Source: Actinomyces massiliensis 4401292
Lineage (GTDB): Bacteria; Actinomycetota; Actinomycetes; Actinomycetales; Actinomycetaceae
Direction of reading: 5' to 3'
NCBI RefSeq assembly: GCF_000269805.1
Contig: NZ_JH711481.1
Coordinates: 144,194 to 208,193, forward strand
DNA: 64,000 nucleotides
The notes below the pieces were generated by a model. The model did no database searches. It had not been told where the DNA came from and was given only the letters and a program-made list of their open reading frames with translations. Below are positions 1-64,000 of this stretch, one piece after another. How positions within the stretch are numbered: position 1 is the first letter of the stretch; each line of letters opens with the position of its first letter. The translations under genes and the position numbers were made by a program.

Positions 1-1640
1 AATCATGACGGTTAGTGTGCTGGGGGTGGGGTGCTCAGGGCGGTGAGAATTTGCTCGGCCTTGGGGGTTAGTTGTGGGGTGGCGTTGATGTGGTGGCCGT
101 TGAGGTTGATGGTGACCTCCTGGAGAGGCTTGAGGGCGCGGATGACGCGTTTGATGCTGATCCCGGTGGCCTCCTGGAGGTGGCGGGCTACGGCCAGGGA
201 GGCCATGACCACGGTCAGGTGGGCCTCGATGGCGTCACGGGTGTGGTGGAAGACGGGGCGGGCCCTCAGGTCGTGCTTGCTCATCCGGAAAGACTGCTCG
301 ACGTGCCACAGCTCGTGGTAGGAGGAGACGACCTCACCAGCGTCCATCAGATGCGAGGGAATGTTGGTGACGTAGCCCTTGAGCCCCACCAGAGACCTGG
401 CCCTGGCGATGGAGGCCTCATCAAGGACCTGATCGCCTTGACGGACGGTGACAAAACGCGTGGCCTTAGGGCGCTTCTCACCGGCGATGACGGCCCGGGC
501 GCGATTCTCCTGAGCGGTGAGGGTCTGGTTGTCCCGGGCCACGCGTTTCTTGGAGTAGGCCCATACCGCTCTCCATGAGCCTGGATGGGTCTCCGGGGCC
601 CATACCGGCTCGGCCTTGCGACTCTTGTCCCGCTCGGTGTTCGAGCCTCTTCTGGGGGTGATGGTGTCGATGACCTGGCCGTCGGCGGGGGCGTCACCGC
701 TCCAGCGGAAGTGCGCCTCCAGGTCGCCCGGGGCGCGGGTGGTGCGGGCACCGACGATGAACCGCAGCCTCGCCTCATCCAACGCACTCAGGTTCGATGC
801 TGACAGCATGCCTGCGTCAGCGACGATGACGAGGTCGGCGATGCCGTGGGCGGCCTGGAAGGCCTCCACGATGGGGATGATCGTGGCGGTCTCAGCCTTG
901 TTCCCCTCCCAGCAGCCGACCTGGAGAGGGAAACCATGACGGTCGACCAGCAGCCCGACGATGATCTGGGGGTCGACCCTCCGCTCCTTGGAGTAGCCGA
1001 CCTTGCGCAGCTCGTCCTCACGCTCGGCCTCGAAGTAGAGCGTGGTCACGTCATACAGGCACAGGGCCAGGCCCCCACTGGCGGTGACGTGATCGAACAG
1101 GGCCTGGGAGATCGCCTCGCGGTAGCCCCGCTCCTGGGCTCGGGCCAGGGAGCGGAACAAGGTCCGCACGCTGACCGACTCCAGTCCCAGATCACCCAGC
1201 ACGCAGGGCACCTGGGCCTTGGAGGTCGGCTCGATCAAACGCGCCAGAACCATCTGCTCAAACGCCCGATCACCACCAGTAGCATCCCCCAGGCCCAGGC
1301 AGTTATACGCCCCGTGCAGAACGTCCCACAACAGGCCCGAGCGCTTGGACTCCACCACCGCGTCAGTGCCGACCGGGACTGAGACTCTTGGAAACCCCTG
1401 GACCGCTGGTGGTGTGGGGGTCAGCTCCAGGGCCAGCTGGTCCGGGGCAATGCGGTGCCGGCCGATCTCCATCAGAGCAGCCAGCTCTGCCTCAGTATGG
1501 GCCGATCCCAGGTGCTCGATGACCTTGTCCCGGCGCCCTTCCTTGACCGCGATCTGTACCGCCATCGCCCCTGAGACTGTCTTGACCTCACGCAGAAACG
1601 GGCTCACCACCACGACCCTACCGGCCCCTTAGTGTGCCAG
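1..1640 (-). mobile_element. IS1634-family insertion sequence, left end outside window
   Basis: A single transposase gene fills this segment. The end beyond its C-terminus lies outside the window, so terminal inverted repeats cannot be paired and the right boundary (somewhere between about 1620 and 1740) is uncertain. No target-site duplication can be checked. The family assignment rests only on the transposase. Confidence 0.5.
12..1613 (-). CDS. IS1634-family DDE transposase
   Basis: Transposase of 533 residues that would catalyse strand transfer of the element by a DDE mechanism. The three acidic residues appear to be D188 (in CLYDVTTLYF), D266 (in LVIVADAGML) and E439. The last lies in a YHELWHVEQSFRMSK block, which is the Y-x2-R-x3-E-x6-K type signature of IS4-superfamily enzymes. 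The length is normal for IS1634 members and the frame is intact, so the element could be active. The start at the first Met leaves about 15 residues that may not be native; MAVQIAVKEGRR at residue 17 is an alternative. The next gene is unrelated. Confidence 0.88.
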   Translation of the reverse strand: MVVSPFLREVKTVSGAMAVQIAVKEGRRDKVIEHLGSAHTEAELAALMEIGRHRIAPDQLALELTPTPPAVQGFPRVSVPVGTDAVVESKRSGLLWDVLHGAYNCLGLGDATGGDRAFEQMVLARLIEPTSKAQVPCVLGDLGLESVSVRTLFRSLARAQERGYREAISQALFDHVTASGGLALCLYDVTTLYFEAEREDELRKVGYSKERRVDPQIIVGLLVDRHGFPLQVGCWEGNKAETATIIPIVEAFQAAHGIADLVIVADAGMLSASNLSALDEARLRFIVGARTTRAPGDLEAHFRWSGDAPADGQVIDTITPRRGSNTERDKSRKAEPVWAPETHPGSWRAVWAYSKKRVARDNQTLTAQENRARAVIAGEKRPKATRFVTVRQGDQVLDEASIARARSLVGLKGYVTNIPSHLMDAGEVVSSYHELWHVEQSFRMSKHDLRARPVFHHTRDAIEAHLTVVMASLAVARHLQEATGISIKRVIRALKPLQEVTINLNGHHINATPQLTPKAEQILTALSTPPPAH

Positions 1641-1861
1641 CACACCCACAACCACCACGCAACATCAACGAAAAACCCACCTCAAAACCCAGACCCCACC
1701 AAAGTGTCACGAGTCAGGACCCTGGCTCAGACAGGGCCTGATTACTCAGGCAGAGCCCGAAAACCACCACAATCCGCCGCGCCCCCGTTCCCGGCGCACG
1801 GGTGGCTGACAGCGGATGGCAGCGACGCGGCAGCGCAGGTGTCTGCCCGATAGCCGATGGA

Positions 1862-1880
1862 TAAGGGTAGCCTCAGAACC
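1862..1880. promoter_or_regulatory. Candidate DtxR/IdeR iron box ahead of the DUF2218 gene
   Basis: The sequence TAAGGGTAGCCTCAG lies directly before the chosen ATG at 1881. Its left half and centre match the DtxR/IdeR consensus TTAGGTTAGCCTAACCTAA, while the right half is poor (about 12 of 19 positions agree overall). DUF2218 genes are often found in iron-regulated siderophore loci, which makes iron control plausible, but this is inference from a partial match. Confidence 0.35.
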
Positions 1881-2294
1881 ATGAGCTCACCCGAGACCCC
1901 AGCCTTCGAGCACCGCTCAGTCGCCCGCGTCGTCACGGACCGGCCGGCCCGCTACGGACGTCAGCTGACCTCGCACATGGGCCGCAAGATCACGACGACC
2001 TGGGACGAGGCGTCCTCGACCGGCTCGCTGTCCTTCAACCGCGAAGGCCCGGTCGTCGGAGTCGTCAGCCTGACCTGCGACGACGACGCACTCGTCCTCA
2101 CGCTGCGCACCGCCGCTGAGCGCCTCGACCGCCTCGAACAGATCACTGGAATTCACCTGGCCCGTTTCGGCTACAAGGAGGGGCTCACCGTCGTCTGGAC
2201 ACGCGATGACGGCACTCCCAGCACCACTCAGGGCCCGCTGTCCGACGAGGATATGGCCCGCATGCGCGCCGAGCGCGAAGCCCGCCGAGCCTAA
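1881..2294 (+). CDS. DUF2218 domain protein
   Basis: Small soluble protein of 137 residues. The segment RPARYGRQLTSHMGRK near the N-terminus, followed by a single alpha/beta domain, is typical of DUF2218, whose biochemical role is unknown. In actinobacteria members often accompany siderophore import or reduction genes. An upstream in-frame ATG at 1857 exists, but homologues begin near the ATG at 1881. No strong ribosome binding site precedes 1881, so the message may be nearly leaderless. It stands alone between a transposase and a convergent MFS gene; no siderophore gene is present here. Confidence 0.75.
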   Translation: MSSPETPAFEHRSVARVVTDRPARYGRQLTSHMGRKITTTWDEASSTGSLSFNREGPVVGVVSLTCDDDALVLTLRTAAERLDRLEQITGIHLARFGYKEGLTVVWTRDDGTPSTTQGPLSDEDMARMRAEREARRA

Positions 2295-2377
2295 ACGATT
2301 GACTCCAAGAGGGTCAGGCCCCGCCCGCTGGCATCCCTATTCTCTCCCCCACTCGACGAGAGTCGGCGCGGAGTACA

Positions 2378-2465
2378 ACCGATCTCGACGCGGAACCGGA
2401 CCGATCTCGGTGCGGAGTACGACCGATCTCGACGCGGAGTGCGACCGATCTCGACGCGGAGCCCA
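2378..2465 (+). repeat. 22-bp tandem array 1 (4 units, forward)
   Basis: Four consecutive 22-bp units start with ACCGATCTCG at 2378, 2400, 2422 and 2444, with a degenerate unit before them (2351-2377). Bases 11-12 and the last six bases vary, while GCGG at 13-16 is fixed. The array is 41 bp beyond the stop of the minus-strand MFS gene and 83 bp beyond the DUF2218 stop. Forward is defined here as the strand reading ACCGATCTCG. Confidence 0.93.
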
Positions 2466-2505
2466 TGCGGCTTGCGCAATAAATGCTCCGGTCAATGCGC
2501 CGTTC

Positions 2506-3993
2506 TCAATTCCCGAGGTCGGTGATATGCCCGGCGGGATCCTTGATCCGAGCCGTGAGCAGCAGGCCGATCACCAGAATCGTCACGATCCCGAGGATGC
2601 CCCAATGGGAGGCCTCCTTGCCGTCGATGAGAACACCGATCCAGATGAAGCCTCCGTACAGCGCCGGCGCCATGAAGGAGACGGCCCGGCCCGTCGTCGC
2701 ATACAGGCCGAAGATCTCGCCTTCGCGCCCCTCGGGGATGACTCGTGCCAGGAAGGAGCGCGCTGCGGACTGGGTCGGGCCGACGCATCCGGCCAGGAGC
2801 AGGCCGAGTATCCAGAACACATTCGCCCCGCCGTTGTGCAGGAAGAACACGCCGACACCCGCGCATACGAGAATCGTGAGCGACCCGAGGATCACCTTGC
2901 GGGGACCGATGCGGTCATCGAGCCTCCCCGACACAATGGTCGCAACACCGGCGATCACATTGGCCGCAACCGCGAAGACCAGGACGTCGTCGCTGGAGAA
3001 GCCGAATGTGCTCTTGGCGATGATGCCGCCATAGGTGAAGACGCCCGCGAGCCCGTCGCGGAAAACGGCGGCGGCGAGCAGGAACCACAGCACTTCGGGG
3101 TGCGTGCGATGCAGCGCCACAAGCGTGCGCCACAGCCGCTTGTAGGAGGACCAGAGCGATTCCCGACGACGCACGCCCGTCGCCGAGCCCTGCGGCTCGG
3201 CGGGCTCGGACTCGAGTCCGGCCTTCTCCCTGTCGGCACCGCGCCGGGCATCGTCGACGATCGCCTGACGCCGCCGTCTTGCGCGGTTCCCGGACTGCGT
3301 CACCAGGACCGGAATCGCACTCAGTCCGAACCAGGCGGCGGCCATGAGCATGGAGATGCGAACACTCATGCCGTTGTCCTTGGTGACTCCGAACCAGCCG
3401 ACATCGGGGTGGATGAAGCCCATGTACAGAATGAGCAGCAGGGCGATGCCCCCGACATAACCCATGCCCCAGCCGAGCCCCGAAACGGCGCCGATCCGAT
3501 CCTTGGTGGCGATCTGCGGCAGGATGCCGTTGTAGTTGACGCTCGCCAGCTCGAAGAAGATATTGCCCAGCCCCAGCAGTGCAATGCCGAACCAGAGATA
3601 ACCGGGCCTGGGCAGAACGAGGAACATCGCTGCGCTGATCGCCACGACAACGGCGGTGTGAACACCGAGCCAGAAGACGGTCCGCCCCGCCCGATCGGCC
3701 CGCTGACCGGTGACCGGCGCCAGCAGGGCGATGATGAATCCGGCGATCGACAGCCCGAAGGAGATCGAGGACTGGGTGGCGGCCTCCTCGCCGAAACCGG
3801 GATCGGTGAGGTAGACGGTGAAGACGAAGGTCGTGATGACCGCGTTGAAGGCGGCGCTCCCCCAGTCCCACAGCCCCCAGGCGAGGACGGGCCAGGACAG
3901 CAGGCGGGTCTGCCCGCCCGGGTGAATGCCGCTGTAGGGCTCGGGCTGGGGTCCGGTTCCCAGGTCGCCCTGGGGCTGGGGAGTCTGGGTCAT
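2506..3993 (-). CDS. MFS transporter, UMF1 (Atg22-like) family
   Basis: Integral membrane protein of 495 residues with about 12 hydrophobic segments. It has the arrangement of UMF1/Atg22-like transporters: WGLWDWGSAAFNAVITTFVF at the first helix and an MFS loop ALLAPVTGQRADRAGR between helices 2 and 3. A charged cytoplasmic loop (about residues 215-260) splits the two halves. The substrate cannot be told from sequence; amino-acid or small-metabolite export has been suggested for relatives. The start is taken at the ATG of MTQTPQ rather than seven codons upstream. The gene stands alone, and its 3' end faces a 22-bp repeat array. Confidence 0.85.
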   Translation of the reverse strand: MTQTPQPQGDLGTGPQPEPYSGIHPGGQTRLLSWPVLAWGLWDWGSAAFNAVITTFVFTVYLTDPGFGEEAATQSSISFGLSIAGFIIALLAPVTGQRADRAGRTVFWLGVHTAVVVAISAAMFLVLPRPGYLWFGIALLGLGNIFFELASVNYNGILPQIATKDRIGAVSGLGWGMGYVGGIALLLILYMGFIHPDVGWFGVTKDNGMSVRISMLMAAAWFGLSAIPVLVTQSGNRARRRRQAIVDDARRGADREKAGLESEPAEPQGSATGVRRRESLWSSYKRLWRTLVALHRTHPEVLWFLLAAAVFRDGLAGVFTYGGIIAKSTFGFSSDDVLVFAVAANVIAGVATIVSGRLDDRIGPRKVILGSLTILVCAGVGVFFLHNGGANVFWILGLLLAGCVGPTQSAARSFLARVIPEGREGEIFGLYATTGRAVSFMAPALYGGFIWIGVLIDGKEASHWGILGIVTILVIGLLLTARIKDPAGHITDLGN

Positions 3994-4099
3994 GAAGGTG
4001 AGCCTACGGCCCATGAGGTGGTCGTGGGGCCGCTGGCGGTGGCCGATCGGTCACCGAGGATGGGGAGCACTGTCCCAGCTCGGCTGAGCGGCTATCTCA

Positions 4100-4131
4100 G
4101 AGTATTCGGAGTATCGGAGTATCGGAGTATC
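4100..4131. repeat. 8-bp tandem repeat GGAGTATC x4
   Basis: Four head-to-tail copies of GGAGTATC (the first degenerate) lie between the MFS start and the ispD stop. This is a short AT-richer microsatellite in GC-rich DNA with no evident function. Confidence 0.8.
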
Positions 4132-4139
4132 ACTGACTA

Positions 4140-5159
4140 TCACGAGGGCTGTCGCGCAGCGGCGAGCACTTCGGCGAGAGCGAGGTCAACCGGCGTGGTG
4201 ACCTTCATGGCAAGAGGATCCCCCTCGACGACGACGACGCCACCACCGGCGGCCTCGATGAGCCCGGCGTCGTCGGAGGCGGATCGGGCCTCATCCGCGG
4301 CGCGGTCCGCACCCAGCCGATGGGCGGCGACGAGGGCGGCGGCGGCGAAGCCCTGCGGGGTCTGCACCGCCCGCAGCCGAGAACGATCGGGGGTGCCGAC
4401 GACGGACTCGATCTGCACTCCTGCGCCCCGGCCCCTCTGCGCGCTGCTCCGGTCCGAGTTCGAGTGATACAGCCCAGTCTCATGATGCCCCGACTCGGAG
4501 CGGCGCGAGCGGGATCGATCCGGGCCGGCGACCTCCTTGACGGTGTCGGTCACGGGCAGGGCGGGAACGACGGCGTCGTGTCCCGCCCGGACCGCGGCCA
4601 CGACGCGGCGCACGACCTCGGGCGGAGTGAGGGCGCGCGCGGCGTCGTGGACGAGGACAACGGCGGCGTCGGGATGGGCGGCCAACGCCGCAGCCAGGCC
4701 GAGGGCGACGCTGGCCTGCCGGGAGTCGGGCGACCCGGGGACGACCTCGATGGTGCCTGAGACACCGGGGCCATCGAGCCCGGCGACTTCAGCGATTCCA
4801 GCGACTTCAGTGATTCCAGCGACCTCAGCCTCGAAGCGATCGAGGTACTCCGCGGGAGCGGTGACAACAACATGACGGACGACGCCGGCGGACAGCAGAC
4901 CGCGCGCCGCACGGCGGACAAGACTCTCCCCGGCGATCTCGACCAGTGCCTTGGGACCGGAGGCTCCCAGGCGCGTCCCGGAACCGGCGGCGGTCAGGAC
5001 GGCGACGACGCCGCCGTCTTGGGAGCCTTGAGCATCTTTGCCGCCCGGACTTCCTGGACCGCCTTGGGCGACGTCATCGGCATCGCCGACATCACCAGTG
5101 CGCCCGCTGAACGCGCCGGCAGTCCCGCTGGCGCCATCGGCGCGACCCGGCTCGGGCAC
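4140..5159 (-). CDS. ispD: 2-C-methyl-D-erythritol 4-phosphate cytidylyltransferase
   Basis: Cytidylyltransferase of the MEP isoprenoid pathway, converting MEP and CTP to CDP-methylerythritol. Diagnostic motifs: LTAAGSGTRLG (55-65) with K70, VHDAAR, PVTDTVK, LRAVQTPQGF, and a C-terminal KVTTPVDLALAE. At 339 residues it is about 100 longer than usual. There is a 50-residue Gly/Asp-rich leader, a duplicated EVAGI segment around residue 130, and a Ser/Arg-rich insert after PVTDTVKEV. The GTG at 5159 is the only in-frame start between the carD stop and the catalytic domain; it lies 16 bp after carD, so the two are probably co-transcribed. The usual partner ispF is not next door. Confidence 0.92.
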   Translation of the reverse strand: MPEPGRADGASGTAGAFSGRTGDVGDADDVAQGGPGSPGGKDAQGSQDGGVVAVLTAAGSGTRLGASGPKALVEIAGESLVRRAARGLLSAGVVRHVVVTAPAEYLDRFEAEVAGITEVAGIAEVAGLDGPGVSGTIEVVPGSPDSRQASVALGLAAALAAHPDAAVVLVHDAARALTPPEVVRRVVAAVRAGHDAVVPALPVTDTVKEVAGPDRSRSRRSESGHHETGLYHSNSDRSSAQRGRGAGVQIESVVGTPDRSRLRAVQTPQGFAAAALVAAHRLGADRAADEARSASDDAGLIEAAGGGVVVVEGDPLAMKVTTPVDLALAEVLAAARQPS

Positions 5160-5175
5160 GAGCGGCCTGCGACCC

Positions 5176-5670
5176 TCAGGCGGCGGTGCCGGAGGCGAGG
5201 ACCTCGTCGAGCTTGGACTCCGCCTGATCCTCGGCGGTCTTCTCAGCGAGGGCGAGCTCCGAGACGAGAATCTGACGAGCCTTGGACAGCATGCGCTTCT
5301 CCCCGGCCGACAGACCACGATCCGTATCCCGGCGGGACAGGTCCCGGACGACCTCGGCGACCTTAATGACATCGCCGGAGGCGATCTTCTCCTGATTAGC
5401 CTTGAATCGACGCGACCAGTTGGTGGGCTCCTCGGTCAGAGGGGCGCGCAGGACATCGAAAACCCTTTTCAGACCGGCCTCGTCCACAACATCCCGTACA
5501 CCGATGAGCTCCACACTCTCCGCGGGAACGAGGATTGTCAGGTCCCCCTGCGCAACCTCGAGCTGTAGATAAGTCTTCTCCTCGCCGCGGACCTTGCGCT
5601 GGCGGATATCGATAATCCGAGCCGCACCGTGGTGGGGGTAGACGACGGTCTCGCCGACTTCAAAGGTCAT
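5176..5670 (-). CDS. carD: CarD/CdnL-family RNA polymerase-binding regulator
   Basis: Global transcription factor of 164 residues that binds the RNA polymerase beta subunit and stabilises open complexes. The N-terminal CarD/TRCF-type domain begins [17 protein letters not shown] (residues 3-19). The C-terminal helical DNA-binding part contains [13 protein letters not shown] and [17 protein letters not shown]-like helices. The ATG at 5670 is preferred over a GTG four codons upstream: it fits the Mycobacterium CarD N-terminus, and GGAG sits 11 nt before it. ispD follows at 16 bp, the carD-ispD order typical of actinobacteria. Confidence 0.95.
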
Positions 5671-5784
5671 GGGTGACGTCACTCCGTAACTAATGGCAGG
5701 AGCCTCAGTTTACCAGGGAATGCCGGGCTTATTCCGGGCGAGGTAGCTCACAGGCCGTCCGGAGCCGCCAGAGACCCGGAGCCG

Positions 5785-5800
5785 CCCGGAGGCCTCCGGG
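5785..5800 (-). terminator. GC palindrome downstream of regX3
   Basis: The perfect 16-bp palindrome CCCGGAGGCCTCCGGG lies 57 bp beyond the regX3 stop, within a run of CCGGAGCCGCC-like repeats. There is no T-run, so intrinsic termination is uncertain. It could separate the senX3-regX3 transcript from carD. Confidence 0.35.
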
Positions 5801-5856
5801 ATCGTCCGGGGCCGCCCACCGTCCAGAGCCTTCGGGCCGTCTCGAGTCTTCTGAGA

Positions 5857-6570
5857 TCACTCGGAGTCATCGGAGGCGAGCAGCATGTACCCCACTCCGC
5901 GCACAGTGGTCAGCAGTCGGGGCGCGCTCGGCTCAGCCTCGATCTTGGCTCGAATGCGCTTGACGTGGACATCAAGCGTCTTGGTATCCCCCACGTAGTT
6001 CGATCCCCAGATCGATTCAATGATCTGACTGCGAGTAAGCACGCGATCGGGATTGCGCAGGAACAGCTCGAGCAATTCGAATTCCCGTAGCGGCATGGTG
6101 ACGATCTCGCCGTCGACCCGAACCTCGTGGCGTTCGACGTCCATCGCCACCCGCCCCGCGCTGAGCAGGGGCTCCTGCGGCTCGCCCTCATGGCTGCGCC
6201 GCAGGACGGCGTGCACACGGGCCAGCAGCTCCCGGTAGGAGTACGGCTTGGTGACGTAGTCGTCCGCACCGATCTCCAGACCCACGATCTTGTCGACCTC
6301 GGAATTCTTGGCGGTGAGCATGATGACGGGAACACTGGACGTGCGCCGAATACGACGGCACACCTCCGTGCCCGGCAGACGCGGGAGCATGAGATCGAGC
6401 AGCACCAGGTCGATCGTGCCGGGCCCGCCGGCCCTGCCGGCCGCCTCGAAGCGCTCCATGGCCGCGGCGCCGTCCTGGGCCTCCACAACCTCGTAGCCGT
6501 CGCGGCGCAGGCTGAGGGCGAGCGGGTCCCGATAGTTCTCCTCGTCCTCGACCAGCAGGATACGGGTCAC
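5857..6570 (-). CDS. regX3: OmpR-family response regulator RegX3
   Basis: Response regulator of 237 residues that pairs with SenX3 to control phosphate-starvation genes. The receiver domain (1-120) has acidic residues in LLVEDEENYR, phosphoacceptor D59 in LLDLMLP, and K108 in YVTKPYS. The C-terminal winged helix (about 130-235) has PLREFELLELFLRNPDRVLTR. The GTG start at 6570 overlaps the senX3 stop by four bases (GTGA), indicating translational coupling; longer reading upstream lies inside senX3. The kinase gene upstream and the divergent phoU support phosphate sensing. Confidence 0.95.
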   Translation of the reverse strand: MTRILLVEDEENYRDPLALSLRRDGYEVVEAQDGAAAMERFEAAGRAGGPGTIDLVLLDLMLPRLPGTEVCRRIRRTSSVPVIMLTAKNSEVDKIVGLEIGADDYVTKPYSYRELLARVHAVLRRSHEGEPQEPLLSAGRVAMDVERHEVRVDGEIVTMPLREFELLELFLRNPDRVLTRSQIIESIWGSNYVGDTKTLDVHVKRIRAKIEAEPSAPRLLTTVRGVGYMLLASDDSE

Positions 6571-7934
6571 GCCTGATCCTCGTCGGAGATCGCCGCAATG
6601 GCGGCGAAAGCCGCACCTGCAGCGCCGGAGGCGACGGCGGCGGCGGCCTCGGGCTCGGGACCGGCGCTCGCCTGGTCCGGCTGGTCCGGGATCAGCCGCG
6701 GCAGGACAAGGGTGAAGGTGGAGCCGCGCCCCGGGGTGGACCACAACTCCACCGTGCCGCCGTGGTCGGCGGCCACGTGCTTGACGATCGACAGCCCCAG
6801 GCCCGTGCCGCCGGTGGCCCGCGAACGCGCTTTGTCGACGCGGTAGAAGCGCTCGAAAACCCGCTCCTGCGCCTCCTTGGCGATTCCAATGCCCTGGTCG
6901 ACGACGGCGATGCGCACCAGCTGATCGCCGGCTGACTCCGCCGCGGCCGCCTGTGAACCGCCCGAGTCGGCACTGTCAGCACCATCAGCCCTGTCAGCGC
7001 TGTCAGCACCATCCGTCGCGCCTGCGACGCCCGAGCCGCCCGCCTCGTCGACGCTGAGCCCCACGCTCACACGCGTGCGCGGACCGGAGTAGCGGATGGC
7101 GTTGTCCAGCAGATTGCGCACGGCCGTGGTGACGAGGGCGGCATCGCCGCGCACGTGCAGGCCGGGCGTGCCGCCCGCGACGAGAGTGACCTCCTTGCTC
7201 TCGGCCTCGGTGCGCACCCGGTCGATGGCCTCGGCCACCACGGCATCGAGATCGACGTCGTCGGGCTCGACCAGCGCGTCCCCCTCCTGGAGGCGGGAGA
7301 GCTCGATGATCTCCTCCACGAGCACGCCCAGGCGCGCGGACTCCTTGCGTATGCGGCCGATGTAGTTGCGGACGAGGCCGGGGTCGTCGACGGCGCCCTC
7401 GACGGTCTCCGCCAGGAGGGCGATGGCCCCGACCGGGGTCTTGAGCTCATGGGAGACGTTGGCGACGAAGTCGCGGCGCATGTCCTCCAGGCGCTTGGCG
7501 GCGGTGCGGTCGTCGATGAGGACGAGGATGCGACCGCGTCCGATGGCGGCCACGCGCACGTACAGGTAGAAGTGCCCGGCCCCGTCGACACGCCCTCGGG
7601 CGACGGTCAGCTCGGCGTCCTCGGGGTCTCCTCCCGCGCGCACTCGCGCCACCATCTCGGCCACGCGCGGCTCGCAGACCTCGTCGTCCCGCACGATGTT
7701 GAAGGTGTAGGCGGCGGAGGAGGCGCGCAGCACCTCATCGTCGTCGTCCAGCACGACGACGGTCGAGCGCAGCGCGGCCAGAACCGGCACGACCCCGCCG
7801 TCCTCGAGGGTGGAGCCCGCGGTGATGCCGTTCGAGCCCCGGTCGTAGGAGGGCGGCGCGAAGGCGAAGGCGCCGGCCGCGCCCAGACCAAGGCACACGA
7901 CGGCAATGACGATCAGCAGCACAATGCTTCCCAC
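6567..7934 (-). CDS. senX3: Sensor histidine kinase SenX3
   Basis: Membrane-bound kinase of 455 residues. It has an N-terminal hydrophobic anchor (3-27), a PAS-like region (50-140), the phosphorylated His in VSHELKTP (H162), an N box NLLDNAIRYSG (N278), and G boxes VDQGIGI and GGTGLGLSIVKH. An Asp/Ala/Ser-rich insert (about 299-335) containing repeated ADGADSADR separates the N and G1 boxes and is absent from mycobacterial SenX3. It starts with GTG and is translationally coupled to regX3. Divergent from phoU across a 209-bp region that contains a large hairpin repeat. Confidence 0.94.
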   Translation of the reverse strand: MGSIVLLIVIAVVCLGLGAAGAFAFAPPSYDRGSNGITAGSTLEDGGVVPVLAALRSTVVVLDDDDEVLRASSAAYTFNIVRDDEVCEPRVAEMVARVRAGGDPEDAELTVARGRVDGAGHFYLYVRVAAIGRGRILVLIDDRTAAKRLEDMRRDFVANVSHELKTPVGAIALLAETVEGAVDDPGLVRNYIGRIRKESARLGVLVEEIIELSRLQEGDALVEPDDVDLDAVVAEAIDRVRTEAESKEVTLVAGGTPGLHVRGDAALVTTAVRNLLDNAIRYSGPRTRVSVGLSVDEAGGSGVAGATDGADSADRADGADSADSGGSQAAAAESAGDQLVRIAVVDQGIGIAKEAQERVFERFYRVDKARSRATGGTGLGLSIVKHVAADHGGTVELWSTPGRGSTFTLVLPRLIPDQPDQASAGPEPEAAAAVASGAAGAAFAAIAAISDEDQA

Positions 7935-7950
7935 ACCCTCAAGGGTAATC

Positions 7951-8021
7951 GTCGAGATCGACTTTCTCGAACGAGATCGACGGTGCCGCCGTCGATCTCA
8001 TCCCGAAAAGTCGACCTCGAC
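7951..8021. repeat. REP-like hairpin, copy 1
   Basis: Near-perfect inverted repeat between divergent senX3 and phoU. The inner stem is GAGATCGACGG (7973-7983) paired with 7989-7999 around a 5-base loop, and outer stems extend to GTCGAG/CTCGAC. Bases 7953-7985 recur with one mismatch at 42166-42198. It could be a mobile REP-like element or could affect the two promoters. Confidence 0.8.
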
Positions 8022-8143
8022 AGGAAATCATTCAGGGACGACGGGGGATGACTGGGGATGACGGAGGATTATGGTGGCGGACAGGCGCCCGGCCTACGGG
8101 CTGCCCGCCCTCCGCGACCCGGCACAGAATCAGGAGCGACCTC

Positions 8144-8788
8144 GTGCGAGACATCTTCAACCAGGAGCTCAAGCAGCTCGGCTCGGATCTGGAGACCATG
8201 GCCAGGCAGGTGGCGACGGCGATCGAACGGGCCGCCGAGTCCCTGAGCAACGGGGACATCATCATCGCCGAGCAGGTCATCGACGCCGACGAGCGCATCA
8301 ACGACCTGCAGCGGGACATCGACGACATGTGCATCATGCTGCTCGCCCGTCAACAGCCGGTGGCGGGCGACCTGCGCAATGTCATCTCCGCCCTGCGCAT
8401 GGCCCAGACCCTCGAGCGGCAGGGGGACCTGGCTCGCCACATCGCCGCCATCGCGCGTGGACGCTACCCCGAGCCGCCGGTTCCCGAGCCGGTCATGGGC
8501 CTGATCCTGCAGATGGCCGATGCGGCCGTGCGCGCCGGCGCGGATGTCGCCCGCCTCATCGCGACCCATGACCTGGAGCTGGCGGCGCAGATCCAACGCG
8601 GCGACTCCGAGCTCGACTCCCTGCATCGCCAGTCCTTCCAGATGATCCTGGACCCCGCTCACGACTTGAGCCGCCAGCAGGTCGTCGACGCGGTCCTCAT
8701 GGGGCGCTTCCTGGAGCGCTTCGGGGATCACTCGACGTCGGTGGCCCGCCGCATGGCCTACCTGGTCTCCGGCGGCGCTCCGGGCTGA
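8144..8788 (+). CDS. phoU: Phosphate transport/signalling regulator PhoU
   Basis: Cytoplasmic all-helical protein of 214 residues that links the Pst transporter to SenX3-RegX3 and restrains phosphate signalling. It shows two PhoU helical bundles: the first has DLETMARQVATAIERAAESL and DLRNVISALRMAQTLER, the second has HDLSRQQVVDAVLMGRFLERFGDHS. The metal-binding type acidic motif E-R-x-G-D-H near residue 195 is present. The GTG at 8144 has AGGAG seven bases upstream (8132-8136). Divergent from senX3-regX3, as in many actinobacteria; no pst genes are in the window. Confidence 0.94.
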   Translation: MRDIFNQELKQLGSDLETMARQVATAIERAAESLSNGDIIIAEQVIDADERINDLQRDIDDMCIMLLARQQPVAGDLRNVISALRMAQTLERQGDLARHIAAIARGRYPEPPVPEPVMGLILQMADAAVRAGADVARLIATHDLELAAQIQRGDSELDSLHRQSFQMILDPAHDLSRQQVVDAVLMGRFLERFGDHSTSVARRMAYLVSGGAPG

Positions 8789-8820
8789 CCCCCTCACTCA
8801 CTCTCACTCTCCCTCTCACC

Positions 8821-8895
8821 GAGATCGGTCGTACTCCGCACCGAGATCGGTCCGCTTCCGCGTCGAGATCGGTCGTACTCCGCGCCGAGATCGGT
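8821..8895 (-). repeat. 22-bp tandem array 2 (3.4 units, reverse)
   Basis: Three full units and a partial one in reverse orientation (strand reading CTCCGC..GAGATCGGT), beginning 32 bp after the phoU stop. Units lie at 8830, 8852 and 8874. The array reads in the phoU sense in the same way that arrays read downstream of minus-strand genes elsewhere. Confidence 0.92.
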
Positions 8896-8925
8896 CACGC
8901 CCCACCCCAAAACCAGCAATAAGCG

Positions 8926-8977
8926 ACGACGTCGGCCCGGCGCCCCATATGCAGAGGGGGTGCCGGGCCGACGTCGT
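8926..8977. terminator. Strong hairpin between convergent phoU and gpmA
   Basis: A 16-bp perfect stem (8926-8941 with 8962-8977, ACGACGTCGGCCCGGC and complement) encloses a 20-base loop that can itself pair CCCC with GGGG. It lies between two converging genes, so a shared bidirectional terminator is likely even though no T-run follows. Confidence 0.7.
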
Positions 8978-9014
8978 GTGAATCTCTAACGGCTACACGC
9001 CGCCAGTCATTCGA

Positions 9015-9752
9015 TCATTTGCCCTGATTGGCGACCGCGGCGATCTTCGCCTCGGCCTCGGGGTCGAGGTAGCGACCGCCCTTCTTGATCGGCTTGAGGG
9101 TCTCCTCATCCAGCTCGTACACCAGCGGGATGCCCGTGGGAATGTTGACGGCGGCAATGTCGTCGTCGGAAATACCATCAAGGTGCTTGACGATGGCGCG
9201 CAGCGAGTTGCCGTGCGCGGCGATGAGAACGACCTTCCCCGTCTTGATCTCGGGGACGATGGTGTCCTCCCAGTACGGGAGCATGCGCTCGAGAACATCC
9301 TTGAGGCACTCGGTGGCGGGGATGGGCTCGCCCGCGTAGCGGGGGTCGGCATCCTGCGAGAACTCGGTGCCGGGCTCAATGGCCGGCGGCGGAACATCGT
9401 AGGAACGGCGCCAGAGCATGAACTGATCCTCGCCGTATTCGTCACGGGTCTGCTTCTTGTTCTTGCCCTGAAGCGCTCCATAGTGGCGCTCATTGAGACG
9501 CCAGTTGCGCTCGACCGGAATCCAGTGGCGGTCGGCGGCGTCGAGAGCGAGGTTGGCTGTTGTGATCGCTCGACGCAGCATCGAGGTGAAGAGCTTCTCG
9601 GGCAGAACACCCGCCTCCTTGAGCAGTTCACCCCCGTGAGCGGCCTCGGCACGGCCCTTCTCGGACAGCGGCACATCGACCCAGCCGGTGAAGAGGTTCT
9701 TCGCATTCCATTCGCTCTCGCCGTGGCGGAGCAGCACCAGAGTGTAAGCCAT
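9015..9752 (-). CDS. gpmA: 2,3-bisphosphoglycerate-dependent phosphoglycerate mutase
   Basis: Glycolytic mutase of 245 residues interconverting 3- and 2-phosphoglycerate. It opens with [16 protein letters not shown], where the catalytic His lies in LRHGE at residue 11. It has the substrate-binding [15 protein letters not shown] block and the second catalytic His in AAHGNSLRA. The C-terminal [20 protein letters not shown] is typical of actinobacterial GpmA. The start at 9752 fits homologues. It faces phoU across a hairpin and a 22-bp array; co-location with phoU/senX3/regX3 is conserved in the phylum. Confidence 0.96.
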
Positions 9753-9901
9753 GGTCCTATCTTGCCAGGCCGCAGCAGGCGCGACCAGGCCCCTGGGTCC
9801 CGAAGGACACAGGGGCCTGGTATGAGTCCGGCATGGATCTGGTACGAGTCTGGCGTGACGCATCAGCCGCGCCGAACTGTTTGGACGTTATGACTGCGCG
9901 C

Positions 9902-10225
9902 TCAGTTAGCGGCTTCGTAGGCCTCACGGACTGAAGCGGGGATACGGCCGCGGTCGGAGACCTCATAGCCATTAGCGCGGGCCCACTCGCGCACCTTCTG
10001 AGTGTTCGAGGAAGTCTTGGGGGCTCCGGCACGACGGCGAGTACGACGGCCGCTGACGCGCCGAGCCTTAACCGTCCACTCCTCAACGGTCTCACGCAGC
10101 GCCGCCGCGTGGTCATCATTAAGATCAATCTCGTAGGTCACGCCATCAAGAGCGAAGGTGACGGACTGGGTGGCCTCGGAGCCATCGATGTCGTCAACAA
10201 GAATGATCTGAGTCTTCTGCGCCAT
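9902..10225 (-). CDS. lsr2: Nucleoid-associated xenogeneic silencer Lsr2
   Basis: DNA-bridging H-NS-like protein of 107 residues. The N-terminal dimerisation domain begins MAQKTQIILVDDIDGSEA and includes VTYEIDLNDDHAAALRE. A basic linker (RRVSGRRTRRRAG) leads to the C-terminal AT-hook-like domain with KVREWARANGYEVSDRGRIP, whose RGR inserts into the minor groove. The ATG at 10225 has an AAAGG eight bases upstream. It silences AT-rich acquired DNA in relatives. It is monocistronic, with the tRNA-Thr terminator upstream. Confidence 0.96.
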   Translation of the reverse strand: MAQKTQIILVDDIDGSEATQSVTFALDGVTYEIDLNDDHAAALRETVEEWTVKARRVSGRRTRRRAGAPKTSSNTQKVREWARANGYEVSDRGRIPASVREAYEAAN

Positions 10226-10355
10226 GGCACGCACCTTTCAGGTTGGCGGTCCTCGCTTTTGGCGAGTAAATCATCGGTGACAACGCTAAACGCAAATAGA
10301 ATTGAATGCAAGCCCGAACAGGAGCCGAGTTATCCACGATCCTGGAGCCGTTTCC

Positions 10356-10394
10356 ATCGATCTCGATGCGCCTATCGACCGATCTCAACGAACA
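10356..10394 (+). repeat. Degenerate 22-bp array (about 2 units)
   Basis: Two diverged forward units (ATCGATCTCGATGCG.. at 10356 and ACCGATCTCAACG at 10378) keep the 22-bp spacing. They lie about 100 bp beyond the tRNA-Thr terminator, suggesting an old decayed array. Confidence 0.6.
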
Positions 10395-10494
10395 GAAGCG
10401 GGAAGAGCCGGTAGAGCGGGTAGAGCCGTCCACAACCACCGCCCCATCGGGATGAGAAGAGCCGAGAACGGCCGCCAACAGCCGACAACAAAAA

Positions 10495-10520
10495 ATCCCG
10501 GGACCGCACGGTCCCGGGAT
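10495..10520 (-). terminator. Rho-independent terminator of tRNA-Thr
   Basis: On the minus strand an 11-bp GC-rich stem (ATCCCGGGACC and complement around GTGC) is followed by a run of T residues (A-run at 10490-10495 on the plus strand). It starts 16 bp after the tRNA 3' end. It is the clearest intrinsic terminator in the window. Confidence 0.9.
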
Positions 10521-10535
10521 GACATACCTGCACAG

Positions 10536-10608
10536 AGCCACCTGTGGGAATCGAACCCACGACCTATTCATTACGAGTGAATCGCTCTGCCGACTGAGCT
10601 AAGGTGGC
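10536..10608 (-). tRNA. tRNA-Thr (anticodon CGT)
   Basis: Complete 73-base cloverleaf on the minus strand. The acceptor arm is GCCACCT/AGGTGGC with discriminator T, the D arm contains AGCTCAGTCGGC-AGAGC, and the anticodon stem-loop is ATTCA-CTCGTAA-TGAAT giving anticodon CGT (reads ACG threonine codons). The T arm has GTGGGTTCGAATCCCAC. CCA is not encoded. A promoter lies upstream and an intrinsic terminator downstream. Confidence 0.96.
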
Positions 10609-10631
10609 CTGCCGCAAGCGCAGCGGGTCGC

Positions 10632-10661
10632 ACATTACCGGCCCGAACGTCGGTTGCGCAA
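10632..10661 (-). promoter_or_regulatory. Promoter of tRNA-Thr
   Basis: On the minus strand TTGCGC (10656-10661) and TAATGT (10632-10637) are separated by 18 bp, close to sigma-A consensus. Transcription would start about 15-20 bp before the mature tRNA 5' end at 10608. Confidence 0.6.
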
Positions 10662-11370
10662 TCTGCGCGCCGAACACGCGAAAGTGGTGCTGGACACAAG
10701 GCCGCGTACGCTGCGCACACATCGTCGACGGCGGTTCATCATGCATCCCCATGCGCCCTCGCCTCGACTCGCACGTCCTCTAGTTCCCGCTAGTTACCGC
10801 TAGTTCTCACCGGCTCCCTCTAGCTCCCCCAGTTCACCGCAGTCCCGGACTCGACAATCAACGCAAGAACCGACCGCCTTCCGACACCAGAACCCAGATG
10901 ATTGATTCTCAGAGTGAGGCACAAGGCGGGTTAAGGCGGACTGCCGCGTCCGGGGCCGAGAACATGCGGAGAACATGCCGAGAACATGAACGGCGCTTTG
11001 CCCCCTCAGCGGGCGTTCCTCCCACTCTTTCCGAGGGACATGCCCGAAGAATGCAAGAAACCTCCGTTCACGTGACCGGCCGCATTTGGCATCGGGACAA
11101 GAGTGGCCAGGACGGGCAAACTTCTCAACGTCCGCACCACCGCCATTGACGCCGCGCCGGGAGCGGGAGGCTCTCACATGACTCACTGCGCCCCTGCGCT
11201 CGCTTTACACCCACCGCATCTCACTATCCATTTGCCGCCGCCCACCCTCCCAGAACGCTCCCACAACTCCCCCTGAGCCCATATAACCCCCATATATCCC
11301 ACGGCCCCGCACTGCGCCTATTCGAACGCATCACTGCCATGCCCGCACGGCGCGGCTGAAGCAACGCCCT
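10662..11370. other. Intergenic region, no convincing gene
   Basis: This 0.7-kb gap between the tRNA promoter and the asparaginase gene holds no frame with gene-like composition. It contains a short run of CTAGTTCCCG/CTAGTTACCG copies (10779-10825) and three near-direct repeats of GAACATGC (about 10961-10990). An inverted pair TGAACGG/CCGTTCA (about 10987 and 11067) resembles the outer arms of the hairpin at 24204-24268. Confidence 0.5.
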
Positions 11371-12492
11371 ATGATGCCGCTCATGCCCAGCACACTGATC
11401 GCGCCCGCCGCATCCGCACCCGAAGTCCACATCACCTACACCGGCGGCACCATCGGAATGGTCGAATCCCCACACGGGCTCATTCCCGGCGCCGATCTCG
11501 ACAGCTGGCTCGCCGAACTCCTCGAAGGCACCGCCCTCGCCGGGCGGGTCTCGCTGACCGTCCTCGATCCGCTCATCGACTCCGCCAACGCCACCCCCGA
11601 GTCGTGGCAGGCGATCATCGACGACCTGCGCGCGCACCGCGCCGCAACTCCAGCAGACGGTGCCGACGGCATCAACGGCGCCGACGGCGTCAAGAGCTAC
11701 GTCGTCCTCCACGGCACCGACACGATGGCCTACACCTCGGCAGCGCTGTCCTACGCGCTGACCGACTTCGACCGCCCGGTGGTCGTGACCGGCGCCCAGC
11801 TGCCCCTGAGCGCCATCGGCTCGGATGCGGCGTCCAACGTCACCGGGGCCCTCAACGCCGCCACAAGCGGGCGGGCGGACGGCGTCAGCCTCTTCTTCGG
11901 CCATCACCTGCTGGCCGGCAACCGCGCCACCAAGACCAGCTCATGGGCCTTCGAGGGCTTCGCCTCCCCCGGCGCAGCGCCATTGGCGACCGCCGGGGCC
12001 CCCTGGCGGTGGGCCCGGCATCCTGCACCCGGCGCGGAGCGTCCGGCCCTCCCCCACTGCGCAGATCGGGCGCGCCCCCTGCCGTACGAGCGCCACGACG
12101 TCGCCGTCGTCGATCTCGCCCCGGGGATCACCGCCGCCCGGTTGCGGGCCATGGTCACCCCCCGGCCGGAGGCGGTGATCCTGCGCGCCTTCGGGGTGGG
12201 CAACGTCCCGAGCGCAGAGCCCGGACTGACCGAGGTCATCGCAGACGCCATCGAGGCGGGCACGGCCGTGATCGTCGCCTCCCAGTGCCATGAGGCCGAG
12301 GTGCGGCTGGGCCACTACGAGGCGGGCGACGCGATCGCACGGGCCGGGGCGGTGGGCAGTTCCGACATGACGCTGGAGGCGGCCTACGCCAAGGCGCAGT
12401 TCCTCCTGGCGCAAGGCCTGCGGGGCGATGAGCTGGCCGCATGGATGAGCCGCTCGATCGCGGGCGAGCTCACCGAGTCGCGCAACCGCTGA
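11371..12492 (+). CDS. L-asparaginase, type I-like
   Basis: Hydrolyses asparagine to aspartate and ammonia. Of 373 residues, the first catalytic block ITYTGGTIGM (21-30) supplies the nucleophilic Thr, and the second block VVLHGTDTMAYT (111-122) supplies Thr116-Asp117. QLPLSAIGSDAASN and a C-terminal AILRAFGVGNVPS-type segment complete the fold. No signal peptide is seen, so it is cytosolic. Two inserts (about 95-108 and 205-228) lengthen it relative to family members near 330 residues. Several in-frame Met codons (11371, 11374, 11383) compete as start and no clear ribosome binding site decides. Convergent with the TAP hydrolase. Confidence 0.9.
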   Translation: MMPLMPSTLIAPAASAPEVHITYTGGTIGMVESPHGLIPGADLDSWLAELLEGTALAGRVSLTVLDPLIDSANATPESWQAIIDDLRAHRAATPADGADGINGADGVKSYVVLHGTDTMAYTSAALSYALTDFDRPVVVTGAQLPLSAIGSDAASNVTGALNAATSGRADGVSLFFGHHLLAGNRATKTSSWAFEGFASPGAAPLATAGAPWRWARHPAPGAERPALPHCADRARPLPYERHDVAVVDLAPGITAARLRAMVTPRPEAVILRAFGVGNVPSAEPGLTEVIADAIEAGTAVIVASQCHEAEVRLGHYEAGDAIARAGAVGSSDMTLEAAYAKAQFLLAQGLRGDELAAWMSRSIAGELTESRNR

Positions 12493-12600
12493 GGATCACG
12501 GGCAGGCCGCCGCAGGAGGGCGCAGGAGGGGACGACGTCGCGCAGGACGGGCCAGTCCCGAGGCCCGCCCGGGCGGTCACCCGCCGGACGCCGGTGCGGC

Positions 12601-14220
12601 TCACTTGTCGGCGGCGCAGGTCAGCCCCTCCTCCGGCAGCTGACCGGCGAGCAGGTAGGAATCGACGGCGCGGGAGATGCAGTCGCCCGCACGGCCGTAG
12701 GCGGTGTGCCCCTGGCCCTCCCAGGTGAGCAGGTGACCGTCGTCGAGCTGGGAGGCCAGTGACTCGCTCCACGCGTAGGGCGTAGCCGGGTCATCCTTCG
12801 TGCCGATGACGAGGATCGGGGCGGCGCCGGAGGCGTGAATGGGGTCGCGCGTCCGGGTCGCCTCATGCCCCCATACCTGGCAGTACAGGTCCGAATAGGT
12901 CAGCACACTCCCGAAGGTCGGCGAGGCCTCTTCGATCTCCTCGGCCTCGGCATCCCACGATTCGGTATCGCCGACGACGGGGTAGTCCAGGCAGTTGATC
13001 GCGCTGATGACTTCTGCGCCGTTGTCCTTGTAGGTGCCGTCGGCATTGCGCGAGGACAGCTGATCGGAGATGGAGAGCAGGGTCGAGCCGTCGTCCTGGT
13101 CCATGGCCCGCGTCAATCCCTGGGTGAGCGCGGGCCAGGACTTGGTCTGGTACATGCCCTTGAGAATCGAGTCCAGAGCCAGCGAGTAGGTCAGCGGTCG
13201 ATTCGGGTCCGAGGTCTTGAGGGGCAGAGTCCGAGTCTGGTCGAGGAAGTCCCGTACCTGCTTGACGCCGGAGTCGGCATCACCCGTCAGCGGGCAGTTC
13301 TTGGCGCTCTGACAGTCCTCAACATAGGCGCGCAGAAGGCTTTCGAAGCCCTGGGCCTGCCCCAGTGATATCTGCCCGGCGGTCAGGGTCGGATCGACTG
13401 CGCCGTCGAGCGCCATCCGTCCGACATTGCCGGGGAACAGCTCGGCATACGTGGCCCCGAGGTAGGTTCCGTAGGAGTAGCCGAGATAACTCAGGGCACT
13501 GTCGCCGACAGCCGCCCGCAGGATGTCGAGATCACGGGCCGCCGAGATGGTGTCGATGTGGTCGAGCAGACCCGGGATGCTCATCGCGGACTCGCATTTG
13601 GCCTTGAGTTCGGAGGCGTGCTCGGTGATATTGGCCCGTTCCTCCTCAGCCGAGTCCTTGCGGCTGACCGGATCGGAGCCGTCGTCCGAGCGCTTGGCGT
13701 CGAGCTCGGCGTCGGTCAGGCAGTCCACGGCGGCGGAGCCGCCCACGCCGCGGGGGTCGAAGCCCACGATGTCGTAGGACTCGAGCAGATCGTCGGTGAA
13801 GTAGCCCTTGGCGCTCTCCACCAGGTTGATGCCCGAGCCCCCCGGCCCGCCGGGGTTGATGAACAAGGATCCGATGCTGGTGCCGCTCGCCGAGCGGCGC
13901 TTGAGAGCGAGCTCGATAGTGGCGCCGCCGGGTTCGTCGTAATTCAGCGGCACGGTCACGCGTGCGCAGGAGAAGGTCCCGGGACCGGTGTCGGCATCGG
14001 CCTCCTGCATGCCGCCCTTCTCGCCACAGGGATACCAGTGGATGTCCTGGTAGTAGAACGTCTCGAGCTCTGTCGGTGCGGGAACCGGATCATTGGCGAC
14101 TGCGGGTGTGGGCGTCACCGCGGGGCCACCGCCGCAGGACGCCATCGTCACGGCCGCCACGAGGGCGGTGGCCGCCGCAAGAGCGCGACGGGCACGGGAA
14201 CGCATACGCAAAGTGCTCAC
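12601..14220 (-). CDS. TAP-family alpha/beta-hydrolase lipoprotein
   Basis: Predicted secreted tripeptidyl-aminopeptidase-like serine hydrolase of 539 residues. The signal peptide ends in lipobox TMASC (C29), so it should be lipid-anchored outside the membrane. Oxyanion region NPGGPGGSG (122-130), nucleophile S249 in GYSYGTYLG, acid in GTKDDPATPY and His in GQGHTAYGR form the triad; the last two lie in the C-terminal TAP-like domain. It follows holB by 95 bp on the same strand, and tmk-holB-hydrolase is a recurrent actinobacterial order. A paralogue lies at 22139-24031. Confidence 0.9.
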   Translation of the reverse strand: MSTLRMRSRARRALAAATALVAAVTMASCGGGPAVTPTPAVANDPVPAPTELETFYYQDIHWYPCGEKGGMQEADADTGPGTFSCARVTVPLNYDEPGGATIELALKRRSASGTSIGSLFINPGGPGGSGINLVESAKGYFTDDLLESYDIVGFDPRGVGGSAAVDCLTDAELDAKRSDDGSDPVSRKDSAEEERANITEHASELKAKCESAMSIPGLLDHIDTISAARDLDILRAAVGDSALSYLGYSYGTYLGATYAELFPGNVGRMALDGAVDPTLTAGQISLGQAQGFESLLRAYVEDCQSAKNCPLTGDADSGVKQVRDFLDQTRTLPLKTSDPNRPLTYSLALDSILKGMYQTKSWPALTQGLTRAMDQDDGSTLLSISDQLSSRNADGTYKDNGAEVISAINCLDYPVVGDTESWDAEAEEIEEASPTFGSVLTYSDLYCQVWGHEATRTRDPIHASGAAPILVIGTKDDPATPYAWSESLASQLDDGHLLTWEGQGHTAYGRAGDCISRAVDSYLLAGQLPEEGLTCAADK

Positions 14221-14315
14221 ACCAGCAGCCTAACCGTGCTGATTCGCGCGTGACTCCCCTTTCCGAAGCCGCTCACCGACGGCGTGTCGTCTGCGCACGA
14301 CCAGCGACGCCCCCT

Positions 14316-15599
14316 TCACGCCTGGGGGCGCAGCTGGACCATGAGGGATTCGATGGCCAGAAGCGGGGCCGCGTTGGAGCGCAGCCGCGTCCGGCACTCC
14401 TCGATCGCGGCGATGCGCGCCAGGGACTGCTCGGGACCGGTGGCGGCGGCGACCTGGTCGAGGGCCTCGGACAGATCGATGTTGACCCGTTCGACGTCGC
14501 TGCCCATCTGGGCGGCGAGCACGTCGCGGTAGAAGGAGAGCAGGTCGATCATGGCCCGATCCAGGACGTCGGTGCGGGCGCGCCGGGCACGGCGCTTCTG
14601 GTCCTCCTCCAGCTGGCGGACCTGGGCGCGCAGCGCCGGCGGCACCTTGGACTCCCCCTCCAGGCCCAGAGCCCGAAGCAGAGCCGCCTTCTCCCGCGCG
14701 TCGCGCTCGGTGGTGGCGTCCTTGGCCTCCGACTCGGCCGCCTCGACGAGGTCTGCGGCCGCCAGGACCGCATCCCCGACGCTGCGCAGGGAGACTGGCG
14801 CCAGCAGGAGCCGACGCCGGCGCTCCCAGGCATCCGGGTCGGTGGCCAGGTGCCGGGCAAGCCCAATGTGGGACTGACTGGCCCTGGCGGCTCGCGCGGC
14901 AAGGTCGGGATCAGCGCCGTCGCGGCGCACGAGCAGTTCGGCGACGGCGTCGGCCGGCGGGATGCGCAGGGTCACCAGGCGGCACCGGGAGCGGATCGTG
15001 GGCAGGACGTCGTCGGCGCTCGGGGTGCACAGGAGCCACACCGTCTGCGGCGGGGGCTCCTCGATGGACTTCAGCAGCACGTTGGTGGTGCGCTCGGCCA
15101 TGCGGTCGGCGTCCTCGACGAGGATGACGCGCCAGCGGCCCGTCCAGGGGCGGCGCTGCGCCTCCCCGATGAGCCCCTTGACCTCCTCCATGGTGATGAG
15201 GAGCTTCTCGGTGGCCAGGCGCACGACATCGGGGTGGACGCCGCTCATGACGTCCCGGCAGGGCTTGCACTGCCCGCAGCCGGGAGTAGGGCCGGTGCAC
15301 TGCAGGGCGGCCGCGAAGGCGCGGGCGGCGTTCGAGCGCCCCGAACCGGGCGGGCCCGTGACCAGCCAGGCGTGGGTCATGGCCGAGCCGTCGGTCGTAT
15401 CCGCAGCACCGGCGGCTCCGGCATCACCGGGGACCTCGGGGGCGGTCCCGCTCCCAGTCCCGCGCCCGGTCCGACTCGAAGTCCGCGGCGCCTCCGCAGC
15501 GCTCTCGCGCGTCTCGGCGACGGTCCGGGCCGAGCGGGCGGCCGCCTCGAAGACGCCGACGACGGCCTCCTGCCCGACGACGTCATCCCATACGCCCAT
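14316..15599 (-). CDS. holB: DNA polymerase III subunit delta'
   Basis: Clamp-loader subunit of 427 residues with the AAA+ fold. VVGQEAVVGVFEAA opens the domain. The P-loop GPPGSGRS (82-89) has Arg instead of the Walker Lys, as usual for actinobacterial delta'. Zinc ligands are C101, C108, C111 and C114. LVEDADRMAERTTNVLLKSIEEPP is the Walker B/sensor region. A low-complexity insert (about 28-73) separates the start of the AAA+ domain from the P-loop. Its ATG overlaps the tmk stop by one base, so the two are translationally coupled. Confidence 0.94.
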   Translation of the reverse strand: MGVWDDVVGQEAVVGVFEAAARSARTVAETRESAAEAPRTSSRTGRGTGSGTAPEVPGDAGAAGAADTTDGSAMTHAWLVTGPPGSGRSNAARAFAAALQCTGPTPGCGQCKPCRDVMSGVHPDVVRLATEKLLITMEEVKGLIGEAQRRPWTGRWRVILVEDADRMAERTTNVLLKSIEEPPPQTVWLLCTPSADDVLPTIRSRCRLVTLRIPPADAVAELLVRRDGADPDLAARAARASQSHIGLARHLATDPDAWERRRRLLLAPVSLRSVGDAVLAAADLVEAAESEAKDATTERDAREKAALLRALGLEGESKVPPALRAQVRQLEEDQKRRARRARTDVLDRAMIDLLSFYRDVLAAQMGSDVERVNIDLSEALDQVAAATGPEQSLARIAAIEECRTRLRSNAAPLLAIESLMVQLRPQA

Positions 15600-16360
15600 C
15601 AGCGCTCACCTGCCCGCCGAGCCGCGGAATTCTCGGACCCGCTGGAATCACTGGAATCGTCGCCGAGAGCGCTCCCGGGCAGGCGCGCGAGGAGGGGCCG
15701 GACGGCGGCGGCGACGGCGTCGGCCACCGCCTCGACGGGCCGGTCGGCGTCGATGACGACGAACCTGTCGGGCTCGGCATCGGCAAGAGCGAGGAACTGA
15801 GCGCGCAGGGCGGCGTGGAAGGCGTCGGGCTCGCGCTCGAGCCGGTCCGTCGCGCCGCGCGCCATGGTGCGGCGCGAGGCGATGTCCGGCTCGGCATCGA
15901 GCAGGATGGTGAGGTCCGGGAGCAGGGCGTCGGTGGCCCACAGGGACAGCTCGCGGACCTCCTGGGTGCCCAGCGCCCGGGCGGCGCCCTGGTAGGCAAC
16001 CGAGGAGTCGAGGTAGCGGTCGGTCAGGACCACGTCACCGCGCTCGAGGGCGGGGCGGATCCTGGTGGCGACGTGGTGGGCGCGGTCGGCGGCGTACAGG
16101 AGGGCCTCGGCGCGGGGGGAGATGTCGTCGCCGTGCAGGAGGAGGCGCCGGATCTCGATCCCCAGGTCCGTGCCCCCGGGCTCGCGGGTCGCCTCGCATT
16201 CAACGCCCGCCTCCTTAAGCAGCTCGGCGAGGATGCGGATCTGGGTGGTCTTACCGACGCCGTCGCCGCCTTCGAAGGAGATGAACAGGCCCGGATGCGC
16301 GGCACCCGGTGCGTCGGGCGCGTTGAGGACGGCCCGCGGTTGGGAGGCGTTGTCGGTCAC
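15599..16360 (-). CDS. tmk: Thymidylate kinase
   Basis: Phosphorylates dTMP to dTDP. In 253 residues it shows P-loop FEGGDGVGKTTQ (29-40), the DR motif in VLTDRYLDSSVAYQG, and the LID/substrate region with EPGGTDLGIEIR. The GTG at 16360 gives a 25-residue leader before the first strand; reading further upstream runs into 22-bp repeats and is not native. In most actinobacteria tmk follows topA; here topA lies 13 kb away and an array sits about 100 bp upstream. Confidence 0.94.
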   Translation of the reverse strand: MTDNASQPRAVLNAPDAPGAAHPGLFISFEGGDGVGKTTQIRILAELLKEAGVECEATREPGGTDLGIEIRRLLLHGDDISPRAEALLYAADRAHHVATRIRPALERGDVVLTDRYLDSSVAYQGAARALGTQEVRELSLWATDALLPDLTILLDAEPDIASRRTMARGATDRLEREPDAFHAALRAQFLALADAEPDRFVVIDADRPVEAVADAVAAAVRPLLARLPGSALGDDSSDSSGSENSAARRAGER

Positions 16361-16457
16361 GGCGTCAGCGTAGCTTGGCTGAGCACGGGGCAGCCCGGGG
16401 TGCGCGACGCGCGAGGGCAGGTGATGCGGGAACTCGGCTCCGCCTGCCGCCCCCATC

Positions 16458-16633
16458 GCCGAGATCGGTCGTACTCCGCATCGAAATCGGTCCGGTTCCG
16501 CATCGAAATCGGTCGTACTCCGGCTCGAGATCGGTCGTACTCCGCCGCGAAATCGGTCCACTTCCGCACCGAGATCGGTCGCATTCCGCCGCGAGATCGG
16601 TCCACTTCCGCACCGACATCGGCCGTGTTCCGG
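16458..16633 (-). repeat. 22-bp tandem array 3 (about 8 units, reverse)
   Basis: The longest array: units ending GAGATCGGT, GAAATCGGT or GACATCGGC recur every 22 bp from 16470 to 16623, with partial units at both ends. It lies upstream of tmk. Variation concentrates at the same two blocks as in the other arrays. Confidence 0.93.
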
Positions 16634-16662
16634 TTTGGGGTTGTGGGTGTGGTTGTCTGCGG

Positions 16663-16879
16663 TGTTGCACATGGGAGGGTGGGGGTTTTGTGGGGGTGGG
16701 GGGTTGGTTTTTGTTGCGATAGTGGGCTTTTCTGGTGATCATGGTGTGTGGTGGTCGGGTTCCCATGTGCGTTGAGGGGGTCCGTGCACATGGGAGCGGG
16801 ATCATGGTCGTTGCTGATGTTGCTGTTCCGCATGATTTCGCGATTTCTGCTGACACGGAGCACGCGCAAATGTGCAACA
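16663..16879 (+). repeat. Core repeat, copy A, with 10-bp terminal inverted repeats
   Basis: Bounded by TGTTGCACAT (16663-16672) and ATGTGCAACA (16870-16879), a perfect inverted pair. Inside is a second inverted pair, TTCCCATGTGC (about 16760) and GTGCACATGGGAGC (about 16784). Much of it, including CGGGTTCCCATGTGCG and GTGCACATGGGAGCGG, is conserved in copy B. The left half is strongly G/T-biased. It may be a structured RNA or a MITE-like element; no convincing coding region. Confidence 0.75.
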
Positions 16880-16984
16880 TCCACCACCCCAGCACACGCA
16901 GCACCCGCAGAGCCACCCCGAAGCAGTGAAACCCGACTCGTACGATCACCAGCTCCAAGACATCACACCCCACACCGGACTTCG

Positions 16985-17072
16985 ACCGATCTCGATGCGG
17001 AAGTGGACCGATCTCGACGCAGACTTCAACCGATCTCGATGCGGATTACGACCGATCTCGACGCGGAGCAGC
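16985..17072 (+). repeat. 22-bp tandem array 4 (4 units, forward)
   Basis: Units start at 16985, 17007, 17029 and 17051. The last unit overlaps the 3' end of the TetR gene: it encodes the final residues PRRDRS, and the variant hexamer ATTACG supplies the TAA stop (17046-17048). Confidence 0.93.
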
Positions 17073-17657
17073 GCCCGTTGCGGCCAGGCTGCGGGCAGCC
17101 GCGACCACAGCGGCGCGACGCCTGCGATGCTCGTCCTCAGTGGGCGGCCCGCACAGCATCCGGGTCACCTGAGGCACCGTCGACCACCATCCGGCAATCG
17201 ACAGCACGAGCAGAATCAGGTGCGCGGCATCAATATCGTCCGTGATGGTGCCGGCCTCCTGCCCCTTGACGACGGCAGCGGACTTGTAGCCGTAGTACTC
17301 GCGGCGCTGGTCCTCATCGGGCACCTCGCCATCGAATACCAGCGCCTCCCACCGCAACAGGCGGATCAGCTCGGGCCGCTCGCGGTGGTAGTCGTAGATC
17401 CGTCCGGCGTAGTCCCCGATGTCCTCGGTGGCGAACGAGGTCACCGGCACCGACTGGGCGACCTGCGCCAGCTCGTCGCGCAGCACTGCCGCGAAGAGCT
17501 TCTGCTTGCCGCCGAAGTAGTTGTACACCCGCTCCTTGTTGACTCCGGCCTTCTTCGCGATCCGCTCGATCGTCGTGCCATCGGGACCGCACTCGGCGAA
17601 CTCCGCCGTCGCGGCCTCCTTGATCCTGCGCCTGGTCCCCTCCGTGTCCCACGCCAT
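17046..17657 (-). CDS. TetR-family repressor
   Basis: DNA-binding regulator of 203 residues. The N-terminal helix-turn-helix (about 8-55) includes RRRIKEAATAEFAECGPDGTTIERIAKKAGV followed by the recognition helix and YNYFGGKQKLF; the rest is the ligand/dimerisation domain. It diverges from an MFS exporter gene across 100 bp holding two palindromes with a shared CAACG core, so it probably represses both genes and is released by an exporter substrate. The C-terminal residues and stop codon come from a 22-bp repeat unit, implying the repeat reached or replaced the original 3' end. Confidence 0.9.
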   Translation of the reverse strand: MAWDTEGTRRRIKEAATAEFAECGPDGTTIERIAKKAGVNKERVYNYFGGKQKLFAAVLRDELAQVAQSVPVTSFATEDIGDYAGRIYDYHRERPELIRLLRWEALVFDGEVPDEDQRREYYGYKSAAVVKGQEAGTITDDIDAAHLILLVLSIAGWWSTVPQVTRMLCGPPTEDEHRRRRAAVVAAARSLAATGAAPRRDRS

Positions 17658-17680
17658 GACCTGAGCCGCACCTCCTCCAT

Positions 17681-17693
17681 CTCCAACGTTGAG
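17681..17693. promoter_or_regulatory. Candidate TetR operator, proximal to tetR
   Basis: CTCCAACGTTGAG with palindromic centre CAACGTTG, 24 bp from the tetR start. It shares the TCCAACG half-site with the larger palindrome at 17728-17747. Confidence 0.5.
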
Positions 17694-17727
17694 GTTGCCC
17701 CTCGAGGCAGAACAGTACTACGGTAAT

Positions 17728-17747
17728 TTCCAACGTAAGCGTTGGAA
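17728..17747. promoter_or_regulatory. TetR operator over the MFS ribosome binding site
   Basis: TTCCAACGTAAGCGTTGGAA: 8-bp perfect arms around a 4-base centre, 10 bp before the MFS start codon. The right arm overlaps the Shine-Dalgarno sequence AAGGAAG, so binding here would block transcription near its start. Confidence 0.75.
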
Positions 17748-17757
17748 GGAAGAGCGC

Positions 17758-18990
17758 ATGGGCCAGAACCTCCCCCAACCAGAGACACCCACCTCTGAGG
17801 TGCACCCCTCACGCCCCTCAACCGAACCGAACTTCCCCGCCGGCAGGAGCGTCATCGTCATCCTGGTGGTGACGGCCCTGTTCGTTCTCACGCAGCTCTA
17901 CGCCGCGATCCCGCTATCGACTCCGGTGTCCTCCGCCCTGGGAGGCGATGCGACGTTCGCCCTCTCGACGAGTTTCAGCCTCACCTATGCCGCAGGCTTT
18001 CTCATCTGGGGCCCGGTCTCAGACCGATACGGCCGAAAGCGGGTCATGGCGATCGCCGTCGGCGTGCTCGCCGTCACCACCCTCCTGTGCGCGCTGGCAT
18101 CCTCCCCGTCCGCCATGACACTGCTGCGCGCCCTGCAAGGCCTGTCCGCCTCCGGATTCGCCCCCGTGGCACTGGCCTATCTCGCAGAAGCGGTCGCACC
18201 CGCCAGACGAGCCGGGGCGATCGGAGCGATGTCGACCTCGTTCCTGGTCGCCGGCATCTTCGGCCAGGTGCTCGCCTCCGCGATCGCGCTGCGCGCCGGC
18301 TGGCCGTGGTTCTTCGTACTCTGCGGCATTGTCCTCGCGATCGCATTCGCATTGATCCTCGCGGCGGCGACCGAGGCGCCCCGGCATGCACCATCACCCT
18401 CGCTCCTCGCGCAGTTCGCCAACCTCGCCCGCCTGCTGACCATGCCGGTGATCGTGCTGCTCAGCATCGCCCACATCTCGCTCCTACTGTCCTTCGTCGC
18501 CCTCTACACCGGCATCGGACAGCACCTGCAGAGCCTCGACATGCCCGCCTCCGCCACCGTCCTGATCCGACTGGCGGCATTGCCCGCGATGTTCATCAGT
18601 CTGAGCGTCGGCGCTCTGGCCCAGCGACTGGCCATGGCCCGGGTGGCCCAGCTCGGCTTCACCCTGGCCGCCGTCGGGATGCTCGGGGAGGTCGCACTGT
18701 CCGGAACCATCCCCGGTCTCATCGCCGCGAGCATCGTCTACGTCGCCGGGGTGGCGCTGGCCGTGCCGTCCATGATCAACCTCTACGGCGAGGCGGCCGC
18801 GCCGAACCGGGGAAGCGGAATGGCGATCAACGGCTTCGTCCTGTTCATCGGGGCCGGCATCGGTTCCGTCGTCGGCACGACGTTCGCGAGCCTGAGCACC
18901 CTCGCCATCGTCCTGGTCGCGCTTCTCGCCGTCGCCGCCGCATCCGTGGGAGCCGTCTCGGCGCTCACCCGGAGGGCCGCCCATGATTGA
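17758..18990 (+). CDS. MFS efflux transporter
   Basis: Membrane exporter of 410 residues with about 12 transmembrane segments. The MFS signature between helices 2 and 3 reads GPVSDRYGRKRVM, and helix 5 has AGIFGQVLASAIA, resembling the drug:H+ antiporter motif region. The N-terminal 28 residues are polar. AAGGAAG precedes the ATG at 17758. Its control by the divergent TetR protein suggests an inducible efflux pump; the substrate is unknown. It overlaps the next gene by 8 bp (ATGATTGA). Confidence 0.88.
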   Translation: MGQNLPQPETPTSEVHPSRPSTEPNFPAGRSVIVILVVTALFVLTQLYAAIPLSTPVSSALGGDATFALSTSFSLTYAAGFLIWGPVSDRYGRKRVMAIAVGVLAVTTLLCALASSPSAMTLLRALQGLSASGFAPVALAYLAEAVAPARRAGAIGAMSTSFLVAGIFGQVLASAIALRAGWPWFFVLCGIVLAIAFALILAAATEAPRHAPSPSLLAQFANLARLLTMPVIVLLSIAHISLLLSFVALYTGIGQHLQSLDMPASATVLIRLAALPAMFISLSVGALAQRLAMARVAQLGFTLAAVGMLGEVALSGTIPGLIAASIVYVAGVALAVPSMINLYGEAAAPNRGSGMAINGFVLFIGAGIGSVVGTTFASLSTLAIVLVALLAVAAASVGAVSALTRRAAHD

Positions 18991-19657
18991 CGTCCTGCTT
19001 CTGGGCGCGACCGGACGAACCGGCACCGCCCTGCTGCGCCATCGCCCTCGGAACGCGCGCCTGCACCTGGGAGTGCGAATCCGCGGCGGCACACGGCCGT
19101 CGTCAGTACCCGACGGCGACGACGTGCGCGCCATCGACCTGACCGATCCCGTTCTTATGCGAGCGGCGCTCTCGGGCATCGACGTCGTCGTCAACGCGAT
19201 CCGTCTGCCCGGCGAGATCCCGGCGACGGCGCTGATCGACCTCCACGAGCGGATCGCCACCGCGCGCGATGAGCGGCGCGAGGAGCGCGAAGGCCCCCTG
19301 ATCATCCACGTCGGCGGGGCCGGGTCGCTCCACCTGGGCGACGGCCGGCGCTTCTGGCAGGACCCGGCCTTCCCCGCCGTGACACTGCCGCGCGGCGTGG
19401 CCCACGCCGCGCTTCGCGACCACCTGGAGTCCGGAACGACTTCGAGCAACTGGGCGTACCTCATTCCACCGCCCGGCTACGTCCCCGAGGGCCGATTCAC
19501 AGGCGCCTACCGCAGGCTTGCACCGTCCGACGACGAACGAGCACTCCTGCGATCCACGATCAGCTACGAGGACTTCTCCCTCGCCCTTGCCGACGCGATC
19601 CACGAGCACTGGAGCGGAACTCATCTGATCTCAGCCGGCTGCACGTCCATGCCCTGA
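18983..19657 (+). CDS. NAD(P)-binding Rossmann oxidoreductase (NmrA/SDR-like)
   Basis: Soluble protein of 224 residues with the dinucleotide-binding motif LLLGATGRTGTALL near the N-terminus and the atypical-SDR sequence order (IDLTDPVLMRAALSGIDVVVNAI, then HVGGAGSL). No YxxxK catalytic pair is evident, consistent with NmrA/YwnB-type members. It is translationally coupled to the exporter, so it may modify or sense the same compound. Its 3' end faces a 22-bp array and a convergent lipoprotein gene. Confidence 0.8.
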   Translation: MIDVLLLGATGRTGTALLRHRPRNARLHLGVRIRGGTRPSSVPDGDDVRAIDLTDPVLMRAALSGIDVVVNAIRLPGEIPATALIDLHERIATARDERREEREGPLIIHVGGAGSLHLGDGRRFWQDPAFPAVTLPRGVAHAALRDHLESGTTSSNWAYLIPPPGYVPEGRFTGAYRRLAPSDDERALLRSTISYEDFSLALADAIHEHWSGTHLISAGCTSMP

Positions 19658-19674
19658 CGATGCGTCGCAGTTGG

Positions 19675-19731
19675 ACCGATCTCGACGCGGAGTGCGACCG
19701 ATCTCGGGGCGGAAGTGGACCGATCTCGACG
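19675..19731 (+). repeat. 22-bp tandem array 5 (2.6 units, forward)
   Basis: Units start at 19675, 19697 and 19719; a degenerate piece precedes them. It fills the 85-bp gap between the convergent oxidoreductase and DUF3060 lipoprotein genes. Confidence 0.9.
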
Positions 19732-19742
19732 ATGGCTCGCCC

Positions 19743-20537
19743 CTACCTCTTGTCCTCAGTCTGGTTCTTGATCGTGTTGCCGTTGCCGAGGTCCTGGATC
19801 TGCGGAGTGTTCCCGGCCCACAGCACGGTGTTGTAGCTACTGGTGACGGTGACATTCTTGGTATCGCGCACGTAGACGTGGTTGCTGCTACCGTCATTGA
19901 TGACGACGTTCTCGGCATAATCGACAAGAACGGTGACGCCACTGCCGTTGATCGTCAGGTTCGTGACGTCGCCCTCGATGTGAATGGTGTCGTACGAGCG
20001 GTCGACGACGACCTGCCCGTTGACAGGCGTCATCGTCTTCCTGGTGGAGCGCTGGTCCGCACTGAACCAGTCGTCACTGGTGATGGTGGCTCCCGCGCCC
20101 GGGCGCTCGGGGTCGGGGGACGCGGTCCCCGTGGCGCCATCGCCCACCAGTGGGGGAAGCACAGTGGGACTGCTGCTCGGCGACGGCACGGACGGAGCCG
20201 GCGCGGGCGAGAACGTGGCCGGATCCTGCGACGCACTGCCATTGGTGGGAGTGGCGGAGGAGGAGCTGCCGGCCGACTCGGAGGATGCGCTCGGGGAGTC
20301 GGTGGAGTCCGTCGAGCCGCCGCCCGCACGGTCCAGGGTGATCGAGCAGGCCCCCAGTCCGGTGCTCAGGGCCAGCGCGCACGCCAGGGCGGCCACCAGA
20401 CGACGGGAGGAGCGAGTCCGCACGGCGCCGTCTGCGGAGGTCGATGACGCAGATGACGCACCGGCGGCGGAATCTGTCGGGAATGCAGTCGGAAACTCAA
20501 TCGGGAACTCAGATGGGATCTCGGAGGCGGGTGTCAT
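19743..20537 (-). CDS. DUF3060 lipoprotein A
   Basis: Predicted surface lipoprotein of 264 residues. A 40-residue Ser/Pro/Phe-rich tail precedes a hydrophobic signal ending in lipobox TGLGAC (C64). A Ser/Thr-rich linker follows. The C-terminal 110 residues are DUF3060, with short beta-strand repeats such as IHIEGDVTNLTINGSGVTVLVD, consistent with a small beta-solenoid. AAGGAGA five bases before the ATG at 20537 supports this long N-terminus. It follows the OmpA-type lipoprotein gene by 27 bp, so the two are probably co-expressed. The function is unknown. Paralogue at 27601-28209. Confidence 0.82.
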   Translation of the reverse strand: MTPASEIPSEFPIEFPTAFPTDSAAGASSASSTSADGAVRTRSSRRLVAALACALALSTGLGACSITLDRAGGGSTDSTDSPSASSESAGSSSSATPTNGSASQDPATFSPAPAPSVPSPSSSPTVLPPLVGDGATGTASPDPERPGAGATITSDDWFSADQRSTRKTMTPVNGQVVVDRSYDTIHIEGDVTNLTINGSGVTVLVDYAENVVINDGSSNHVYVRDTKNVTVTSSYNTVLWAGNTPQIQDLGNGNTIKNQTEDKR

Positions 20538-20564
20538 GGGACTCTCCTTGAAGGTGAGGGCGGG

Positions 20565-21914
20565 TCAGAAGACGGGGATCATGATCTCGACGCGGCGGTT
20601 GAGCTGGCGCCCGCCGGGATTATCGGACCCATCGGGGTTGGTGTTGGGGGCAGCCGGCTGGGTCTCCCCGTAGCCGACGGGGGTGAGCTGGGTCGTGGCG
20701 CCGGCCGTGTGCAGGGCATCGACGACGGCCTGGGCCCGCTGCTCGGAGAGGGTCTGGTTGTAGGCGTCGTCCGCCACGGAGTCGGTATGGCCGGCGACAG
20801 TCGCCTTCGGGGCTCCGGCCTGGGTGAGCACCTGGGCCAGGGAGTTGAGCACCTCGCTCGACTCGGGGCGGATCGCATAGGAGTCGACGTCGAACAGGAT
20901 TCCGGAGTCCAGGGAGATGGCGGTGCCGCAGGACTGCACCGGCTGGACGGCGTCGATCGAGGGGAAGGCCCCGACCTTGCCGACCGGGGGCAGGGGGTCG
21001 GCGGCGGTGCTCTGGCCGTTGACCAGCGCCGTGCCGTCGCCGTGATTGATGATGGACAGCGACCCGTCGGTGTAACTGCCCGTGCCGTCGCCGTTGTTGA
21101 TAATGCTCACGGAGTCGTGCTTATAGGAACCCGCCCCGTTGCCGTTGACCACGATGTTCTCCCCCGTGGCGGAGTTCGTGGATGTGCCCGAGCCGTCCTT
21201 CTGGACGCTGACGGACAGGGTCGAATCCACATAGGTGCCCGTGCCGTCGCCATTGGCCACGATCTTCGTGGTCCCGTCCGTGTACGAGCCGGAGCCGTTG
21301 CCGTTGTTGACGACGGTGGCCTTGCCGTTCGAGGAGGAGCCGGAGCCATCGCCGTTGTTGACGACGGAGCTGTCGCCATCGGAGGAGGCGACGCCGCCGT
21401 CGCCGGTCAGAACGGTGCTGGTGGACCCCAGGTAGATGCTCCCGCTCTGATCGCAGCGGGCCGGGGAGACGGTGACGCCGGGAACGGAATCGACGTGGGC
21501 GGTCTGGTCGGGGGTCAAGGCGTTGTGATCGGCGGTGAGCAGGCCCAGGTCGGGCAGGGTGAACAGGGGGACGGGCGGCGCCTGCCCCATGGCGTATCCG
21601 GGCGCCGTCGGCCCCGCCGAGGCGGAGGCGCTCGGATTCGTCGAAGCCGTTGACGTCGGCGAACTCGCTGAACTCGCAGGAGCGGTGCTCGCCGTCTGGG
21701 AGGGCCGGGCGTCGGCGGCGGGAGCGGTGTCGGTCGAGGAGGGCGCCGCATCCGGAGTCGAGGGGTTGCAGGCGCTCAAGGCGAGGCAGGCGGCACTGAT
21801 AGCGCTGACAGCACTGACGGCACTGACGGTTCTGAGCATGGCTGCGCAAACCACGGGGCCGCGTGGGCGACGCGCGCCGGAGACGGTGACGAGTGAGCGG
21901 GTGAAGTGGTTCAT
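20565..21914 (-). CDS. OmpA-domain lipoprotein with beta-roll repeats (paralogue 1)
   Basis: Predicted secreted lipoprotein of 449 residues; lipobox ALSAC (C49) ends the signal. After an Ala/Ser/Thr linker and a conserved CDQ-containing segment come about eight repeats of the type NNGDGSGSYTDG (about 180-300), likely a glycine-rich beta-roll. The C-terminal 120 residues are an OmpA-like domain with ILFDVDSYAIRPES, GHTDSVADDAYNQTLSEQRA and NRRVEI, which binds peptidoglycan in known members. Such a domain is unusual in a cell without an outer membrane. Upstream partner of DUF3060 lipoprotein A. Confidence 0.87.
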   Translation of the reverse strand: MNHFTRSLVTVSGARRPRGPVVCAAMLRTVSAVSAVSAISAACLALSACNPSTPDAAPSSTDTAPAADARPSQTASTAPASSASSPTSTASTNPSASASAGPTAPGYAMGQAPPVPLFTLPDLGLLTADHNALTPDQTAHVDSVPGVTVSPARCDQSGSIYLGSTSTVLTGDGGVASSDGDSSVVNNGDGSGSSSNGKATVVNNGNGSGSYTDGTTKIVANGDGTGTYVDSTLSVSVQKDGSGTSTNSATGENIVVNGNGAGSYKHDSVSIINNGDGTGSYTDGSLSIINHGDGTALVNGQSTAADPLPPVGKVGAFPSIDAVQPVQSCGTAISLDSGILFDVDSYAIRPESSEVLNSLAQVLTQAGAPKATVAGHTDSVADDAYNQTLSEQRAQAVVDALHTAGATTQLTPVGYGETQPAAPNTNPDGSDNPGGRQLNRRVEIMIPVF

Positions 21915-22138
21915 GCATATGACCTTACGAACAGGATGTCGCAGTGGGGTCATTGCGCTGTCGCGGTCCTGCGACAGGCGGCGGGCCGTGCGCAGGCCGT
22001 GCGCGAGGCATGCGTGGGTCGCACGGAGACCGTCCGGGCCGTCCGCGACCGGGCAGATGGCCGGCCGTACGCAGACCGTGCGCAGACAGTCCGCGGACCG
22101 TCCACGGACAGAGCATTCGCCCGTGATATTTTCTCCGC

Positions 22139-24031
22139 ATGACGTTATTCTTGAGAGTTCGTCTCGGGCGTTTCATCGCCGTTCTGACGGTTCTCAGCCT
22201 GCCCGTGGCTCTGGCGGCCTGCCAGAGCCCCGTGAGCGCAACGGGCACGACGAACGCGAGGAACGCAGAGAATTCTGAGAACGCAGCGAACTCTGGGAAC
22301 GCGTCGGGTGCGGCCGGCGCGGATACGCAGACGTCGGCCGACGGATCTTCCGGAACGGCCCAGGGCGCGGCCTCGTCGGACGGCGTCCCCGAGGGGCTGA
22401 CCTCCTTCTACGACCAGGACCTCACCTGGAGCGACTGCGCGGACGGCGGGGCTGGCTACCAGTGCGCCAGCGCGACCGTCCCGCTCAACTACGACGACCC
22501 CTCGGGCGACACCCTCTCCATCGCTCTCAAGCGTCTGCCGGCCTCCGACGGCACGGCCGAGCTCGGCTCCCTGTTCCTCAACCCCGGCGGCCCGGGCGCC
22601 AGCGGCACCAGCATGATCACGACCGCCGCCCCCCTGTACACCCCCGAGATGCTCGCCTCCTATGATCTCATCGGCTTCGATCCGCGCGGCGTCGGCGGCT
22701 CGACTCATCTGACCTGCTGGTCCCCCGACGACCTCGAGCAGATGATCGACGCGAATAATGCGACGACCCCTGGTGAGAAGACCGGCGAGGAGGACGATCA
22801 GGAGCAGGGGGCCGACGGCGCGGCCTCGGATGACCCCGAGGAGACTGAGGAGCCTGAAGAGGCGGCCTCGCCCTCCCCGACGGGCGAGGCCGCCGCGCCC
22901 CCGAAGATCGACGACATCTTCTGGACGTCGACGGTCTCCAGGGGCTCCGCCGATGCCACCGCGTGCCGGACGCACTCCGAGGTCCCCGGTCTCATCGATC
23001 ACATGGGCAAGTCCGATACGGCGCGCGACCTCGATGTCCTGCGCTCCGCGGTCGGCGACAAGCAGCTCAACTACCTCGGCTACTCCTACGGCACCGCGAT
23101 CGGCGCCGCCTATGCCGAGCTCTTCCCGAGCAGCGTCGGGCGCGTGGCCCTGGACAGCGCGCAGGACCCGACGCTGACCCGCTCGGAGACCGCCGACGCC
23201 CAGTTCGCCTACCGGGAGAGCCGGTTGCGCGCGTATCTCGGCAGCTGCCTGGATCAGGGCGACTGCCCGGTCACCGGCACTGTGGATGAGGCCGTCTCCC
23301 AACTCACCGCCTTCTTCAAGAGCCTGGACGGCAAACCGCTCACCGTCACCCAGGACGGCCGGACCAGTCAGATGGACTCCTCGACCGCCTTCACCCATGC
23401 GCAGAACCTGTGGTTGACCCGGCCGGAGTACTGGCCCGCGCTGACCAGGGCGCTGTCCGCGGCGATGACCCGGCACGACGGCACCGAACTCGCGCGCGTG
23501 GGCGCCCTCGTCCCAGGAACGGGCCAGATCACGAAGCCGACGACGCAGGAGCAGGCGCTGTTCACCATGGTCTACACCGCGGCGATCTGCGCGGACTCGC
23601 CCGATGTCGACAACCAGGACGCCTGGAACGCGGAGGCGTCGAAGGCGTACACGGACTACCCGCTCATGAGCGCCATGGGCTCCCTGCCCGCCGGGACCGA
23701 TGCCTACTGCCACGGCTGGGGCGTCACCTCGAGCTCCGCGCCGGCCGAGGTCCACGCCTCCGGCTCGGCGCCCATCCTCGTCGTCGGCGTCACCGAGGAC
23801 TCCCAGACGCCCTACGCATGGTCCCAGTCATTGGCCACACAGCTCGACGCCGGGCACCTGCTCACGGTCGAGGGCTACCGGCACGGAGCCTCCATGTCCA
23901 ACACGTGCGCCATTTCGCGCGTCAGCGACTACCTGGTCAACGGCGCCCTGCCCGACGAGGGCGATGCGGGGAACGTCACGTGCCCCATCGATCCGCTGCC
24001 CGCCGACGCCGCCGAGGCGCTCTCGCAGTAG
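22139..24031 (+). CDS. TAP-family alpha/beta-hydrolase lipoprotein (paralogue 2)
   Basis: Secreted serine hydrolase of 630 residues, paralogous to 12601-14220. Lipobox ALAAC gives C28. A Asn/Ala/Ser-rich linker precedes the hydrolase domain: NPGGPGASG oxyanion region, S316 in GYSYGTAIG, acid in VGVTEDSQTPYAW, His in EGYRHGASM. An acidic Glu/Asp/Pro insert (about 200-262) inside the cap region is absent from the first paralogue. The ATG at 22139 lacks a clear ribosome binding site; GATATT lies about 15 bp upstream, so the message may be leaderless. Divergent from the OmpA-type lipoprotein gene. Confidence 0.88.
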   Translation: MTLFLRVRLGRFIAVLTVLSLPVALAACQSPVSATGTTNARNAENSENAANSGNASGAAGADTQTSADGSSGTAQGAASSDGVPEGLTSFYDQDLTWSDCADGGAGYQCASATVPLNYDDPSGDTLSIALKRLPASDGTAELGSLFLNPGGPGASGTSMITTAAPLYTPEMLASYDLIGFDPRGVGGSTHLTCWSPDDLEQMIDANNATTPGEKTGEEDDQEQGADGAASDDPEETEEPEEAASPSPTGEAAAPPKIDDIFWTSTVSRGSADATACRTHSEVPGLIDHMGKSDTARDLDVLRSAVGDKQLNYLGYSYGTAIGAAYAELFPSSVGRVALDSAQDPTLTRSETADAQFAYRESRLRAYLGSCLDQGDCPVTGTVDEAVSQLTAFFKSLDGKPLTVTQDGRTSQMDSSTAFTHAQNLWLTRPEYWPALTRALSAAMTRHDGTELARVGALVPGTGQITKPTTQEQALFTMVYTAAICADSPDVDNQDAWNAEASKAYTDYPLMSAMGSLPAGTDAYCHGWGVTSSSAPAEVHASGSAPILVVGVTEDSQTPYAWSQSLATQLDAGHLLTVEGYRHGASMSNTCAISRVSDYLVNGALPDEGDAGNVTCPIDPLPADAAEALSQ

Positions 24032-24034
24032 CAC

Positions 24035-24120
24035 CCCTCACCCGCCGGGGTCCGCCGGCCACGTCCGCCTTCTCGAAGCCGACGCCGGCTAGCGCCCTCT
24101 CACCCGCCGGGGTCCGCCGG
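24035..24120. repeat. Direct repeat pair, CTCACCCGCCGGGGTCCGCC
   Basis: Two near-identical copies of about 22 bp (starting at about 24037 and 24099) lie 62 bp apart just after the hydrolase stop codon. The function is unknown; such pairs can promote deletion of the sequence between them. Confidence 0.75.
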
Positions 24121-24203
24121 CACCAGCGGGCCCCGGGGCCCGGGCCGGCCGCTCGGACATGCGGCACCCGGGCGAAGCGGGACGTGAACGCACCTTTCCA
24201 CCA

Positions 24204-24268
24204 TGAACGTACTTTTCTCCCGCCTTTCTGAGCTCTACCCCCAGAAAGGCGGGAGAAAAGTACGTTCA
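24204..24268. terminator. 27-bp perfect stem-loop between convergent genes
   Basis: Arms 24204-24230 and 24242-24268 are perfect inverted copies around an 11-base loop; weaker pairing (ACCTT/AAGGT) extends outward. It lies between the convergent hydrolase and OmpA-type lipoprotein genes and probably ends transcription in both directions. Arm sequences TTTCTG/CAGAAA at the apex recur in hairpins at 28818 and 57626, so it may also be a mobile repeat. Confidence 0.75.
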
Positions 24269-24347
24269 CGCGACGAAGGTCCGTTACAGCGCAGGATGCA
24301 TCAGGGCGGATGCCGGCGGGCCGGAGGGCACAGACCGCACGGACTCA

Positions 24348-25622
24348 TCAGGAGGCGGGGATGAAGACCTCCACGCGCCGGTTGAGCTGACGCCCCGCCG
24401 GGTTGTCCGAGCCGTCCGAGTTCTCGTTGGGGGCGACCGGCTGCGACTCCCCGTATCCGGTGGCGTCGAGGGAGGCCGTCGCACCATCGGCCACCAGGGC
24501 GTCCACCACCGCCTGGGCCCGCTGCTCGGACAGCGTCTGGTTGAAGGAGTCATCCGAGACCGAATCGGTGTGCCCGTACACGTGCCCACTCGAGGCGCCC
24601 GCCCGGTTCATCACGTCCGCCAGATTCTTCAGCGTCTGGGCGGCGTCGGAGCGCACCTGCGAGGACCCGAAGTCGAACAGCACCCCGTCCTGAAGAGTCA
24701 TAACCGTCCCGCAGGACTCCACGGGCTTGGCGGCATCGATCGGTGGGAAGGAGCCGACATTCTCGACCGCGGGCAGCTTCTCGGCATTGACGGTCCTGCT
24801 CCCGCTCGCCGAGGTGATCAGGGCCGATCCGGTGCCGTCGTTGATGATGTTCAGTCCGGTGGCGGTGTCGGTGTAGGTGCCCGCACCATTGCCGTCATTA
24901 ACGATGGAGACAGTGCCCGCGGTGTAGGTGCCCGAGCCGTCCCCGGTGATGGTGATCGACTCACCGGTCTGGGAATTGGTGTAGGAGCCACCGCCGGTGC
25001 CGTCGACCGTGACGCTCAGGTGCGCATCGGTATAGCTGCCCGCACCGTTGCCGCTATTGATAATGCTCACTCCGGTGGCGGTGTCGGTGTAGGTGCCCGC
25101 ACCATTGCCATCATTAACGATGGACACACTGCCCTGGGTGACCATCCCAGCCCCGTTGCCGTCATTGACCACCGAGGAGTCCCCGTCGCTCGTCACGACT
25201 CCACCATCGCCGGTGACGACCGTGGACGTGGACCCGGAAGCGAGTACACCCGGCTCATCACAGCGGGCGGGAGAGACGGTGATACCGGGGACCGAGGTGA
25301 GCGAGCTCGTCACATCCGGGGTGAAGGCACCGGTCGAGGCACTCAGCAGCGACAGGTTCGGCAGGGCGAACAGCGGTACGGGCGGGATCTCGCCCACTGC
25401 ATAGCCGGGGACGGCGAACGTGCTGTCGGCGGTGGCGGAGGCGCTCGCCGAAGGAGTGGAGCCCGACGACGGCGCGGCCGCGGCGGGAGTAGGCGCAGCG
25501 CCATCCTGGGAGGCGCCGCTGGAGCCACCGGAGTTGATCGCGCACCCGCTCGTCGCCAGGGGCAGAGCGACCGCGGTTGCCAGAAGAAGGGATGAGGTTC
25601 GGGGGAATCGGGTTCGTTGCAT
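24348..25622 (-). CDS. OmpA-domain lipoprotein with beta-roll repeats (paralogue 2)
   Basis: Lipoprotein of 424 residues with the same architecture as 20565-21914. Signal peptide with lipobox TSGC (C27), Ser/Ala linker, a conserved PGYAVGEIPPVPLFALPNL segment shared by both paralogues, about nine NDGNGAGTYTDT-type repeats, then an OmpA-like domain with LFDFGSSQVRSDA, GHTDSVSDDSFNQTLSEQRA and GRQLNRRVEVFIP. It lies 104 bp downstream of the histidine kinase gene on the same strand, which suggests it is part of, or the target of, that signalling operon. A role in binding peptidoglycan is inferred from the domain. Confidence 0.87.
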   Translation of the reverse strand: MQRTRFPRTSSLLLATAVALPLATSGCAINSGGSSGASQDGAAPTPAAAAPSSGSTPSASASATADSTFAVPGYAVGEIPPVPLFALPNLSLLSASTGAFTPDVTSSLTSVPGITVSPARCDEPGVLASGSTSTVVTGDGGVVTSDGDSSVVNDGNGAGMVTQGSVSIVNDGNGAGTYTDTATGVSIINSGNGAGSYTDAHLSVTVDGTGGGSYTNSQTGESITITGDGSGTYTAGTVSIVNDGNGAGTYTDTATGLNIINDGTGSALITSASGSRTVNAEKLPAVENVGSFPPIDAAKPVESCGTVMTLQDGVLFDFGSSQVRSDAAQTLKNLADVMNRAGASSGHVYGHTDSVSDDSFNQTLSEQRAQAVVDALVADGATASLDATGYGESQPVAPNENSDGSDNPAGRQLNRRVEVFIPAS

Positions 25623-25726
25623 ACTCGTAACCTACTAAACATCCGCTTTTTAACATGACTCTAGAATTGCCCTAGCCTGTCGCAATCATGCGACACGACG
25701 ATGAAGCGCGGAGCGCGGTCGTCAGC

Positions 25727-26767
25727 TCAGGGCGTTCTTGCCGGGCCCGCCACCGGCAGCACGACCCACACGCGCGTGCCCACGCCCTCGCGCGAGGTCA
25801 TGCCCACGCTCCCGCCGTGACGCTCAGCGATCGTGCGCACCAGGGGAAGCCCCAGCCCTGAGCCGGGCAGAGCGCGGGCGTTGCCCGCACGCCCCAGTTC
25901 ACGGAAGACGAGTCCCATCTCCTGACCGGGCACCCCTATGCCCGTATCGGCGACCTCGATCGTCACGGTGCCGCCCTCTTCCCGGCCGCGCACTTCGACC
26001 GCCCCGCCGGCCGGGGTGTACTTGGCGGCGTTGGACACGACGTTGTAGACGGCCGAGTAGAGGAGGTCGCCGTCGCCGCGCACATGGGGCAGGGGCCAGG
26101 GGACCGACGGCAGATCGAGGCGGATGCGCACCGCGGTCCCGCGCCCGGCGGCCTCCTCGACGACGGCGTTGACGGCGTCCTGCACCGTCTCCGCCAGATC
26201 GACGTCCTCCAGAGCCAGAGGCGCCGCCTCGAGCTCCGCGAGCTTGCGCAAGTCGGTCAGCAAACGGCCCATCCGCCGGGACTGCGCATCGACGACCTCG
26301 AGGTTGACCGCAATGGCGGGGGACGCACCCTGGGAGGCATCGGCGACTGCAGCGCGCACAGCCGTCAAGGGATTCTTGAGCTCATGGTCGAGGCGCCGCA
26401 GGAATTGGCGGTGCTGCATGCGCGCCTCCTCCTGAACCTGAAGGCGCAGCTGCCGGAGCGCGGCATCCTGACGGCGTCGACTGATGCTGACCACCAGGCC
26501 CATCAGGAGTACGGCGGCCAAGGTCTCGCCGATGAGCAGGGCGGGCGAGACCATGATGTTCAGACGCAACTCGCCCATCAGCAGGTAGGCCGCAACGGTG
26601 AGCACCGCCGCGATGACGACAGCGACGCCCCATCCCGCGACCATGCCGGCCAGTCCGGACGAGCCAGACGGGCCGGACGAGCCAGACGAGCCAGACGGGC
26701 CGGACGAGCCGCGACGGTCCGGCCGGGGCCCGTCCGGCGTCGGCCATCGTCCGTAGGACCGGGTCAC
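25727..26767 (-). CDS. Sensor histidine kinase of the surface-lipoprotein locus
   Basis: Kinase of 346 residues with a Gly/Ser/Pro-rich N-terminus, two adjacent transmembrane segments (44-66 and 72-95) and almost no extracellular loop. The phosphorylated His is H128 in RRLDHELKNPL, with N box YNVVSNAAKYTP and G boxes VADTGIGVPG and GSGLGLPLVRT. The short sensor suggests it reads the membrane or a partner protein. The GTG at 26767 is the only suitable start after the response-regulator stop, leaving a 94-bp gap; the start is therefore moderately uncertain. Confidence 0.86.
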   Translation of the reverse strand: MTRSYGRWPTPDGPRPDRRGSSGPSGSSGSSGPSGSSGLAGMVAGWGVAVVIAAVLTVAAYLLMGELRLNIMVSPALLIGETLAAVLLMGLVVSISRRRQDAALRQLRLQVQEEARMQHRQFLRRLDHELKNPLTAVRAAVADASQGASPAIAVNLEVVDAQSRRMGRLLTDLRKLAELEAAPLALEDVDLAETVQDAVNAVVEEAAGRGTAVRIRLDLPSVPWPLPHVRGDGDLLYSAVYNVVSNAAKYTPAGGAVEVRGREEGGTVTIEVADTGIGVPGQEMGLVFRELGRAGNARALPGSGLGLPLVRTIAERHGGSVGMTSREGVGTRVWVVLPVAGPARTP

Positions 26768-26861
26768 GTGCGGGCCCCGATCGATGCCGATACAAACCTC
26801 GTCATCCTCGTCATCCTCGCCACGGTGGCCATGGCGGCCACGGCCACATCGTAAGACCGGA

Positions 26862-27593
26862 TCACGTATGGACCTCGGCGCGGAAACGGTAGCCCACCGA
26901 GGGGACGGTTTCGATGTAGAAGGGGGCGGAGGCGTCGTCGCCCAGGACCTGACGGATCTCCCGCACGCGGTGATCGACGGCTCGCGTCGAGGAGGCGAAG
27001 TCGATGCCCCACAAGGCCGAGAGGAGGGCATCCCGGGTGTGGAGTTCACCCGGATGGCTCATGAGGTAGTCCAGGAGTGTGACCGCCTTCGGAGTCAGGG
27101 AGAGCTCGCGGCCGCGGAGCTCGACACGGCGCGCGGGTCGATACAGGACGAGGTCGCCGGACACGAGGCGGGTCGCGGCGGTCAGCGGCTGCCTGGTTCC
27201 CCGACTGCGACGCAGGACCGCGCGGATGCGGGAGGCGAGCTCGGCGGGGTCAAAGGGCTTGGACAGATAGTCGTCGGCGCCGTCATCGAGAGCGGAGACC
27301 CGCTCGTAGGAGGCATCGACCTGAGTGAGCAGAATGATGGGCGTCCAAGCCCCGCCCGCTCGCACCCGCCGCACTAGCTCCCGCCCGTCCATACGCGGCA
27401 TGAGGACATCGGATACCACGATATCGACCTCGTAGGCGGCCAGAAGATCCAGTGCCTCCACACCGTCCGAGGCCAGCATGACCTGGTACCCGCCGCGCTC
27501 AAGGTAGGGACCGAGAGAGCGGCGGATCGGAGCCTCGTCGTCGACGAGCAGGACCGTGGCGGGCGGGGGAGCCGATGCGGCGGACTGAGTCAC
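26862..27593 (-). CDS. OmpR-family response regulator of the surface-lipoprotein locus
   Basis: Response regulator of 243 residues: receiver domain with LLVDDEAP, phosphoacceptor D62 in VVSDVLMPRMDG and K112 in YLSKPFDP. The winged-helix DNA-binding domain has LTPKAVTLLDYLMSHPGELHTR and a final VPSVGYRFRAEV. The GTG at 27593 begins 7 bp after the stop of DUF3060 lipoprotein B, with GTGAGG five bases before it. This coupling of a lipoprotein with a two-component system suggests the lipoprotein is a sensor accessory or a feedback target. Confidence 0.92.
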   Translation of the reverse strand: MTQSAASAPPPATVLLVDDEAPIRRSLGPYLERGGYQVMLASDGVEALDLLAAYEVDIVVSDVLMPRMDGRELVRRVRAGGAWTPIILLTQVDASYERVSALDDGADDYLSKPFDPAELASRIRAVLRRSRGTRQPLTAATRLVSGDLVLYRPARRVELRGRELSLTPKAVTLLDYLMSHPGELHTRDALLSALWGIDFASSTRAVDHRVREIRQVLGDDASAPFYIETVPSVGYRFRAEVHT

Positions 27594-27600
27594 GAACGCC

Positions 27601-28209
27601 TCACTGAGAGATCTTTCCGGTCGTGCTGCCGGCGCCCTGGTCCTGGATGTCGGGGTCGTCCCCGAGCCAGTGGACGGTAACGCCGGCGCCCTGGATCTGG
27701 AGGTGGTTGATGTCTCGAGCGTAAACGGTGACATTGGCGCCCTGAACGATGAGGGTGTCGACGTCATCGGCGGCAACGATGGCGTTGGCTCCCTGGACCG
27801 TCAGGGTGTCGAGGTCGCCCACCAGGTTGAGAGTCGCACCCTCATCCTGGACCGCGTAGCTGCCGGCGACCTCCCTGCGCTCGCCCTTGTCGAGGATGTT
27901 CTTCCACGCCGAATCGGTGATCGCGGCGTCCTCCGCATCGTCGCCCGCATCGGTGCTGTCATCCTTGTCGTCACCCTTGTCGGTCTTGTCAGTGCCGTCG
28001 CCATCGTGGCCGGCGGAGCTGTCGGGAGACGCGGCGCCGCCGGCACTGGCCGAGGCGGTGGAGCCCGCGTCCGCCTTCTCGGTCTGGGAGGCCGAGGATG
28101 AGGCGGAATCGCCGGAGCCGGAGCCGTTGACGGACATCGAGCAGGCGCCCAGCGACAGAGCCAGGGCCAGAGCAGCGGTACCGGCGAGAGCGGTCTTGGG
28201 GAGGTGCAT
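27601..28209 (-). CDS. DUF3060 lipoprotein B
   Basis: Lipoprotein of 202 residues; signal peptide with lipobox SLGAC (C23). An acidic Asp/Lys/Ser-rich linker (about 45-100) contains repeated DKTDKGDDKDD. The DUF3060 repeats that follow have four similar turns (LNLVGDLDTLTVQGANAIV, VDTLIVQGANVTVYA, INHLQIQGAGVTVHW), consistent with a short beta-solenoid. GAGAGGA precedes the ATG. It is the first gene of an apparent operon with the response regulator, kinase and probably OmpA-type paralogue 2. Confidence 0.87.
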   Translation of the reverse strand: MHLPKTALAGTAALALALSLGACSMSVNGSGSGDSASSSASQTEKADAGSTASASAGGAASPDSSAGHDGDGTDKTDKGDDKDDSTDAGDDAEDAAITDSAWKNILDKGERREVAGSYAVQDEGATLNLVGDLDTLTVQGANAIVAADDVDTLIVQGANVTVYARDINHLQIQGAGVTVHWLGDDPDIQDQGAGSTTGKISQ

Positions 28210-28349
28210 GGCGGTTCCTCTCGGGAATCGGTTGGGGAGTTTGTACGGAGATCACACTACCCGCCCGCTGTCTTGGGGTTGTCGCCGGGCTGTCGCAGGA
28301 CTGCGACCCCGGACGCGATTAATCTCACGGAATCACTAATCCGCCACCC

Positions 28350-28475
28350 CTCCGCCGAGATCGGTCGTACTCCGCGCCGAGATCGGTCGTACTCCGCATC
28401 GAAATCGGTCGCAACCCGTGCCGAGATCGGTCCACTTCCGCATCGAGATCGGTCCACTTCCGCATCGAGTTCGGT
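28350..28475 (-). repeat. 22-bp tandem array 6 (5.7 units, reverse)
   Basis: Units end at 28365, 28387, 28409, 28431, 28453 and 28475. It lies 141 bp upstream of DUF3060 lipoprotein B. With the forward array at 29324 it encloses about 850 bp of lower-GC DNA. Confidence 0.92.
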
Positions 28476-28817
28476 CACTAACACCAGCTGCAAAAACTTT
28501 GAACGGTACCCAAGCAATAGAGACGCACATCGGAAATAGCAGCCCTAACAACAGCTCAACTATTCCGCTCAGTCATGGCGGCGGCCCGCCCGAAGCCGTT
28601 CAGACCCGGTTCCGACGACGACTCACCTCCCCGCCGAGGATCGGCCCCGTCGAGCCCAGCACCCTCATCATCGACGCCGCGATTCGCATGGATGCCTTCC
28701 TCCAAAACCGAAGCCGGTCGTCCCCTCATTGATGAGATGCTTGATGTCGAGGCCGTGGATGAACTAGCAGGCCCAGTAGATCTCGGCGTCAACGATAATT
28801 CCTTGCACGCACGTACA

Positions 28818-28861
28818 TTTCTGCCATTCTTCTGGCAGCAATCCCAGAAGGATGGCAGAAA
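28818..28861. repeat. 18-bp stem-loop, TTTCTG family
   Basis: Arms 28818-28835 and 28844-28861 pair with one mismatch around an 8-base loop. The outer bases TTTCTG/CAGAAA match the apex of hairpins at 24204-24268 and 57608-57701. No flanking gene end is close, which argues against a plain terminator role here. Confidence 0.65.
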
Positions 28862-28922
28862 GAAGCACCCGATTCAATCAGCCTCACAAGGCGAGAGATA
28901 GAGCGCTGCGGATTTCAGCGAT

Positions 28923-29153
28923 TCATTCTTCGTTGCGTTTATCATGCACCCGTTTACCGACACGCGTGGAAATCACCAGATGCTCACGCTCGAGGGAACG
29001 CACGAAGGAAGAGATCGTCGATTGCGCAAGCTGCGCCTTTTCAGTGATCTGACTGACCCATATTCCAACCTCATCCGAAAAAGCACGTCGACTGATCGAT
29101 ATATCCGACATGTAGCCAAGGCTGACGATGCTGATCCGCCCCTGACTCAACAA
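28923..29153 (-). pseudogene. Possible remnant of a winged helix-turn-helix regulator
   Basis: A 76-codon frame includes VSQITEKAQLAQSTISSFVRSLEREHLV, which reads like the MarR/IclR-type recognition region (helix-turn-helix plus wing start). No complete domain surrounds it, upstream sequence in the other frames is low quality, and there is no ribosome binding site. It is best seen as a decayed regulator fragment in lower-GC, probably acquired DNA. Confidence 0.35.
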
Positions 29154-29323
29154 CCAGTACGAGTCCTGCTACCCGCGAGCGTCCTCACTCGTAGCCCGGG
29201 CAGACGCAGGCGGCAGAATGCGCAGCCTCGCCATCTCCGCCATCTCATCAACCGCCCTCATCAAGGCGAGCACCCGAGTACTCCAAGCAATTGCGGCAAT
29301 GTGAATGAGCGCGCAAGGGCCGA

Positions 29324-29406
29324 ACCGATCTCGACGCGGAACTGAACCGATCTCGACGCGGGTTGCGACCGATCTCGACGCGGGTTGCGACCGATCTCGG
29401 CGAGGG
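29324..29406 (+). repeat. 22-bp tandem array 7 (3.8 units, forward)
   Basis: Units start at 29324, 29346, 29368 and 29390; two adjacent units are identical, suggesting recent unit duplication. It ends 42 bp beyond the topA stop codon. Confidence 0.92.
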
Positions 29407-29448
29407 AGGGAGGGGAAAGCACCTCGGGTCAGGTGGGCACGTGCCCGT

Positions 29449-32400
29449 TCAGGACTCCTCGGCCGGGGGCGTCGTCTTCTTGCGAGTGGCCGTCTTCTGG
29501 GCGGTCTTGGTCGACGTCTTCCGGGCGGTCGTTGTCTTCTTGGCCGCCTTCTTGGTCGTCGTCTTCTTCGCCGCGGTCTTGCGGGTGGTGCGCTTCTTGG
29601 CGGGCCCCTTGGCGCGCTTCTCGGCGAGCAGCTCATAAGCGCGCTCGGGGGTGACGGTGGCCGGGTCGTCCCCGCGCCGCAGGGTCACGTTGGTCTGGCC
29701 GTCGGTGAAGTACGGCCCGAAGCGGCCGTCCTTGATGACGACGGGCCGCCCGGACTCCGGATCCTCCCCGAGCTCGCGCAGCGGACCGCGCGCGGCCGCC
29801 TGACCGCGACGCCGCTTGGGCTGCGCGAAGAGCTCCAGGGCCTGCTCGAGGGTCACCGTGAAGATCTGCTCCTCGGTCTCCAGAGACCGCGAATCCGTCC
29901 CCTTCTTCAGATACGGGCCATAACGGCCGTTCTGAGCGGTGATGTCGACGCCCTCGGCGTCCTGGCCGACGATGCGCGGCAGACTCAGCAGATCGAGGGC
30001 CTGCTCAAGGGTGACCGTGGCCAGAGTCATCGTCTTCAGCAGGCTTGCCGTACGGGGTTTGGGCTTGGCGGCCTTCTTGGCCCGGGTCGTCCTCGTGGTC
30101 TTGCCGGTCTTCCCGGCCTTCTCCCCCGACGCGGCACTCTCCGTGGAGGCGGCCTCCTCGGACGGCTCGGGAAGCACTTCGGTGACGTAGGGCCCATAGC
30201 GGCCGTCCTTGGCGATGATCGTGTGCCCGGTGGCCGGATCGACGCCGAGCTCGCGGCCGTCGTCGGCGGCGCGCTCGAACAGCTCACGGGCCTTGGCCAC
30301 GGTGAGCTCATCGGGGGCGACGTCGGCGGGCACGTTGGCCCGCTTGCCCTCGTCATCCTCCAGGTAGGGCCCGTAACGCCCCACCCTCAGAGTGATGCCC
30401 TCGCCGATCTCGATGGAGTTGACGGCCCGGGCGTCGATCTCGCCCAGGTTCTCCACCAGGGCCTTGAGACCCTGCTCGACGTCCGCCTGTACGGCATCGG
30501 CGGGCCCGACGTCGGCGCCCCCGACCGCGAGCGCCTGCGAGCCCTGCCCGAAGTAGAAGCGGGTGAGCCAGTCGATCCGATCCTCCTGTCCGGCGGCGAT
30601 GCGGTCGAGGTCGGCCTCCATGGAAGCGGTGAAGTCGTAGTCGACCAGCTCGGTGAAGTTCTCCTCCAGCAGGCGGGTGACCGCGAAGGCGAGCCAGGTG
30701 GGCACGAGGGCCTGGCCGCGGTGCTCCACATATCCGCGGTCCGAGATCGTGGACATGGTGGCCGCATAGGTCGAGGGACGGCCGATCTCGCGCTCCTCCA
30801 GGGCCTTGACCAGGGAGGCCTCGGTGTAGCGCGGCGGCGGGGTGGTCTCGTGGCCGGAGGCCTCGGCGGACAGGGCGGAAAGATCATCGCCGGCGCTCAT
30901 CGCCGGCAGGCGCACGTCCTTGTCGCTCTTGGCGCCGGCCTTGCCGCCGGCCCCGGTAGACCCGGTGGACCCAGTGGACCCGGCGGACTCGGACTCGTAG
31001 CGCTCGGCGTCGCGCCCCTCCTCGTAGGCGGCGAGGAATCCGCGGAACGTGATGACGGTGCCGGAGGCGGTGAAGCCGGCCGTCGAGAAGGTCAGGCCCG
31101 CATCCCGCGAGACCCCGCCGGCGGGCTTCAGGGGGACCTCGACTCTCACGGTGGCGGTCGAGCCGACGGCGTCGGCCATCTGCGAGGCGACGGTGCGCTT
31201 CCAGATGAGCTCATAGAGGCGGAACTGAGCGCCGGCGAGCTGATCCGAGACCTGAGCCGGAGTGCGGAAGTGGTCCCCGGCGGGGCGAATGGCCTCGTGG
31301 GCCTCCTGCGCGCCCTTGGACTTCGCGGCGTAGATGCGCGGCTTGGCGGGCACGTACTCGGCCCCGTACAGCTCGGCGACCTGCGCGCGCGCCGCTGCCA
31401 CCGCCTGGCCGGACAGCACGGTGGAGTCGGTTCGCATATAGGTGATGAAACCGTTCTCGTACAGCCCCTGCGCCACCCGCATGGTTTCGCGCGGATTCAT
31501 GCGCAGCTTGCGCGACGCCTCCTGCTGGAGGGTGGAGGTGGTGAAGGGGGCGGCCGGACGGCGCTTGTAGGGCTTCTCCTCGACCTCCGCCACGCGCGGA
31601 CGGCCACGGCCGACGGCGTCGGCCACCGCCTTGGCCCCGCCCTCGTGCAGATGAACGGTGCCGGCCTTGACCGCGGCCGGGCGGAGCCCGCCGGCATCGG
31701 TGAAGTCGCGCCCCGTGGCCACGCGGCGCCCGTCCAGGGTCGCCAGGCGGGCGGTGAAGGCGTTCGCGCGGCGGGCATCCGCATCCTCGGAGATCGACGA
31801 CGCACCTGCCCCCGGCAAGGCGGCGAACTCAGCCTCGACGCCCCAGTATCCTGCCGAGACGAAGGCCATGCGCTCGCGCTCGCGCTCGACGACCAGCCGC
31901 GTGGCCACCGACTGCACCCGGCCGGCGGACAGACCCGCGCGGACCTTGCGCCACAGCACGGGGCTGACCTCATAGCCGACCAGGCGGTCCAGGATGCGGC
32001 GGGTCTCCTGAGCGTCCACCAGATGAATGTCCAGATCCCGGGTGCTGGCCAGCGCCCGGGTGACGGCCTCCTTCGTGATCTCCGTGAACGTCATCCGCCG
32101 CACGGGCACTTTGGGCTTGAGAACCTGGAGGAGGTGCCAGGCGATGGCCTCGCCCTCGCGGTCGTCATCTGTTGCCAGGTAGAGCTCTTCAGCGCCCTTG
32201 AGGGCCTTGCGGAGTTGGGTGACCGTCTTCTTCTTATCGGGATTGACGACGTAATAGGGCTTGAAGCCGTCTTCGACGTCGACCGCGAACTTCCCGTAGG
32301 GGCCCTTCTTCTCCGCGGGCGGCAGCTCGGAGGGCTGAGCCAGATCACGGATATGGCCGACGGAGGCCTCGACGTCGAACTCCGCGCCAAGGTACGCGGC

Positions 32401-32451
32401 AATAGAGCGGACCTTGTTGGGGGACTCGACGATGACAAGCTTGGTGGACAC
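29449..32451 (-). CDS. topA: DNA topoisomerase I
   Basis: Type IA topoisomerase of 1000 residues that relaxes negative supercoils. The Toprim domain begins VIVESPNKVRSIAAYLG and includes YLATDDDREGEAIAWHL. The catalytic tyrosine is Y338 in GFITYMRTDST. The C-terminal half has four topoisomerase repeats (GRYGPYLEDD, GRYGPYVTEV, GRYGPYLKKG, GRFGPYFTDG) and ends in a long Lys/Thr-rich tail, as in other actinobacteria. Two low-complexity inserts are present (about residue 490 and 780). The GTG at 32451 matches homologues beginning STKLVIVESP. The usual downstream neighbour tmk is displaced by about 13 kb. Confidence 0.97.
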   Translation of the reverse strand: MSTKLVIVESPNKVRSIAAYLGAEFDVEASVGHIRDLAQPSELPPAEKKGPYGKFAVDVEDGFKPYYVVNPDKKKTVTQLRKALKGAEELYLATDDDREGEAIAWHLLQVLKPKVPVRRMTFTEITKEAVTRALASTRDLDIHLVDAQETRRILDRLVGYEVSPVLWRKVRAGLSAGRVQSVATRLVVERERERMAFVSAGYWGVEAEFAALPGAGASSISEDADARRANAFTARLATLDGRRVATGRDFTDAGGLRPAAVKAGTVHLHEGGAKAVADAVGRGRPRVAEVEEKPYKRRPAAPFTTSTLQQEASRKLRMNPRETMRVAQGLYENGFITYMRTDSTVLSGQAVAAARAQVAELYGAEYVPAKPRIYAAKSKGAQEAHEAIRPAGDHFRTPAQVSDQLAGAQFRLYELIWKRTVASQMADAVGSTATVRVEVPLKPAGGVSRDAGLTFSTAGFTASGTVITFRGFLAAYEEGRDAERYESESAGSTGSTGSTGAGGKAGAKSDKDVRLPAMSAGDDLSALSAEASGHETTPPPRYTEASLVKALEEREIGRPSTYAATMSTISDRGYVEHRGQALVPTWLAFAVTRLLEENFTELVDYDFTASMEADLDRIAAGQEDRIDWLTRFYFGQGSQALAVGGADVGPADAVQADVEQGLKALVENLGEIDARAVNSIEIGEGITLRVGRYGPYLEDDEGKRANVPADVAPDELTVAKARELFERAADDGRELGVDPATGHTIIAKDGRYGPYVTEVLPEPSEEAASTESAASGEKAGKTGKTTRTTRAKKAAKPKPRTASLLKTMTLATVTLEQALDLLSLPRIVGQDAEGVDITAQNGRYGPYLKKGTDSRSLETEEQIFTVTLEQALELFAQPKRRRGQAAARGPLRELGEDPESGRPVVIKDGRFGPYFTDGQTNVTLRRGDDPATVTPERAYELLAEKRAKGPAKKRTTRKTAAKKTTTKKAAKKTTTARKTSTKTAQKTATRKKTTPPAEES

Positions 32452-32596
32452 GGCTGCCTTCCTCGCGTTTCTTCCGACGACACCGCACCACACGGGGGCC
32501 GCTCGGAGATGCCGGAGGCCGCCGGGAGGCCTCCTGCGGGCGACTGTAACGCATCGTCGGGGACATCACCCGGGTTCGTCTTCTGACGGCTGAGCC

Positions 32597-32632
32597 GCCG
32601 TCGCGGGTGGGCTCGAGCCCACCCGCGACGGC
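32597..32632 (-). terminator. 36-bp perfect palindrome downstream of the PAS genes
   Basis: GCCGTCGCGGGTGGGCTC (32597-32614) and its exact complement form an 18-bp stem with no loop, 83 bp after the stop of the second PAS gene and 145 bp before topA. No T-run follows, but position and strength suggest termination of the PAS operon. Confidence 0.6.
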
Positions 32633-32715
32633 GTTCGACGAGTCCGCCGACCGGGCCCGGCGGCTCATCGGTCAGGCGCTCGTCATTCGCTCCTCAGCTG
32701 CTCGTCAACCGCTCG

Positions 32716-34035
32716 TCAGCCGATTTCAGCCAGAGCCGAGCGGAGCACCTGGATGCGCTGATGGATGACGTTCTCGTCGAAGGGCAGGTGCAGGCCGCGA
32801 CACTCGGCGGCGAGCGCCGCCAAGCCGCGCACCTCGGGCGTCCCGCGCTCGGCGAGGGCCGCCGCCTGAGCGACATTGACAGAGGCTCCCATGCCGCCAT
32901 GACGGTCCACCCAGCGGCTCAGACGGCGCACCATGCGGTCCAGACTCGGGGTGATCGCGCCCAACTCGGCGTCGAGGGCGGTCACACCCTCCTCCACCTC
33001 GACGCACAACGGTCCGAGACGGGAGAAACCATCCTCAAGAGCCTCGCACAGATCGCGGATCGACCCCGCCGGGTCCTCCTCGCTGCCGTCCAGGACGGAG
33101 CGGGCGAAGCGCCCGACCATGAGCGTGAGCAGACGCATGAGCGCCACCGAGAAGCGCAGCTCGAGCACCGATTGGCGCAGGGCATCCATACGATCGGGCA
33201 GAGCGCGCAGCGCGGGCGTGGCGGTTGCGGACAGCTCGATGATCTGCGAGGCCAGCGCATCCGTCCTGTCCATGACATTGAGGGTGCGCCCGCCCACGAC
33301 CCGGCCGAAGGACTCGGCACGATCGGCCACGTCGAGAAGCGTGCCCTTGGTGTCCGCCAGAGAGGTCAGCAGCCTCAGGTACTCCTCGAGCTCGAAGACG
33401 AGCAGGTTGGTGTCCTTCTCGATATGGCCGACGACCGTCAGGATCTGGGTCACGGGACCGGAGACCGGCGGTGGGGGCGGTACGCGCACGCCCGTGGAGA
33501 CCAGGGTGGAGACCTCGCGGGGCAGCTGCGCCAGCGTCATCGCATGGAGGGAGGTGATGCCGATGGCGCCGAGCTCGCGCGTCAGGTCGTCCGCACCGTA
33601 GTCGCCGATCTGGCGCCGCGAGGCGCCGCGCGCGGCCACCTCGCGCTCCTTGGCGCGCACGGAGCGGTAGACCTGCTCCGTGGCCTGCTGAGTAGCGGCG
33701 TCGAGCGGCTTGGTGCGCACCGAGAGATATCCGCCGCTGATCGGCACGATCGTGGCGAAAACACGATAGTCGAGGCCGTCCGCCGCGCGATTGACCACGT
33801 AGGCGCACACCGGCAGACCGGCCTGAAGATCGTTCCACATGAGCCTGAAGACGCCCGCGGGCATATCCAGGTGCCTGATGATGTTGTGGGGCGATTTGAT
33901 GAGCCGATCGCGGCTGTAGCGCGACAGGCTGTCGAAAGTGCGGTTGGTCCGCAGAATGACGCCCTTGTCATCGGTTGTCGAGAAGAAGATGTCGTCCGGT
34001 TCGAAGAACCGCTCATACCCGACCTGAGACTCCAC
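32716..34035 (-). CDS. PAS-domain protein with helical C-terminus (Aer-type PAS), copy 2
   Basis: Cytoplasmic protein of 439 residues. Residues 8-115 form a PAS domain of the Aer redox-sensor type: DDIFFSTTDDKGVI, SPHNIIRHLDMPAGVFRLMW and GYLSVRTKP. The remaining 320 residues are mostly amphipathic helix with no transmembrane segment, HAMP, receptor signalling tip or enzymatic domain. GAGAGGA stands five bases before the GTG start. It lies 63 bp downstream of a paralogue and is probably co-transcribed. The PAS type suggests flavin-based redox sensing; output and partner are unknown. Confidence 0.82.
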   Translation of the reverse strand: MESQVGYERFFEPDDIFFSTTDDKGVILRTNRTFDSLSRYSRDRLIKSPHNIIRHLDMPAGVFRLMWNDLQAGLPVCAYVVNRAADGLDYRVFATIVPISGGYLSVRTKPLDAATQQATEQVYRSVRAKEREVAARGASRRQIGDYGADDLTRELGAIGITSLHAMTLAQLPREVSTLVSTGVRVPPPPPVSGPVTQILTVVGHIEKDTNLLVFELEEYLRLLTSLADTKGTLLDVADRAESFGRVVGGRTLNVMDRTDALASQIIELSATATPALRALPDRMDALRQSVLELRFSVALMRLLTLMVGRFARSVLDGSEEDPAGSIRDLCEALEDGFSRLGPLCVEVEEGVTALDAELGAITPSLDRMVRRLSRWVDRHGGMGASVNVAQAAALAERGTPEVRGLAALAAECRGLHLPFDENVIHQRIQVLRSALAEIG

Positions 34036-34098
34036 GTCTGTCCTCTCTTGAATACTCGTTGCTCGTCATCGCACGCGCCGGCGTACGAAGGCGGCCTC

Positions 34099-35451
34099 TC
34101 ATACCAACCCAGCAATCGCGCTAGAAATCGACTTGCTAGCATCAGCCATAGCAGCAGCATTATATGAGAGGTCCAGGCCTCGGCAACGAGCGGCGAGCAC
34201 CGCCAGCGAGGACATCTCCGGGAAACCCTTATTCGACAGTCCTTCCGCCTCACCCAGGAGCGCCAGAACATCGCCCTCAACACCCTCGCGCAGAGAGGCG
34301 TGCTCACTCTGGAGCGCTCGCAACCAGCGATCGAAAGGACGCCTCGTGCGGTCGAGGTCGGATACGACGAGGCGCATGGAGCTGTCGAGCGCATCGCGCC
34401 GGGAGCCGACCTCTTCGCAGGCGGCGCCGACGGCTTCCAGATCGGCATCGAGGGCGCGATGCAGATCGGCCATCGCAGCCGGAACGTCCTCCTCCGTGCC
34501 ATCGACAACCGCGGCGGCGTACGAGCCGAGCACCAGCGTGTGCAACCGCATGAGAGAGGCGCGGAAGCTCAGTGCCTGCACGGCCCGGTACAGCTCGACG
34601 ACCGTCACGGTCAGCCCCGTGAGCTGCTCGACGGCGTGACTGGTGCGCTCCGCCACGCGCTGAGCGACGCCGGGCACCGAGGATTCCGGGTCCTGGCTGT
34701 CGAACATGGCGACGAGCTCGCCGATGCGGCGCGCCTGGTCGATGATCGCGGGAGCCTCCTGCATCCAGGCGCCCAAGCCGTCGAGAAGCGAGCGGTAGCC
34801 GCTCATCTGCCCCACAAGCGTGTCGCTGTCGCGCTCGATGCTCTTAGCGCAGTCGAGGATCGTGGCGGCGGCCCCATCCATCTCCTCTCGACGCGGAACA
34901 CGCACGCGCTTCTTGATCAGCAGCACGGCCTCGGTGGGCAGAGACGCCGTGCTGAAGGCCGACAGGGAGGAGAATCCCAGAGAGTCGAGCTCGGCCAGCA
35001 GGGCCTCAGCCCCCTTCTCGGCCACCTCGCGGCGCGAAGCGCCCTGCTCGGCCGCCTCGCGCTCAAGGGCGCGCACGCGTCCGTAGACCTCGCGAACCGC
35101 GGCGAACGTGCTCTCATCGAAGGGCTTGGTGCGCACCGAGACGTAGCCCTCCTCGATGGCGGTCACCGTCGCGAAGACCCAGTAGTCGCGGCCGTCCCCG
35201 GCACGATTGAGCACATAGGTGCACACGGGCTTCCCGGCCTCGAGGTCATCCCACATGAGCTTGAAGACGCCGGCCGGCATGTCATCATGACGAATGATGT
35301 TGTGCGGAGCGCCGACCATCTCTTCGCGCGGGTGGCGCGCGAGAGTCATAAAGGTCTGGTTTGCATTGCGGATGACGCCTTTGAGATCAGTGGTCGAGAA
35401 GAAGACGTCCTCGGCGTCGAAGAGGCGCTCATTGCCCTGGATGGTTTCCAC
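34099..35451 (-). CDS. PAS-domain protein with helical C-terminus (Aer-type PAS), copy 1
   Basis: Protein of 450 residues, paralogous to the gene downstream. The PAS domain has DVFFSTTDLKGVI, APHNIIRHDDMPAGVFKLMW and GYVSVRTKPFDE, followed by REAAEQGASRREVAEKGAEALLAEL-like helices and a long helical region ending in a shared LAARCRGLDL block (AAECRGLHL in the paralogue). No membrane or methyl-accepting region is visible. The GTG start is divergent from a response regulator gene 216 bp away, which contains a candidate operator. The cell shows no flagellar or chemotaxis genes here, so the role may be control of the adjacent two-component system. Confidence 0.82.
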   Translation of the reverse strand: METIQGNERLFDAEDVFFSTTDLKGVIRNANQTFMTLARHPREEMVGAPHNIIRHDDMPAGVFKLMWDDLEAGKPVCTYVLNRAGDGRDYWVFATVTAIEEGYVSVRTKPFDESTFAAVREVYGRVRALEREAAEQGASRREVAEKGAEALLAELDSLGFSSLSAFSTASLPTEAVLLIKKRVRVPRREEMDGAAATILDCAKSIERDSDTLVGQMSGYRSLLDGLGAWMQEAPAIIDQARRIGELVAMFDSQDPESSVPGVAQRVAERTSHAVEQLTGLTVTVVELYRAVQALSFRASLMRLHTLVLGSYAAAVVDGTEEDVPAAMADLHRALDADLEAVGAACEEVGSRRDALDSSMRLVVSDLDRTRRPFDRWLRALQSEHASLREGVEGDVLALLGEAEGLSNKGFPEMSSLAVLAARCRGLDLSYNAAAMADASKSISSAIAGLV

Positions 35452-35533
35452 GCAGTGTCCCGGTACGGTAGAAGTGAAATCTATGCATCTGTAAGCCTGC
35501 CTCAGGCACAGCTCCGGCGCACACTCTTCAATG

Positions 35534-35549
35534 GTTACAAAGATGTAAC
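35534..35549. promoter_or_regulatory. Palindrome GTTACA-N4-TGTAAC between PAS gene and response regulator
   Basis: A perfect 6-bp inverted pair with a 4-base spacer (GTTACAAAGATGTAAC) lies midway between divergent genes (83 bp from the PAS start, 118 bp from the regulator start). It is a plausible binding site for the neighbouring OmpR-type regulator or another dimeric regulator. Confidence 0.45.
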
Positions 35550-35667
35550 GCGGCCTCTAAATGCCCCATAAGCGGTTAATATCACACCGCACACACAACC
35601 CTTCTTCGCCATTAAAGGGACGCCCGTCACACAGTTCTGGCACAGGAAACTCTTGTTGGATAGCCGT

Positions 35668-36429
35668 ATGACCAGCGCGACCGGCATGACCTCCTCCTCT
35701 GAGACCCTCACCCGCCCCGACGGCTCGCCCGTGCGAGTCCTCGTCGTCGACGACGAGCAGATGCTGGCGGACCTGCTGGCCTCGGCGCTGCGCTACGAGG
35801 GCTGGGAGGTGACCACCGCGGGAACCGGCGTCGCCGCCGTGCGCGCCGCCCAGGAGATCGAGCCCGACGTCATCGTCCTGGACATCATGCTGCCCGATTT
35901 CGACGGCCTGGAGGTCATGCGCCGCATTCACGGCCGCCAGTCGAACGTGCCCATCCTGTTCCTGACCGCCAAGGACGCGGTGGAGGACCGCGTCGCCGGA
36001 CTGACCGCGGGCGGCGACGACTATGTCACCAAGCCCTTCTCCCTGGAGGAGGTCGTCGCCCGGCTGCGCGCCCTGCTGCGCCGCTCCGGTGCGAGCGCCG
36101 AGCAGCAGGACGAGCTGCTCGAGGTCGGGGATCTGCGCATGAACGAGGACTCTCACGAGGTCTGGCGCGGCGAGGAGGAGATCAATCTGACGGCCACCGA
36201 ATTCGAGCTGCTGCGCTTCCTCATGCGCAACCCTCGACGGGTCCTGTCCAAGCCGCAGATCCTGGACCGGGTGTGGAACTACGACTTCGGCGGGCAGGCG
36301 AATATCGTCGAGCTCTACATCTCCTATCTGCGCCGCAAGATCGACAGGGGCCGCGAGCCGATGATTCACACCATGCGCGGCGTCGGTTACGTGCTCAAGC
36401 CGGCCGATTCAGGCAAGTCGCAGAGCTGA
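35668..36429 (+). CDS. OmpR-family response regulator (TcrX/PrrA-like)
   Basis: Regulator of 253 residues. A short polar leader precedes the receiver domain VRVLVVDDEQMLADLL; phosphoacceptor D72 in VIVLDIMLPDFDG; conserved Lys in YVTKPFSLEE. The winged-helix domain contains INLTATEFELLRFLMRNPRRVLSK and ends MRGVGYVLKPADS. The ATG at 35668 is preferred over one five codons upstream, with TTGGA about seven bases before it. The kinase gene begins 19 bp downstream, so the pair forms an operon. Confidence 0.93.
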   Translation: MTSATGMTSSSETLTRPDGSPVRVLVVDDEQMLADLLASALRYEGWEVTTAGTGVAAVRAAQEIEPDVIVLDIMLPDFDGLEVMRRIHGRQSNVPILFLTAKDAVEDRVAGLTAGGDDYVTKPFSLEEVVARLRALLRRSGASAEQQDELLEVGDLRMNEDSHEVWRGEEEINLTATEFELLRFLMRNPRRVLSKPQILDRVWNYDFGGQANIVELYISYLRRKIDRGREPMIHTMRGVGYVLKPADSGKSQS

Positions 36430-36448
36430 GCGCACCCGGGACCGGATC

Positions 36449-38362
36449 GTGAAAGCCCGACCGCCGCTGCCGCCCCTCCGTCCGCGCAGCCTGCGCACCC
36501 GGCTCGTCGTCGGCGTTCTCGGCCTGATGCTCGTCATGGCCGCCGCGACAGGGGCCTTCTCCACACTCACGCTGCGACACACGCTCATGAACCGGCTCGA
36601 CGAGCAGCTCACCGCGGCCTCCCACCGCGCCGAGATGCGCCGCCACGAGGCGGAGCACGACGAACCCGAGCTCGAGGATAAGAAGGACGAAAAGGACGCG
36701 GAAGGCGCAAAAGCCGAGAAGGACGAGGATCCGGACTCACCAGAGGCGGATTCCACCTCGTCCGCTTCTTCCACTTCTTCAACCTCTTCAGCCTCGGATT
36801 CGACTCAACCCCCTCACGCATGCGAGACCCCAGGCCCCGATAAGGCGCATGACAAGCCCATCCCCGCGGGCCTGGATGCGGCCGGACAGTCCGCCGGCAC
36901 CCTGACGCTCATAGCCTCCGGCGCGCACGACGATGATCAGGACCCGGCCTCCCCAGCATCCGCATCCTCGACCGTGACGGCCGGCTATATCGACGAAGAC
37001 GGCCATTACCAGGGCCTGAGCCAGGCCGAACGGCAGGCGTTGCTGTCCCTGGAGACTACCGGGAGGCCGGTTACCGCCAACATCGACTCCCTGGGCAACT
37101 ACCGGGTTCTCGTGACCAAAGACGCCGACACCGGTGACACCGTCGTCACGGGCCTGTCGCTGAAACTCGACAACGCACTCGTGCGCACCCAGCTCCTCTT
37201 CGAGGGAGCCATAGGAGCCACCGGCATTCTCATCGTGGCGATAGCGGGGAGCGTTCTGGTGCGCTCCTCCCTGGCACCGCTGGAGCGAGTGGCCTGCACC
37301 GCCGAGCGAGTCGCCTCCCAGCCCCTGGCGCAAGGAGAGGTCAGCATCGACGAGCGCGTGCCCGATCAGGATCTGAGCTCCTCCCTGGAAGTGGGACAGG
37401 TCGGCTCGGCGCTCAATACGCTGCTCGGGCACGTCGATGAGGCTCTGGCGGCGCGCCAGCGCAGCGAGACCCAGGTGCGCCAGTTCGTGGCCGACGCCTC
37501 CCACGAGCTGCGCACCCCGCTGGCCTCGATCCGCGGTTACACCGAGCTCATCGCCCGCGAAGGCGGTGACGCCGCCCTGCCGGAGGAGGCCGTGCACGCC
37601 CTGGACCGGGTGCACTCCGAGTCTGTGCGGATGACCCAGCTCGTCGAGGACCTGCTGCTCCTGGCGCGCCTCGACGCCGGGCGCGAGCTCCAGCACGACG
37701 AGGTCGACCTGGTCGGCATCCTGCTGGACACCGTCTCCGACGCCCGCGCCGCGGGGCCCGACCACGTATGGGACCTCAATCTCACCGCCCTCGACGCCCC
37801 CGCGGACCTCAGCCAGGATGAACTCGAGGACTTCGAGCCCGAGCCGCCGCTGGTCCTGGGAGACGAGGCGCGCCTGCGCCAGGTGCTGGTCAACCTTCTG
37901 GCCAATGCCCGCGTCCACACGCCCGCCGGATCGCATGTGTCCGTGACCCTGACGCGCTCCCCGGCCGCGAGCATCGAAGGCACCGATACGCCCCGGCGGC
38001 TGCCGGACGGCTCCGGCGCCGTCGAGTCGCACGAAGCCCGCTCATCCGCCCAACCCGGTGGCGCCGACTCCCAGCCCGCACGGGGGGCCGAGGAGCTCGT
38101 CATCACGATCGCGGACGACGGCCCGGGCATCGCACCGGAGATGCGAGACAGGATGTTCGAGCGCTTCGCGCGCGGAGACGCCTCCCGAGAGCGGCGCACC
38201 GGATCCACGGGCCTGGGCATGAGCATCGCGCTGGCGATCGTCCAGTCCCACGGCGGCACGCTCACCGTGGACTCCCGTCAGGCGCCTGAGGGCTCCCCCG
38301 AGGACACGCCGCACGGCACGACCTTCACGGTGAGACTGCCCGCCGCCGTGGGAGTGGAATGA
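36449..38362 (+). CDS. Sensor histidine kinase (TcrY-like)
   Basis: Kinase of 637 residues with a GTG start. Transmembrane segments at about 18-40 and 250-272 flank an extracellular region that contains a highly charged Glu/Lys/Asp and Ser/Thr insert (about 68-118). A HAMP domain follows (SSLAPLERVACTAERVA). The phosphorylated His is H352 in ASHELRTPLASIRGY, with N box NLLANARVHTP and G boxes IADDGPGIAP and GSTGLGMSIALAIVQ. The long low-complexity sensor is much larger than in TcrY-like relatives. Convergent with the DUF2568 gene, which ends 3 bp away. Confidence 0.92.
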   Translation: MKARPPLPPLRPRSLRTRLVVGVLGLMLVMAAATGAFSTLTLRHTLMNRLDEQLTAASHRAEMRRHEAEHDEPELEDKKDEKDAEGAKAEKDEDPDSPEADSTSSASSTSSTSSASDSTQPPHACETPGPDKAHDKPIPAGLDAAGQSAGTLTLIASGAHDDDQDPASPASASSTVTAGYIDEDGHYQGLSQAERQALLSLETTGRPVTANIDSLGNYRVLVTKDADTGDTVVTGLSLKLDNALVRTQLLFEGAIGATGILIVAIAGSVLVRSSLAPLERVACTAERVASQPLAQGEVSIDERVPDQDLSSSLEVGQVGSALNTLLGHVDEALAARQRSETQVRQFVADASHELRTPLASIRGYTELIAREGGDAALPEEAVHALDRVHSESVRMTQLVEDLLLLARLDAGRELQHDEVDLVGILLDTVSDARAAGPDHVWDLNLTALDAPADLSQDELEDFEPEPPLVLGDEARLRQVLVNLLANARVHTPAGSHVSVTLTRSPAASIEGTDTPRRLPDGSGAVESHEARSSAQPGGADSQPARGAEELVITIADDGPGIAPEMRDRMFERFARGDASRERRTGSTGLGMSIALAIVQSHGGTLTVDSRQAPEGSPEDTPHGTTFTVRLPAAVGVE

Positions 38363-38365
38363 GGC

Positions 38366-38720
38366 TCACCCGGCGGTTTCCCCGATCTGAGCGACGGCGC
38401 AGTTGACTGCAGCCAGGATGGCGAAGGCCCACCCCCCACTTCGCCGACCACTGACGACCCACGAGAACGGCCACGGTCCCGAACAGAACGAACTCGACCA
38501 CGATCCTCGCCATCGCTGGAAGACGATGGGCCGACATCGGCGCGACGAAGTAGGCCCACACGCCCATCACGACCAGTGGGAGGGCAATGCCGATGAGCAG
38601 ATTCAGCGGGGGCCTGTACCCCTTGAAACCAATGACGACCAGCAGGGCGCAGCTGCCCATCTCCAGCAGAAATCTGATGGCGGCGTTGGCGGTGAACACA
38701 ATGGTGAACGAACCTGTCAC
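38366..38720 (-). pseudogene. DUF2568 (YrdB-like) membrane protein, frameshifted
   Basis: The N-terminal 95 codons encode a typical four-helix DUF2568 protein: NAAIRFLLEMGSCALLVVIG, GVWAYFVAPMSAHRL and VEFVLFGTVAVLVG. A run of six G on the coding strand (plus-strand C run at 38432-38437) shifts the frame. With five G the protein continues GWAFAILAAVNCAVAQIGETAG and stops at 38366, exactly as the family does. It is either a recent single-base insertion or a sequencing error. The function of the family is unknown. Confidence 0.8.
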
Positions 38721-38845
38721 ACTCCGCCTCTATACATTCTTCCCCGCCGTATCCGCAATTCAGTGACATCAGTGGCTCGACGGCTCAGCGACGGGGGGCC
38801 TCGCCGAGCCGGACACCGGCGGGACCGCACCCGCAGCCGGAGCGG

Positions 38846-38927
38846 ACCGATCTCGAGGCGGAGTACGACCGATCTCGAGCCGGATGTGGACCGATCTCGA
38901 GGCGGAGTGCGACCGATTTCGATGAGG
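38846..38927 (+). repeat. 22-bp tandem array 8 (3.7 units, forward)
   Basis: Units start at 38846, 38868, 38890 and 38912. Here position 11-12 is mostly AG (CTCGAGGCGG or CTCGAGCCGG). It ends 9 bp before the PAP2 gene's stop codon on the opposite strand. Confidence 0.92.
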
Positions 38928-38936
38928 GGCGGGGCG

Positions 38937-40007
38937 TCAGGGCAGGCGCTCGTGCCGCTCCGCTCCCCAGTCGGTCAGGCTCACGAGAGCCGCCATGGCC
39001 AGGCAGCCGACCCCCACAACGGCGGCGGCCCCGGTGGCGTAGGAGGCGAAGAGCACGCGGCGGGCGACGAGCTCATCGGCCCTCGTCCACACCCAGATGC
39101 CCAGGACCGTCGCCACCAGCATGCTGCCCGCACCGAGCAGCGCGAGCAGGGCGTTCCCGATCCTCTGGGTCCGCAGGCTCAGAATCGCCGGGCCCGTCGT
39201 CGGTGCTCGACGCAGGGCACGATCCGCCTCCTCAGCCGAGGCGGTCGACTCCCCGCCTGCGCCGTCAGGGCTTTCGGGGTCCTCGGAGTCCTCAACCTCA
39301 TCGGCGTCCGAATGGTCCTCATCGCGCTCGGATCCGTCTTCCTCCGCGATCGGCGGAGCGACGCCGTAGGAGGCGGAGTCCCAGGCGCCTCCGGCCACGG
39401 CCAGAGCGCCCCAGGCCACCGGCACGAGAAGGGCGGCGATCACGTCGGAGGGCCGGTGCCATTGGCACGCGAGCGTGGAGTACCCCATCGCAATGGCGAA
39501 CAGCGCCCCCGCCCAGGCGGACAGCGCCCGCCACCTCCTGCCGGAGAGCAGGATGAGGGCCACGGCGGCCGAGGTCGCCATGGTCGTATGGCCCGAGGGA
39601 AAAGTATTGGCGTTGTCCATGCGCGCGGTGATGTCGTAGTCCGGCCTCCACAGGATCCAGTACTTCAGGGCCTGGGTGGACAGATTCGCCCCCACCACCG
39701 CCACGACCGCCCAGACCGCCCGGCGGTGACTTCTCCGCAGCAGGCCGATCAGCAGGATGATGGCCACCAGCGCCCCCGCAGCCGGCATGGAGACCACCGA
39801 GAGCAGGGTGCGGGCGTGACCGGCGACGTAGTGGGCGCCGATCTTCGACCCCTCCAGCGCGGCCGCCTCCACCACCTGGCCCCTGCGGGAGAGCACGAAC
39901 ACGAACCACAGGCAGAAGATCACCCCCAGGCAGACCACTGCGAGCACTGCCCCGCGCAGACGCATGCGTGTGGCGGAGCCATGAGCGCGGGAGCCGAAAG
40001 AAGTCAC
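38937..40007 (-). CDS. PAP2-family membrane phosphatase
   Basis: Integral membrane phosphatase of about 356 residues with six or more transmembrane segments. The three-part PAP2 active site is complete: KYWILWRP, FPSGHTT and YSTLACQWHRPSDV. These enzymes dephosphorylate lipid or undecaprenyl phosphates at the outer face of the membrane. An acidic cytoplasmic insert (Asp/Glu/Ser-rich, about 210-250) separates the core from three additional C-terminal helices. The start is unclear: GTG at 40007 is used, GTG at 40055 and ATG at 39965 are alternatives, none with a good ribosome binding site. Confidence 0.88.
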   Translation of the reverse strand: MTSFGSRAHGSATRMRLRGAVLAVVCLGVIFCLWFVFVLSRRGQVVEAAALEGSKIGAHYVAGHARTLLSVVSMPAAGALVAIILLIGLLRRSHRRAVWAVVAVVGANLSTQALKYWILWRPDYDITARMDNANTFPSGHTTMATSAAVALILLSGRRWRALSAWAGALFAIAMGYSTLACQWHRPSDVIAALLVPVAWGALAVAGGAWDSASYGVAPPIAEEDGSERDEDHSDADEVEDSEDPESPDGAGGESTASAEEADRALRRAPTTGPAILSLRTQRIGNALLALLGAGSMLVATVLGIWVWTRADELVARRVLFASYATGAAAVVGVGCLAMAALVSLTDWGAERHERLP

Positions 40008-40226
40008 CGGCAGATCGTAGAAGCCGATCCTGAATGTGTCGGCGCAGCACCTCACTCATGGGGTACGACGTGTACCACACCGGTTTCCCAATCGAGCCGC
40101 CGGTCAGATCCTCGCCGCCCGCGGTCACTGGCGTTGGCGGGCTCGGTCCATGGGGCGAGCACCGGGCGGAATACTGTAAGAACACTGAGAAATGTCGGAT
40201 AGAAACCGGGGAGACGGCGGAAACTG

Positions 40227-42107
40227 TTAGGAAAATGTTAGGAAGCCATCGCCCGCGAGCGAGCGCGTGGCCGCCACGAGCTCGGCCTCGGCGTGCAGCG
40301 CTTCGGCATCCGCTCCCGCCTCTCCTGTCAGCCCTGTCAGTCCTGTCAGTCCTGTTAGTGCAGCCACCGCGGCCGCGATCTGAGCCACGCTCAGCTCGCC
40401 GTCGGCGACGTCCACCAGCGCCGCGAGCGCGGTGTCGGCCCGCACCACCCGCCCCAGACCCCCGCCCTGGCGGATGAGGATGACGGTCGGATCGCTCGCC
40501 CCGGGGCGCAGATGGCGCTCCTGGGTGACGTCGGGGGCGACGACGGGGTGAAGCGCGGCCACATCGTCGTCGCTCATCCCCGCCAGGCGACTGCGCACCG
40601 CGAGAACCTGCGCCACATGCCCTCCGAGCGGTCCGGGCGGGACGGTGCTCACCTCCTCCAGGACCCGCCAGGGACGGCGCCGGCGATCATCGAGAGCGGG
40701 GCAGTGCAGAACCAGATAGCCCATGCCGACCGCCTCGACGCCGCGGGCGGCGAAATCGTCGATCCAGGCGCCGAGTCGGGCGTTGAAGGCGATCTCATCG
40801 CGCTCGGGGGCGGCGCCGCCGTCGCGCAGCCACATGGCGGCGTACTCCACAGGGTCCTGCCGTTCACGCTGGATCACCCAGGCGTCGAGGTCGTCTGGCA
40901 GCCAGGCCCGCACGTGCTCGCGCCAGTCCTGGCCGCGGTGGTGCTCCCAGTTGCCGAGCATGACGGCGATGCCGCCGGGACTCAGGTGCTCGCCGACGGC
41001 GGGCACGAGGGCGGGGAGCACCGGGGCGCCGGCGTCGCGGTACTCCATGAGGGGCAGGCCGGCCTCGCGCACGGCGGGCGGAGTGAGGACGAAAGGCGGG
41101 TTGGTGGCGATCAGGTCGAAGGCGCGGCCGCTCAGCGGTTCGAGGAGGGAGCCGCGGATCAACTCGAGGCGGTCGGGCTCGGTACCCGCCAGAGCGGCGT
41201 TGAAGGCGGTGAAGGCCAGGGCACGCGCGGAGATGTCGGTGGCGGTGACGCGCTCGGCATGGCGCAGGAGGTAGAGGGTCTGGATGCCGCAGCCGCAGCC
41301 CAGATCCACGGCGGTGGCCACGGGCGCGCGCGGAGTGAGGGAGGCCAGGGTCAGGCCCGCCCCACCGATGCCCAGGACGTGGTCGGGGGCGAGTTCGCGT
41401 CCGGTGGTGAGCTCGCCGAGGTCGGAGGCGACCCACCAGCGCGCCTCGCCGGCGTCGTCGGTCGTCTCGTGGGGGCGCAGGTCCACTGCCGCACGGACGA
41501 CGCGCACGGCGGCCGGGGGCTCGGAGTCGAAGGCCAAGGCGGCTGGCGAGGCGGCTGGCGCTGCCGGTACGCCGACACCAGCACCTGCGGGCTCGCTTCC
41601 AGCGGACGGGGCGGCCGACGCACCGGCCGCCGGCCCTGGCACGGGGCCCGACCGCGGGAGCCTGCTCTCGGTGTTGCCGGGCTCATCGCACCCATCATGC
41701 CCGACGGGGAGGACGAGGCCCATCGCAAGCGCGCCTGCTGTGCGGGTGCTGGGAAGAGCCGCATCGAGCTCACTGGCCGCAACGGGCTCACCGAGCATGA
41801 ACAGGGCGGTGAGCACGGCGACCGGCGACGGGGCGGTGCCGGCGTCCCGACTCTCGGCCAGGGCCGCACGAACGGCCCGCAGAGCAGGCAGGCGGATCTC
41901 GCGATGCAGGGCGGCCGCAGCCGCATCGCCCAGAAGGTCGGCCACGGTCTCGACGCCCCAACCACTGGAGACAAGATCCTCGCGCAGAGCACGCACCTGC
42001 TCAGCAGTGGCGGTGGGCGGCGGAGGCGAGGACGAGGAACGCGACGCGGAAGGTGCAGAGGGCGCAGGCGACGCGGAAGGTGCAGAGGGCGCAGAGGGCG
42101 GGCTCAT
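40227..42107 (-). CDS. Class I SAM-dependent methyltransferase (DUF7059-type, NPPF motif)
   Basis: Protein of 626 residues. An N-terminal helical domain (VRALREDLVSSGWGVETVADLLGD) is followed by a Rossmann methyltransferase core with AdoMet motif VDLGCGCGIQTLYLL and catalytic-type TNPPFVLTP (about residue 335). The NPPF signature occurs in enzymes that methylate nitrogen of nucleobases or glutamine, so an RNA or protein N-methyltransferase is likely. Low-complexity inserts occur at residues 1-30 and about 150-185. Homologues occur across actinobacteria, but the substrate is unknown. The ATG at 42107 is used; the C-terminal region ends in a short helical extension. Confidence 0.8.
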   Translation of the reverse strand: MSPPSAPSAPSASPAPSAPSASRSSSSPPPPTATAEQVRALREDLVSSGWGVETVADLLGDAAAAALHREIRLPALRAVRAALAESRDAGTAPSPVAVLTALFMLGEPVAASELDAALPSTRTAGALAMGLVLPVGHDGCDEPGNTESRLPRSGPVPGPAAGASAAPSAGSEPAGAGVGVPAAPAASPAALAFDSEPPAAVRVVRAAVDLRPHETTDDAGEARWWVASDLGELTTGRELAPDHVLGIGGAGLTLASLTPRAPVATAVDLGCGCGIQTLYLLRHAERVTATDISARALAFTAFNAALAGTEPDRLELIRGSLLEPLSGRAFDLIATNPPFVLTPPAVREAGLPLMEYRDAGAPVLPALVPAVGEHLSPGGIAVMLGNWEHHRGQDWREHVRAWLPDDLDAWVIQRERQDPVEYAAMWLRDGGAAPERDEIAFNARLGAWIDDFAARGVEAVGMGYLVLHCPALDDRRRRPWRVLEEVSTVPPGPLGGHVAQVLAVRSRLAGMSDDDVAALHPVVAPDVTQERHLRPGASDPTVILIRQGGGLGRVVRADTALAALVDVADGELSVAQIAAAVAALTGLTGLTGLTGEAGADAEALHAEAELVAATRSLAGDGFLTFS

Positions 42108-42165
42108 GAGACGACCGTAGCGGTGCGGCGCGCCTCCCCGGCGCACCCCCGCACGCCTCCCCGCA

Positions 42166-42235
42166 CGAGATCGACTTTTTCGAACGAGATCGACGGTGTC
42201 ACCGTCTGTTTCGTTCGAGAATGTCTATCTCGACG
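42166..42235. repeat. REP-like hairpin, copy 2
   Basis: Bases 42166-42198 match 7953-7985 at 32 of 33 positions. The centre is the near-perfect palindrome GACGGTG-T-CACCGTC, and the outer arms (TCGAACGA/TCGTTCGA, CGAGAT/ATCTCG) also pair. It lies between two co-directional minus-strand genes. Confidence 0.8.
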
Positions 42236-42264
42236 AATGCGAATGAATACGAATGCCACCGACG

Positions 42265-43248
42265 TCAGCCCGCCAAGCGAGCAGCGAGTTCGCCGTACTG
42301 AGCGAGCTTGACCTCGACGTCGTCGATGTAGCTGATGAGCATGAGCTCGTCCGTGCCGTGATTCTCCGCGAAGGCGCGCAGGGTCTCGGCGACCTCGTCG
42401 TAGGTGCCGATGACGATCGCGGTGTCACGCTCGAGGTGGGCCTCGACCTCCGCCCGACGCCCGGGGCTGAGCGCATCAGGCGCGCGGAAGCCCACTGCAC
42501 GCCCCTGGCGCAGCGCCAGCCGGAAGTCGGCGGCCGCCAGCGCCTGCTCGCGGGCCTCATCGCGAGTGGGCGCCGCCGAGATACACATGGCCGACAGCGT
42601 CCGGTCGCTCGACGCTCCCTGCGGGAGATGGGCGCGATAGTGGTTCATGACGTCGATCTGCTGGCGCCCGGTGAAGAACTGGGCGTAGGCGTAGCCCAGG
42701 TCGTGGGCACCGGCCCAGGCGGCGGACTGCCCCGAGGAGCCCAGCAGCCAGAGCTCGGGCAGGACCTCCGGGGCGGGGTGGACGCCGAGGGCCGCGTAAC
42801 GATGACCGGCCGGAAGCTCATCGCGCAGCAAAGCGACGGTCTCGTCGATGAGCGCGTCGATCGCCTCGGGGGCGATGAAGCGCCCCTGGTTCAGGGCGCG
42901 TGCGGCGAGCATGTCGCCGCCGGGCGCACGGCCCAGCCCCAGATCCACGCGCCCGGGGAAAAGGGTCGCCAGGGTGGCGAAGCGCTCGGCGATCTGCAGC
43001 GACCCGTAGTGCATAGCCATGATGCCGCCGGAGCCCACGCGGATGCGGTCGGTCGCGTCCAGCATGTGCATCATGAGCAGGTCGGGCGCGCTGGAGACGA
43101 AGGCGCTGGTGTTGTGGTGCTCGGCGATCCAGAAGCGGTGGTAGCCGCTGTCCTCCAGGCCGCGGGCCAGGCGGACCGTGTCCTCAATGACCCGGCGGGG
43201 TGTGCGCCCCGCGAAGAGAGGGATCTGCTCGAGGGCGCTCAGTCGCAT
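42265..43248 (-). CDS. LLM-class flavin-dependent oxidoreductase (MsnO8 type)
   Basis: Luciferase-like TIM-barrel monooxygenase of 327 residues. Family features: EDSGYHRFWIAEHHNT near residues 32-47, RIRVGSGGIMAMHYGSLQIAERFATL, and GRVDLGLGRAPGGD, which are typical of the MsnO8 group using reduced FMN. The substrate is unknown. AAGGAG lies six bases before the ATG. It is separated from the downstream methyltransferase by a REP-like hairpin and diverges from ahpC across 517 bp. Confidence 0.9.
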   Translation of the reverse strand: MRLSALEQIPLFAGRTPRRVIEDTVRLARGLEDSGYHRFWIAEHHNTSAFVSSAPDLLMMHMLDATDRIRVGSGGIMAMHYGSLQIAERFATLATLFPGRVDLGLGRAPGGDMLAARALNQGRFIAPEAIDALIDETVALLRDELPAGHRYAALGVHPAPEVLPELWLLGSSGQSAAWAGAHDLGYAYAQFFTGRQQIDVMNHYRAHLPQGASSDRTLSAMCISAAPTRDEAREQALAAADFRLALRQGRAVGFRAPDALSPGRRAEVEAHLERDTAIVIGTYDEVAETLRAFAENHGTDELMLISYIDDVEVKLAQYGELAARLAG

Positions 43249-43765
43249 GCGGGTCTCCTTCAGAGTGGTCAGTTGTCAGAGTTCGTGCTCGTCGGCCGGC
43301 CAGGACTTGTCTGCAAGGTCATTGAGACGCGGGGACGCTCCGGTCCAGCGCCCCGGGTCGGATCGCTCGGGCGGAGCCCGCCGAGCGGCATTCGGGGCAA
43401 CACGCGGACGACGACGCTCATTCCGGATCCATTCCCCGCTCATTCCGAGTCTCCGCCCGCCCTCCGCGTCTGCGTGTGCCCATCCCGCCTCTCCATGCAC
43501 CCTCCATGCGCCCTCCGCCCGGCAGGTGCACCAGAACAACAGCACCATAAGTTGTTCTTTATTTCTCACTACGAACAAGTTGTTTGAACTTATCGAATCT
43601 TGGCCCTACCTTGGTGCCCATAGCGCAGACCGCCAGTCAGCCCCGCGCCGCAAGGCGTCGCGCAACAGATATCGACCGTTTCATCAACCGCTTACCGGCC
43701 GCTCCGCACGGGCCCGATCCGATCGGGTCCCAGCAGGCCCGGCCAACCGCTCTCAGGAGGCACCC
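43249..43765. promoter_or_regulatory. Divergent promoter region between the LLM gene and ahpC
   Basis: A 517-bp gap. Its ahpC-proximal part is distinctly AT-richer. At 43547-43593 the inverted arms ATAAGTT and AACTTAT enclose GTTC..GAAC and a repeated AAGTTGTT, a plausible operator for a peroxide- or redox-responsive regulator. No oxyR or furA gene is adjacent. A 100-codon minus-strand frame inside (43276-43578) lacks recognisable features. Confidence 0.5.
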
Positions 43766-44347
43766 ATGCCCGTTCTCACCATCGGCGATCAGTTCCCCGA
43801 CTACGAGCTCACCGCCGTCGTCCCCGGCAACCTCAAGGACGTCGCCGCGGACAAGCCCGAGGACTACTTCACCGCCGTCTCCTCCTCCGTCCCCGAGGGC
43901 ACCTGGCGCGTCGTGTTCTTCTGGCCCAAGGACTTCACCTTCGTGTGCCCCACCGAGATCGCCTCCTTCGGCGACCTGTACGACGAGTTCAAGGACCGCG
44001 ACTGCGAGGTCATCGGCGTCTCGGTGGACAACGAGTACACGCACTACGCCTGGCGCCGCAGCCACGACAAGCTCCAGGACCTCCCCTTCCCCATGGCCAG
44101 CGACCTCAAGCGCGAGCTGGTGGGCGCCCTGGGCGTCCTGAACGCCGACGGGGTGGCCGACCGCGCCACCTTCATCGTCGACCCCCACAACGTCATCCAG
44201 TCGGTGTCCATCACCTCCGGCTCCGTGGGTCGCAACACCGAAGAGGTCCTGCGCCAGCTCGACGCCCTCCAGTCCGACGAGCTGTGCGCCTGCAACTGGA
44301 AGGCCGGCGCCGCCACCATCGACGCCCTGTCCGAGATGAAGGGCTGA
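43766..44347 (+). CDS. ahpC: Alkyl hydroperoxide reductase, peroxiredoxin subunit
   Basis: Peroxiredoxin of 193 residues that reduces organic peroxides and peroxynitrite. The peroxidatic cysteine is C61 in FTFVCPTE. C174 and C176 in LCACNW correspond in number and spacing to the mycobacterial AhpC resolving pair, which is recycled by AhpD. AGGAGG lies five bases before the ATG at 43766. ahpD follows 125 bp downstream, so the two form the AhpC/AhpD system without AhpF. An AT-rich inverted repeat lies in the upstream region. Confidence 0.97.
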
Positions 44348-44472
44348 GTCAGCCATCGAAATCAGCCGCCGAATCAGCCACCCGGGCGGGTACCGAGCCA
44401 GGCACTGACCGCGCAGCTCGGGAACCGCCTCAGCACAGCGTCAACCATCTGCTACCTCACGAAGGACCACCC

Positions 44473-45003
44473 ATGACCATCGCCACCCTGCGCTCAGCCC
44501 TGCCGGACTGGGCCAAGGACCTGTCCCTCAACCTGTCCACCCTGACCCGCGCCACGACGCTGACCGAGCAGCAGCAGTGGGGCACCTTCCTGGCCGCAGC
44601 AGCCGCCACCCGCAACGAGTCCGTGCTCGTGCAGGTCGCCGAGGAGGCCCGCGAGCACCTGAGCGAGGAGGCCCGTTCCGCCGCGCTCGGCGCCGCATCC
44701 ATCATGGCGATGAACAACGTCGCCTACCGCACTCGCCATTTCCTCGGCGGCGACTACGACAACGAGCGCATGGGCCTGCGCATGAACATCATCGGCTCGG
44801 CCGGCGGAGTCGAGAAGGTCGACTTCGAGCTGTGGAGTCTGGCGGTGTCCACCATCAACGGCTGCGAGAAGTGCATCAACGCCCACGAGGCCACGGTGCG
44901 CGGTGAGGGCCTGAGCACCGAGCAGATCTGGGAGGCTGTGCGCATCGCCTCGACGTTGGTCGGAGTGGCCCAGGCGATCGGCGTCGTCGAGGCTCTCGAC
45001 TGA
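44473..45003 (+). CDS. ahpD: Alkyl hydroperoxide reductase AhpD
   Basis: Thiol-disulfide partner of AhpC, 176 residues, all-helical. The active site [11 protein letters not shown] gives C131, C134 and H138, and E119 in FELWS completes the proton relay known from mycobacterial AhpD. GAAGGA stands six bases before the ATG at 44473. It would pass electrons from a lipoyl protein to AhpC. A hairpin terminator follows at 45059. Confidence 0.97.
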
Positions 45004-45058
45004 TCTCGACTGAAGCCGACCGGCGCCGGTAGAGGCAGAGGCGCGGGCTCTCACACAG

Positions 45059-45104
45059 GACGGCGGCCGACCGGCTGTTGCAAGACGGCTGGGCGGCCGC
45101 CGTC
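45059..45104 (+). terminator. Hairpin after ahpD
   Basis: An 11-bp perfect stem (GACGGCGGCCG at 45059-45069 with 45094-45104) around a 24-base loop lies 55 bp beyond the ahpD stop. No T-run, but the position suits a terminator of the ahpCD operon. Confidence 0.6.
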
Positions 45105-45198
45105 GTGCCCCGCCGTCATGGGACCCACGCCCGGGCGAAATCGGAAGGAGTGGCGCCGCAGCGTTGCCGACAGGTTCTCAGGCCCTCAGTCCGGTTCG

Positions 45199-45574
45199 TC
45201 AGGCGGCCTCATCTGAGGCCTCGGGTTCTGGTCGCCTGGAATCTCGCAGGATCTTGGCGCCGGCGAGCACGATCCAGATGGTCAGCGTGTCATACACGAG
45301 TCCTTCGGAATCCCAGAGGCCGAACAGCGACTGCTCATCGAGCGTGATGTTCAACGGGGCGAATCCGATGACGGAGACGGCGGTCAGCGCAATGCTCAGG
45401 CGCCGGAAGCACCCCGGGCCGGCAGCGGCCGCGAGCAGCCCCATTGCGGGCCATTGCGGCAGTAACTGGAGATAGACTGGGATCTCTTCAGGCAGTTCCC
45501 GGCAGGACAACGCCGCTGAGCAGCCAGGCCGCGGCCCCCGCGCGTCGCCGGAAAAGCCCGATCCGCGTCTCCAT
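45199..45574 (-). pseudogene. Small membrane protein gene with a frameshift
   Basis: A start at 45574 gives METRIGLFRRRAGAAAWLLS-GVVLPGTA and then a stop. One base over, the frame continues PEEIPVYLQLLPQWPAMG and two hydrophobic segments, ending SRRPEPEASDEAA at 45199. The join lies near 45495-45515. Together they would encode a membrane protein of about 125 residues with three hydrophobic segments. I do not recognise the family. This is either a pseudogene or a one-base sequencing error; an internal TTG start at 45510 is a weaker alternative. Confidence 0.55.
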
Positions 45575-45623
45575 GCCGATCACATGCCGGTCGCGCGCCG
45601 GTCACGTGGCAGTCGCGCGCCAG

Positions 45624-46136
45624 TCAGCTGCGGGGATCGACGTCGATGGCGCCCTGGACGTCGTTGAACAGCAGGTTGGAGATCTCGACCTGAACCATCT
45701 CCACCTGGGGCACGTCGTGCAGGAGGAGGGGGTCGTCCGCGGAGGTCTGCAGCGCCAGCGTGCCGCAGCCGAAGAAGCGGTCGGTGAAGTCCTTGTCCAG
45801 CTGGATGTCGGAGATCCGGGTCAGGGGCAGGTCATGGCCCGCCCGGCTGAAGACGCCGGAGCGGGTGATGATGCGCTTGGTGGTGACCGTGTAGGTGTGC
45901 GCGTACCACTGCAGCCACGGCACCACGAGCAGCGGCACGCTCGCGACCAGCACCACGACCCAGATGCCGACCAGGCCCCAGGGACTCCACGAAGCCGGGG
46001 CCAGCACCGAGCCGACGATGCCGATCACGACCAGCACCACTTCGAGGATGATTCTCCACAGCAGAGCCTTGATGTGGGTGTGCATGTGCCGCACCACGAC
46101 CTCGTCGCGGCTGAGCAGCTTCTTCGACAGAGCCAT
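45624..46136 (-). CDS. Bacterial PH-domain (bPH2/YdbS-like) membrane protein
   Basis: Protein of 170 residues with two N-terminal transmembrane helices (about 25-45 and 52-72), then a bacterial pleckstrin-homology domain: YTVTTKRIITRSGVFSRAGHDLPLTRISDIQLDKDF and GTLALQTSADDPLLLHDVP. Such proteins sit in the membrane with the PH fold in the cytoplasm; the biochemical role is unknown. The start MALSKKLLS at 46136 is preferred over an ATG two codons upstream. The promoter side faces a 22-bp array and composite element B. Confidence 0.87.
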   Translation of the reverse strand: MALSKKLLSRDEVVVRHMHTHIKALLWRIILEVVLVVIGIVGSVLAPASWSPWGLVGIWVVVLVASVPLLVVPWLQWYAHTYTVTTKRIITRSGVFSRAGHDLPLTRISDIQLDKDFTDRFFGCGTLALQTSADDPLLLHDVPQVEMVQVEISNLLFNDVQGAIDVDPRS

Positions 46137-46203
46137 GAGCATATGGTGCCATGATGTGAGGGCTCTTCGCGGCCCCTACCACTCCCGCACCCCTCTGCCC
46201 CCC

Positions 46204-46338
46204 TCCGTCGAGATCGGTCGAGTTCCGCGTCGAAATCGGTCGCTCCCCACCGCGAGATCGGTCATAACCCGTGCCGAGATCGGTCGTACTCCGCGTCGAA
46301 ATCGGTCCGCTTCCAGCTCGAGATCGGTCACAACCCGG
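46204..46338 (-). repeat. 22-bp tandem array 9 (about 6 units, reverse)
   Basis: Unit ends at 46218, 46240, 46262, 46284, 46306 and 46328, with a further partial. Units are more diverged than in arrays 1 and 7. It lies 68 bp upstream of the PH-domain gene start. Confidence 0.9.
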
Positions 46339-46497
46339 TGCGTGGTGCGATGTCTCGGGGTTGGGGGACGGATAAGTCGAGCCGTACCGCCGTGAGCCGA
46401 CTCTACTGATGCTCGCATGGGCCGGGGGCGATCATCACCGCAATTACTCAGCATGAAAACCCTTGTCCTGATGCCCGCGTGTACGGGGGGGGTGGCC

Positions 46498-46709
46498 GTT
46501 GCACACTCACGCGCGCCCCGTATCGGTAGAAACCGCGGAATCATGAGGAAAATTAATTCTGGCAGTGGCCACGGTTCCGCTCCCATGTGCACAGACCCCC
46601 TCACCGCACATGGGAACCCGACCGCCACACACGACGATCACCAGAAAGCCCGTCATTTCAACAAAAACAGCGCACACTACACAAAGGCCCGAGGCTCCCA
46701 TGTGCAACA
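46498..46709 (-). repeat. Core repeat, copy B (inverted)
   Basis: Reverse-complement homologue of 16663-16879. Conserved blocks include the terminal ATGTGCAACA (46700-46709), GCTCCCATGTGCAC, GCACATGGGAACCCG, and the flanking GACAACCACACCC outside the terminal repeat. The other terminus (GTTGCACAC at 46499) has diverged. A frame reading MCTDPL-AHGNPT is shared with copy A, but nucleotide conservation alone explains that. Confidence 0.75.
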
Positions 46710-46767
46710 CCGAAGACAACCACACCCATCAGGCACTCCCCACCTCACACAACCAAACCACCATAAA

Positions 46768-46867
46768 CTCGAGGCGGAAGTGAACCGATTTCGGTACGGA
46801 GTACGACCGATCTCGACGCGGACTATGACCGATCTCGAGGCGGAACCGGACCGATCTCGACGCAGCC
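46768..46867 (+). repeat. 22-bp tandem array 10 (4.5 units, forward)
   Basis: A partial unit, then units at 46784, 46806, 46828 and 46850. It ends 41 bp beyond the tadBC stop codon, which lies on the opposite strand. Confidence 0.92.
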
Positions 46868-46908
46868 TGCTCGATACAGCGCAGCGGTGCCCGATCGGGT
46901 TCAGCGGA

Positions 46909-48138
46909 TCACCCTCCCAAGAGGTCCAGACCGACGCTCATCACCACGGGCGCGATCCCGAGTACGATGAAGGCCGGCAGGTGGCATAGGCCCAGCGGGA
47001 GCACGAGCCGCACCGCCAACCGCTCGGCCGCCTCCTCGTCGGCGGCCCGTCTACCGGCGCGCAATGAGGCCGCTGTGCCCGTCAGAAGCGGCGCCGGTGA
47101 GGCCCCGTCCTCCCAGCCGGGCCGCAGGCAGCCCTCAAGACGCCTCCGCCGCTGCCGCCACTCCTCGTTGTCGGGAGCTTTCCAGGCCTCGTCCCAATCC
47201 GCGCCCAGCAGCAGCGCCCGGCCTGCGACCACCAGTTCTTCCTCTTCCAGCGCTTCCCCGAGGGCCTGCAGTGCTCCGGGCAGGGATGCTCCGCAGGCCA
47301 GTGCGGCAGCGGCCAGGTCCAGCACGAGCGCCTCGTCGACTCGGCTCGTCGGCACCGTCGCGGACGCGACCATCCGCGCCGTCACCTGGCGCCCCACAAT
47401 CATGAGCCCGACGCCGAGGACTCCCAGTGCGCTTCCCATCCCGCCGTCAAGCAGCACCTCCTCGGGGCGGGCGCCCACGGCCGCGCCCAGCAGCAGGCCG
47501 ACCAGCGGCAGCATGGCCAGCAGCCTGGCGGTGGACTGCGGCCCCGACAGCGCGGTGCGGCGCGAAGCCTCGGCATGACCGGACTCGGCGACCCCGCCGG
47601 CGACCGCCTCCAGGATCTCGGCCAGGGGGGCGCCGAGCGCAGCGGTGAGCCTGCACGCCGCCACTGCCCCGGGCACCGCCGCCGCGGCCGCCCGACGCCG
47701 CTCCCGGGCGGCGCGAAGACCCGGTCCGGGAAACGGCGGTCTCCACACCCAGCGGCCGCGGACTCGCACCGGCCACCACCGTTCAGGGGCGGCCTCGCCC
47801 AAGTCGAGCAGGGCGGGCGGAACGCCGTCGTCGCCAGGCTCGACGCCCTCAGACACGCCCGTGCGCGCCAGAGAGCGGGACCAGGCGCGCCGCGGGGTCG
47901 CCCCGGCGCGCAGCAGCGTGGCGACCTCGGTCAGCATCAGGCCAACATCAGTGCCACCGACGCTGCCGACGCCGCCAACATCGCACTGAGACCTCACCGA
48001 GCCGCCGTCGGCACCCTTTCCGGTCGCAGCATCCAGGCGGACATCCAGACCGGCCGGGCGTTCGCGTCTGGCTGGGAGCGTGACAACGGCGGCCGCCAGC
48101 GCCACCAGTATCCCGACAACGATCACAGTGGAGTCCAT
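46909..48138 (-). CDS. Fused TadB-TadC type II secretion F-domain protein
   Basis: Inner-membrane platform protein of Tad/Flp pilus systems, 409 residues. The N-terminal half resembles actinobacterial TadB (VATLLRAGATPRRAWSRSLA, then a hydrophobic pair around MLPLVGLLLGAAVG). The C-terminal half resembles TadC (VDEALVLDLAAAALACGASLPGALQAL, ending VLPLGLCHLPAFIVLGIAPVVMSV). In most actinobacteria these are two genes; here they form one frame. It overlaps tadA by 16 bp. No Flp pilin, TadE or TadF gene follows; composite repeat element B begins instead. Confidence 0.82.
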   Translation of the reverse strand: MDSTVIVVGILVALAAAVVTLPARRERPAGLDVRLDAATGKGADGGSVRSQCDVGGVGSVGGTDVGLMLTEVATLLRAGATPRRAWSRSLARTGVSEGVEPGDDGVPPALLDLGEAAPERWWPVRVRGRWVWRPPFPGPGLRAARERRRAAAAAVPGAVAACRLTAALGAPLAEILEAVAGGVAESGHAEASRRTALSGPQSTARLLAMLPLVGLLLGAAVGARPEEVLLDGGMGSALGVLGVGLMIVGRQVTARMVASATVPTSRVDEALVLDLAAAALACGASLPGALQALGEALEEEELVVAGRALLLGADWDEAWKAPDNEEWRQRRRRLEGCLRPGWEDGASPAPLLTGTAASLRAGRRAADEEAAERLAVRLVLPLGLCHLPAFIVLGIAPVVMSVGLDLLGG

Positions 48139-49556
48139 GACGTGCCACCCTTCATCGCCGCCGCGACCGGCGCGGCTCCAATGCGCTCGGCCAGCCGATC
48201 AACCGCAGGCCCGGCACTGACCGCACAGACCGTGCCGGCCGCACCATCCAGAGCGACGACGAGCGCGTCCTCGCACACGAGGCTCCCCTGAGCGCCTCGA
48301 CGCAGCATGCCGATACCCGACACGTAGCGCCGAGTCCGGGATGACCGGGATGACATGGCGTCCTGCTCCGGGCTCGCGCAGCTATCCGGGCCGTCGCTCC
48401 CCCGCGTCGAGCTCCGCTCCGCCGTCCCATTCCGAGGGGACCGCCTCCCCGCAATCCCGCCGCCAGTCGCGCCGCTGCGCCGCAGATGGATGACGGCATC
48501 CAGCGCACTGACGGCCTGGGCGGCCACCGCGGTCTCATCGAGCCCGGCGAGGGCTCCGAGCGCCGTCAGGCGAGCGGGGACATCCGCCGGGGAGTTGGCG
48601 TGCAATGTCGCCCAACCGCCCTCATGCCCGGTATTGAGCGCGGTGAGCACATCACGCACCTCGGGTCCGCGGCACTCCCCCAGGACGATGCGATCGGGCC
48701 GCATGCGCAGCGCCGTGCGCACAAGCGCACTCATGGGCACGGCCCCGACCCCCTGGACATTGTCGCCGCGCTCCTGAAGATGGAGGACATGCGGGTGGTC
48801 CGGACGCAGCTCGGCGGCCTCCTCAATGCACACAATGCGCTCGGTGGCGCTCACTAGGCCGAGGAGAGCGGCCAGGAGGGTCGTCTTTCCGGTACCGGTG
48901 GCCCCGGTGATGAGGCAGGAGGCCCGCGTCTCAATAAGCGCCGCCAGCACCGAATCCAGGCCGGGCGCGACCGTGCCCGCTTCGACGAGCTGGCCCAGGG
49001 TGAAGGCGCTGCGCCGTTTGGTACGCAGGCAGATAAGCGTGCCGTCGGCCGACAGGGGCGGCAGAACGGCGTTGAGGCGGGTGCCGTCGGGCAGGGTGGC
49101 ATCGACCACGGGACAGGCGTCGTCCAGCCGGCGCCCGCAGGAGGCGGCCATGCGCACCGCGAGCGCGCGCGTCTGTGCCTCCGGCAGGGCGGCCTCGGCG
49201 ATGTTCTCCAGGCCGCGGCCGCGATCGATCCAGGTACGGCCTGCACCGACGAGAACGTCGGTGACGCCCTCGGTCTCAAGAAGCGGCTGGAGCATCGGGC
49301 CGGCGCCCTCGACGTCGGCGCGCACATGACGATTCAGGCGGGCCAGGCCACCGGCGCCGGTCGTGGGGGCTGCCCCCTCCCCCAGAGCGCGCTCCAGGCC
49401 GGCCCCGCGAGCCAGCGCACCGCGCACGGCGGCGAGCTCCCCACCGGAGCGCCCGTCCGCACTCGTCTCATGCGCGTCGGAACCTCCCGAAAACTCGTGA
49501 GATCCTCGAGAGCTCAGGGGGCGCGATGACGGCAACGACCGCCATGGGCTCACCAT
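48123..49556 (-). CDS. tadA: Tad/Flp pilus assembly ATPase TadA (CpaF family)
   Basis: Hexameric secretion ATPase of 477 residues powering pilus assembly. LLETEGVTDVLVGAGRTWID (92-111) is the N-terminal CpaF region, Walker A GATGTGKTT is at 218-226, followed by the Asp box CIEEAAELRPDHPHV, Walker B-like RPDRIVLGECRGPEV and His box NTGHEGGWATLHANSP. The last 130 residues contain an Arg/Ser-rich low-complexity stretch. Start ATG 49556 or GTG 49553 overlaps the ssd stop (ATGGTGA), indicating coupling. Confidence 0.92.
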   Translation of the reverse strand: MVSPWRSLPSSRPLSSRGSHEFSGGSDAHETSADGRSGGELAAVRGALARGAGLERALGEGAAPTTGAGGLARLNRHVRADVEGAGPMLQPLLETEGVTDVLVGAGRTWIDRGRGLENIAEAALPEAQTRALAVRMAASCGRRLDDACPVVDATLPDGTRLNAVLPPLSADGTLICLRTKRRSAFTLGQLVEAGTVAPGLDSVLAALIETRASCLITGATGTGKTTLLAALLGLVSATERIVCIEEAAELRPDHPHVLHLQERGDNVQGVGAVPMSALVRTALRMRPDRIVLGECRGPEVRDVLTALNTGHEGGWATLHANSPADVPARLTALGALAGLDETAVAAQAVSALDAVIHLRRSGATGGGIAGRRSPRNGTAERSSTRGSDGPDSCASPEQDAMSSRSSRTRRYVSGIGMLRRGAQGSLVCEDALVVALDGAAGTVCAVSAGPAVDRLAERIGAAPVAAAMKGGTSWTPL

Positions 49557-50980
49557 GGCGACCCCTCCCCGGCAAGCCCGACGAGCTCTCCCGCTACGGC
49601 GCGAGCGGCACGGCGAGTACCGCCCCGGCCCCTGGTCGGATCATCACCACGCGCCACCCGTTGGGCGACAGCGCGATCGTGGGGAATCCTGGCCATCACC
49701 CGCGCTCCGGTCATGGCCTCGAGATCGTCGGGGCTGACGTCCTCCCCGACTGGACGCACCGCCAGCGCCACCGACACGTTTTCAGCTCTGGTCGAGCGGG
49801 CGCGGGCCACCAGGGCCTCGGTCGCCACCGCCGAGCGCAGGTCCAGACCGGTTACGAGCAGACACAGACAGCCCGGTGGGAGCTCAGCACCCCGTGGCAG
49901 GTCGACGAGAACGAGATCATGGTGCGCGCTCAGCGCCTCCAGGGCGGGGCCGACGGACGCCGGGAAGCGCACCCCGCCGCGCCCGTCCCCGGTCAGGACG
50001 GGCATGCCGAGCCAGGTGGGCAGAACAGGAACGAGGCGATCGGGGCGGAAAGCCGCCTCACCGACTGGAAGGTCGCCCCAATGCAGGCCGGGAACGACAC
50101 CGTCGCCGATGAGCAGGCCGAGACCGCCCGCCGGGTCGGCATCCAGGATTGCGACTCGGGCGCCCGCAGCGGCGCAGGCGCGTGCGAGGTGGAGCAGGAA
50201 TGTGCTCGCGCCCAGGCCGCCACGAGCTCCGATGAGCGCAACGACTCGGGCGCGCGGCGGATGCTGCGCACTCAGCAGAGCGGCGACGAGTCGATCGGCG
50301 CCATCCGGAGCGGCCAACGCATCCAGAGCGAGAGCACTCAGATGCTCCCCGCCCGGGCACGCGCTGACGGGGGCGTCGGCCAGCACGTCCGCACGGCCCA
50401 GAAGAAGGACGGCGCCGGTGTTCTCCAGAAGCTCGACGACGGCGGAGCTCAGGTCGCCGGCAGAGCACAGAGACGGACCGTGTCCGGTACAGGCGCGGAC
50501 AAGAGCGAGGACATCGTCGATCTGGGACGCGGACAGGTCGCCGGACAGCGCCCCCGACAAGTCCTCCGGCACGGCCTCGGACCGGAGCGCATGCGGAGCG
50601 AGCGGGGCGGCCCGGGAGGCCCGGGCCGCAGCATCGGCAGAGCCGGCAAGCGAAGCGGGGCCGATCGGCGCAGCAGGGGCCGCCCGACCTGTGGCAACTG
50701 TGACAACGAGGACACGGACGTCGGGCGTCAGTGGGGCGCCATCGACGGTCCGCACGAGCTGCCCGGCAGGCCCGGACGTTCTGCCGGCCCCAGTAGATCC
50801 GGTAGCCCTGGCATCTCCGGCTGCCCCAGCAGGCCCAACGGGTCCAGCAGGCTCAACGGGCTCACCAGGGGCACGAGCGGCACGCCGGAATCCGGGAGAC
50901 TCCGACGATGGCGGCGCGCCCACGGCGAGCCGTGAGCCCGGCGCATCGAGAACAGCTGACGAGGCGGTCAGATCTGGCAC
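49550..50980 (-). CDS. Ssd/TadZ (CpaE-like) MinD-family protein
   Basis: Protein of 476 residues. The C-terminal half is a MinD/ParA-type fold with a degenerate nucleotide loop GARGGLGAST (251-260; no Walker Lys) and VAILDADPAGGLG. The N-terminal half has an atypical receiver-like region within an Ala/Gly/Pro-rich sequence. This combination defines the actinobacterial Ssd (septum-site determining, Rv3660c) and TadZ proteins, which position the Tad machinery and influence division. GAAGGAG five bases before the GTG at 50980 fixes the start. First gene of the ssd-tadA-tadBC operon and divergent from the HAD gene, as in mycobacteria. Confidence 0.9.
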   Translation of the reverse strand: MPDLTASSAVLDAPGSRLAVGAPPSSESPGFRRAARAPGEPVEPAGPVGPAGAAGDARATGSTGAGRTSGPAGQLVRTVDGAPLTPDVRVLVVTVATGRAAPAAPIGPASLAGSADAAARASRAAPLAPHALRSEAVPEDLSGALSGDLSASQIDDVLALVRACTGHGPSLCSAGDLSSAVVELLENTGAVLLLGRADVLADAPVSACPGGEHLSALALDALAAPDGADRLVAALLSAQHPPRARVVALIGARGGLGASTFLLHLARACAAAGARVAILDADPAGGLGLLIGDGVVPGLHWGDLPVGEAAFRPDRLVPVLPTWLGMPVLTGDGRGGVRFPASVGPALEALSAHHDLVLVDLPRGAELPPGCLCLLVTGLDLRSAVATEALVARARSTRAENVSVALAVRPVGEDVSPDDLEAMTGARVMARIPHDRAVAQRVARGDDPTRGRGGTRRAARAVAGELVGLAGEGSPW

Positions 50981-51305
50981 GGCGACTCCTTCGGTGGTGA
51001 GGGCGGGAGGAGAACGGGGTCCCCCTCTGGGGCTCCTCTGCGTTCCCCGCGCTTCCAGAGTGAGACAGGCGCCATGGAGCCGCACCCCGCCGCTTCGATC
51101 CCTGTGGACGACGAGTGCGCCGCGCTCCCTGTGGAGCCCGGAGCCCATAGTCAGGAGCCCGTATAGCGATCGGGCCTGCGCCGCTGTCCACGTGTGTCCA
51201 TGTGTGTCCATGCGTCCACTGCACCGACCGGACGATCCCGCACGCCCCGCACAGTCGGGTACCCTTGTGGTTGCTATCACACAACGAGCGGGGGAGGTGA
51301 GCACT
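50981..51305. promoter_or_regulatory. Divergent promoter region, ssd operon / HAD phosphatase
   Basis: A 325-bp gap with no gene. It contains three near-direct copies of TGTCCATGTG (about 51186-51212) and two good ribosome binding sites at its ends. No confident -10/-35 pair stands out. Confidence 0.4.
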
Positions 51306-52310
51306 GTGACGACTCCGAGGAACCGCGACGCCCTCGAGCTCCAGGCCGGGAGACCCGCTGAAGGCCCCGAAGGCCCCGAAACTCCTGACACCCCTGACGA
51401 CATCGCCTCACCCGAGGGCTCCTCCTGGCGAACCTGCGCCTACTTCGATCTCGACAAGACCATCCTGGCGACATCGACCACGTTCGCCCTGGGCTCCCCC
51501 ATGCGGCGCAGCGGCCTGATCTCAACCACCTCGTTGGCGCGCGGCATCATCGCCCAACTGCCCTACCTCCTGATGGGCGCCGATGAGAGTCAGACCAGCC
51601 GTCTCATGGAGCGCCTGGCACTCATGTCCGCGGGCATCGAGCGCGCGCATCTTCAAGCCGTCGTGTGCGATGCCCTGGCCACCGTGATCGAGCCCGCCGT
51701 CTACGCCGAGGCCCTGGACCTCATCGAGGCCCACCACCGGGCCGGTCACGACGTCGTCGTGGTCTCGGCCTCCTCAGCCGAGATGGTCGAGCCAATCGCC
51801 GCGCTCGTCGGAGCCGACCGCGCCATCGCCACCCGCATGGAGGTCGATGCCGAGGGCCGCTTCACCGGTCGGATCGAGCACAGTCTTCTCCACGGGGCGA
51901 AGGTCGATGCCCTGGTGGCCGACGCGAGCGCGCATCGCATCAGCCTCTCCCGTTCATGGGCGTACTCCGACTCCATCTCCGATCGCCCCATGCTCGAGGC
52001 CGTCGGCCACCCGGTGGCCGTCAACCCCGACCGGGACCTGCGACGCCTGGCGGACGCGCAGGGCTGGCCGGTACGGGACTTCGAACAACCGGTACCGGTA
52101 CGCGCGCGCCCGCGAACTCGTAAGGAAACCGCAGCGCACGGGCCCAGAGGCTCAGGGCTCGCCCGGAATGCGACGGGACTCATCGCGATCATCACCGTCA
52201 TCGCAGCCATCGTCGGAATCTCCGTCATCGCCGGTGCCGCCGGCCTCGCGGTCACCAGGCGACGCGATGGCCGCGACGACACGGCATTCCCGACGGCCCG
52301 GAACCACTGA
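51306..52310 (+). CDS. HAD-IB family (SerB-like) phosphatase with C-terminal membrane anchor
   Basis: Phosphatase of 334 residues. Motif I is YFDLDKTIL (D48, D50), motif II is VVVSASSAEMVEP, motif III Lys is in LLHGAKVDAL and motif IV is AYSDSISDRPML. A Pro/Glu-rich leader (12-40) precedes the domain and a single transmembrane helix lies near the C-terminus (about 290-315). GGGGAGG stands eight bases before the GTG at 51306. This is the counterpart of Rv3661, divergent from ssd in mycobacteria; the natural substrate is not established. Confidence 0.9.
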   Translation: MTTPRNRDALELQAGRPAEGPEGPETPDTPDDIASPEGSSWRTCAYFDLDKTILATSTTFALGSPMRRSGLISTTSLARGIIAQLPYLLMGADESQTSRLMERLALMSAGIERAHLQAVVCDALATVIEPAVYAEALDLIEAHHRAGHDVVVVSASSAEMVEPIAALVGADRAIATRMEVDAEGRFTGRIEHSLLHGAKVDALVADASAHRISLSRSWAYSDSISDRPMLEAVGHPVAVNPDRDLRRLADAQGWPVRDFEQPVPVRARPRTRKETAAHGPRGSGLARNATGLIAIITVIAAIVGISVIAGAAGLAVTRRRDGRDDTAFPTARNH

Positions 52311-52352
52311 GGCCCGGGACCACGCCGGCACCACTGACCCGAGGCCCGGGAT

Positions 52353-53327
52353 TCACTCAACGGCGGTCGTGCCGGCCTGGACACTCCGGCAGATCGCCTG
52401 CGCCTCCTGAATCCCCACGAGGATCGCCTCGGCCTGCCACACGACCCACGCCACCACCCCGTCATGGGTGCCGCCGGCATAGGCTGCGACCGCATCGGCA
52501 TACACGGACGGCGCACGGGCCGCGTACTGGTCGGTGACGGCGACCCCGGTCGGCTCGAGCCCGTCGCGGGTGATGAGGTGACGCACCAGCAGCCTGCCGA
52601 CGGCGGCGTTGCCCATGAGGAAGGGCCGCGCCGCCACCATTTCCCCATGCACCACGGCGGCGCGCACGAGCGCGGACACCCCGTCCAGGTCCACGAGGCG
52701 GATCATCCCCTCCAGACGCGCCGTCAGCGCCTCGCCGTCGGGGGCGGAACCCGGCCCGCCCTCGATCGGCGCGGTCCCGGCGGGGCGGGGAACGGCGACG
52801 GCGTTCAGGGGGATGCGTCCGGCCATGGCGATGGGCCCGGCCACATCCCGATGCAGAGTCGCCAGAAGCGTCCGGGGACTCGGCTGCGCGGGTCGCGTCT
52901 CACCGCGCAGGTCGGGCATCCAGGCCGCCAGGCGAGTCCCGGCCCGCCACAGTCCTGCGACGGCGTCCAGCGAAGGCTCGCCCGTGGACGCCTCCGTGAG
53001 ACCGCCGGCGGCGACGGCGTCGCGCAGAACGGAGGAAGGCAGGACCACGCCCTCCACACCGCCAGAGGCGATCGCGCCCCGCACCGCCGACTCGGCGCGC
53101 GCCTCGCGCCATCGACGTCGCAGGGCCTCGTGGAAGCGCAGCTCGGCCGAGGCCTGACGCAGGACCTGCTCGGCGCTCACGATCCGGGCGTCGGAGGCGA
53201 TCGCGCGCAGCGCCTCGGCAGCCGGATCGAGGTCACCACGGGGGTCCCGAGCAGCTCTGCGCGACGCCGGGCCCGCACCTCGCCCGGGGCCCGGTCCCAG
53301 CCCGATACTCACCGTCGTGCTGATCAC
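52353..53327 (-). CDS. Fic-like protein with degenerate active site
   Basis: Soluble, mostly helical protein of 324 residues. The C-terminal part (about 150-320) aligns by eye with a Fic fold: VRAAVVHGEMVAARPFLMGNAAVGRLLV. The canonical motif HPFxxGNGR is altered to RPFLMGNAAVGR (234-245), so the invariant His is Arg and AMP transfer is unlikely. The position next to the HAD gene matches the uncharacterised Rv3662c family. The GTG at 53327 is preferred because sequence upstream is low quality. Convergent with the HAD gene. Confidence 0.7.
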   Translation of the reverse strand: MISTTVSIGLGPGPGRGAGPASRRAARDPRGDLDPAAEALRAIASDARIVSAEQVLRQASAELRFHEALRRRWREARAESAVRGAIASGGVEGVVLPSSVLRDAVAAGGLTEASTGEPSLDAVAGLWRAGTRLAAWMPDLRGETRPAQPSPRTLLATLHRDVAGPIAMAGRIPLNAVAVPRPAGTAPIEGGPGSAPDGEALTARLEGMIRLVDLDGVSALVRAAVVHGEMVAARPFLMGNAAVGRLLVRHLITRDGLEPTGVAVTDQYAARAPSVYADAVAAYAGGTHDGVVAWVVWQAEAILVGIQEAQAICRSVQAGTTAVE

Positions 53328-53509
53328 GGCACACACTGTAGTCACCGTCGTCGAGTCACAGTCGCCACCATTGCCGCCATCGCCGCCATCGAAACGCAGA
53401 AAGAAAACGCGGGAAGAATCCGACCAATGCCGGTCAGCGACGGCGCGTGGCCTCGCATGGCGCCCGGCCGACCCCGCACCACCGGCACTGATCATCTAGG
53501 CTTCGAGCC

Positions 53510-54487
53510 GTGACCCCCGCACAGTCCCTCGACGCACGAGCCGCGGCCCCGACGCCGTCCGGAGGAGTGCAGATCGCCCCGCGCCCTCGGCGCGCCGACT
53601 ACTTACTGACCGCTGCGGTCGGGCTCGTCCTACCGCCCCTGATCATGGCCCCGCTCGGTATCGCGTCGTACTTCGTCGCGCACCACCGACTGCCCTGGGC
53701 CTTGCTCCTCATCGTCCTGGCGCTGGCGGTGTGCTCCATGGCGCAGGGGTTCTTCGCCGTGCGCTCCTCGCTGGGCGGGCTTGTGGCCGGCCTGGTTGCA
53801 CTGGCCGTGCACGCGGTCGTGCTCTGCGCCCCGCAGGGCGCCCAGTCCTCCCCCATGCCGTGGGCGCGCGCCTTCATCCCCACTGGTGCACTGCTGATTG
53901 CGGCGGGCGTGCTGCTGGGAGGCTCGTGGGGGATGCGTCGGGCCCGCCGCGCCGGACGCGCCGACGCGCGCCTGGCGATGCGCCTGGCCGCAGCCGACCG
54001 CGCCATGGGGGTGACACCGCCGGCCCCGCCGTCGAGGCGCCGCGACCACGTGATGTCCTTCGTGGTGACCGCCACGGCGTTCCTCGTCGCCCTGGGGCTC
54101 CTCCAGCACGGCTACGCCGAGTTGGTCGGACCGGGCAAGAAGCTCACGGGAGCACTGGGAGCACTCGCCGCTCTCGGCCTGCTCGCCCTGGGGACCTTCT
54201 TCGCGGGCCGCTCAACCCTCGGAGCCCGGGCAACCGGGCCGCTGCTCATGCTCGCCGGCCTGCCCGCACTGCTTCGCGGTGCGTGGCCGGCCACGCCCGG
54301 AGCCGCGCAACTCATGCAGTGGCTGCCCAACGACCCCACCGGCATGGGGCTCATCACGACCGGCCTGCTGCTCACCACAACAGGATGGGGAGTCCACTTG
54401 GCGAGACGTCGGGGCCGGGCAGGCGAGCTGGCCGGTCTCAAGAGCGCGGAGTCGGCGACGCCGGCCAGTGGAATCGCCCGCGTATGA
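53510..54487 (+). CDS. Integral membrane protein of unknown function
   Basis: Protein of 325 residues with about seven hydrophobic segments in two groups (about 29-125 and 180-300) separated by a basic loop (RRARRAGRADARLAMRLA). No enzymatic motif is visible. GTG start. It precedes another membrane protein gene by 101 bp on the same strand; both lie where actinobacteria carry conserved membrane genes upstream of an epoxide-hydrolase-like gene and nth. I do not recognise the family. Confidence 0.7.
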   Translation: MTPAQSLDARAAAPTPSGGVQIAPRPRRADYLLTAAVGLVLPPLIMAPLGIASYFVAHHRLPWALLLIVLALAVCSMAQGFFAVRSSLGGLVAGLVALAVHAVVLCAPQGAQSSPMPWARAFIPTGALLIAAGVLLGGSWGMRRARRAGRADARLAMRLAAADRAMGVTPPAPPSRRRDHVMSFVVTATAFLVALGLLQHGYAELVGPGKKLTGALGALAALGLLALGTFFAGRSTLGARATGPLLMLAGLPALLRGAWPATPGAAQLMQWLPNDPTGMGLITTGLLLTTTGWGVHLARRRGRAGELAGLKSAESATPASGIARV

Positions 54488-54588
54488 CAGGCGCACGACG
54501 AGCGGCACCCCACAGCGGCCGCCTCGGCACGCCTCTGCCGGACCGACCCGGCTCACGGTTACGGTGATAGATAGAGAAGGAGGTCCCA

Positions 54589-56160
54589 GTGAGCACTGAC
54601 AACCCCAGTCGTCCCGAAGACGAAACGCCCGACCGCACTGCTCGGGACAAGTCCGTCGACACCGGAGGCACCCCCGCTACCGGAGAGCCCTCGCTGGAGG
54701 TACCGGCCCTTGCGCCGGTGCTCGATGCCGATGGGGAGATCCTGGACATGCAGGAGGCTCCCCCCACGCAGGCCGCGCAAACAACGCCGGCAGCACAAGC
54801 AGCACAGACAGCACAGAGCGACTCCGACGCGACTCCGGTCACTCCCACGGCCAACGGCCCCGGCTCAGGAACCGCGACTCCGCACACTCCGCACACTCCT
54901 CAGCACGGCGCGCCCAGAACCGCCACCCCGCCACCGGGCACACCTAGAACCGCCACCCCGCATACCCCGCAGCACGGCGCGCCCAGAACCGCCACCCCGC
55001 ACACACCTCAGCACGGAACATACGCATCCGGCGCCGTCGCCGCCGAGAACACGGGAACGCCCCCTCAGGAGCCGCCCGCCTCCGCAGGACCCGCGAATCC
55101 CGTTCAGGGCATGCCCGACAGCCTGCCGGGGCAGGCAGAACCGGCGGGCTCCGCCGAACCGTCAGAATCTGCAGAACCTGCAGCGCCCACAGCACCTGCC
55201 GCGGGCGGGCTCCCCGCCGGAGGAGCCGCCGCCGACCCCCTCAATCTGGAGAAGCCCGAGCCGATCGTGCTCACGCCCGACACCGGGCAGCACGACGAGG
55301 CCGCCGAGGAGCCTGTCGAGGACACCGCGGTGCGCCGTCGCTCCCTGTTCACCCCGGCCCAGCCGGCCCCGCTCACTGCGGCCCAGGCCCCCCTGGAGGC
55401 GGCGGACAAGCCGAGCACCGCCGACCCGGCACTCAACGCCGCAGCAGCATCGCCCGCGGCCACGGCGCGTGGTACGGGCGAGTCCACGGGGCGCAGCGCG
55501 TCATCTGGGGCGGGCGACGGCGAGAGCCCCGACGCCGTGCCCGCGCAGTCGACGGCTCATGCGGACAGGACCAGGCGGAGATCCCGTCGTACCGCCGCAG
55601 TCGGCGACGACGATGTCCCGCTGGACGGCTCCATCGTTGTCGGCCAACCGAAATCTCGAACCGCTACGCACTGGGCCGGAGCTCTCGTATCGATCATCGC
55701 ACTGCCGGTGACCTGGTTCTTCCTCCACGACGGCGCCGCCATGGCGACCGTCCGCGCCTCGGGCTCCTACGCCTTCGATCTGTCCGCGCGTGGCCTGACC
55801 GAGCTGGCGATCGGGGCGCTCGCCCTCATCATCGCCATGTGGGTGGCGCGCCGCACCTCCGTGGGCAGCATCATCGTCGGCGTCATCTCGATCCTGCTGG
55901 GACTCCCCTTCCTCATCGCCCCGGGCGTGATGACGGATACGTTCACGCCCTTCCTCAACAATCTGAGCACCCAGTCCGCCCTCGGCCAGAGCCTGAGCAC
56001 CTACCTGTGGACCGACGCGGTCACGGGCAAGTTCCTGGCCCTGGGCCTGTTCATGGTGATGGTCGGAGTCGTCTCGCACTCGGCGCGACGCGCCGGACGG
56101 CACGAGCAGGAGATCTTGAGCCGCGCAGACGGTCCGTGCCGGGCGGACGGCGAGGATTGA
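54589..56160 (+). CDS. Low-complexity N-terminus plus membrane domain protein
   Basis: Protein of 523 residues. Residues 1-345 are Ala/Pro/Thr/Ser-rich and disordered, including three or four copies of GAPRTATPHTPQH (about 108-140). Residues 360-500 carry four hydrophobic segments. The first (WAGALVSIIALPVTWFFLHD) and the loop LSTYLWTDAVTGKF resemble actinobacterial conserved membrane proteins of unknown role. AAGGAGG five bases before the GTG at 54589 fixes the start. The repeat region may vary between strains through slippage. Confidence 0.75.
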   Translation: MSTDNPSRPEDETPDRTARDKSVDTGGTPATGEPSLEVPALAPVLDADGEILDMQEAPPTQAAQTTPAAQAAQTAQSDSDATPVTPTANGPGSGTATPHTPHTPQHGAPRTATPPPGTPRTATPHTPQHGAPRTATPHTPQHGTYASGAVAAENTGTPPQEPPASAGPANPVQGMPDSLPGQAEPAGSAEPSESAEPAAPTAPAAGGLPAGGAAADPLNLEKPEPIVLTPDTGQHDEAAEEPVEDTAVRRRSLFTPAQPAPLTAAQAPLEAADKPSTADPALNAAAASPAATARGTGESTGRSASSGAGDGESPDAVPAQSTAHADRTRRRSRRTAAVGDDDVPLDGSIVVGQPKSRTATHWAGALVSIIALPVTWFFLHDGAAMATVRASGSYAFDLSARGLTELAIGALALIIAMWVARRTSVGSIIVGVISILLGLPFLIAPGVMTDTFTPFLNNLSTQSALGQSLSTYLWTDAVTGKFLALGLFMVMVGVVSHSARRAGRHEQEILSRADGPCRADGED

Positions 56161-56169
56161 GCCGAGGTC

Positions 56170-56213
56170 GAGCGGGGGTTGAGCGGGGGTTGAGCGGGGG
56201 TTGAGCGGGGGTT
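56170..56213. repeat. 11-bp tandem repeat GAGCGGGGGTT x4
   Basis: Four perfect head-to-tail copies begin 10 bp after the preceding stop codon. G-tracts of five every 11 bp could form a G-quadruplex on the plus strand; otherwise no role is evident. Confidence 0.9.
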
Positions 56214-56351
56214 TGGCGGAGCGCAACAGTGGGAGAGGCTGACGAGCGTGCGCTTCGCACGACCCGCCCAGGCGCACGCATCCTGAGTGCATAGGGAAGC
56301 GCACATGGGGAAGCACGGGGAAGCAATAGGAACGGCCGCTAACCTGGGGAT

Positions 56352-57236
56352 GTGCCCGACCCCGCCACTGCGCCGTCCCCAGAAAGCCCAAAAGGCATAA
56401 CAAGCCCGGCAGACCCGACAAGCCCGTCAAGCCCGGCCATGAGTTCCGTGGGTGATGCCCTGCGCGACGTCGTGCCCATCATCATCGGTTACGTCACGCT
56501 GGGGCTGGCCGCCGGCATGCTGCTGGTCGCCGAGGGACTGTCCTGGTGGTGGGCGCCGGTGTGGAGCATCGTCATCTACTCCGGAACCATGCAGATGCTG
56601 CTCGCGCCCCTGGCCGGGGTGGGCGAGCCATTGGCGGCGATCGCGGCCTCCGCCGTCTTCATCTCGGGACGGCACGTCTTCTACGGACTCGGATTCCCAC
56701 TCGATCGCGTACGCGGGAGCCTGCCCACCCGCCTCTACGCCGTCCACGCGATCACCGACGAGGTCTACGCACTGCTCGCCTCTAAGGACCGGGGAGCGAT
56801 GAGTGGACGCTACATCATCACAGTCGAGGCGGTCAGCCAGGCCTCGTGGACCCTGGGCACGACGGTGGGGGCGCTGGCGGGCACCGGGCTGACCGCACTG
56901 GTCGGCGATGACATCAAGCTGCTGGGCTTCGTGCTGACCTCGCTGTTCGTCGTCCTGACGATCGAGAGCTGGAAGAGCCACCCGGATCTGGCGGTCCTGA
57001 TCGTGGGCGTCCTCGCCGGTGTCGTGGGCATGACGATCGGCGGATCGGCGGCGCTGCTCAGCGCCCTTGGCTTACTGGCGGTGGGGCTCATCGCGCTCTA
57101 CGGCTGGCGCTCGCGCCGCGCTGCACGCGCTGCACAGGCGCGGGGACCGCGCTCCGATGCCGGCGCCGTCACCAGCTCAGAAGCCTCTGGATCAACCTCT
57201 GGATCGCGCGCATCCGGGAAGGATGAGTCATGCTGA
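56352..57236 (+). CDS. azlC: AzlC-family branched-chain amino acid exporter subunit
   Basis: Membrane protein of 294 residues with about seven transmembrane segments. AzlC signatures: RDVVPIIIGYVTLGLAAGML, WSIVIYSGTMQMLLAPL and SGRHVFYGLGFPLDRVR. With AzlD it exports branched-chain amino acids or related compounds. The first 29 residues are Pro/Ser-rich; the ATG at 56439 (MSSVGDALRDVV) is an alternative start. The stop overlaps the azlD start by 7 bp. Confidence 0.92.
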   Translation: MPDPATAPSPESPKGITSPADPTSPSSPAMSSVGDALRDVVPIIIGYVTLGLAAGMLLVAEGLSWWWAPVWSIVIYSGTMQMLLAPLAGVGEPLAAIAASAVFISGRHVFYGLGFPLDRVRGSLPTRLYAVHAITDEVYALLASKDRGAMSGRYIITVEAVSQASWTLGTTVGALAGTGLTALVGDDIKLLGFVLTSLFVVLTIESWKSHPDLAVLIVGVLAGVVGMTIGGSAALLSALGLLAVGLIALYGWRSRRAARAAQARGPRSDAGAVTSSEASGSTSGSRASGKDESC

Positions 57237-57559
57237 CGCTGACCAACCCTCAGATAGCCGTCGCGGTCGTTGTCGTCGCACTCATCACCTTCGCCTGCCG
57301 CATCGCTCCCTTCGCCCTCCTGCGGGGCCGCAGCACCAGTCCACTGCTGGGCTTCCTGTCCTCGGCCATGCCGCTGGGCGTCATGGTCGTGCTCGTGGCC
57401 TATACGCTCGGCGACGTCGGCACCGCCCCGGCCGCATGGCTGCCGGCGGTGGCCGGAATCGCGGCGACGGCGGGCCTGCACCTGTGGCGCCGCGCGATCG
57501 GCCTGTCGTTGATCGGCGGGACCGGGACCTATGTCGTCATCAGTCTCCTGCTGACCTGA
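57230..57559 (+). CDS. azlD: AzlD-family exporter subunit
   Basis: Small membrane protein of 109 residues with four hydrophobic segments. AzlD features: FACRIAPFALLRGR near residues 21-34 and SSAMPLGVMVVLVAYTL. It partners AzlC, with which it is translationally coupled. A double stem-loop lies 50 bp downstream. Confidence 0.93.
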   Translation: MLTLTNPQIAVAVVVVALITFACRIAPFALLRGRSTSPLLGFLSSAMPLGVMVVLVAYTLGDVGTAPAAWLPAVAGIAATAGLHLWRRAIGLSLIGGTGTYVVISLLLT

Positions 57560-57607
57560 CGGGAAGCATGACGCCGCCCGGACGCCTGGAACGTGAATGC
57601 GCCTCCG

Positions 57608-57701
57608 CAACGTCAACGGAGATTCCTCGCATCTTTCTGAGCATAGAGGTCAGAAAGATGCGAGAAACCGCCGTCCGTGCAACGAAACGCCGTTGACGTT
57701 G
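57608..57701. repeat. Double stem-loop, TTTCTG family
   Basis: Outer stem CAACGTCAACGG (57608-57619) with 57690-57701, inner stem CTCGCATCTTTCTGA (57626-57640) with 57650-57664, both perfect. The apex TTTCTGA/TCAGAAA is shared with 24204-24268. It lies between azlD and a co-directional hydrolase gene and probably also ends the azlCD transcript. Confidence 0.75.
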
Positions 57702-57753
57702 GAGCCCGCCGGGCCGGCCCGCATCCGTCCAGCCGATCATTTAGGCTGCCCTG

Positions 57754-58689
57754 GTGCCCGTCATCGTCAATCGCCCCGGCCCCTGGGCCCATCGCGACCT
57801 CACCGCGGGCGGAACCCAGTTCCACGCCGCCCTCGCCGGACATGAGGAGCTCCCCTCTGCCGCGAACACGGACGCTCAGGACGCCGGCCCAGCGAAGCCC
57901 CTGATTCTGCTTGTTCACGGCTTCCCCGAATGCTGGTGGGCGTGGCGGCACGTCATCGGCCCCCTGGCTGAGGCCGGCCACCGCGTCGCCGCCGCGGATC
58001 TGCGGGGCTTCGGCGGTTCGGACCGGCCGCCATCGGGCTACGACCTGGTGACCCTGGCCTCCGACATGGCCGCCGTCGTGCGAGCCCTGGGGCACGAGCG
58101 GGCCATTGTCATCGGAGCGGGCCTGGGCGGGCAGGTCGCGTGGGCGCTGGCGAACCAGGAGCCGACGATGACCGTGGCGATCGTGCCCGTCGGCGCGCCG
58201 CATCCGCTGGCGCTGAGGTCCTTGCGCGGACGAGTCGTCTCCGGAGCGGTCGTTCAGTACCTGTGGCTGAAGACCCCGATGCTGCCGGAACGGTCGCTGC
58301 GCACGACGTCGGGCATCGATCGCCTGCTGCGCTCCTGGGCGGGTCCTCGCACCAAGCAGACCGTGACCGAGTCGGCCGGGTACTACGCGGCCCTCCTGGC
58401 GCGACCCGGCGCGGCGCACTCGGCACTGGAGACAGTGCGTCGCGCAGCGCTCAGTCGTGAGGAGATCGCCTGCCTCAACACTCCTGCGGAGGTCCCGGTC
58501 ATGAGCGTGCAGGGCGAGCTGGATCCGGTTCAGCCGGCACAGGCCTATGCGCGTGACGTTCACCACGTTGCGGGCCATCTGCGGCAGGTGACCGTGCGCG
58601 ACGCCGGGCACTTCCCCCACGAGGAGGCTCCCGAGCAATTCATCGACGCGCTCCTGCCGTTCCTGACCGAAGTCGAGAAAAGGCGGTAG
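57754..58689 (+). CDS. Alpha/beta-hydrolase, epoxide-hydrolase-like, nucleophile replaced by Gly
   Basis: Protein of 311 residues with the epoxide hydrolase/haloalkane dehalogenase fold: oxyanion HGFPECWWAW (55-64) and DLRGFGGSDRP (82-91). The nucleophile elbow, normally GHDWGG or GxSxGG, reads GAGLGG (121-126), leaving Gly123 where Asp or Ser is required. The C-terminal His in DAGHFPHEE is kept. It occupies the place of ephE (Rv3670) upstream of nth and crp. Without a nucleophile it is likely non-catalytic or works differently. GTG start. Confidence 0.85.
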   Translation: MPVIVNRPGPWAHRDLTAGGTQFHAALAGHEELPSAANTDAQDAGPAKPLILLVHGFPECWWAWRHVIGPLAEAGHRVAAADLRGFGGSDRPPSGYDLVTLASDMAAVVRALGHERAIVIGAGLGGQVAWALANQEPTMTVAIVPVGAPHPLALRSLRGRVVSGAVVQYLWLKTPMLPERSLRTTSGIDRLLRSWAGPRTKQTVTESAGYYAALLARPGAAHSALETVRRAALSREEIACLNTPAEVPVMSVQGELDPVQPAQAYARDVHHVAGHLRQVTVRDAGHFPHEEAPEQFIDALLPFLTEVEKRR

Positions 58690-58723
58690 CGAGCCCCGAG
58701 GCGACCTCAGCCCCGGATGAGCC

Positions 58724-59515
58724 TCAGACGCCCACCTGAGGGCACAACTCGGCATTGAGGAGCACGCACTCGCCGCACCGCGGTGCGCGCGCGCCGCACA
58801 CCGCCCTCCCGTGCTCGATGAGGCGATGACAGCCGTCGGTCCAGCGCTCCGGCTCCCACAGGGCGCTCAGATCGCGCTCCACCCGCACCGGATCCTTCGC
58901 GGTCGTCCAGCCCAGGCGCCGCGACAGACGGCCCACATGGGTGTCCACGGTGATGGCCGGCCGCCCGAAAGCGTTGCCCAGCACAACATTGGCGGTTTTG
59001 CGCCCGACGCCGGGCAGAGTCATGAGCGCCTCCCGCCCCTGGGGCACGACGCCGTCGAAGCGCTCGACCAGACCGCTCGCCAAGCCGATGAGCCGCTCGG
59101 CGCGGGTGCGCTGCATGCCCAGCGGTCGCAGCAGCGCCTCGAGATCGTCGGGGTCGGCGGCCGCCAGCGCACCGGCGTCGGGGCAGAGCGCGAAGAGCTC
59201 GGGGGTGACGGTGTTGACTCGAGCATCGGTGGTCTGAGCGGACAGAACCGTGGCCACCAGGAGCTGGAAGGGGCCGTCGTGGTCCAAGGTGCAGTGCGCC
59301 CCGGGATAGACGGCGGTGAGCTCATCATCGACGGCGCGGGCGCGCAGAGCGGTGGAGGCGCATGAGCCGGCACCATGCGCGCCAGGGACATCGAGCAGGT
59401 CCGTCGAGACCTCAGAAGCCGCGGGAAGCGCGAACCCCGGACCGCCGATCGGCACTGACGCACCCATGGCTCCTCCCATTCCTCTCGCTCCCTTGACTCC
59501 CCTGACTCCGTTCAC
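58724..59515 (-). CDS. nth: Endonuclease III
   Basis: Base-excision repair DNA glycosylase/AP lyase for oxidised pyrimidines, 263 residues. The helix-hairpin-helix LPGVGRKTANVVLGN holds the catalytic Lys, and the catalytic Asp is in VDTHVGRLSRRL. The iron-sulfur ligands read C-x6-C-x2-C-x7-C (CGARAPRCGECVLLNAELC), whereas the usual last spacing is x5. The first 60 residues are Gly-rich leader and the true start is uncertain (ATGs at 59515, 59482 and 59470). Divergent from crp, as in many actinobacteria. Confidence 0.93.
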   Translation of the reverse strand: MNGVRGVKGARGMGGAMGASVPIGGPGFALPAASEVSTDLLDVPGAHGAGSCASTALRARAVDDELTAVYPGAHCTLDHDGPFQLLVATVLSAQTTDARVNTVTPELFALCPDAGALAAADPDDLEALLRPLGMQRTRAERLIGLASGLVERFDGVVPQGREALMTLPGVGRKTANVVLGNAFGRPAITVDTHVGRLSRRLGWTTAKDPVRVERDLSALWEPERWTDGCHRLIEHGRAVCGARAPRCGECVLLNAELCPQVGV

Positions 59516-59731
59516 CCGCGTTCAGCCCCGCTTCAGTCCCCACGATCTTCAGCCCCGCTCGCCTATTCCGCCGACTCGCCGCGCGTCCCGTCCCCGGGAG
59601 ACTTGCTCGGGTCACAATCAAGACTACAATGCTCGTCCGCGTGCCACAGATCACAAGCCATGGCAGGATATGACACAGGGCTGCCCGCCGAAGGCCGGGA
59701 CCCAGCCGATCGACCCCACAGGAGGACCTTC

Positions 59732-60409
59732 GTGGAAGACAGCATCATCGCCAGAATCCCGCTGTTCGAGGGCATGAGTCCCGAGGAGCAGGACGAGCTG
59801 CGCGCCATGATGACGCAGACGACTCTGCGTCGCGGCGAGACCCTCTTCAACGAGGGGGACGCCGGCGATCGCCTTTACATCCTGCTCGCCGGCAAGGTGA
59901 AGCTCGGCCACGCCTCTGCGGACGGTCGGGAGAACCTGCTGGCCGTGCTCGGTCCCGGCGAAGTGGTCGGCGAGCTGACCCTGTTCGATCCGGGCCCGCG
60001 CTCGACGACGGCAACCGCCGTGGCCCCCACCGAGCTGCTCACGCTCGAGCACAGCCAGCTCATGGGCTTCATTGAGTCGCATCCGACCCTGGCCAAGGAC
60101 ATGCTGCGCGCCCTGGCCCAGCGACTGCGCCGCACCAACACCGCGTTGGCCGACCTGGTCTTCTCCGACGTTCCCGGCCGCGTTGCCAAGGCCCTGCTGG
60201 ACCTGGCCGACCGCTTCGGCTCGACGACGGAGGACGGCGTGCACGTCCCGCACGACCTGACCCAGGAGGAGCTCGCCCAGCTCGTCGGCGCCTCGCGCGA
60301 GACCGTCAACAAGTCACTGGCCGAATTCGTCTCCCGCGGTTGGATCCGCCTGGAGGGGCGCGCCGTCACGCTGCTCGACGTCGATCGCCTCCGGCGTCGC
60401 GCGCGCTGA
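59732..60409 (+). CDS. crp: Crp/Fnr-family cAMP receptor-like regulator
   Basis: Dimeric transcription regulator of 225 residues. The N-terminal cyclic-nucleotide domain has FNEGDAGDRLYILLAGKVKL and the phosphate-binding cassette GELTLFDPGPRSTTATA. A dimer helix is followed by the helix-turn-helix LTQEELAQLVGASRETVNKSL. This matches GlxR/Crp of actinobacteria. AGGAGG with seven-base spacing precedes the GTG at 59732; reading upstream of it is not native. It is conserved next to nth. Confidence 0.95.
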   Translation: MEDSIIARIPLFEGMSPEEQDELRAMMTQTTLRRGETLFNEGDAGDRLYILLAGKVKLGHASADGRENLLAVLGPGEVVGELTLFDPGPRSTTATAVAPTELLTLEHSQLMGFIESHPTLAKDMLRALAQRLRRTNTALADLVFSDVPGRVAKALLDLADRFGSTTEDGVHVPHDLTQEELAQLVGASRETVNKSLAEFVSRGWIRLEGRAVTLLDVDRLRRRAR

Positions 60410-60483
60410 CACTCGCTGAACCGCACCGAGCCGACCTGAGCTGCACTGAGTCGCGCTGAGTCGCACTGAGGCGATCGGAGCAT

Positions 60484-60525
60484 CGGGTATCGCCCTCGGC
60501 TGAACTCGACCGAGGGCGATGCCCG
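60484..60525. terminator. Bidirectional terminator between crp and the DUF4177-like gene
   Basis: An 11-bp perfect stem ATCGCCCTCGG with its complement (60489-60499, 60510-60520), extended by CGGG/CCCG with one unpaired base on each side. It lies between convergent genes, 75 bp after crp and 40 bp after the opposite stop. Confidence 0.75.
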
Positions 60526-60565
60526 GTTCAGCTCAGGTCAACTCAAATCACCTCGGGTCAGACGC

Positions 60566-60736
60566 TCAGTCGCGCGGACGCTTGAGGTAGGCGACGAGGT
60601 TGTCCGAGCCGGCCGGGCCGGGAATGACCTGAACGAGCTCCCACCCGTCAGCACCCCACTGATCGAGGATCTGCTTGGTGGCATGGGTGAGCAGGGGCAC
60701 GGTGGCGTATTCCCACCTGGTCGGCTGAGTAGTCAT
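60566..60736 (-). CDS. DUF4177-like small protein (Rv3678A-type)
   Basis: Short conserved protein of 56 residues containing RWEYATVPLLTHATKQILDQ, WGADGWELVQVIPGP and a C-terminal NLVAYLKRPRD. The WEY..WGADGWELV pattern is that of DUF4177 and of the tiny actinobacterial proteins encoded near crp and whiB4. The function is unknown. The ATG at 60736 fits homologues. A 22-bp array lies 45 bp upstream of its start. Confidence 0.85.
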   Translation of the reverse strand: MTTQPTRWEYATVPLLTHATKQILDQWGADGWELVQVIPGPAGSDNLVAYLKRPRD

Positions 60737-60781
60737 GACGCGAGCCTACGGGCATCCCGGCAGGACGGGAAAGCCTAGAGA

Positions 60782-60900
60782 GCCGAGATCGGTCCGTCTC
60801 CGCATCGAGATCGGTCCGACGGACCGATCTCACTCAGCGGTGCTCAGCGGCACCCGACAGATCTCGACGCCGGAGCCGGACCTCGACGCCGGAACGCGCC
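60782..60900. repeat. 22-bp array 11, head-to-head junction
   Basis: Two reverse units (ending at 60793 and 60815) abut forward units (first at 60823, later ones diverged to about 60900). The junction GAGATCGGTCCG-A-CGGACCGATCTC is a perfect 12-bp inverted repeat with a one-base centre. It is the only place where opposite arrays touch. Confidence 0.85.
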
Positions 60901-60915
60901 AGGTGCCCGATCGCC

Positions 60916-61242
60916 TCACCTCACGCGTGCCAGAATCCGAGGGGCGCGTCGAGCGTGGATTTCGGCGACGAGATCGTCGTCCTCCCGGCGCAGCCATTCA
61001 CTCCAATCGGTCACCTCGGGGAATCGGCGCAGCAGCGCTCGGCGCTCGCGCTCGGTCAGTCCGCCCCACACCCCGAAGGAGGAGTCGGAGTCGAGAGCCT
61101 CAGCAAGACACTCCATGCGAACCGGGCACGCGAAACACAGCGATCGTATGTCGCGCTGCTCAGCGCCCTTGCCGAAAAGCTGGTCTGGATCAACATTGGC
61201 GCACGCCGCTCGGACTGCCCAGGTCTGGTCGGTCGTCGTCAT
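60916..61242 (-). CDS. WhiB-family iron-sulfur regulator (WhiB4-like by position)
   Basis: Redox-sensitive transcription factor of 108 residues. Cluster ligands C14, C36, C39 and C45, then GVWGG (57-61) and the basic LTERERRALLRRF segment for DNA binding. Its placement directly upstream of, and divergent from, a class A penicillin-binding protein gene matches whiB4-ponA2 of mycobacteria. A purine-rich GAGAAAGAAAG precedes the ATG. Confidence 0.93.
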   Translation of the reverse strand: MTTTDQTWAVRAACANVDPDQLFGKGAEQRDIRSLCFACPVRMECLAEALDSDSSFGVWGGLTERERRALLRRFPEVTDWSEWLRREDDDLVAEIHARRAPRILARVR

Positions 61243-61585
61243 CTTTCTTTCTCCCTAGCTGAGTCGGCCAACAGCACTGTCAGCCGCATCACACCGACGA
61301 CCGTATGTCAAACGTCAACGTCAAGCCAAATCCGCTCCCGGACCGTACATGGATCGACGCGCCCAACCCGCGCTCGAAGGCCGCTTGTGAACCCCCGCGG
61401 GCGAGCGTCGAACGGATGTCGAACGCAGCGGCCGCACGCCGGAATTCGACCCCGAGCCGGTCTCCAACCGGCTTCCCACCACTCCCGGCCAACCGCCTTC
61501 CTGCCGCAGGATTCTTAGATTCTTCTCAGATCATTCGCGTCGTAGCCCACTGCGCAGGCGGACGATTGCCCGTAGGCTGTGCCCC
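61243..61585. promoter_or_regulatory. Divergent promoter region, whiB / penicillin-binding protein
   Basis: A 343-bp gap without genes. TTCTTAGATTCTTCTCAGATCATTC (61510-61535, partly listed) is an AT-richer patch that could hold the penicillin-binding protein promoter, and AACGTCAACGTCAAG (about 61312-61326) is a short direct repeat. No operator can be assigned with confidence. Confidence 0.35.
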
Positions 61586-64000
61586 ATGTCGAAGTCTTCC
61601 TCCCGCAGCAGGTCGCTCTCGCCCGCTCAGGTGGTCTCCATGCTCCTGGTCTTCGTGCTCCTGTCGAGCGCAGGGGGCATTCTCACCGCCGGGTTCGCGA
61701 TGCCCGCCGTCGGCGCCGCGGCGGCTTTCACGAACGCGTCGGCCAACTTCTTCGACGAGCTCCCCGATGACTTCGAAGTTCTCGAGCCGAGCCAGATCTC
61801 AAACATCAAGGCCTCTGACGGCACCCAGATCGCTCAGTTCTACGCCGAGAACCGCATCGTCGTACCTCTGTCAGAGATCGCGCCCACCGTGCAGAACGCG
61901 ATCGTCGCCGTCGAGGACCAGCGCTTCTACCAGCACAAGGGCGTGGACCCGACCGGCATCGTCCGCGCCGTGGCGTCCAATGCCAACGGAGGCTCCCAGG
62001 GCGCCTCGACCCTGACCCAGCAGTACGTCCGCAACGTCCTGGTGGAGGCGGCCGTCCAGAATGACGACCCGTCGGCGCAGTCGGCCGCGACCGCGCGCTC
62101 GGCCGGCCGCAAGATCCGCGAGATGAAGTATGCGCTGACTCTGGAGCAGAAGTACCCCGACGCCAAGGAGCGAATCCTCGAGGGCTATCTCAATATCGCC
62201 GCCTTCGGCCCATCCACCTACGGTGTCGAGGCCTCATCGCGTCACTACTTCTCCCATTCCGCCAAGGAGCTCACCATCCCGGAGGCGGCTCTTCTGGCGG
62301 GCCTGACCAACGCGCCCGGCGCCTACGACCCGATCGCCTTCCCGGACAAGGCCAAGGACCGTATGAACTGGGTTCTGGACAAGATGCTCGAGGAGGAGTT
62401 CATCAACCAGGATGAATGGCAGGCGGGCCATGACACCCAGATCGAGGACATCCTCAATGTGACCGAGACGGTGGGCGGCTGCGGTACCGCCGGGTCGGCG
62501 GCCTACTTCTGCGAGTACGTGAAGGCCGAGATCGAGAACTCGGAGCTGTTCGGCGCCACGCGCGAGGAGCGCAACAAGCGGCTGCTGCGAGGCGGCCTGA
62601 CCATCACCACGACGCTGGACATGAGCAAGCAGGCGGCCGCGGACGCCGCCGTCCAGCAGTACGTGCCCACGGCCGATCCGTCCAACGTCAAGGCCGCCCT
62701 GTCCTCGGTCGAGCCCGGCACCGGTCGGATCGTGGCCATGAGTCAGAACACGAATTACGGCGTGGAGGTCGAGGGCGACAGCTCAACCACGCAGATATCC
62801 CTCAACGCCGACGCCGCCCATGGCGGATTGGAGAATTACGAGGGCACCTCCGGCTTCCAGCCGGGCTCGACGTTCAAGGCCTTCGTCCTGGCGGAGTGGT
62901 ATCAGGAGGGCCACTCGGGATACGAGTCCTTCAACACCTCCCCGACCACCATCGGCGCCTCCCAATGGACGATCTCCTGCGATCCCTCCAAGGCCGATAC
63001 ATGGCAGGTCGGCAATGCCAATGCAAGTGAGGGTGGCAACCACAACGTCATCCAGAGCACCGCCATGTCCATTAACGTGGGCTTCGCCAAGATGACGCAG
63101 CAGATGGACATCTGCAACATCACCGATCTGGCCGCCAAGCTCGGGGTCACCACCAGCTCCGGGGATCCCCTGACCCCCACGCCGTCGATCGCCCTGGGCT
63201 CTCAGGAGTCCACCCCCATGCAGATGGCCGCCGCCTACGCGGCCTTCGCCGCCCACGGCGTCTACTGCCGCCCTATCGCCATCGACTCGATCGATGACGC
63301 CGAGGGCAACCCGGTGGACGTGCCCTCCGCCAATTGCACCCAGGCGATGACATCCGACGCCGCGGACAAGACCGCGATGACCCTCACCCATGTCCTGAGC
63401 AAGGACAGTAAGGGCACCGGTAAAGACGTGGCTCTCAACGGGCGCCCGGCCGCCGGGAAGACCGGAACTACCGAATCCATGGACAACGCCTGGTTCACGG
63501 GCTTCACCCCGCAGCTGTCGACCGCCGTATGGCTGGGGCACTCGGAGGGCTACTACCCGATGGACCACCAGTACGTCGGAGGCCGCTACTACCAGACCAT
63601 GTACGGCTCGGACGCGCCCGCCCCGCTGTGGAAGATGTACATGGACGCGGCGCTGGCCGGCCAGCCCGCCCAGAACTTCAACCCGATCGGCCTGAGCGCC
63701 ATGCCGTCGGGAGCACCGTCCGCAGGCGGTGGGGATCAGGCCCCGGGGGCGGTCGACAACTCCTCGGACTCAGCAACCCCGGCTGCGGAGCAGAGTTCCG
63801 CCGGTGCCCCAGTCCCCCAGACCCAGCCGAGTCAGGAGCCTCAGGGCCAGGTCTCACAGGGGCAGCCCTCCCAGGATCAGGCCCAGGCGCAGCAGCCCCG
63901 GGCTCAGGCCTCACAGGGGGCGCCGATCGGCACGGAGCCCTCCCGCAGTGGCATCGCTCCCGAGCAGGGCAACCAGAACACCCCGGCGACTCCGCCGAAC
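61586..64000 (+). CDS. Class A penicillin-binding protein (PonA2-like), C-terminus cut by window
   Basis: Bifunctional cell-wall synthase, at least 805 residues. An N-terminal transmembrane anchor (about 18-45) leads to the glycosyltransferase domain with AVEDQRFYQHKGVD (from about 109), GASTLTQQYVRN and LEGYLNIAAFG. The transpeptidase domain has S428 in QPGSTFKAF, SxN in SINVGFAKM, and K625 in AGKTGTTE. A Gln/Pro/Ser-rich tail (from about 715) runs off the window. It polymerises and cross-links peptidoglycan outside the membrane. Divergent from whiB. Confidence 0.95.
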   Translation, partial: MSKSSSRSRSLSPAQVVSMLLVFVLLSSAGGILTAGFAMPAVGAAAAFTNASANFFDELPDDFEVLEPSQISNIKASDGTQIAQFYAENRIVVPLSEIAPTVQNAIVAVEDQRFYQHKGVDPTGIVRAVASNANGGSQGASTLTQQYVRNVLVEAAVQNDDPSAQSAATARSAGRKIREMKYALTLEQKYPDAKERILEGYLNIAAFGPSTYGVEASSRHYFSHSAKELTIPEAALLAGLTNAPGAYDPIAFPDKAKDRMNWVLDKMLEEEFINQDEWQAGHDTQIEDILNVTETVGGCGTAGSAAYFCEYVKAEIENSELFGATREERNKRLLRGGLTITTTLDMSKQAAADAAVQQYVPTADPSNVKAALSSVEPGTGRIVAMSQNTNYGVEVEGDSSTTQISLNADAAHGGLENYEGTSGFQPGSTFKAFVLAEWYQEGHSGYESFNTSPTTIGASQWTISCDPSKADTWQVGNANASEGGNHNVIQSTAMSINVGFAKMTQQMDICNITDLAAKLGVTTSSGDPLTPTPSIALGSQESTPMQMAAAYAAFAAHGVYCRPIAIDSIDDAEGNPVDVPSANCTQAMTSDAADKTAMTLTHVLSKDSKGTGKDVALNGRPAAGKTGTTESMDNAWFTGFTPQLSTAVWLGHSEGYYPMDHQYVGGRYYQTMYGSDAPAPLWKMYMDAALAGQPAQNFNPIGLSAMPSGAPSAGGGDQAPGAVDNSSDSATPAAEQSSAGAPVPQTQPSQEPQGQVSQGQPSQDQAQAQQPRAQASQGAPIGTEPSRSGIAPEQGNQNTPATPPN

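Follow-up and report, generated by a model that had tools for sequence, protein, structure and literature searches.

A 64,000-nt stretch of the Actinomyces massiliensis 4401292 genome, here called the window, carries two composite repeats, A and B, in which arrays of a 22-bp unit flank a core, and the question is what kind of element they represent. A preliminary description proposed a miniature mobile element with repeat arrays as its ends, a structured non-coding RNA locus, or a recombination cassette that inverts. The source genome (G000) is 3.37 Mb in 13 contigs, and was compared with A. israelii (G044) and a second relative (G042).

Copies A and B have the same plan, as first described: an inward 22-bp tandem array, a spacer, a core of ~215–217 bp, a second spacer, and an inverted array (Table 1). 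The arrays of both copies are all directed inward to the core. The 10-bp inverted core ends of the preliminary description are exact in A (TGTTGCACAT at 16663 and ATGTGCAACA at 16870); in B only ATGTGCAACA at 46700 is exact and the left 10-mer is degenerate (CGTTGCACAC at 46497). The inner inverted pair (in A, CCCATGTGC at 16762 and GCACATGGG at 16786; in B, at 46582/46606) and the opposite orientation of the two cores were confirmed. Extra copies of the inner motifs are found at the left end of core A (GCACATGGG at 16667) and the right end of core B (CCCATGTGC at 46697). Both composites fold better than 20/20 shuffles, with z scores of -7.5 for A and -11.2 for B.

Table 1. Array, spacer, and core features of the window
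Feature	Position	Strand	Remarks
Solo array	2363..2461	-	4–5 units; A. israelii orthologous gap without units
Solo array	8817..8904	+	A. israelii orthologous gap also has units
Copy A left arm	16458..16632	+	22-bp tandem array, GATCGGTC orientation, 8 units (last degenerate)
Copy A left spacer	16633..16662	.	Similar to those in most other composites
Copy A core	16663..16879	+	TGTTGCACATGGG ... ATGTGCAACA
Copy A central hairpin	16762..16794	.	CCCATGTGC-N15-GCACATGGG; core part recurring in 16/49 Actinomyces genomes
Copy A right spacer	16880..16975	.	Similar to those in most other composites
Copy A right arm	16976..17067	-	Inverted 22-bp array, 4 units
Solo array	19666..19731	-	Adjoins DUF3060 gene; array also at that gene in A. 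israelii
Core-less pair, left arm	28354..28476	+	
Core-less pair (28.3 kb), right arm	29315..29399	-	~0.84 kb other DNA between arms
Solo array	38835..38922	-	G042 gap none; A. israelii gap two units in opposite direction
Copy B left arm	46206..46337	+	22-bp array, 6 units
Copy B spacer, left of core	46338..46496	.	
Copy B core	46497..46709	-	Orientation opposite to A; outer left end degenerate
Copy B spacer, right of core	46710..46774	.	
Copy B right arm	46775..46862	-	Inverted array, 4 units
Short array hairpin	60782..60850	.	z -2.45 vs shuffles; G042 orthologous gap without array units

The array unit was defined from 380 units in 93 distinct arrays. CGAGATCGGTC is nearly invariant, TCCG is conserved, and 3–5 bases are variable; the period is strictly 22 bp, the unit centre varies, and arrays contain 2–9 units. 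A two-unit pattern allowing ≤3 mismatches has 732 matches in G000 and none in a reversed control. Using a stricter pattern, matches were found in 12/49 Actinomyces genomes, with 713 in G000, 354 in A. israelii, 268 in G042, and ≤18 in each of the other nine. Array length changes fast, since two half-cores (L156:887-1226 and L158:876-1213) are 95% identical over 340 bp and have 2 vs 4 units in one arm. These half-cores resemble a deletion product between repeated 11-bp sites. The sequence TTGCACATGGGAG has 65 matches in G000 with one mismatch allowed, 58 on contig C1, 7 on C3, and none on other contigs.

Further copies of the composite were found, and relatives have sites lacking it; the preliminary description would have been refuted by the absence of both. 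Fetched stretches of G000, most of them picked because the search had located a core, contain 37 distinct cores. Inward arrays lie within 700 bp on both sides of 21 cores, on the left only of 2, on the right only of 5, and on neither side of 9. Arrays to the left are inward at 23 cores and outward at 2, and those to the right inward at 26 and outward at 5; these orientation counts are not independent events, as copies share descent. The outward arrays are two-unit arrays at near-constant distance from the core, within a longer form carrying an extra fragment whose translation we take to resemble the end of a LacI-type protein. A 288-kb sample of G000 not selected for cores contains 14, with inward arrays on both sides of 5, on the left of 1, on the right of 3, and on neither side of 5. 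Many arrays in G000 are without any core. Ten of the 12 inward neighbouring array pairs in the sample enclose no predicted gene, and 2/12 enclose genes. In A. israelii, two of the fetched core loci have inward arrays on both sides (L052/L101 and L062); the others have arrays on a single side or lack them, and outward-directed arrays are seen in a few cases.

The resemblance between composites extends to the spacers and seldom beyond the arrays. Compared by eye (21 left and 19 right), most spacers have sequence in common, and the left spacers of L032 and C1:87187 clearly differ. In several composites, the outer part of one spacer is repeated in inverted form in the other. Boundaries were aligned, as had been suggested, for 20 of the 21 composites, and 163/190 pairs gave an alignment spanning both cores. 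Homology continues >12 bp past the outermost array unit in only 4/163 alignments (22 to 86 bp; L026, L027, L028, L029, and L030). Alignment ends fall in or ≤12 bp from an array in 212/652 cases. The remaining two thirds terminate within the composite, and a precise boundary at the arrays is therefore not established for each copy. Judged from these alignments, the arrays appear to bound the shared DNA and are rarely passed, though many alignments fade earlier. Target-site duplications of ≥4 bp were found at 0/37 inward array pairs, some of which are inner arrays (1.9 expected by shuffling).

The relatives lack the core at the sites compared. It is absent at 3/3 interpretable composite sites (A, B, and L027) in both G042 and A. 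israelii. At L027 the relatives have a compact site, the flanking blocks being separated by 88 bp in G042 and by 127 bp in A. israelii. In G000 they are ~1 kb apart, and besides the composite the site holds a further ~270 bp that include decayed array units. The search for empty sites yielded these core-free loci and no clean empty site at A or B in either relative: at A the left array is present and neighbouring genes differ, and at B other DNA is present, in A. israelii with an apparent transporter gene. The two flanks of the L030 composite (~G000 C1:752571-753292) fall on different contigs in G042 and likewise in G044, possibly a rearrangement breakpoint or a draft-assembly effect. At the core-less pair at 28.3 kb, the G000 arms are 0.84 kb apart with open frames between them (28.5–29.3 kb); the A. 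israelii units are arranged >><< as a compact hairpin of 136 bp, and in G042 a single arm adjoins an unrelated hairpin. Gene order also differs near copy A. TetR, MFS, and NAD-binding genes (17046-19657) lie between tmk and the DUF3060 gene in G000; in G042 the matching DNA is ~45 kb away and tmk adjoins the DUF3060-side gene.

Other hairpin repeats were observed in these comparisons. G042 C5:120000-224999 (L142, L133, L137, L138, L134, and L143) contains a second family with a 19-bp unit, GGCATTTCTGCG, in which units converge on a short centre at five places, four of them near a 22-bp array, and two units are single. A loose form of this pattern has 16 matches in the 288-kb G000 sample. In a further species (G043), L119 has an inverted pair of ~19-bp units (GGGAACGTG...) beside tmk, in the same intergenic place. 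A third inverted hairpin kind, with ~20-bp units around CTTACTACGC, is found at L139 and L135 (G044 C20) near A. israelii array sites; its pattern has 6 matches in 62 kb.

The core has its own distribution. Its central hairpin was found in 16/49 Actinomyces genomes and 0/164 other genomes of the family, a longer-arm hairpin pattern in 16/213 genomes of the family, every one Actinomyces, and a strict scan of a named genome collection returned 13 stretches, all from A. israelii. Exact sites number 33 in G000 (control 0), 43 in G021, 22 in G044, and 12 in G022. Array and core are separable repeats, as arrays are present in G042 in the absence of an exact core hairpin, and cores are present in G021 and G022, where the array pattern finds no match. 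A first impression by eye that coding DNA surrounds the G021 cores was dropped, as frames near eight copies share no protein. Among the matches listed, G018 and G062 have two core hairpins with identical loops at similar contig positions, and others that are close; the matching hairpins suggest vertical persistence.

The features described so far are read, with moderate confidence and from sequence comparison, as a non-coding, non-autonomous foldback-type repeat element in which array arms enclose a palindromic core. Its ends are inverted 22-bp tandem arrays of variable length, and its interior comprises partly inverted spacer copies and a ~217-bp core of nested inverted repeats that also occurs solo in the genus. 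Copies would have arisen when the whole composite moved or was copied from a template, potentially by an enzyme acting in trans on array units. Arrays may grow and shrink through recombination or slippage, and other palindromes may come to sit between the arms. That the composite moves or copies as a unit is favoured by its boundaries, its spread, and the element-free sites. The miniature mobile element is accordingly the best supported of the three original proposals, given many copies, similar spacers, homology rarely passing the outer arrays, and composite-free sites in relatives; we infer movement itself. More tentatively, the copies may belong to a bacterial foldback family with expanding 22-bp-array inverted ends, moved in trans by a recombinase, nesting other palindromes and leaving rearrangements at its sites, with sister families of ~19–20-bp units in related species.

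Alternatively, the arrays could be selected gene-end elements (terminators, mRNA-end hairpins, or rho-dependent sites), with cores and other repeats merely accumulating alongside, which is unlikely. The 288-kb sample contains 47 arrays, and its genes were predicted with a simple in-house script. On the outer side of 31/47 arrays is the 3′ end of a same-strand gene, and 24 of these 31 begin 7–81 nt past the predicted stop, 3 overlap the gene end, and 4 lie at 138–641 nt. The other 16/47 have a gene 5′ end on the outer side, 7–2696 nt off. This 3′-end excess over the approximately half expected from intergenic lengths is modest and is what a gene-end role would give, as is an array beside tmk kept in three species (G000, G042, and A. 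israelii); arrays are missing from several other orthologous gaps. The 42 nt before 27 gene-end arrays are pyrimidine-rich at their end (9.7/14 nt vs 7.0 in 183 controls), again in line with a gene-end element, but the arrays are not preceded by an extra hairpin. A terminator just upstream of the arrays was rejected, as stability there is -11.0 kcal/mol (n = 27) vs -11.5 in the 183 controls. Folding of six single arrays is close to that of their shuffles (z -0.91 to 1.39), and a seventh sequence, the 60.8-kb hairpin, folds better (z -2.45). Across 29 pairs, the two arms of an element resemble each other no more than shuffled partners do (0.818 vs 0.828), so selection on whole-arm pairing is not visible; at variable bases only, likeness is 0.634 vs 0.674, with 993/1000 shuffles equalling or exceeding it. 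Conserved pairing between partner arms was not found in these pairs, the trend being slightly the reverse.

It is improbable, though conceivable, that the 22-bp units are binding sites of a chromosomal DNA-binding protein, forming an iteron-like platform spread by recombination. The strict period, the nearly invariant CGAGATCGGTC, and the variable centre of the 380 units are consistent with such a platform. So is the alternation of unit classes: adjacent units switch between two classes 167 times vs 138 ± 6 in within-array shuffles (0/2000), a pattern also expected from 44-bp duplications or from avoidance of perfect repeats. A platform does not predict inward pairs with element-like boundaries.

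The proposal of a structured non-coding RNA locus depends on the core and, although conserved folding agrees with it, is very unlikely. Sequences of 17 core copies are far diverged, with motifs kept at near-constant spacing and almost no indels. The arms CTCCCATGTGC/GCACATGGGAG appear up to four times per core with their orientation alternating; between the central arms, the stem is extended by bases that differ among copies with pairing kept. Two core subtypes were recognized. Type 2 is a single imperfect hairpin over its full length (nine copies, -83 kcal/mol, 71 pairs), and type 1 keeps the outermost pairs and the central stem (twenty copies, 44 pairs). In the suggested covariance analysis, 14/71 type 2 pairs and 9/44 type 1 pairs show one or more double changes that preserve pairing, as for an RNA gene, but the covariation terms are small (+0.3 kcal/mol for the nine type 2 cores and -2.1 kcal/mol for the twenty type 1 cores). 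Rfam searches of six loci gave no useful match, the sole hit at E ≤ 1 being an irrelevant vertebrate-type lncRNA far below cutoff, and left the proposal unsupported. Type 2 is moreover near-palindromic, and 43 sites in one genome (G021) are unlike an RNA gene. The core fold is genuine, but it could function in DNA just as in RNA.

Movement as REP/REPIN elements by a RAYT (Y1 tyrosine) transposase is highly improbable. Extragenic inverted doublets forming hairpins resemble REPINs as described (PMC3116915), but the Pfam family Y1_Tnp, to which the genome-wide transposase search was confined, matched 0/49 Actinomyces genomes and was positive in 5/14 control genomes with the same search. Pfam recognized no transposase among ten predicted proteins encoded close to A, B, and other arrays. 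Nine of the ten matched other families (TetR, MFS, NAD-binding, two DUF3060, thymidylate kinase, bacterial PH, topoisomerase, and DNA polymerase III delta′), and the predicted protein at 46909-48138 had no Pfam match. The inverting cassette has no support, as opposite core orientation was seen only between different loci, in one strain of the species.

Small palindromic repeats shape bacterial intergenic DNA, and their movers are mostly unidentified. To our knowledge, two separable repeats combined with array ends are unusual for bacteria, and among the titles and abstracts listed by a literature search, with subscription journals mostly outside its scope, none describes these Actinomyces repeats. 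MITEs, ERIC, and Correia elements are small non-coding intergenic bacterial repeats with inverted ends and many copies. The Actinomyces element is likewise small, intergenic, non-coding, and high in copy number with inverted ends; it differs in that its ends are variable-length tandem arrays, a second palindrome is nested inside, and no duplications were found. Tn7-like ends contain several 22-bp TnsB sites per end in inverted orientation. The Actinomyces ends also have several 22-bp repeats each, inverted, but their arrays are strictly head-to-tail and no duplications were seen. BIMEs are grouped with REP/REPIN elements. REPINs are described as extragenic inverted repeats forming hairpins (PMC3116915 and PMC3733652), as the Actinomyces repeats are; the Actinomyces arms differ in being tandem 22-bp units, not doublets, and the sample of 49 genomes of the genus has no Y1 match.

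The closest resemblance is to eukaryotic foldback transposons (FB, Galileo, and Tetris), which have long terminal inverted repeats containing tandem repeats, a variable non-coding middle, rearranged forms, and an autonomous partner that is often unidentified (PMC4079207). Tetris makes a target-site duplication of 8–10 bp (PMC4079207). Set against that account, the Actinomyces element has long terminal inverted repeats (inward arrays on both sides of 21/37 cores, with A and B self-folding), variable-number tandem repeats within them (2–9 units in 93 arrays), and a variable middle mostly without predicted genes (10/12 pairs). It differs in its bacterial host, its 22-bp unit only, the lack of a duplication in 37 pairs, and the lack of an assigned transposase superfamily. 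As the duplication was looked for and not found, the element is described as built like a foldback transposon and not classed as a member. Its ends, spacers, and centre are distinguishable and its copies extend from short hairpins up to nested composites, which makes array growth, nesting, and loss traceable between species. Should the 22-bp units prove to be acted on by an enzyme, the Actinomyces element would be a bacterial counterpart of the foldback elements of eukaryotes.
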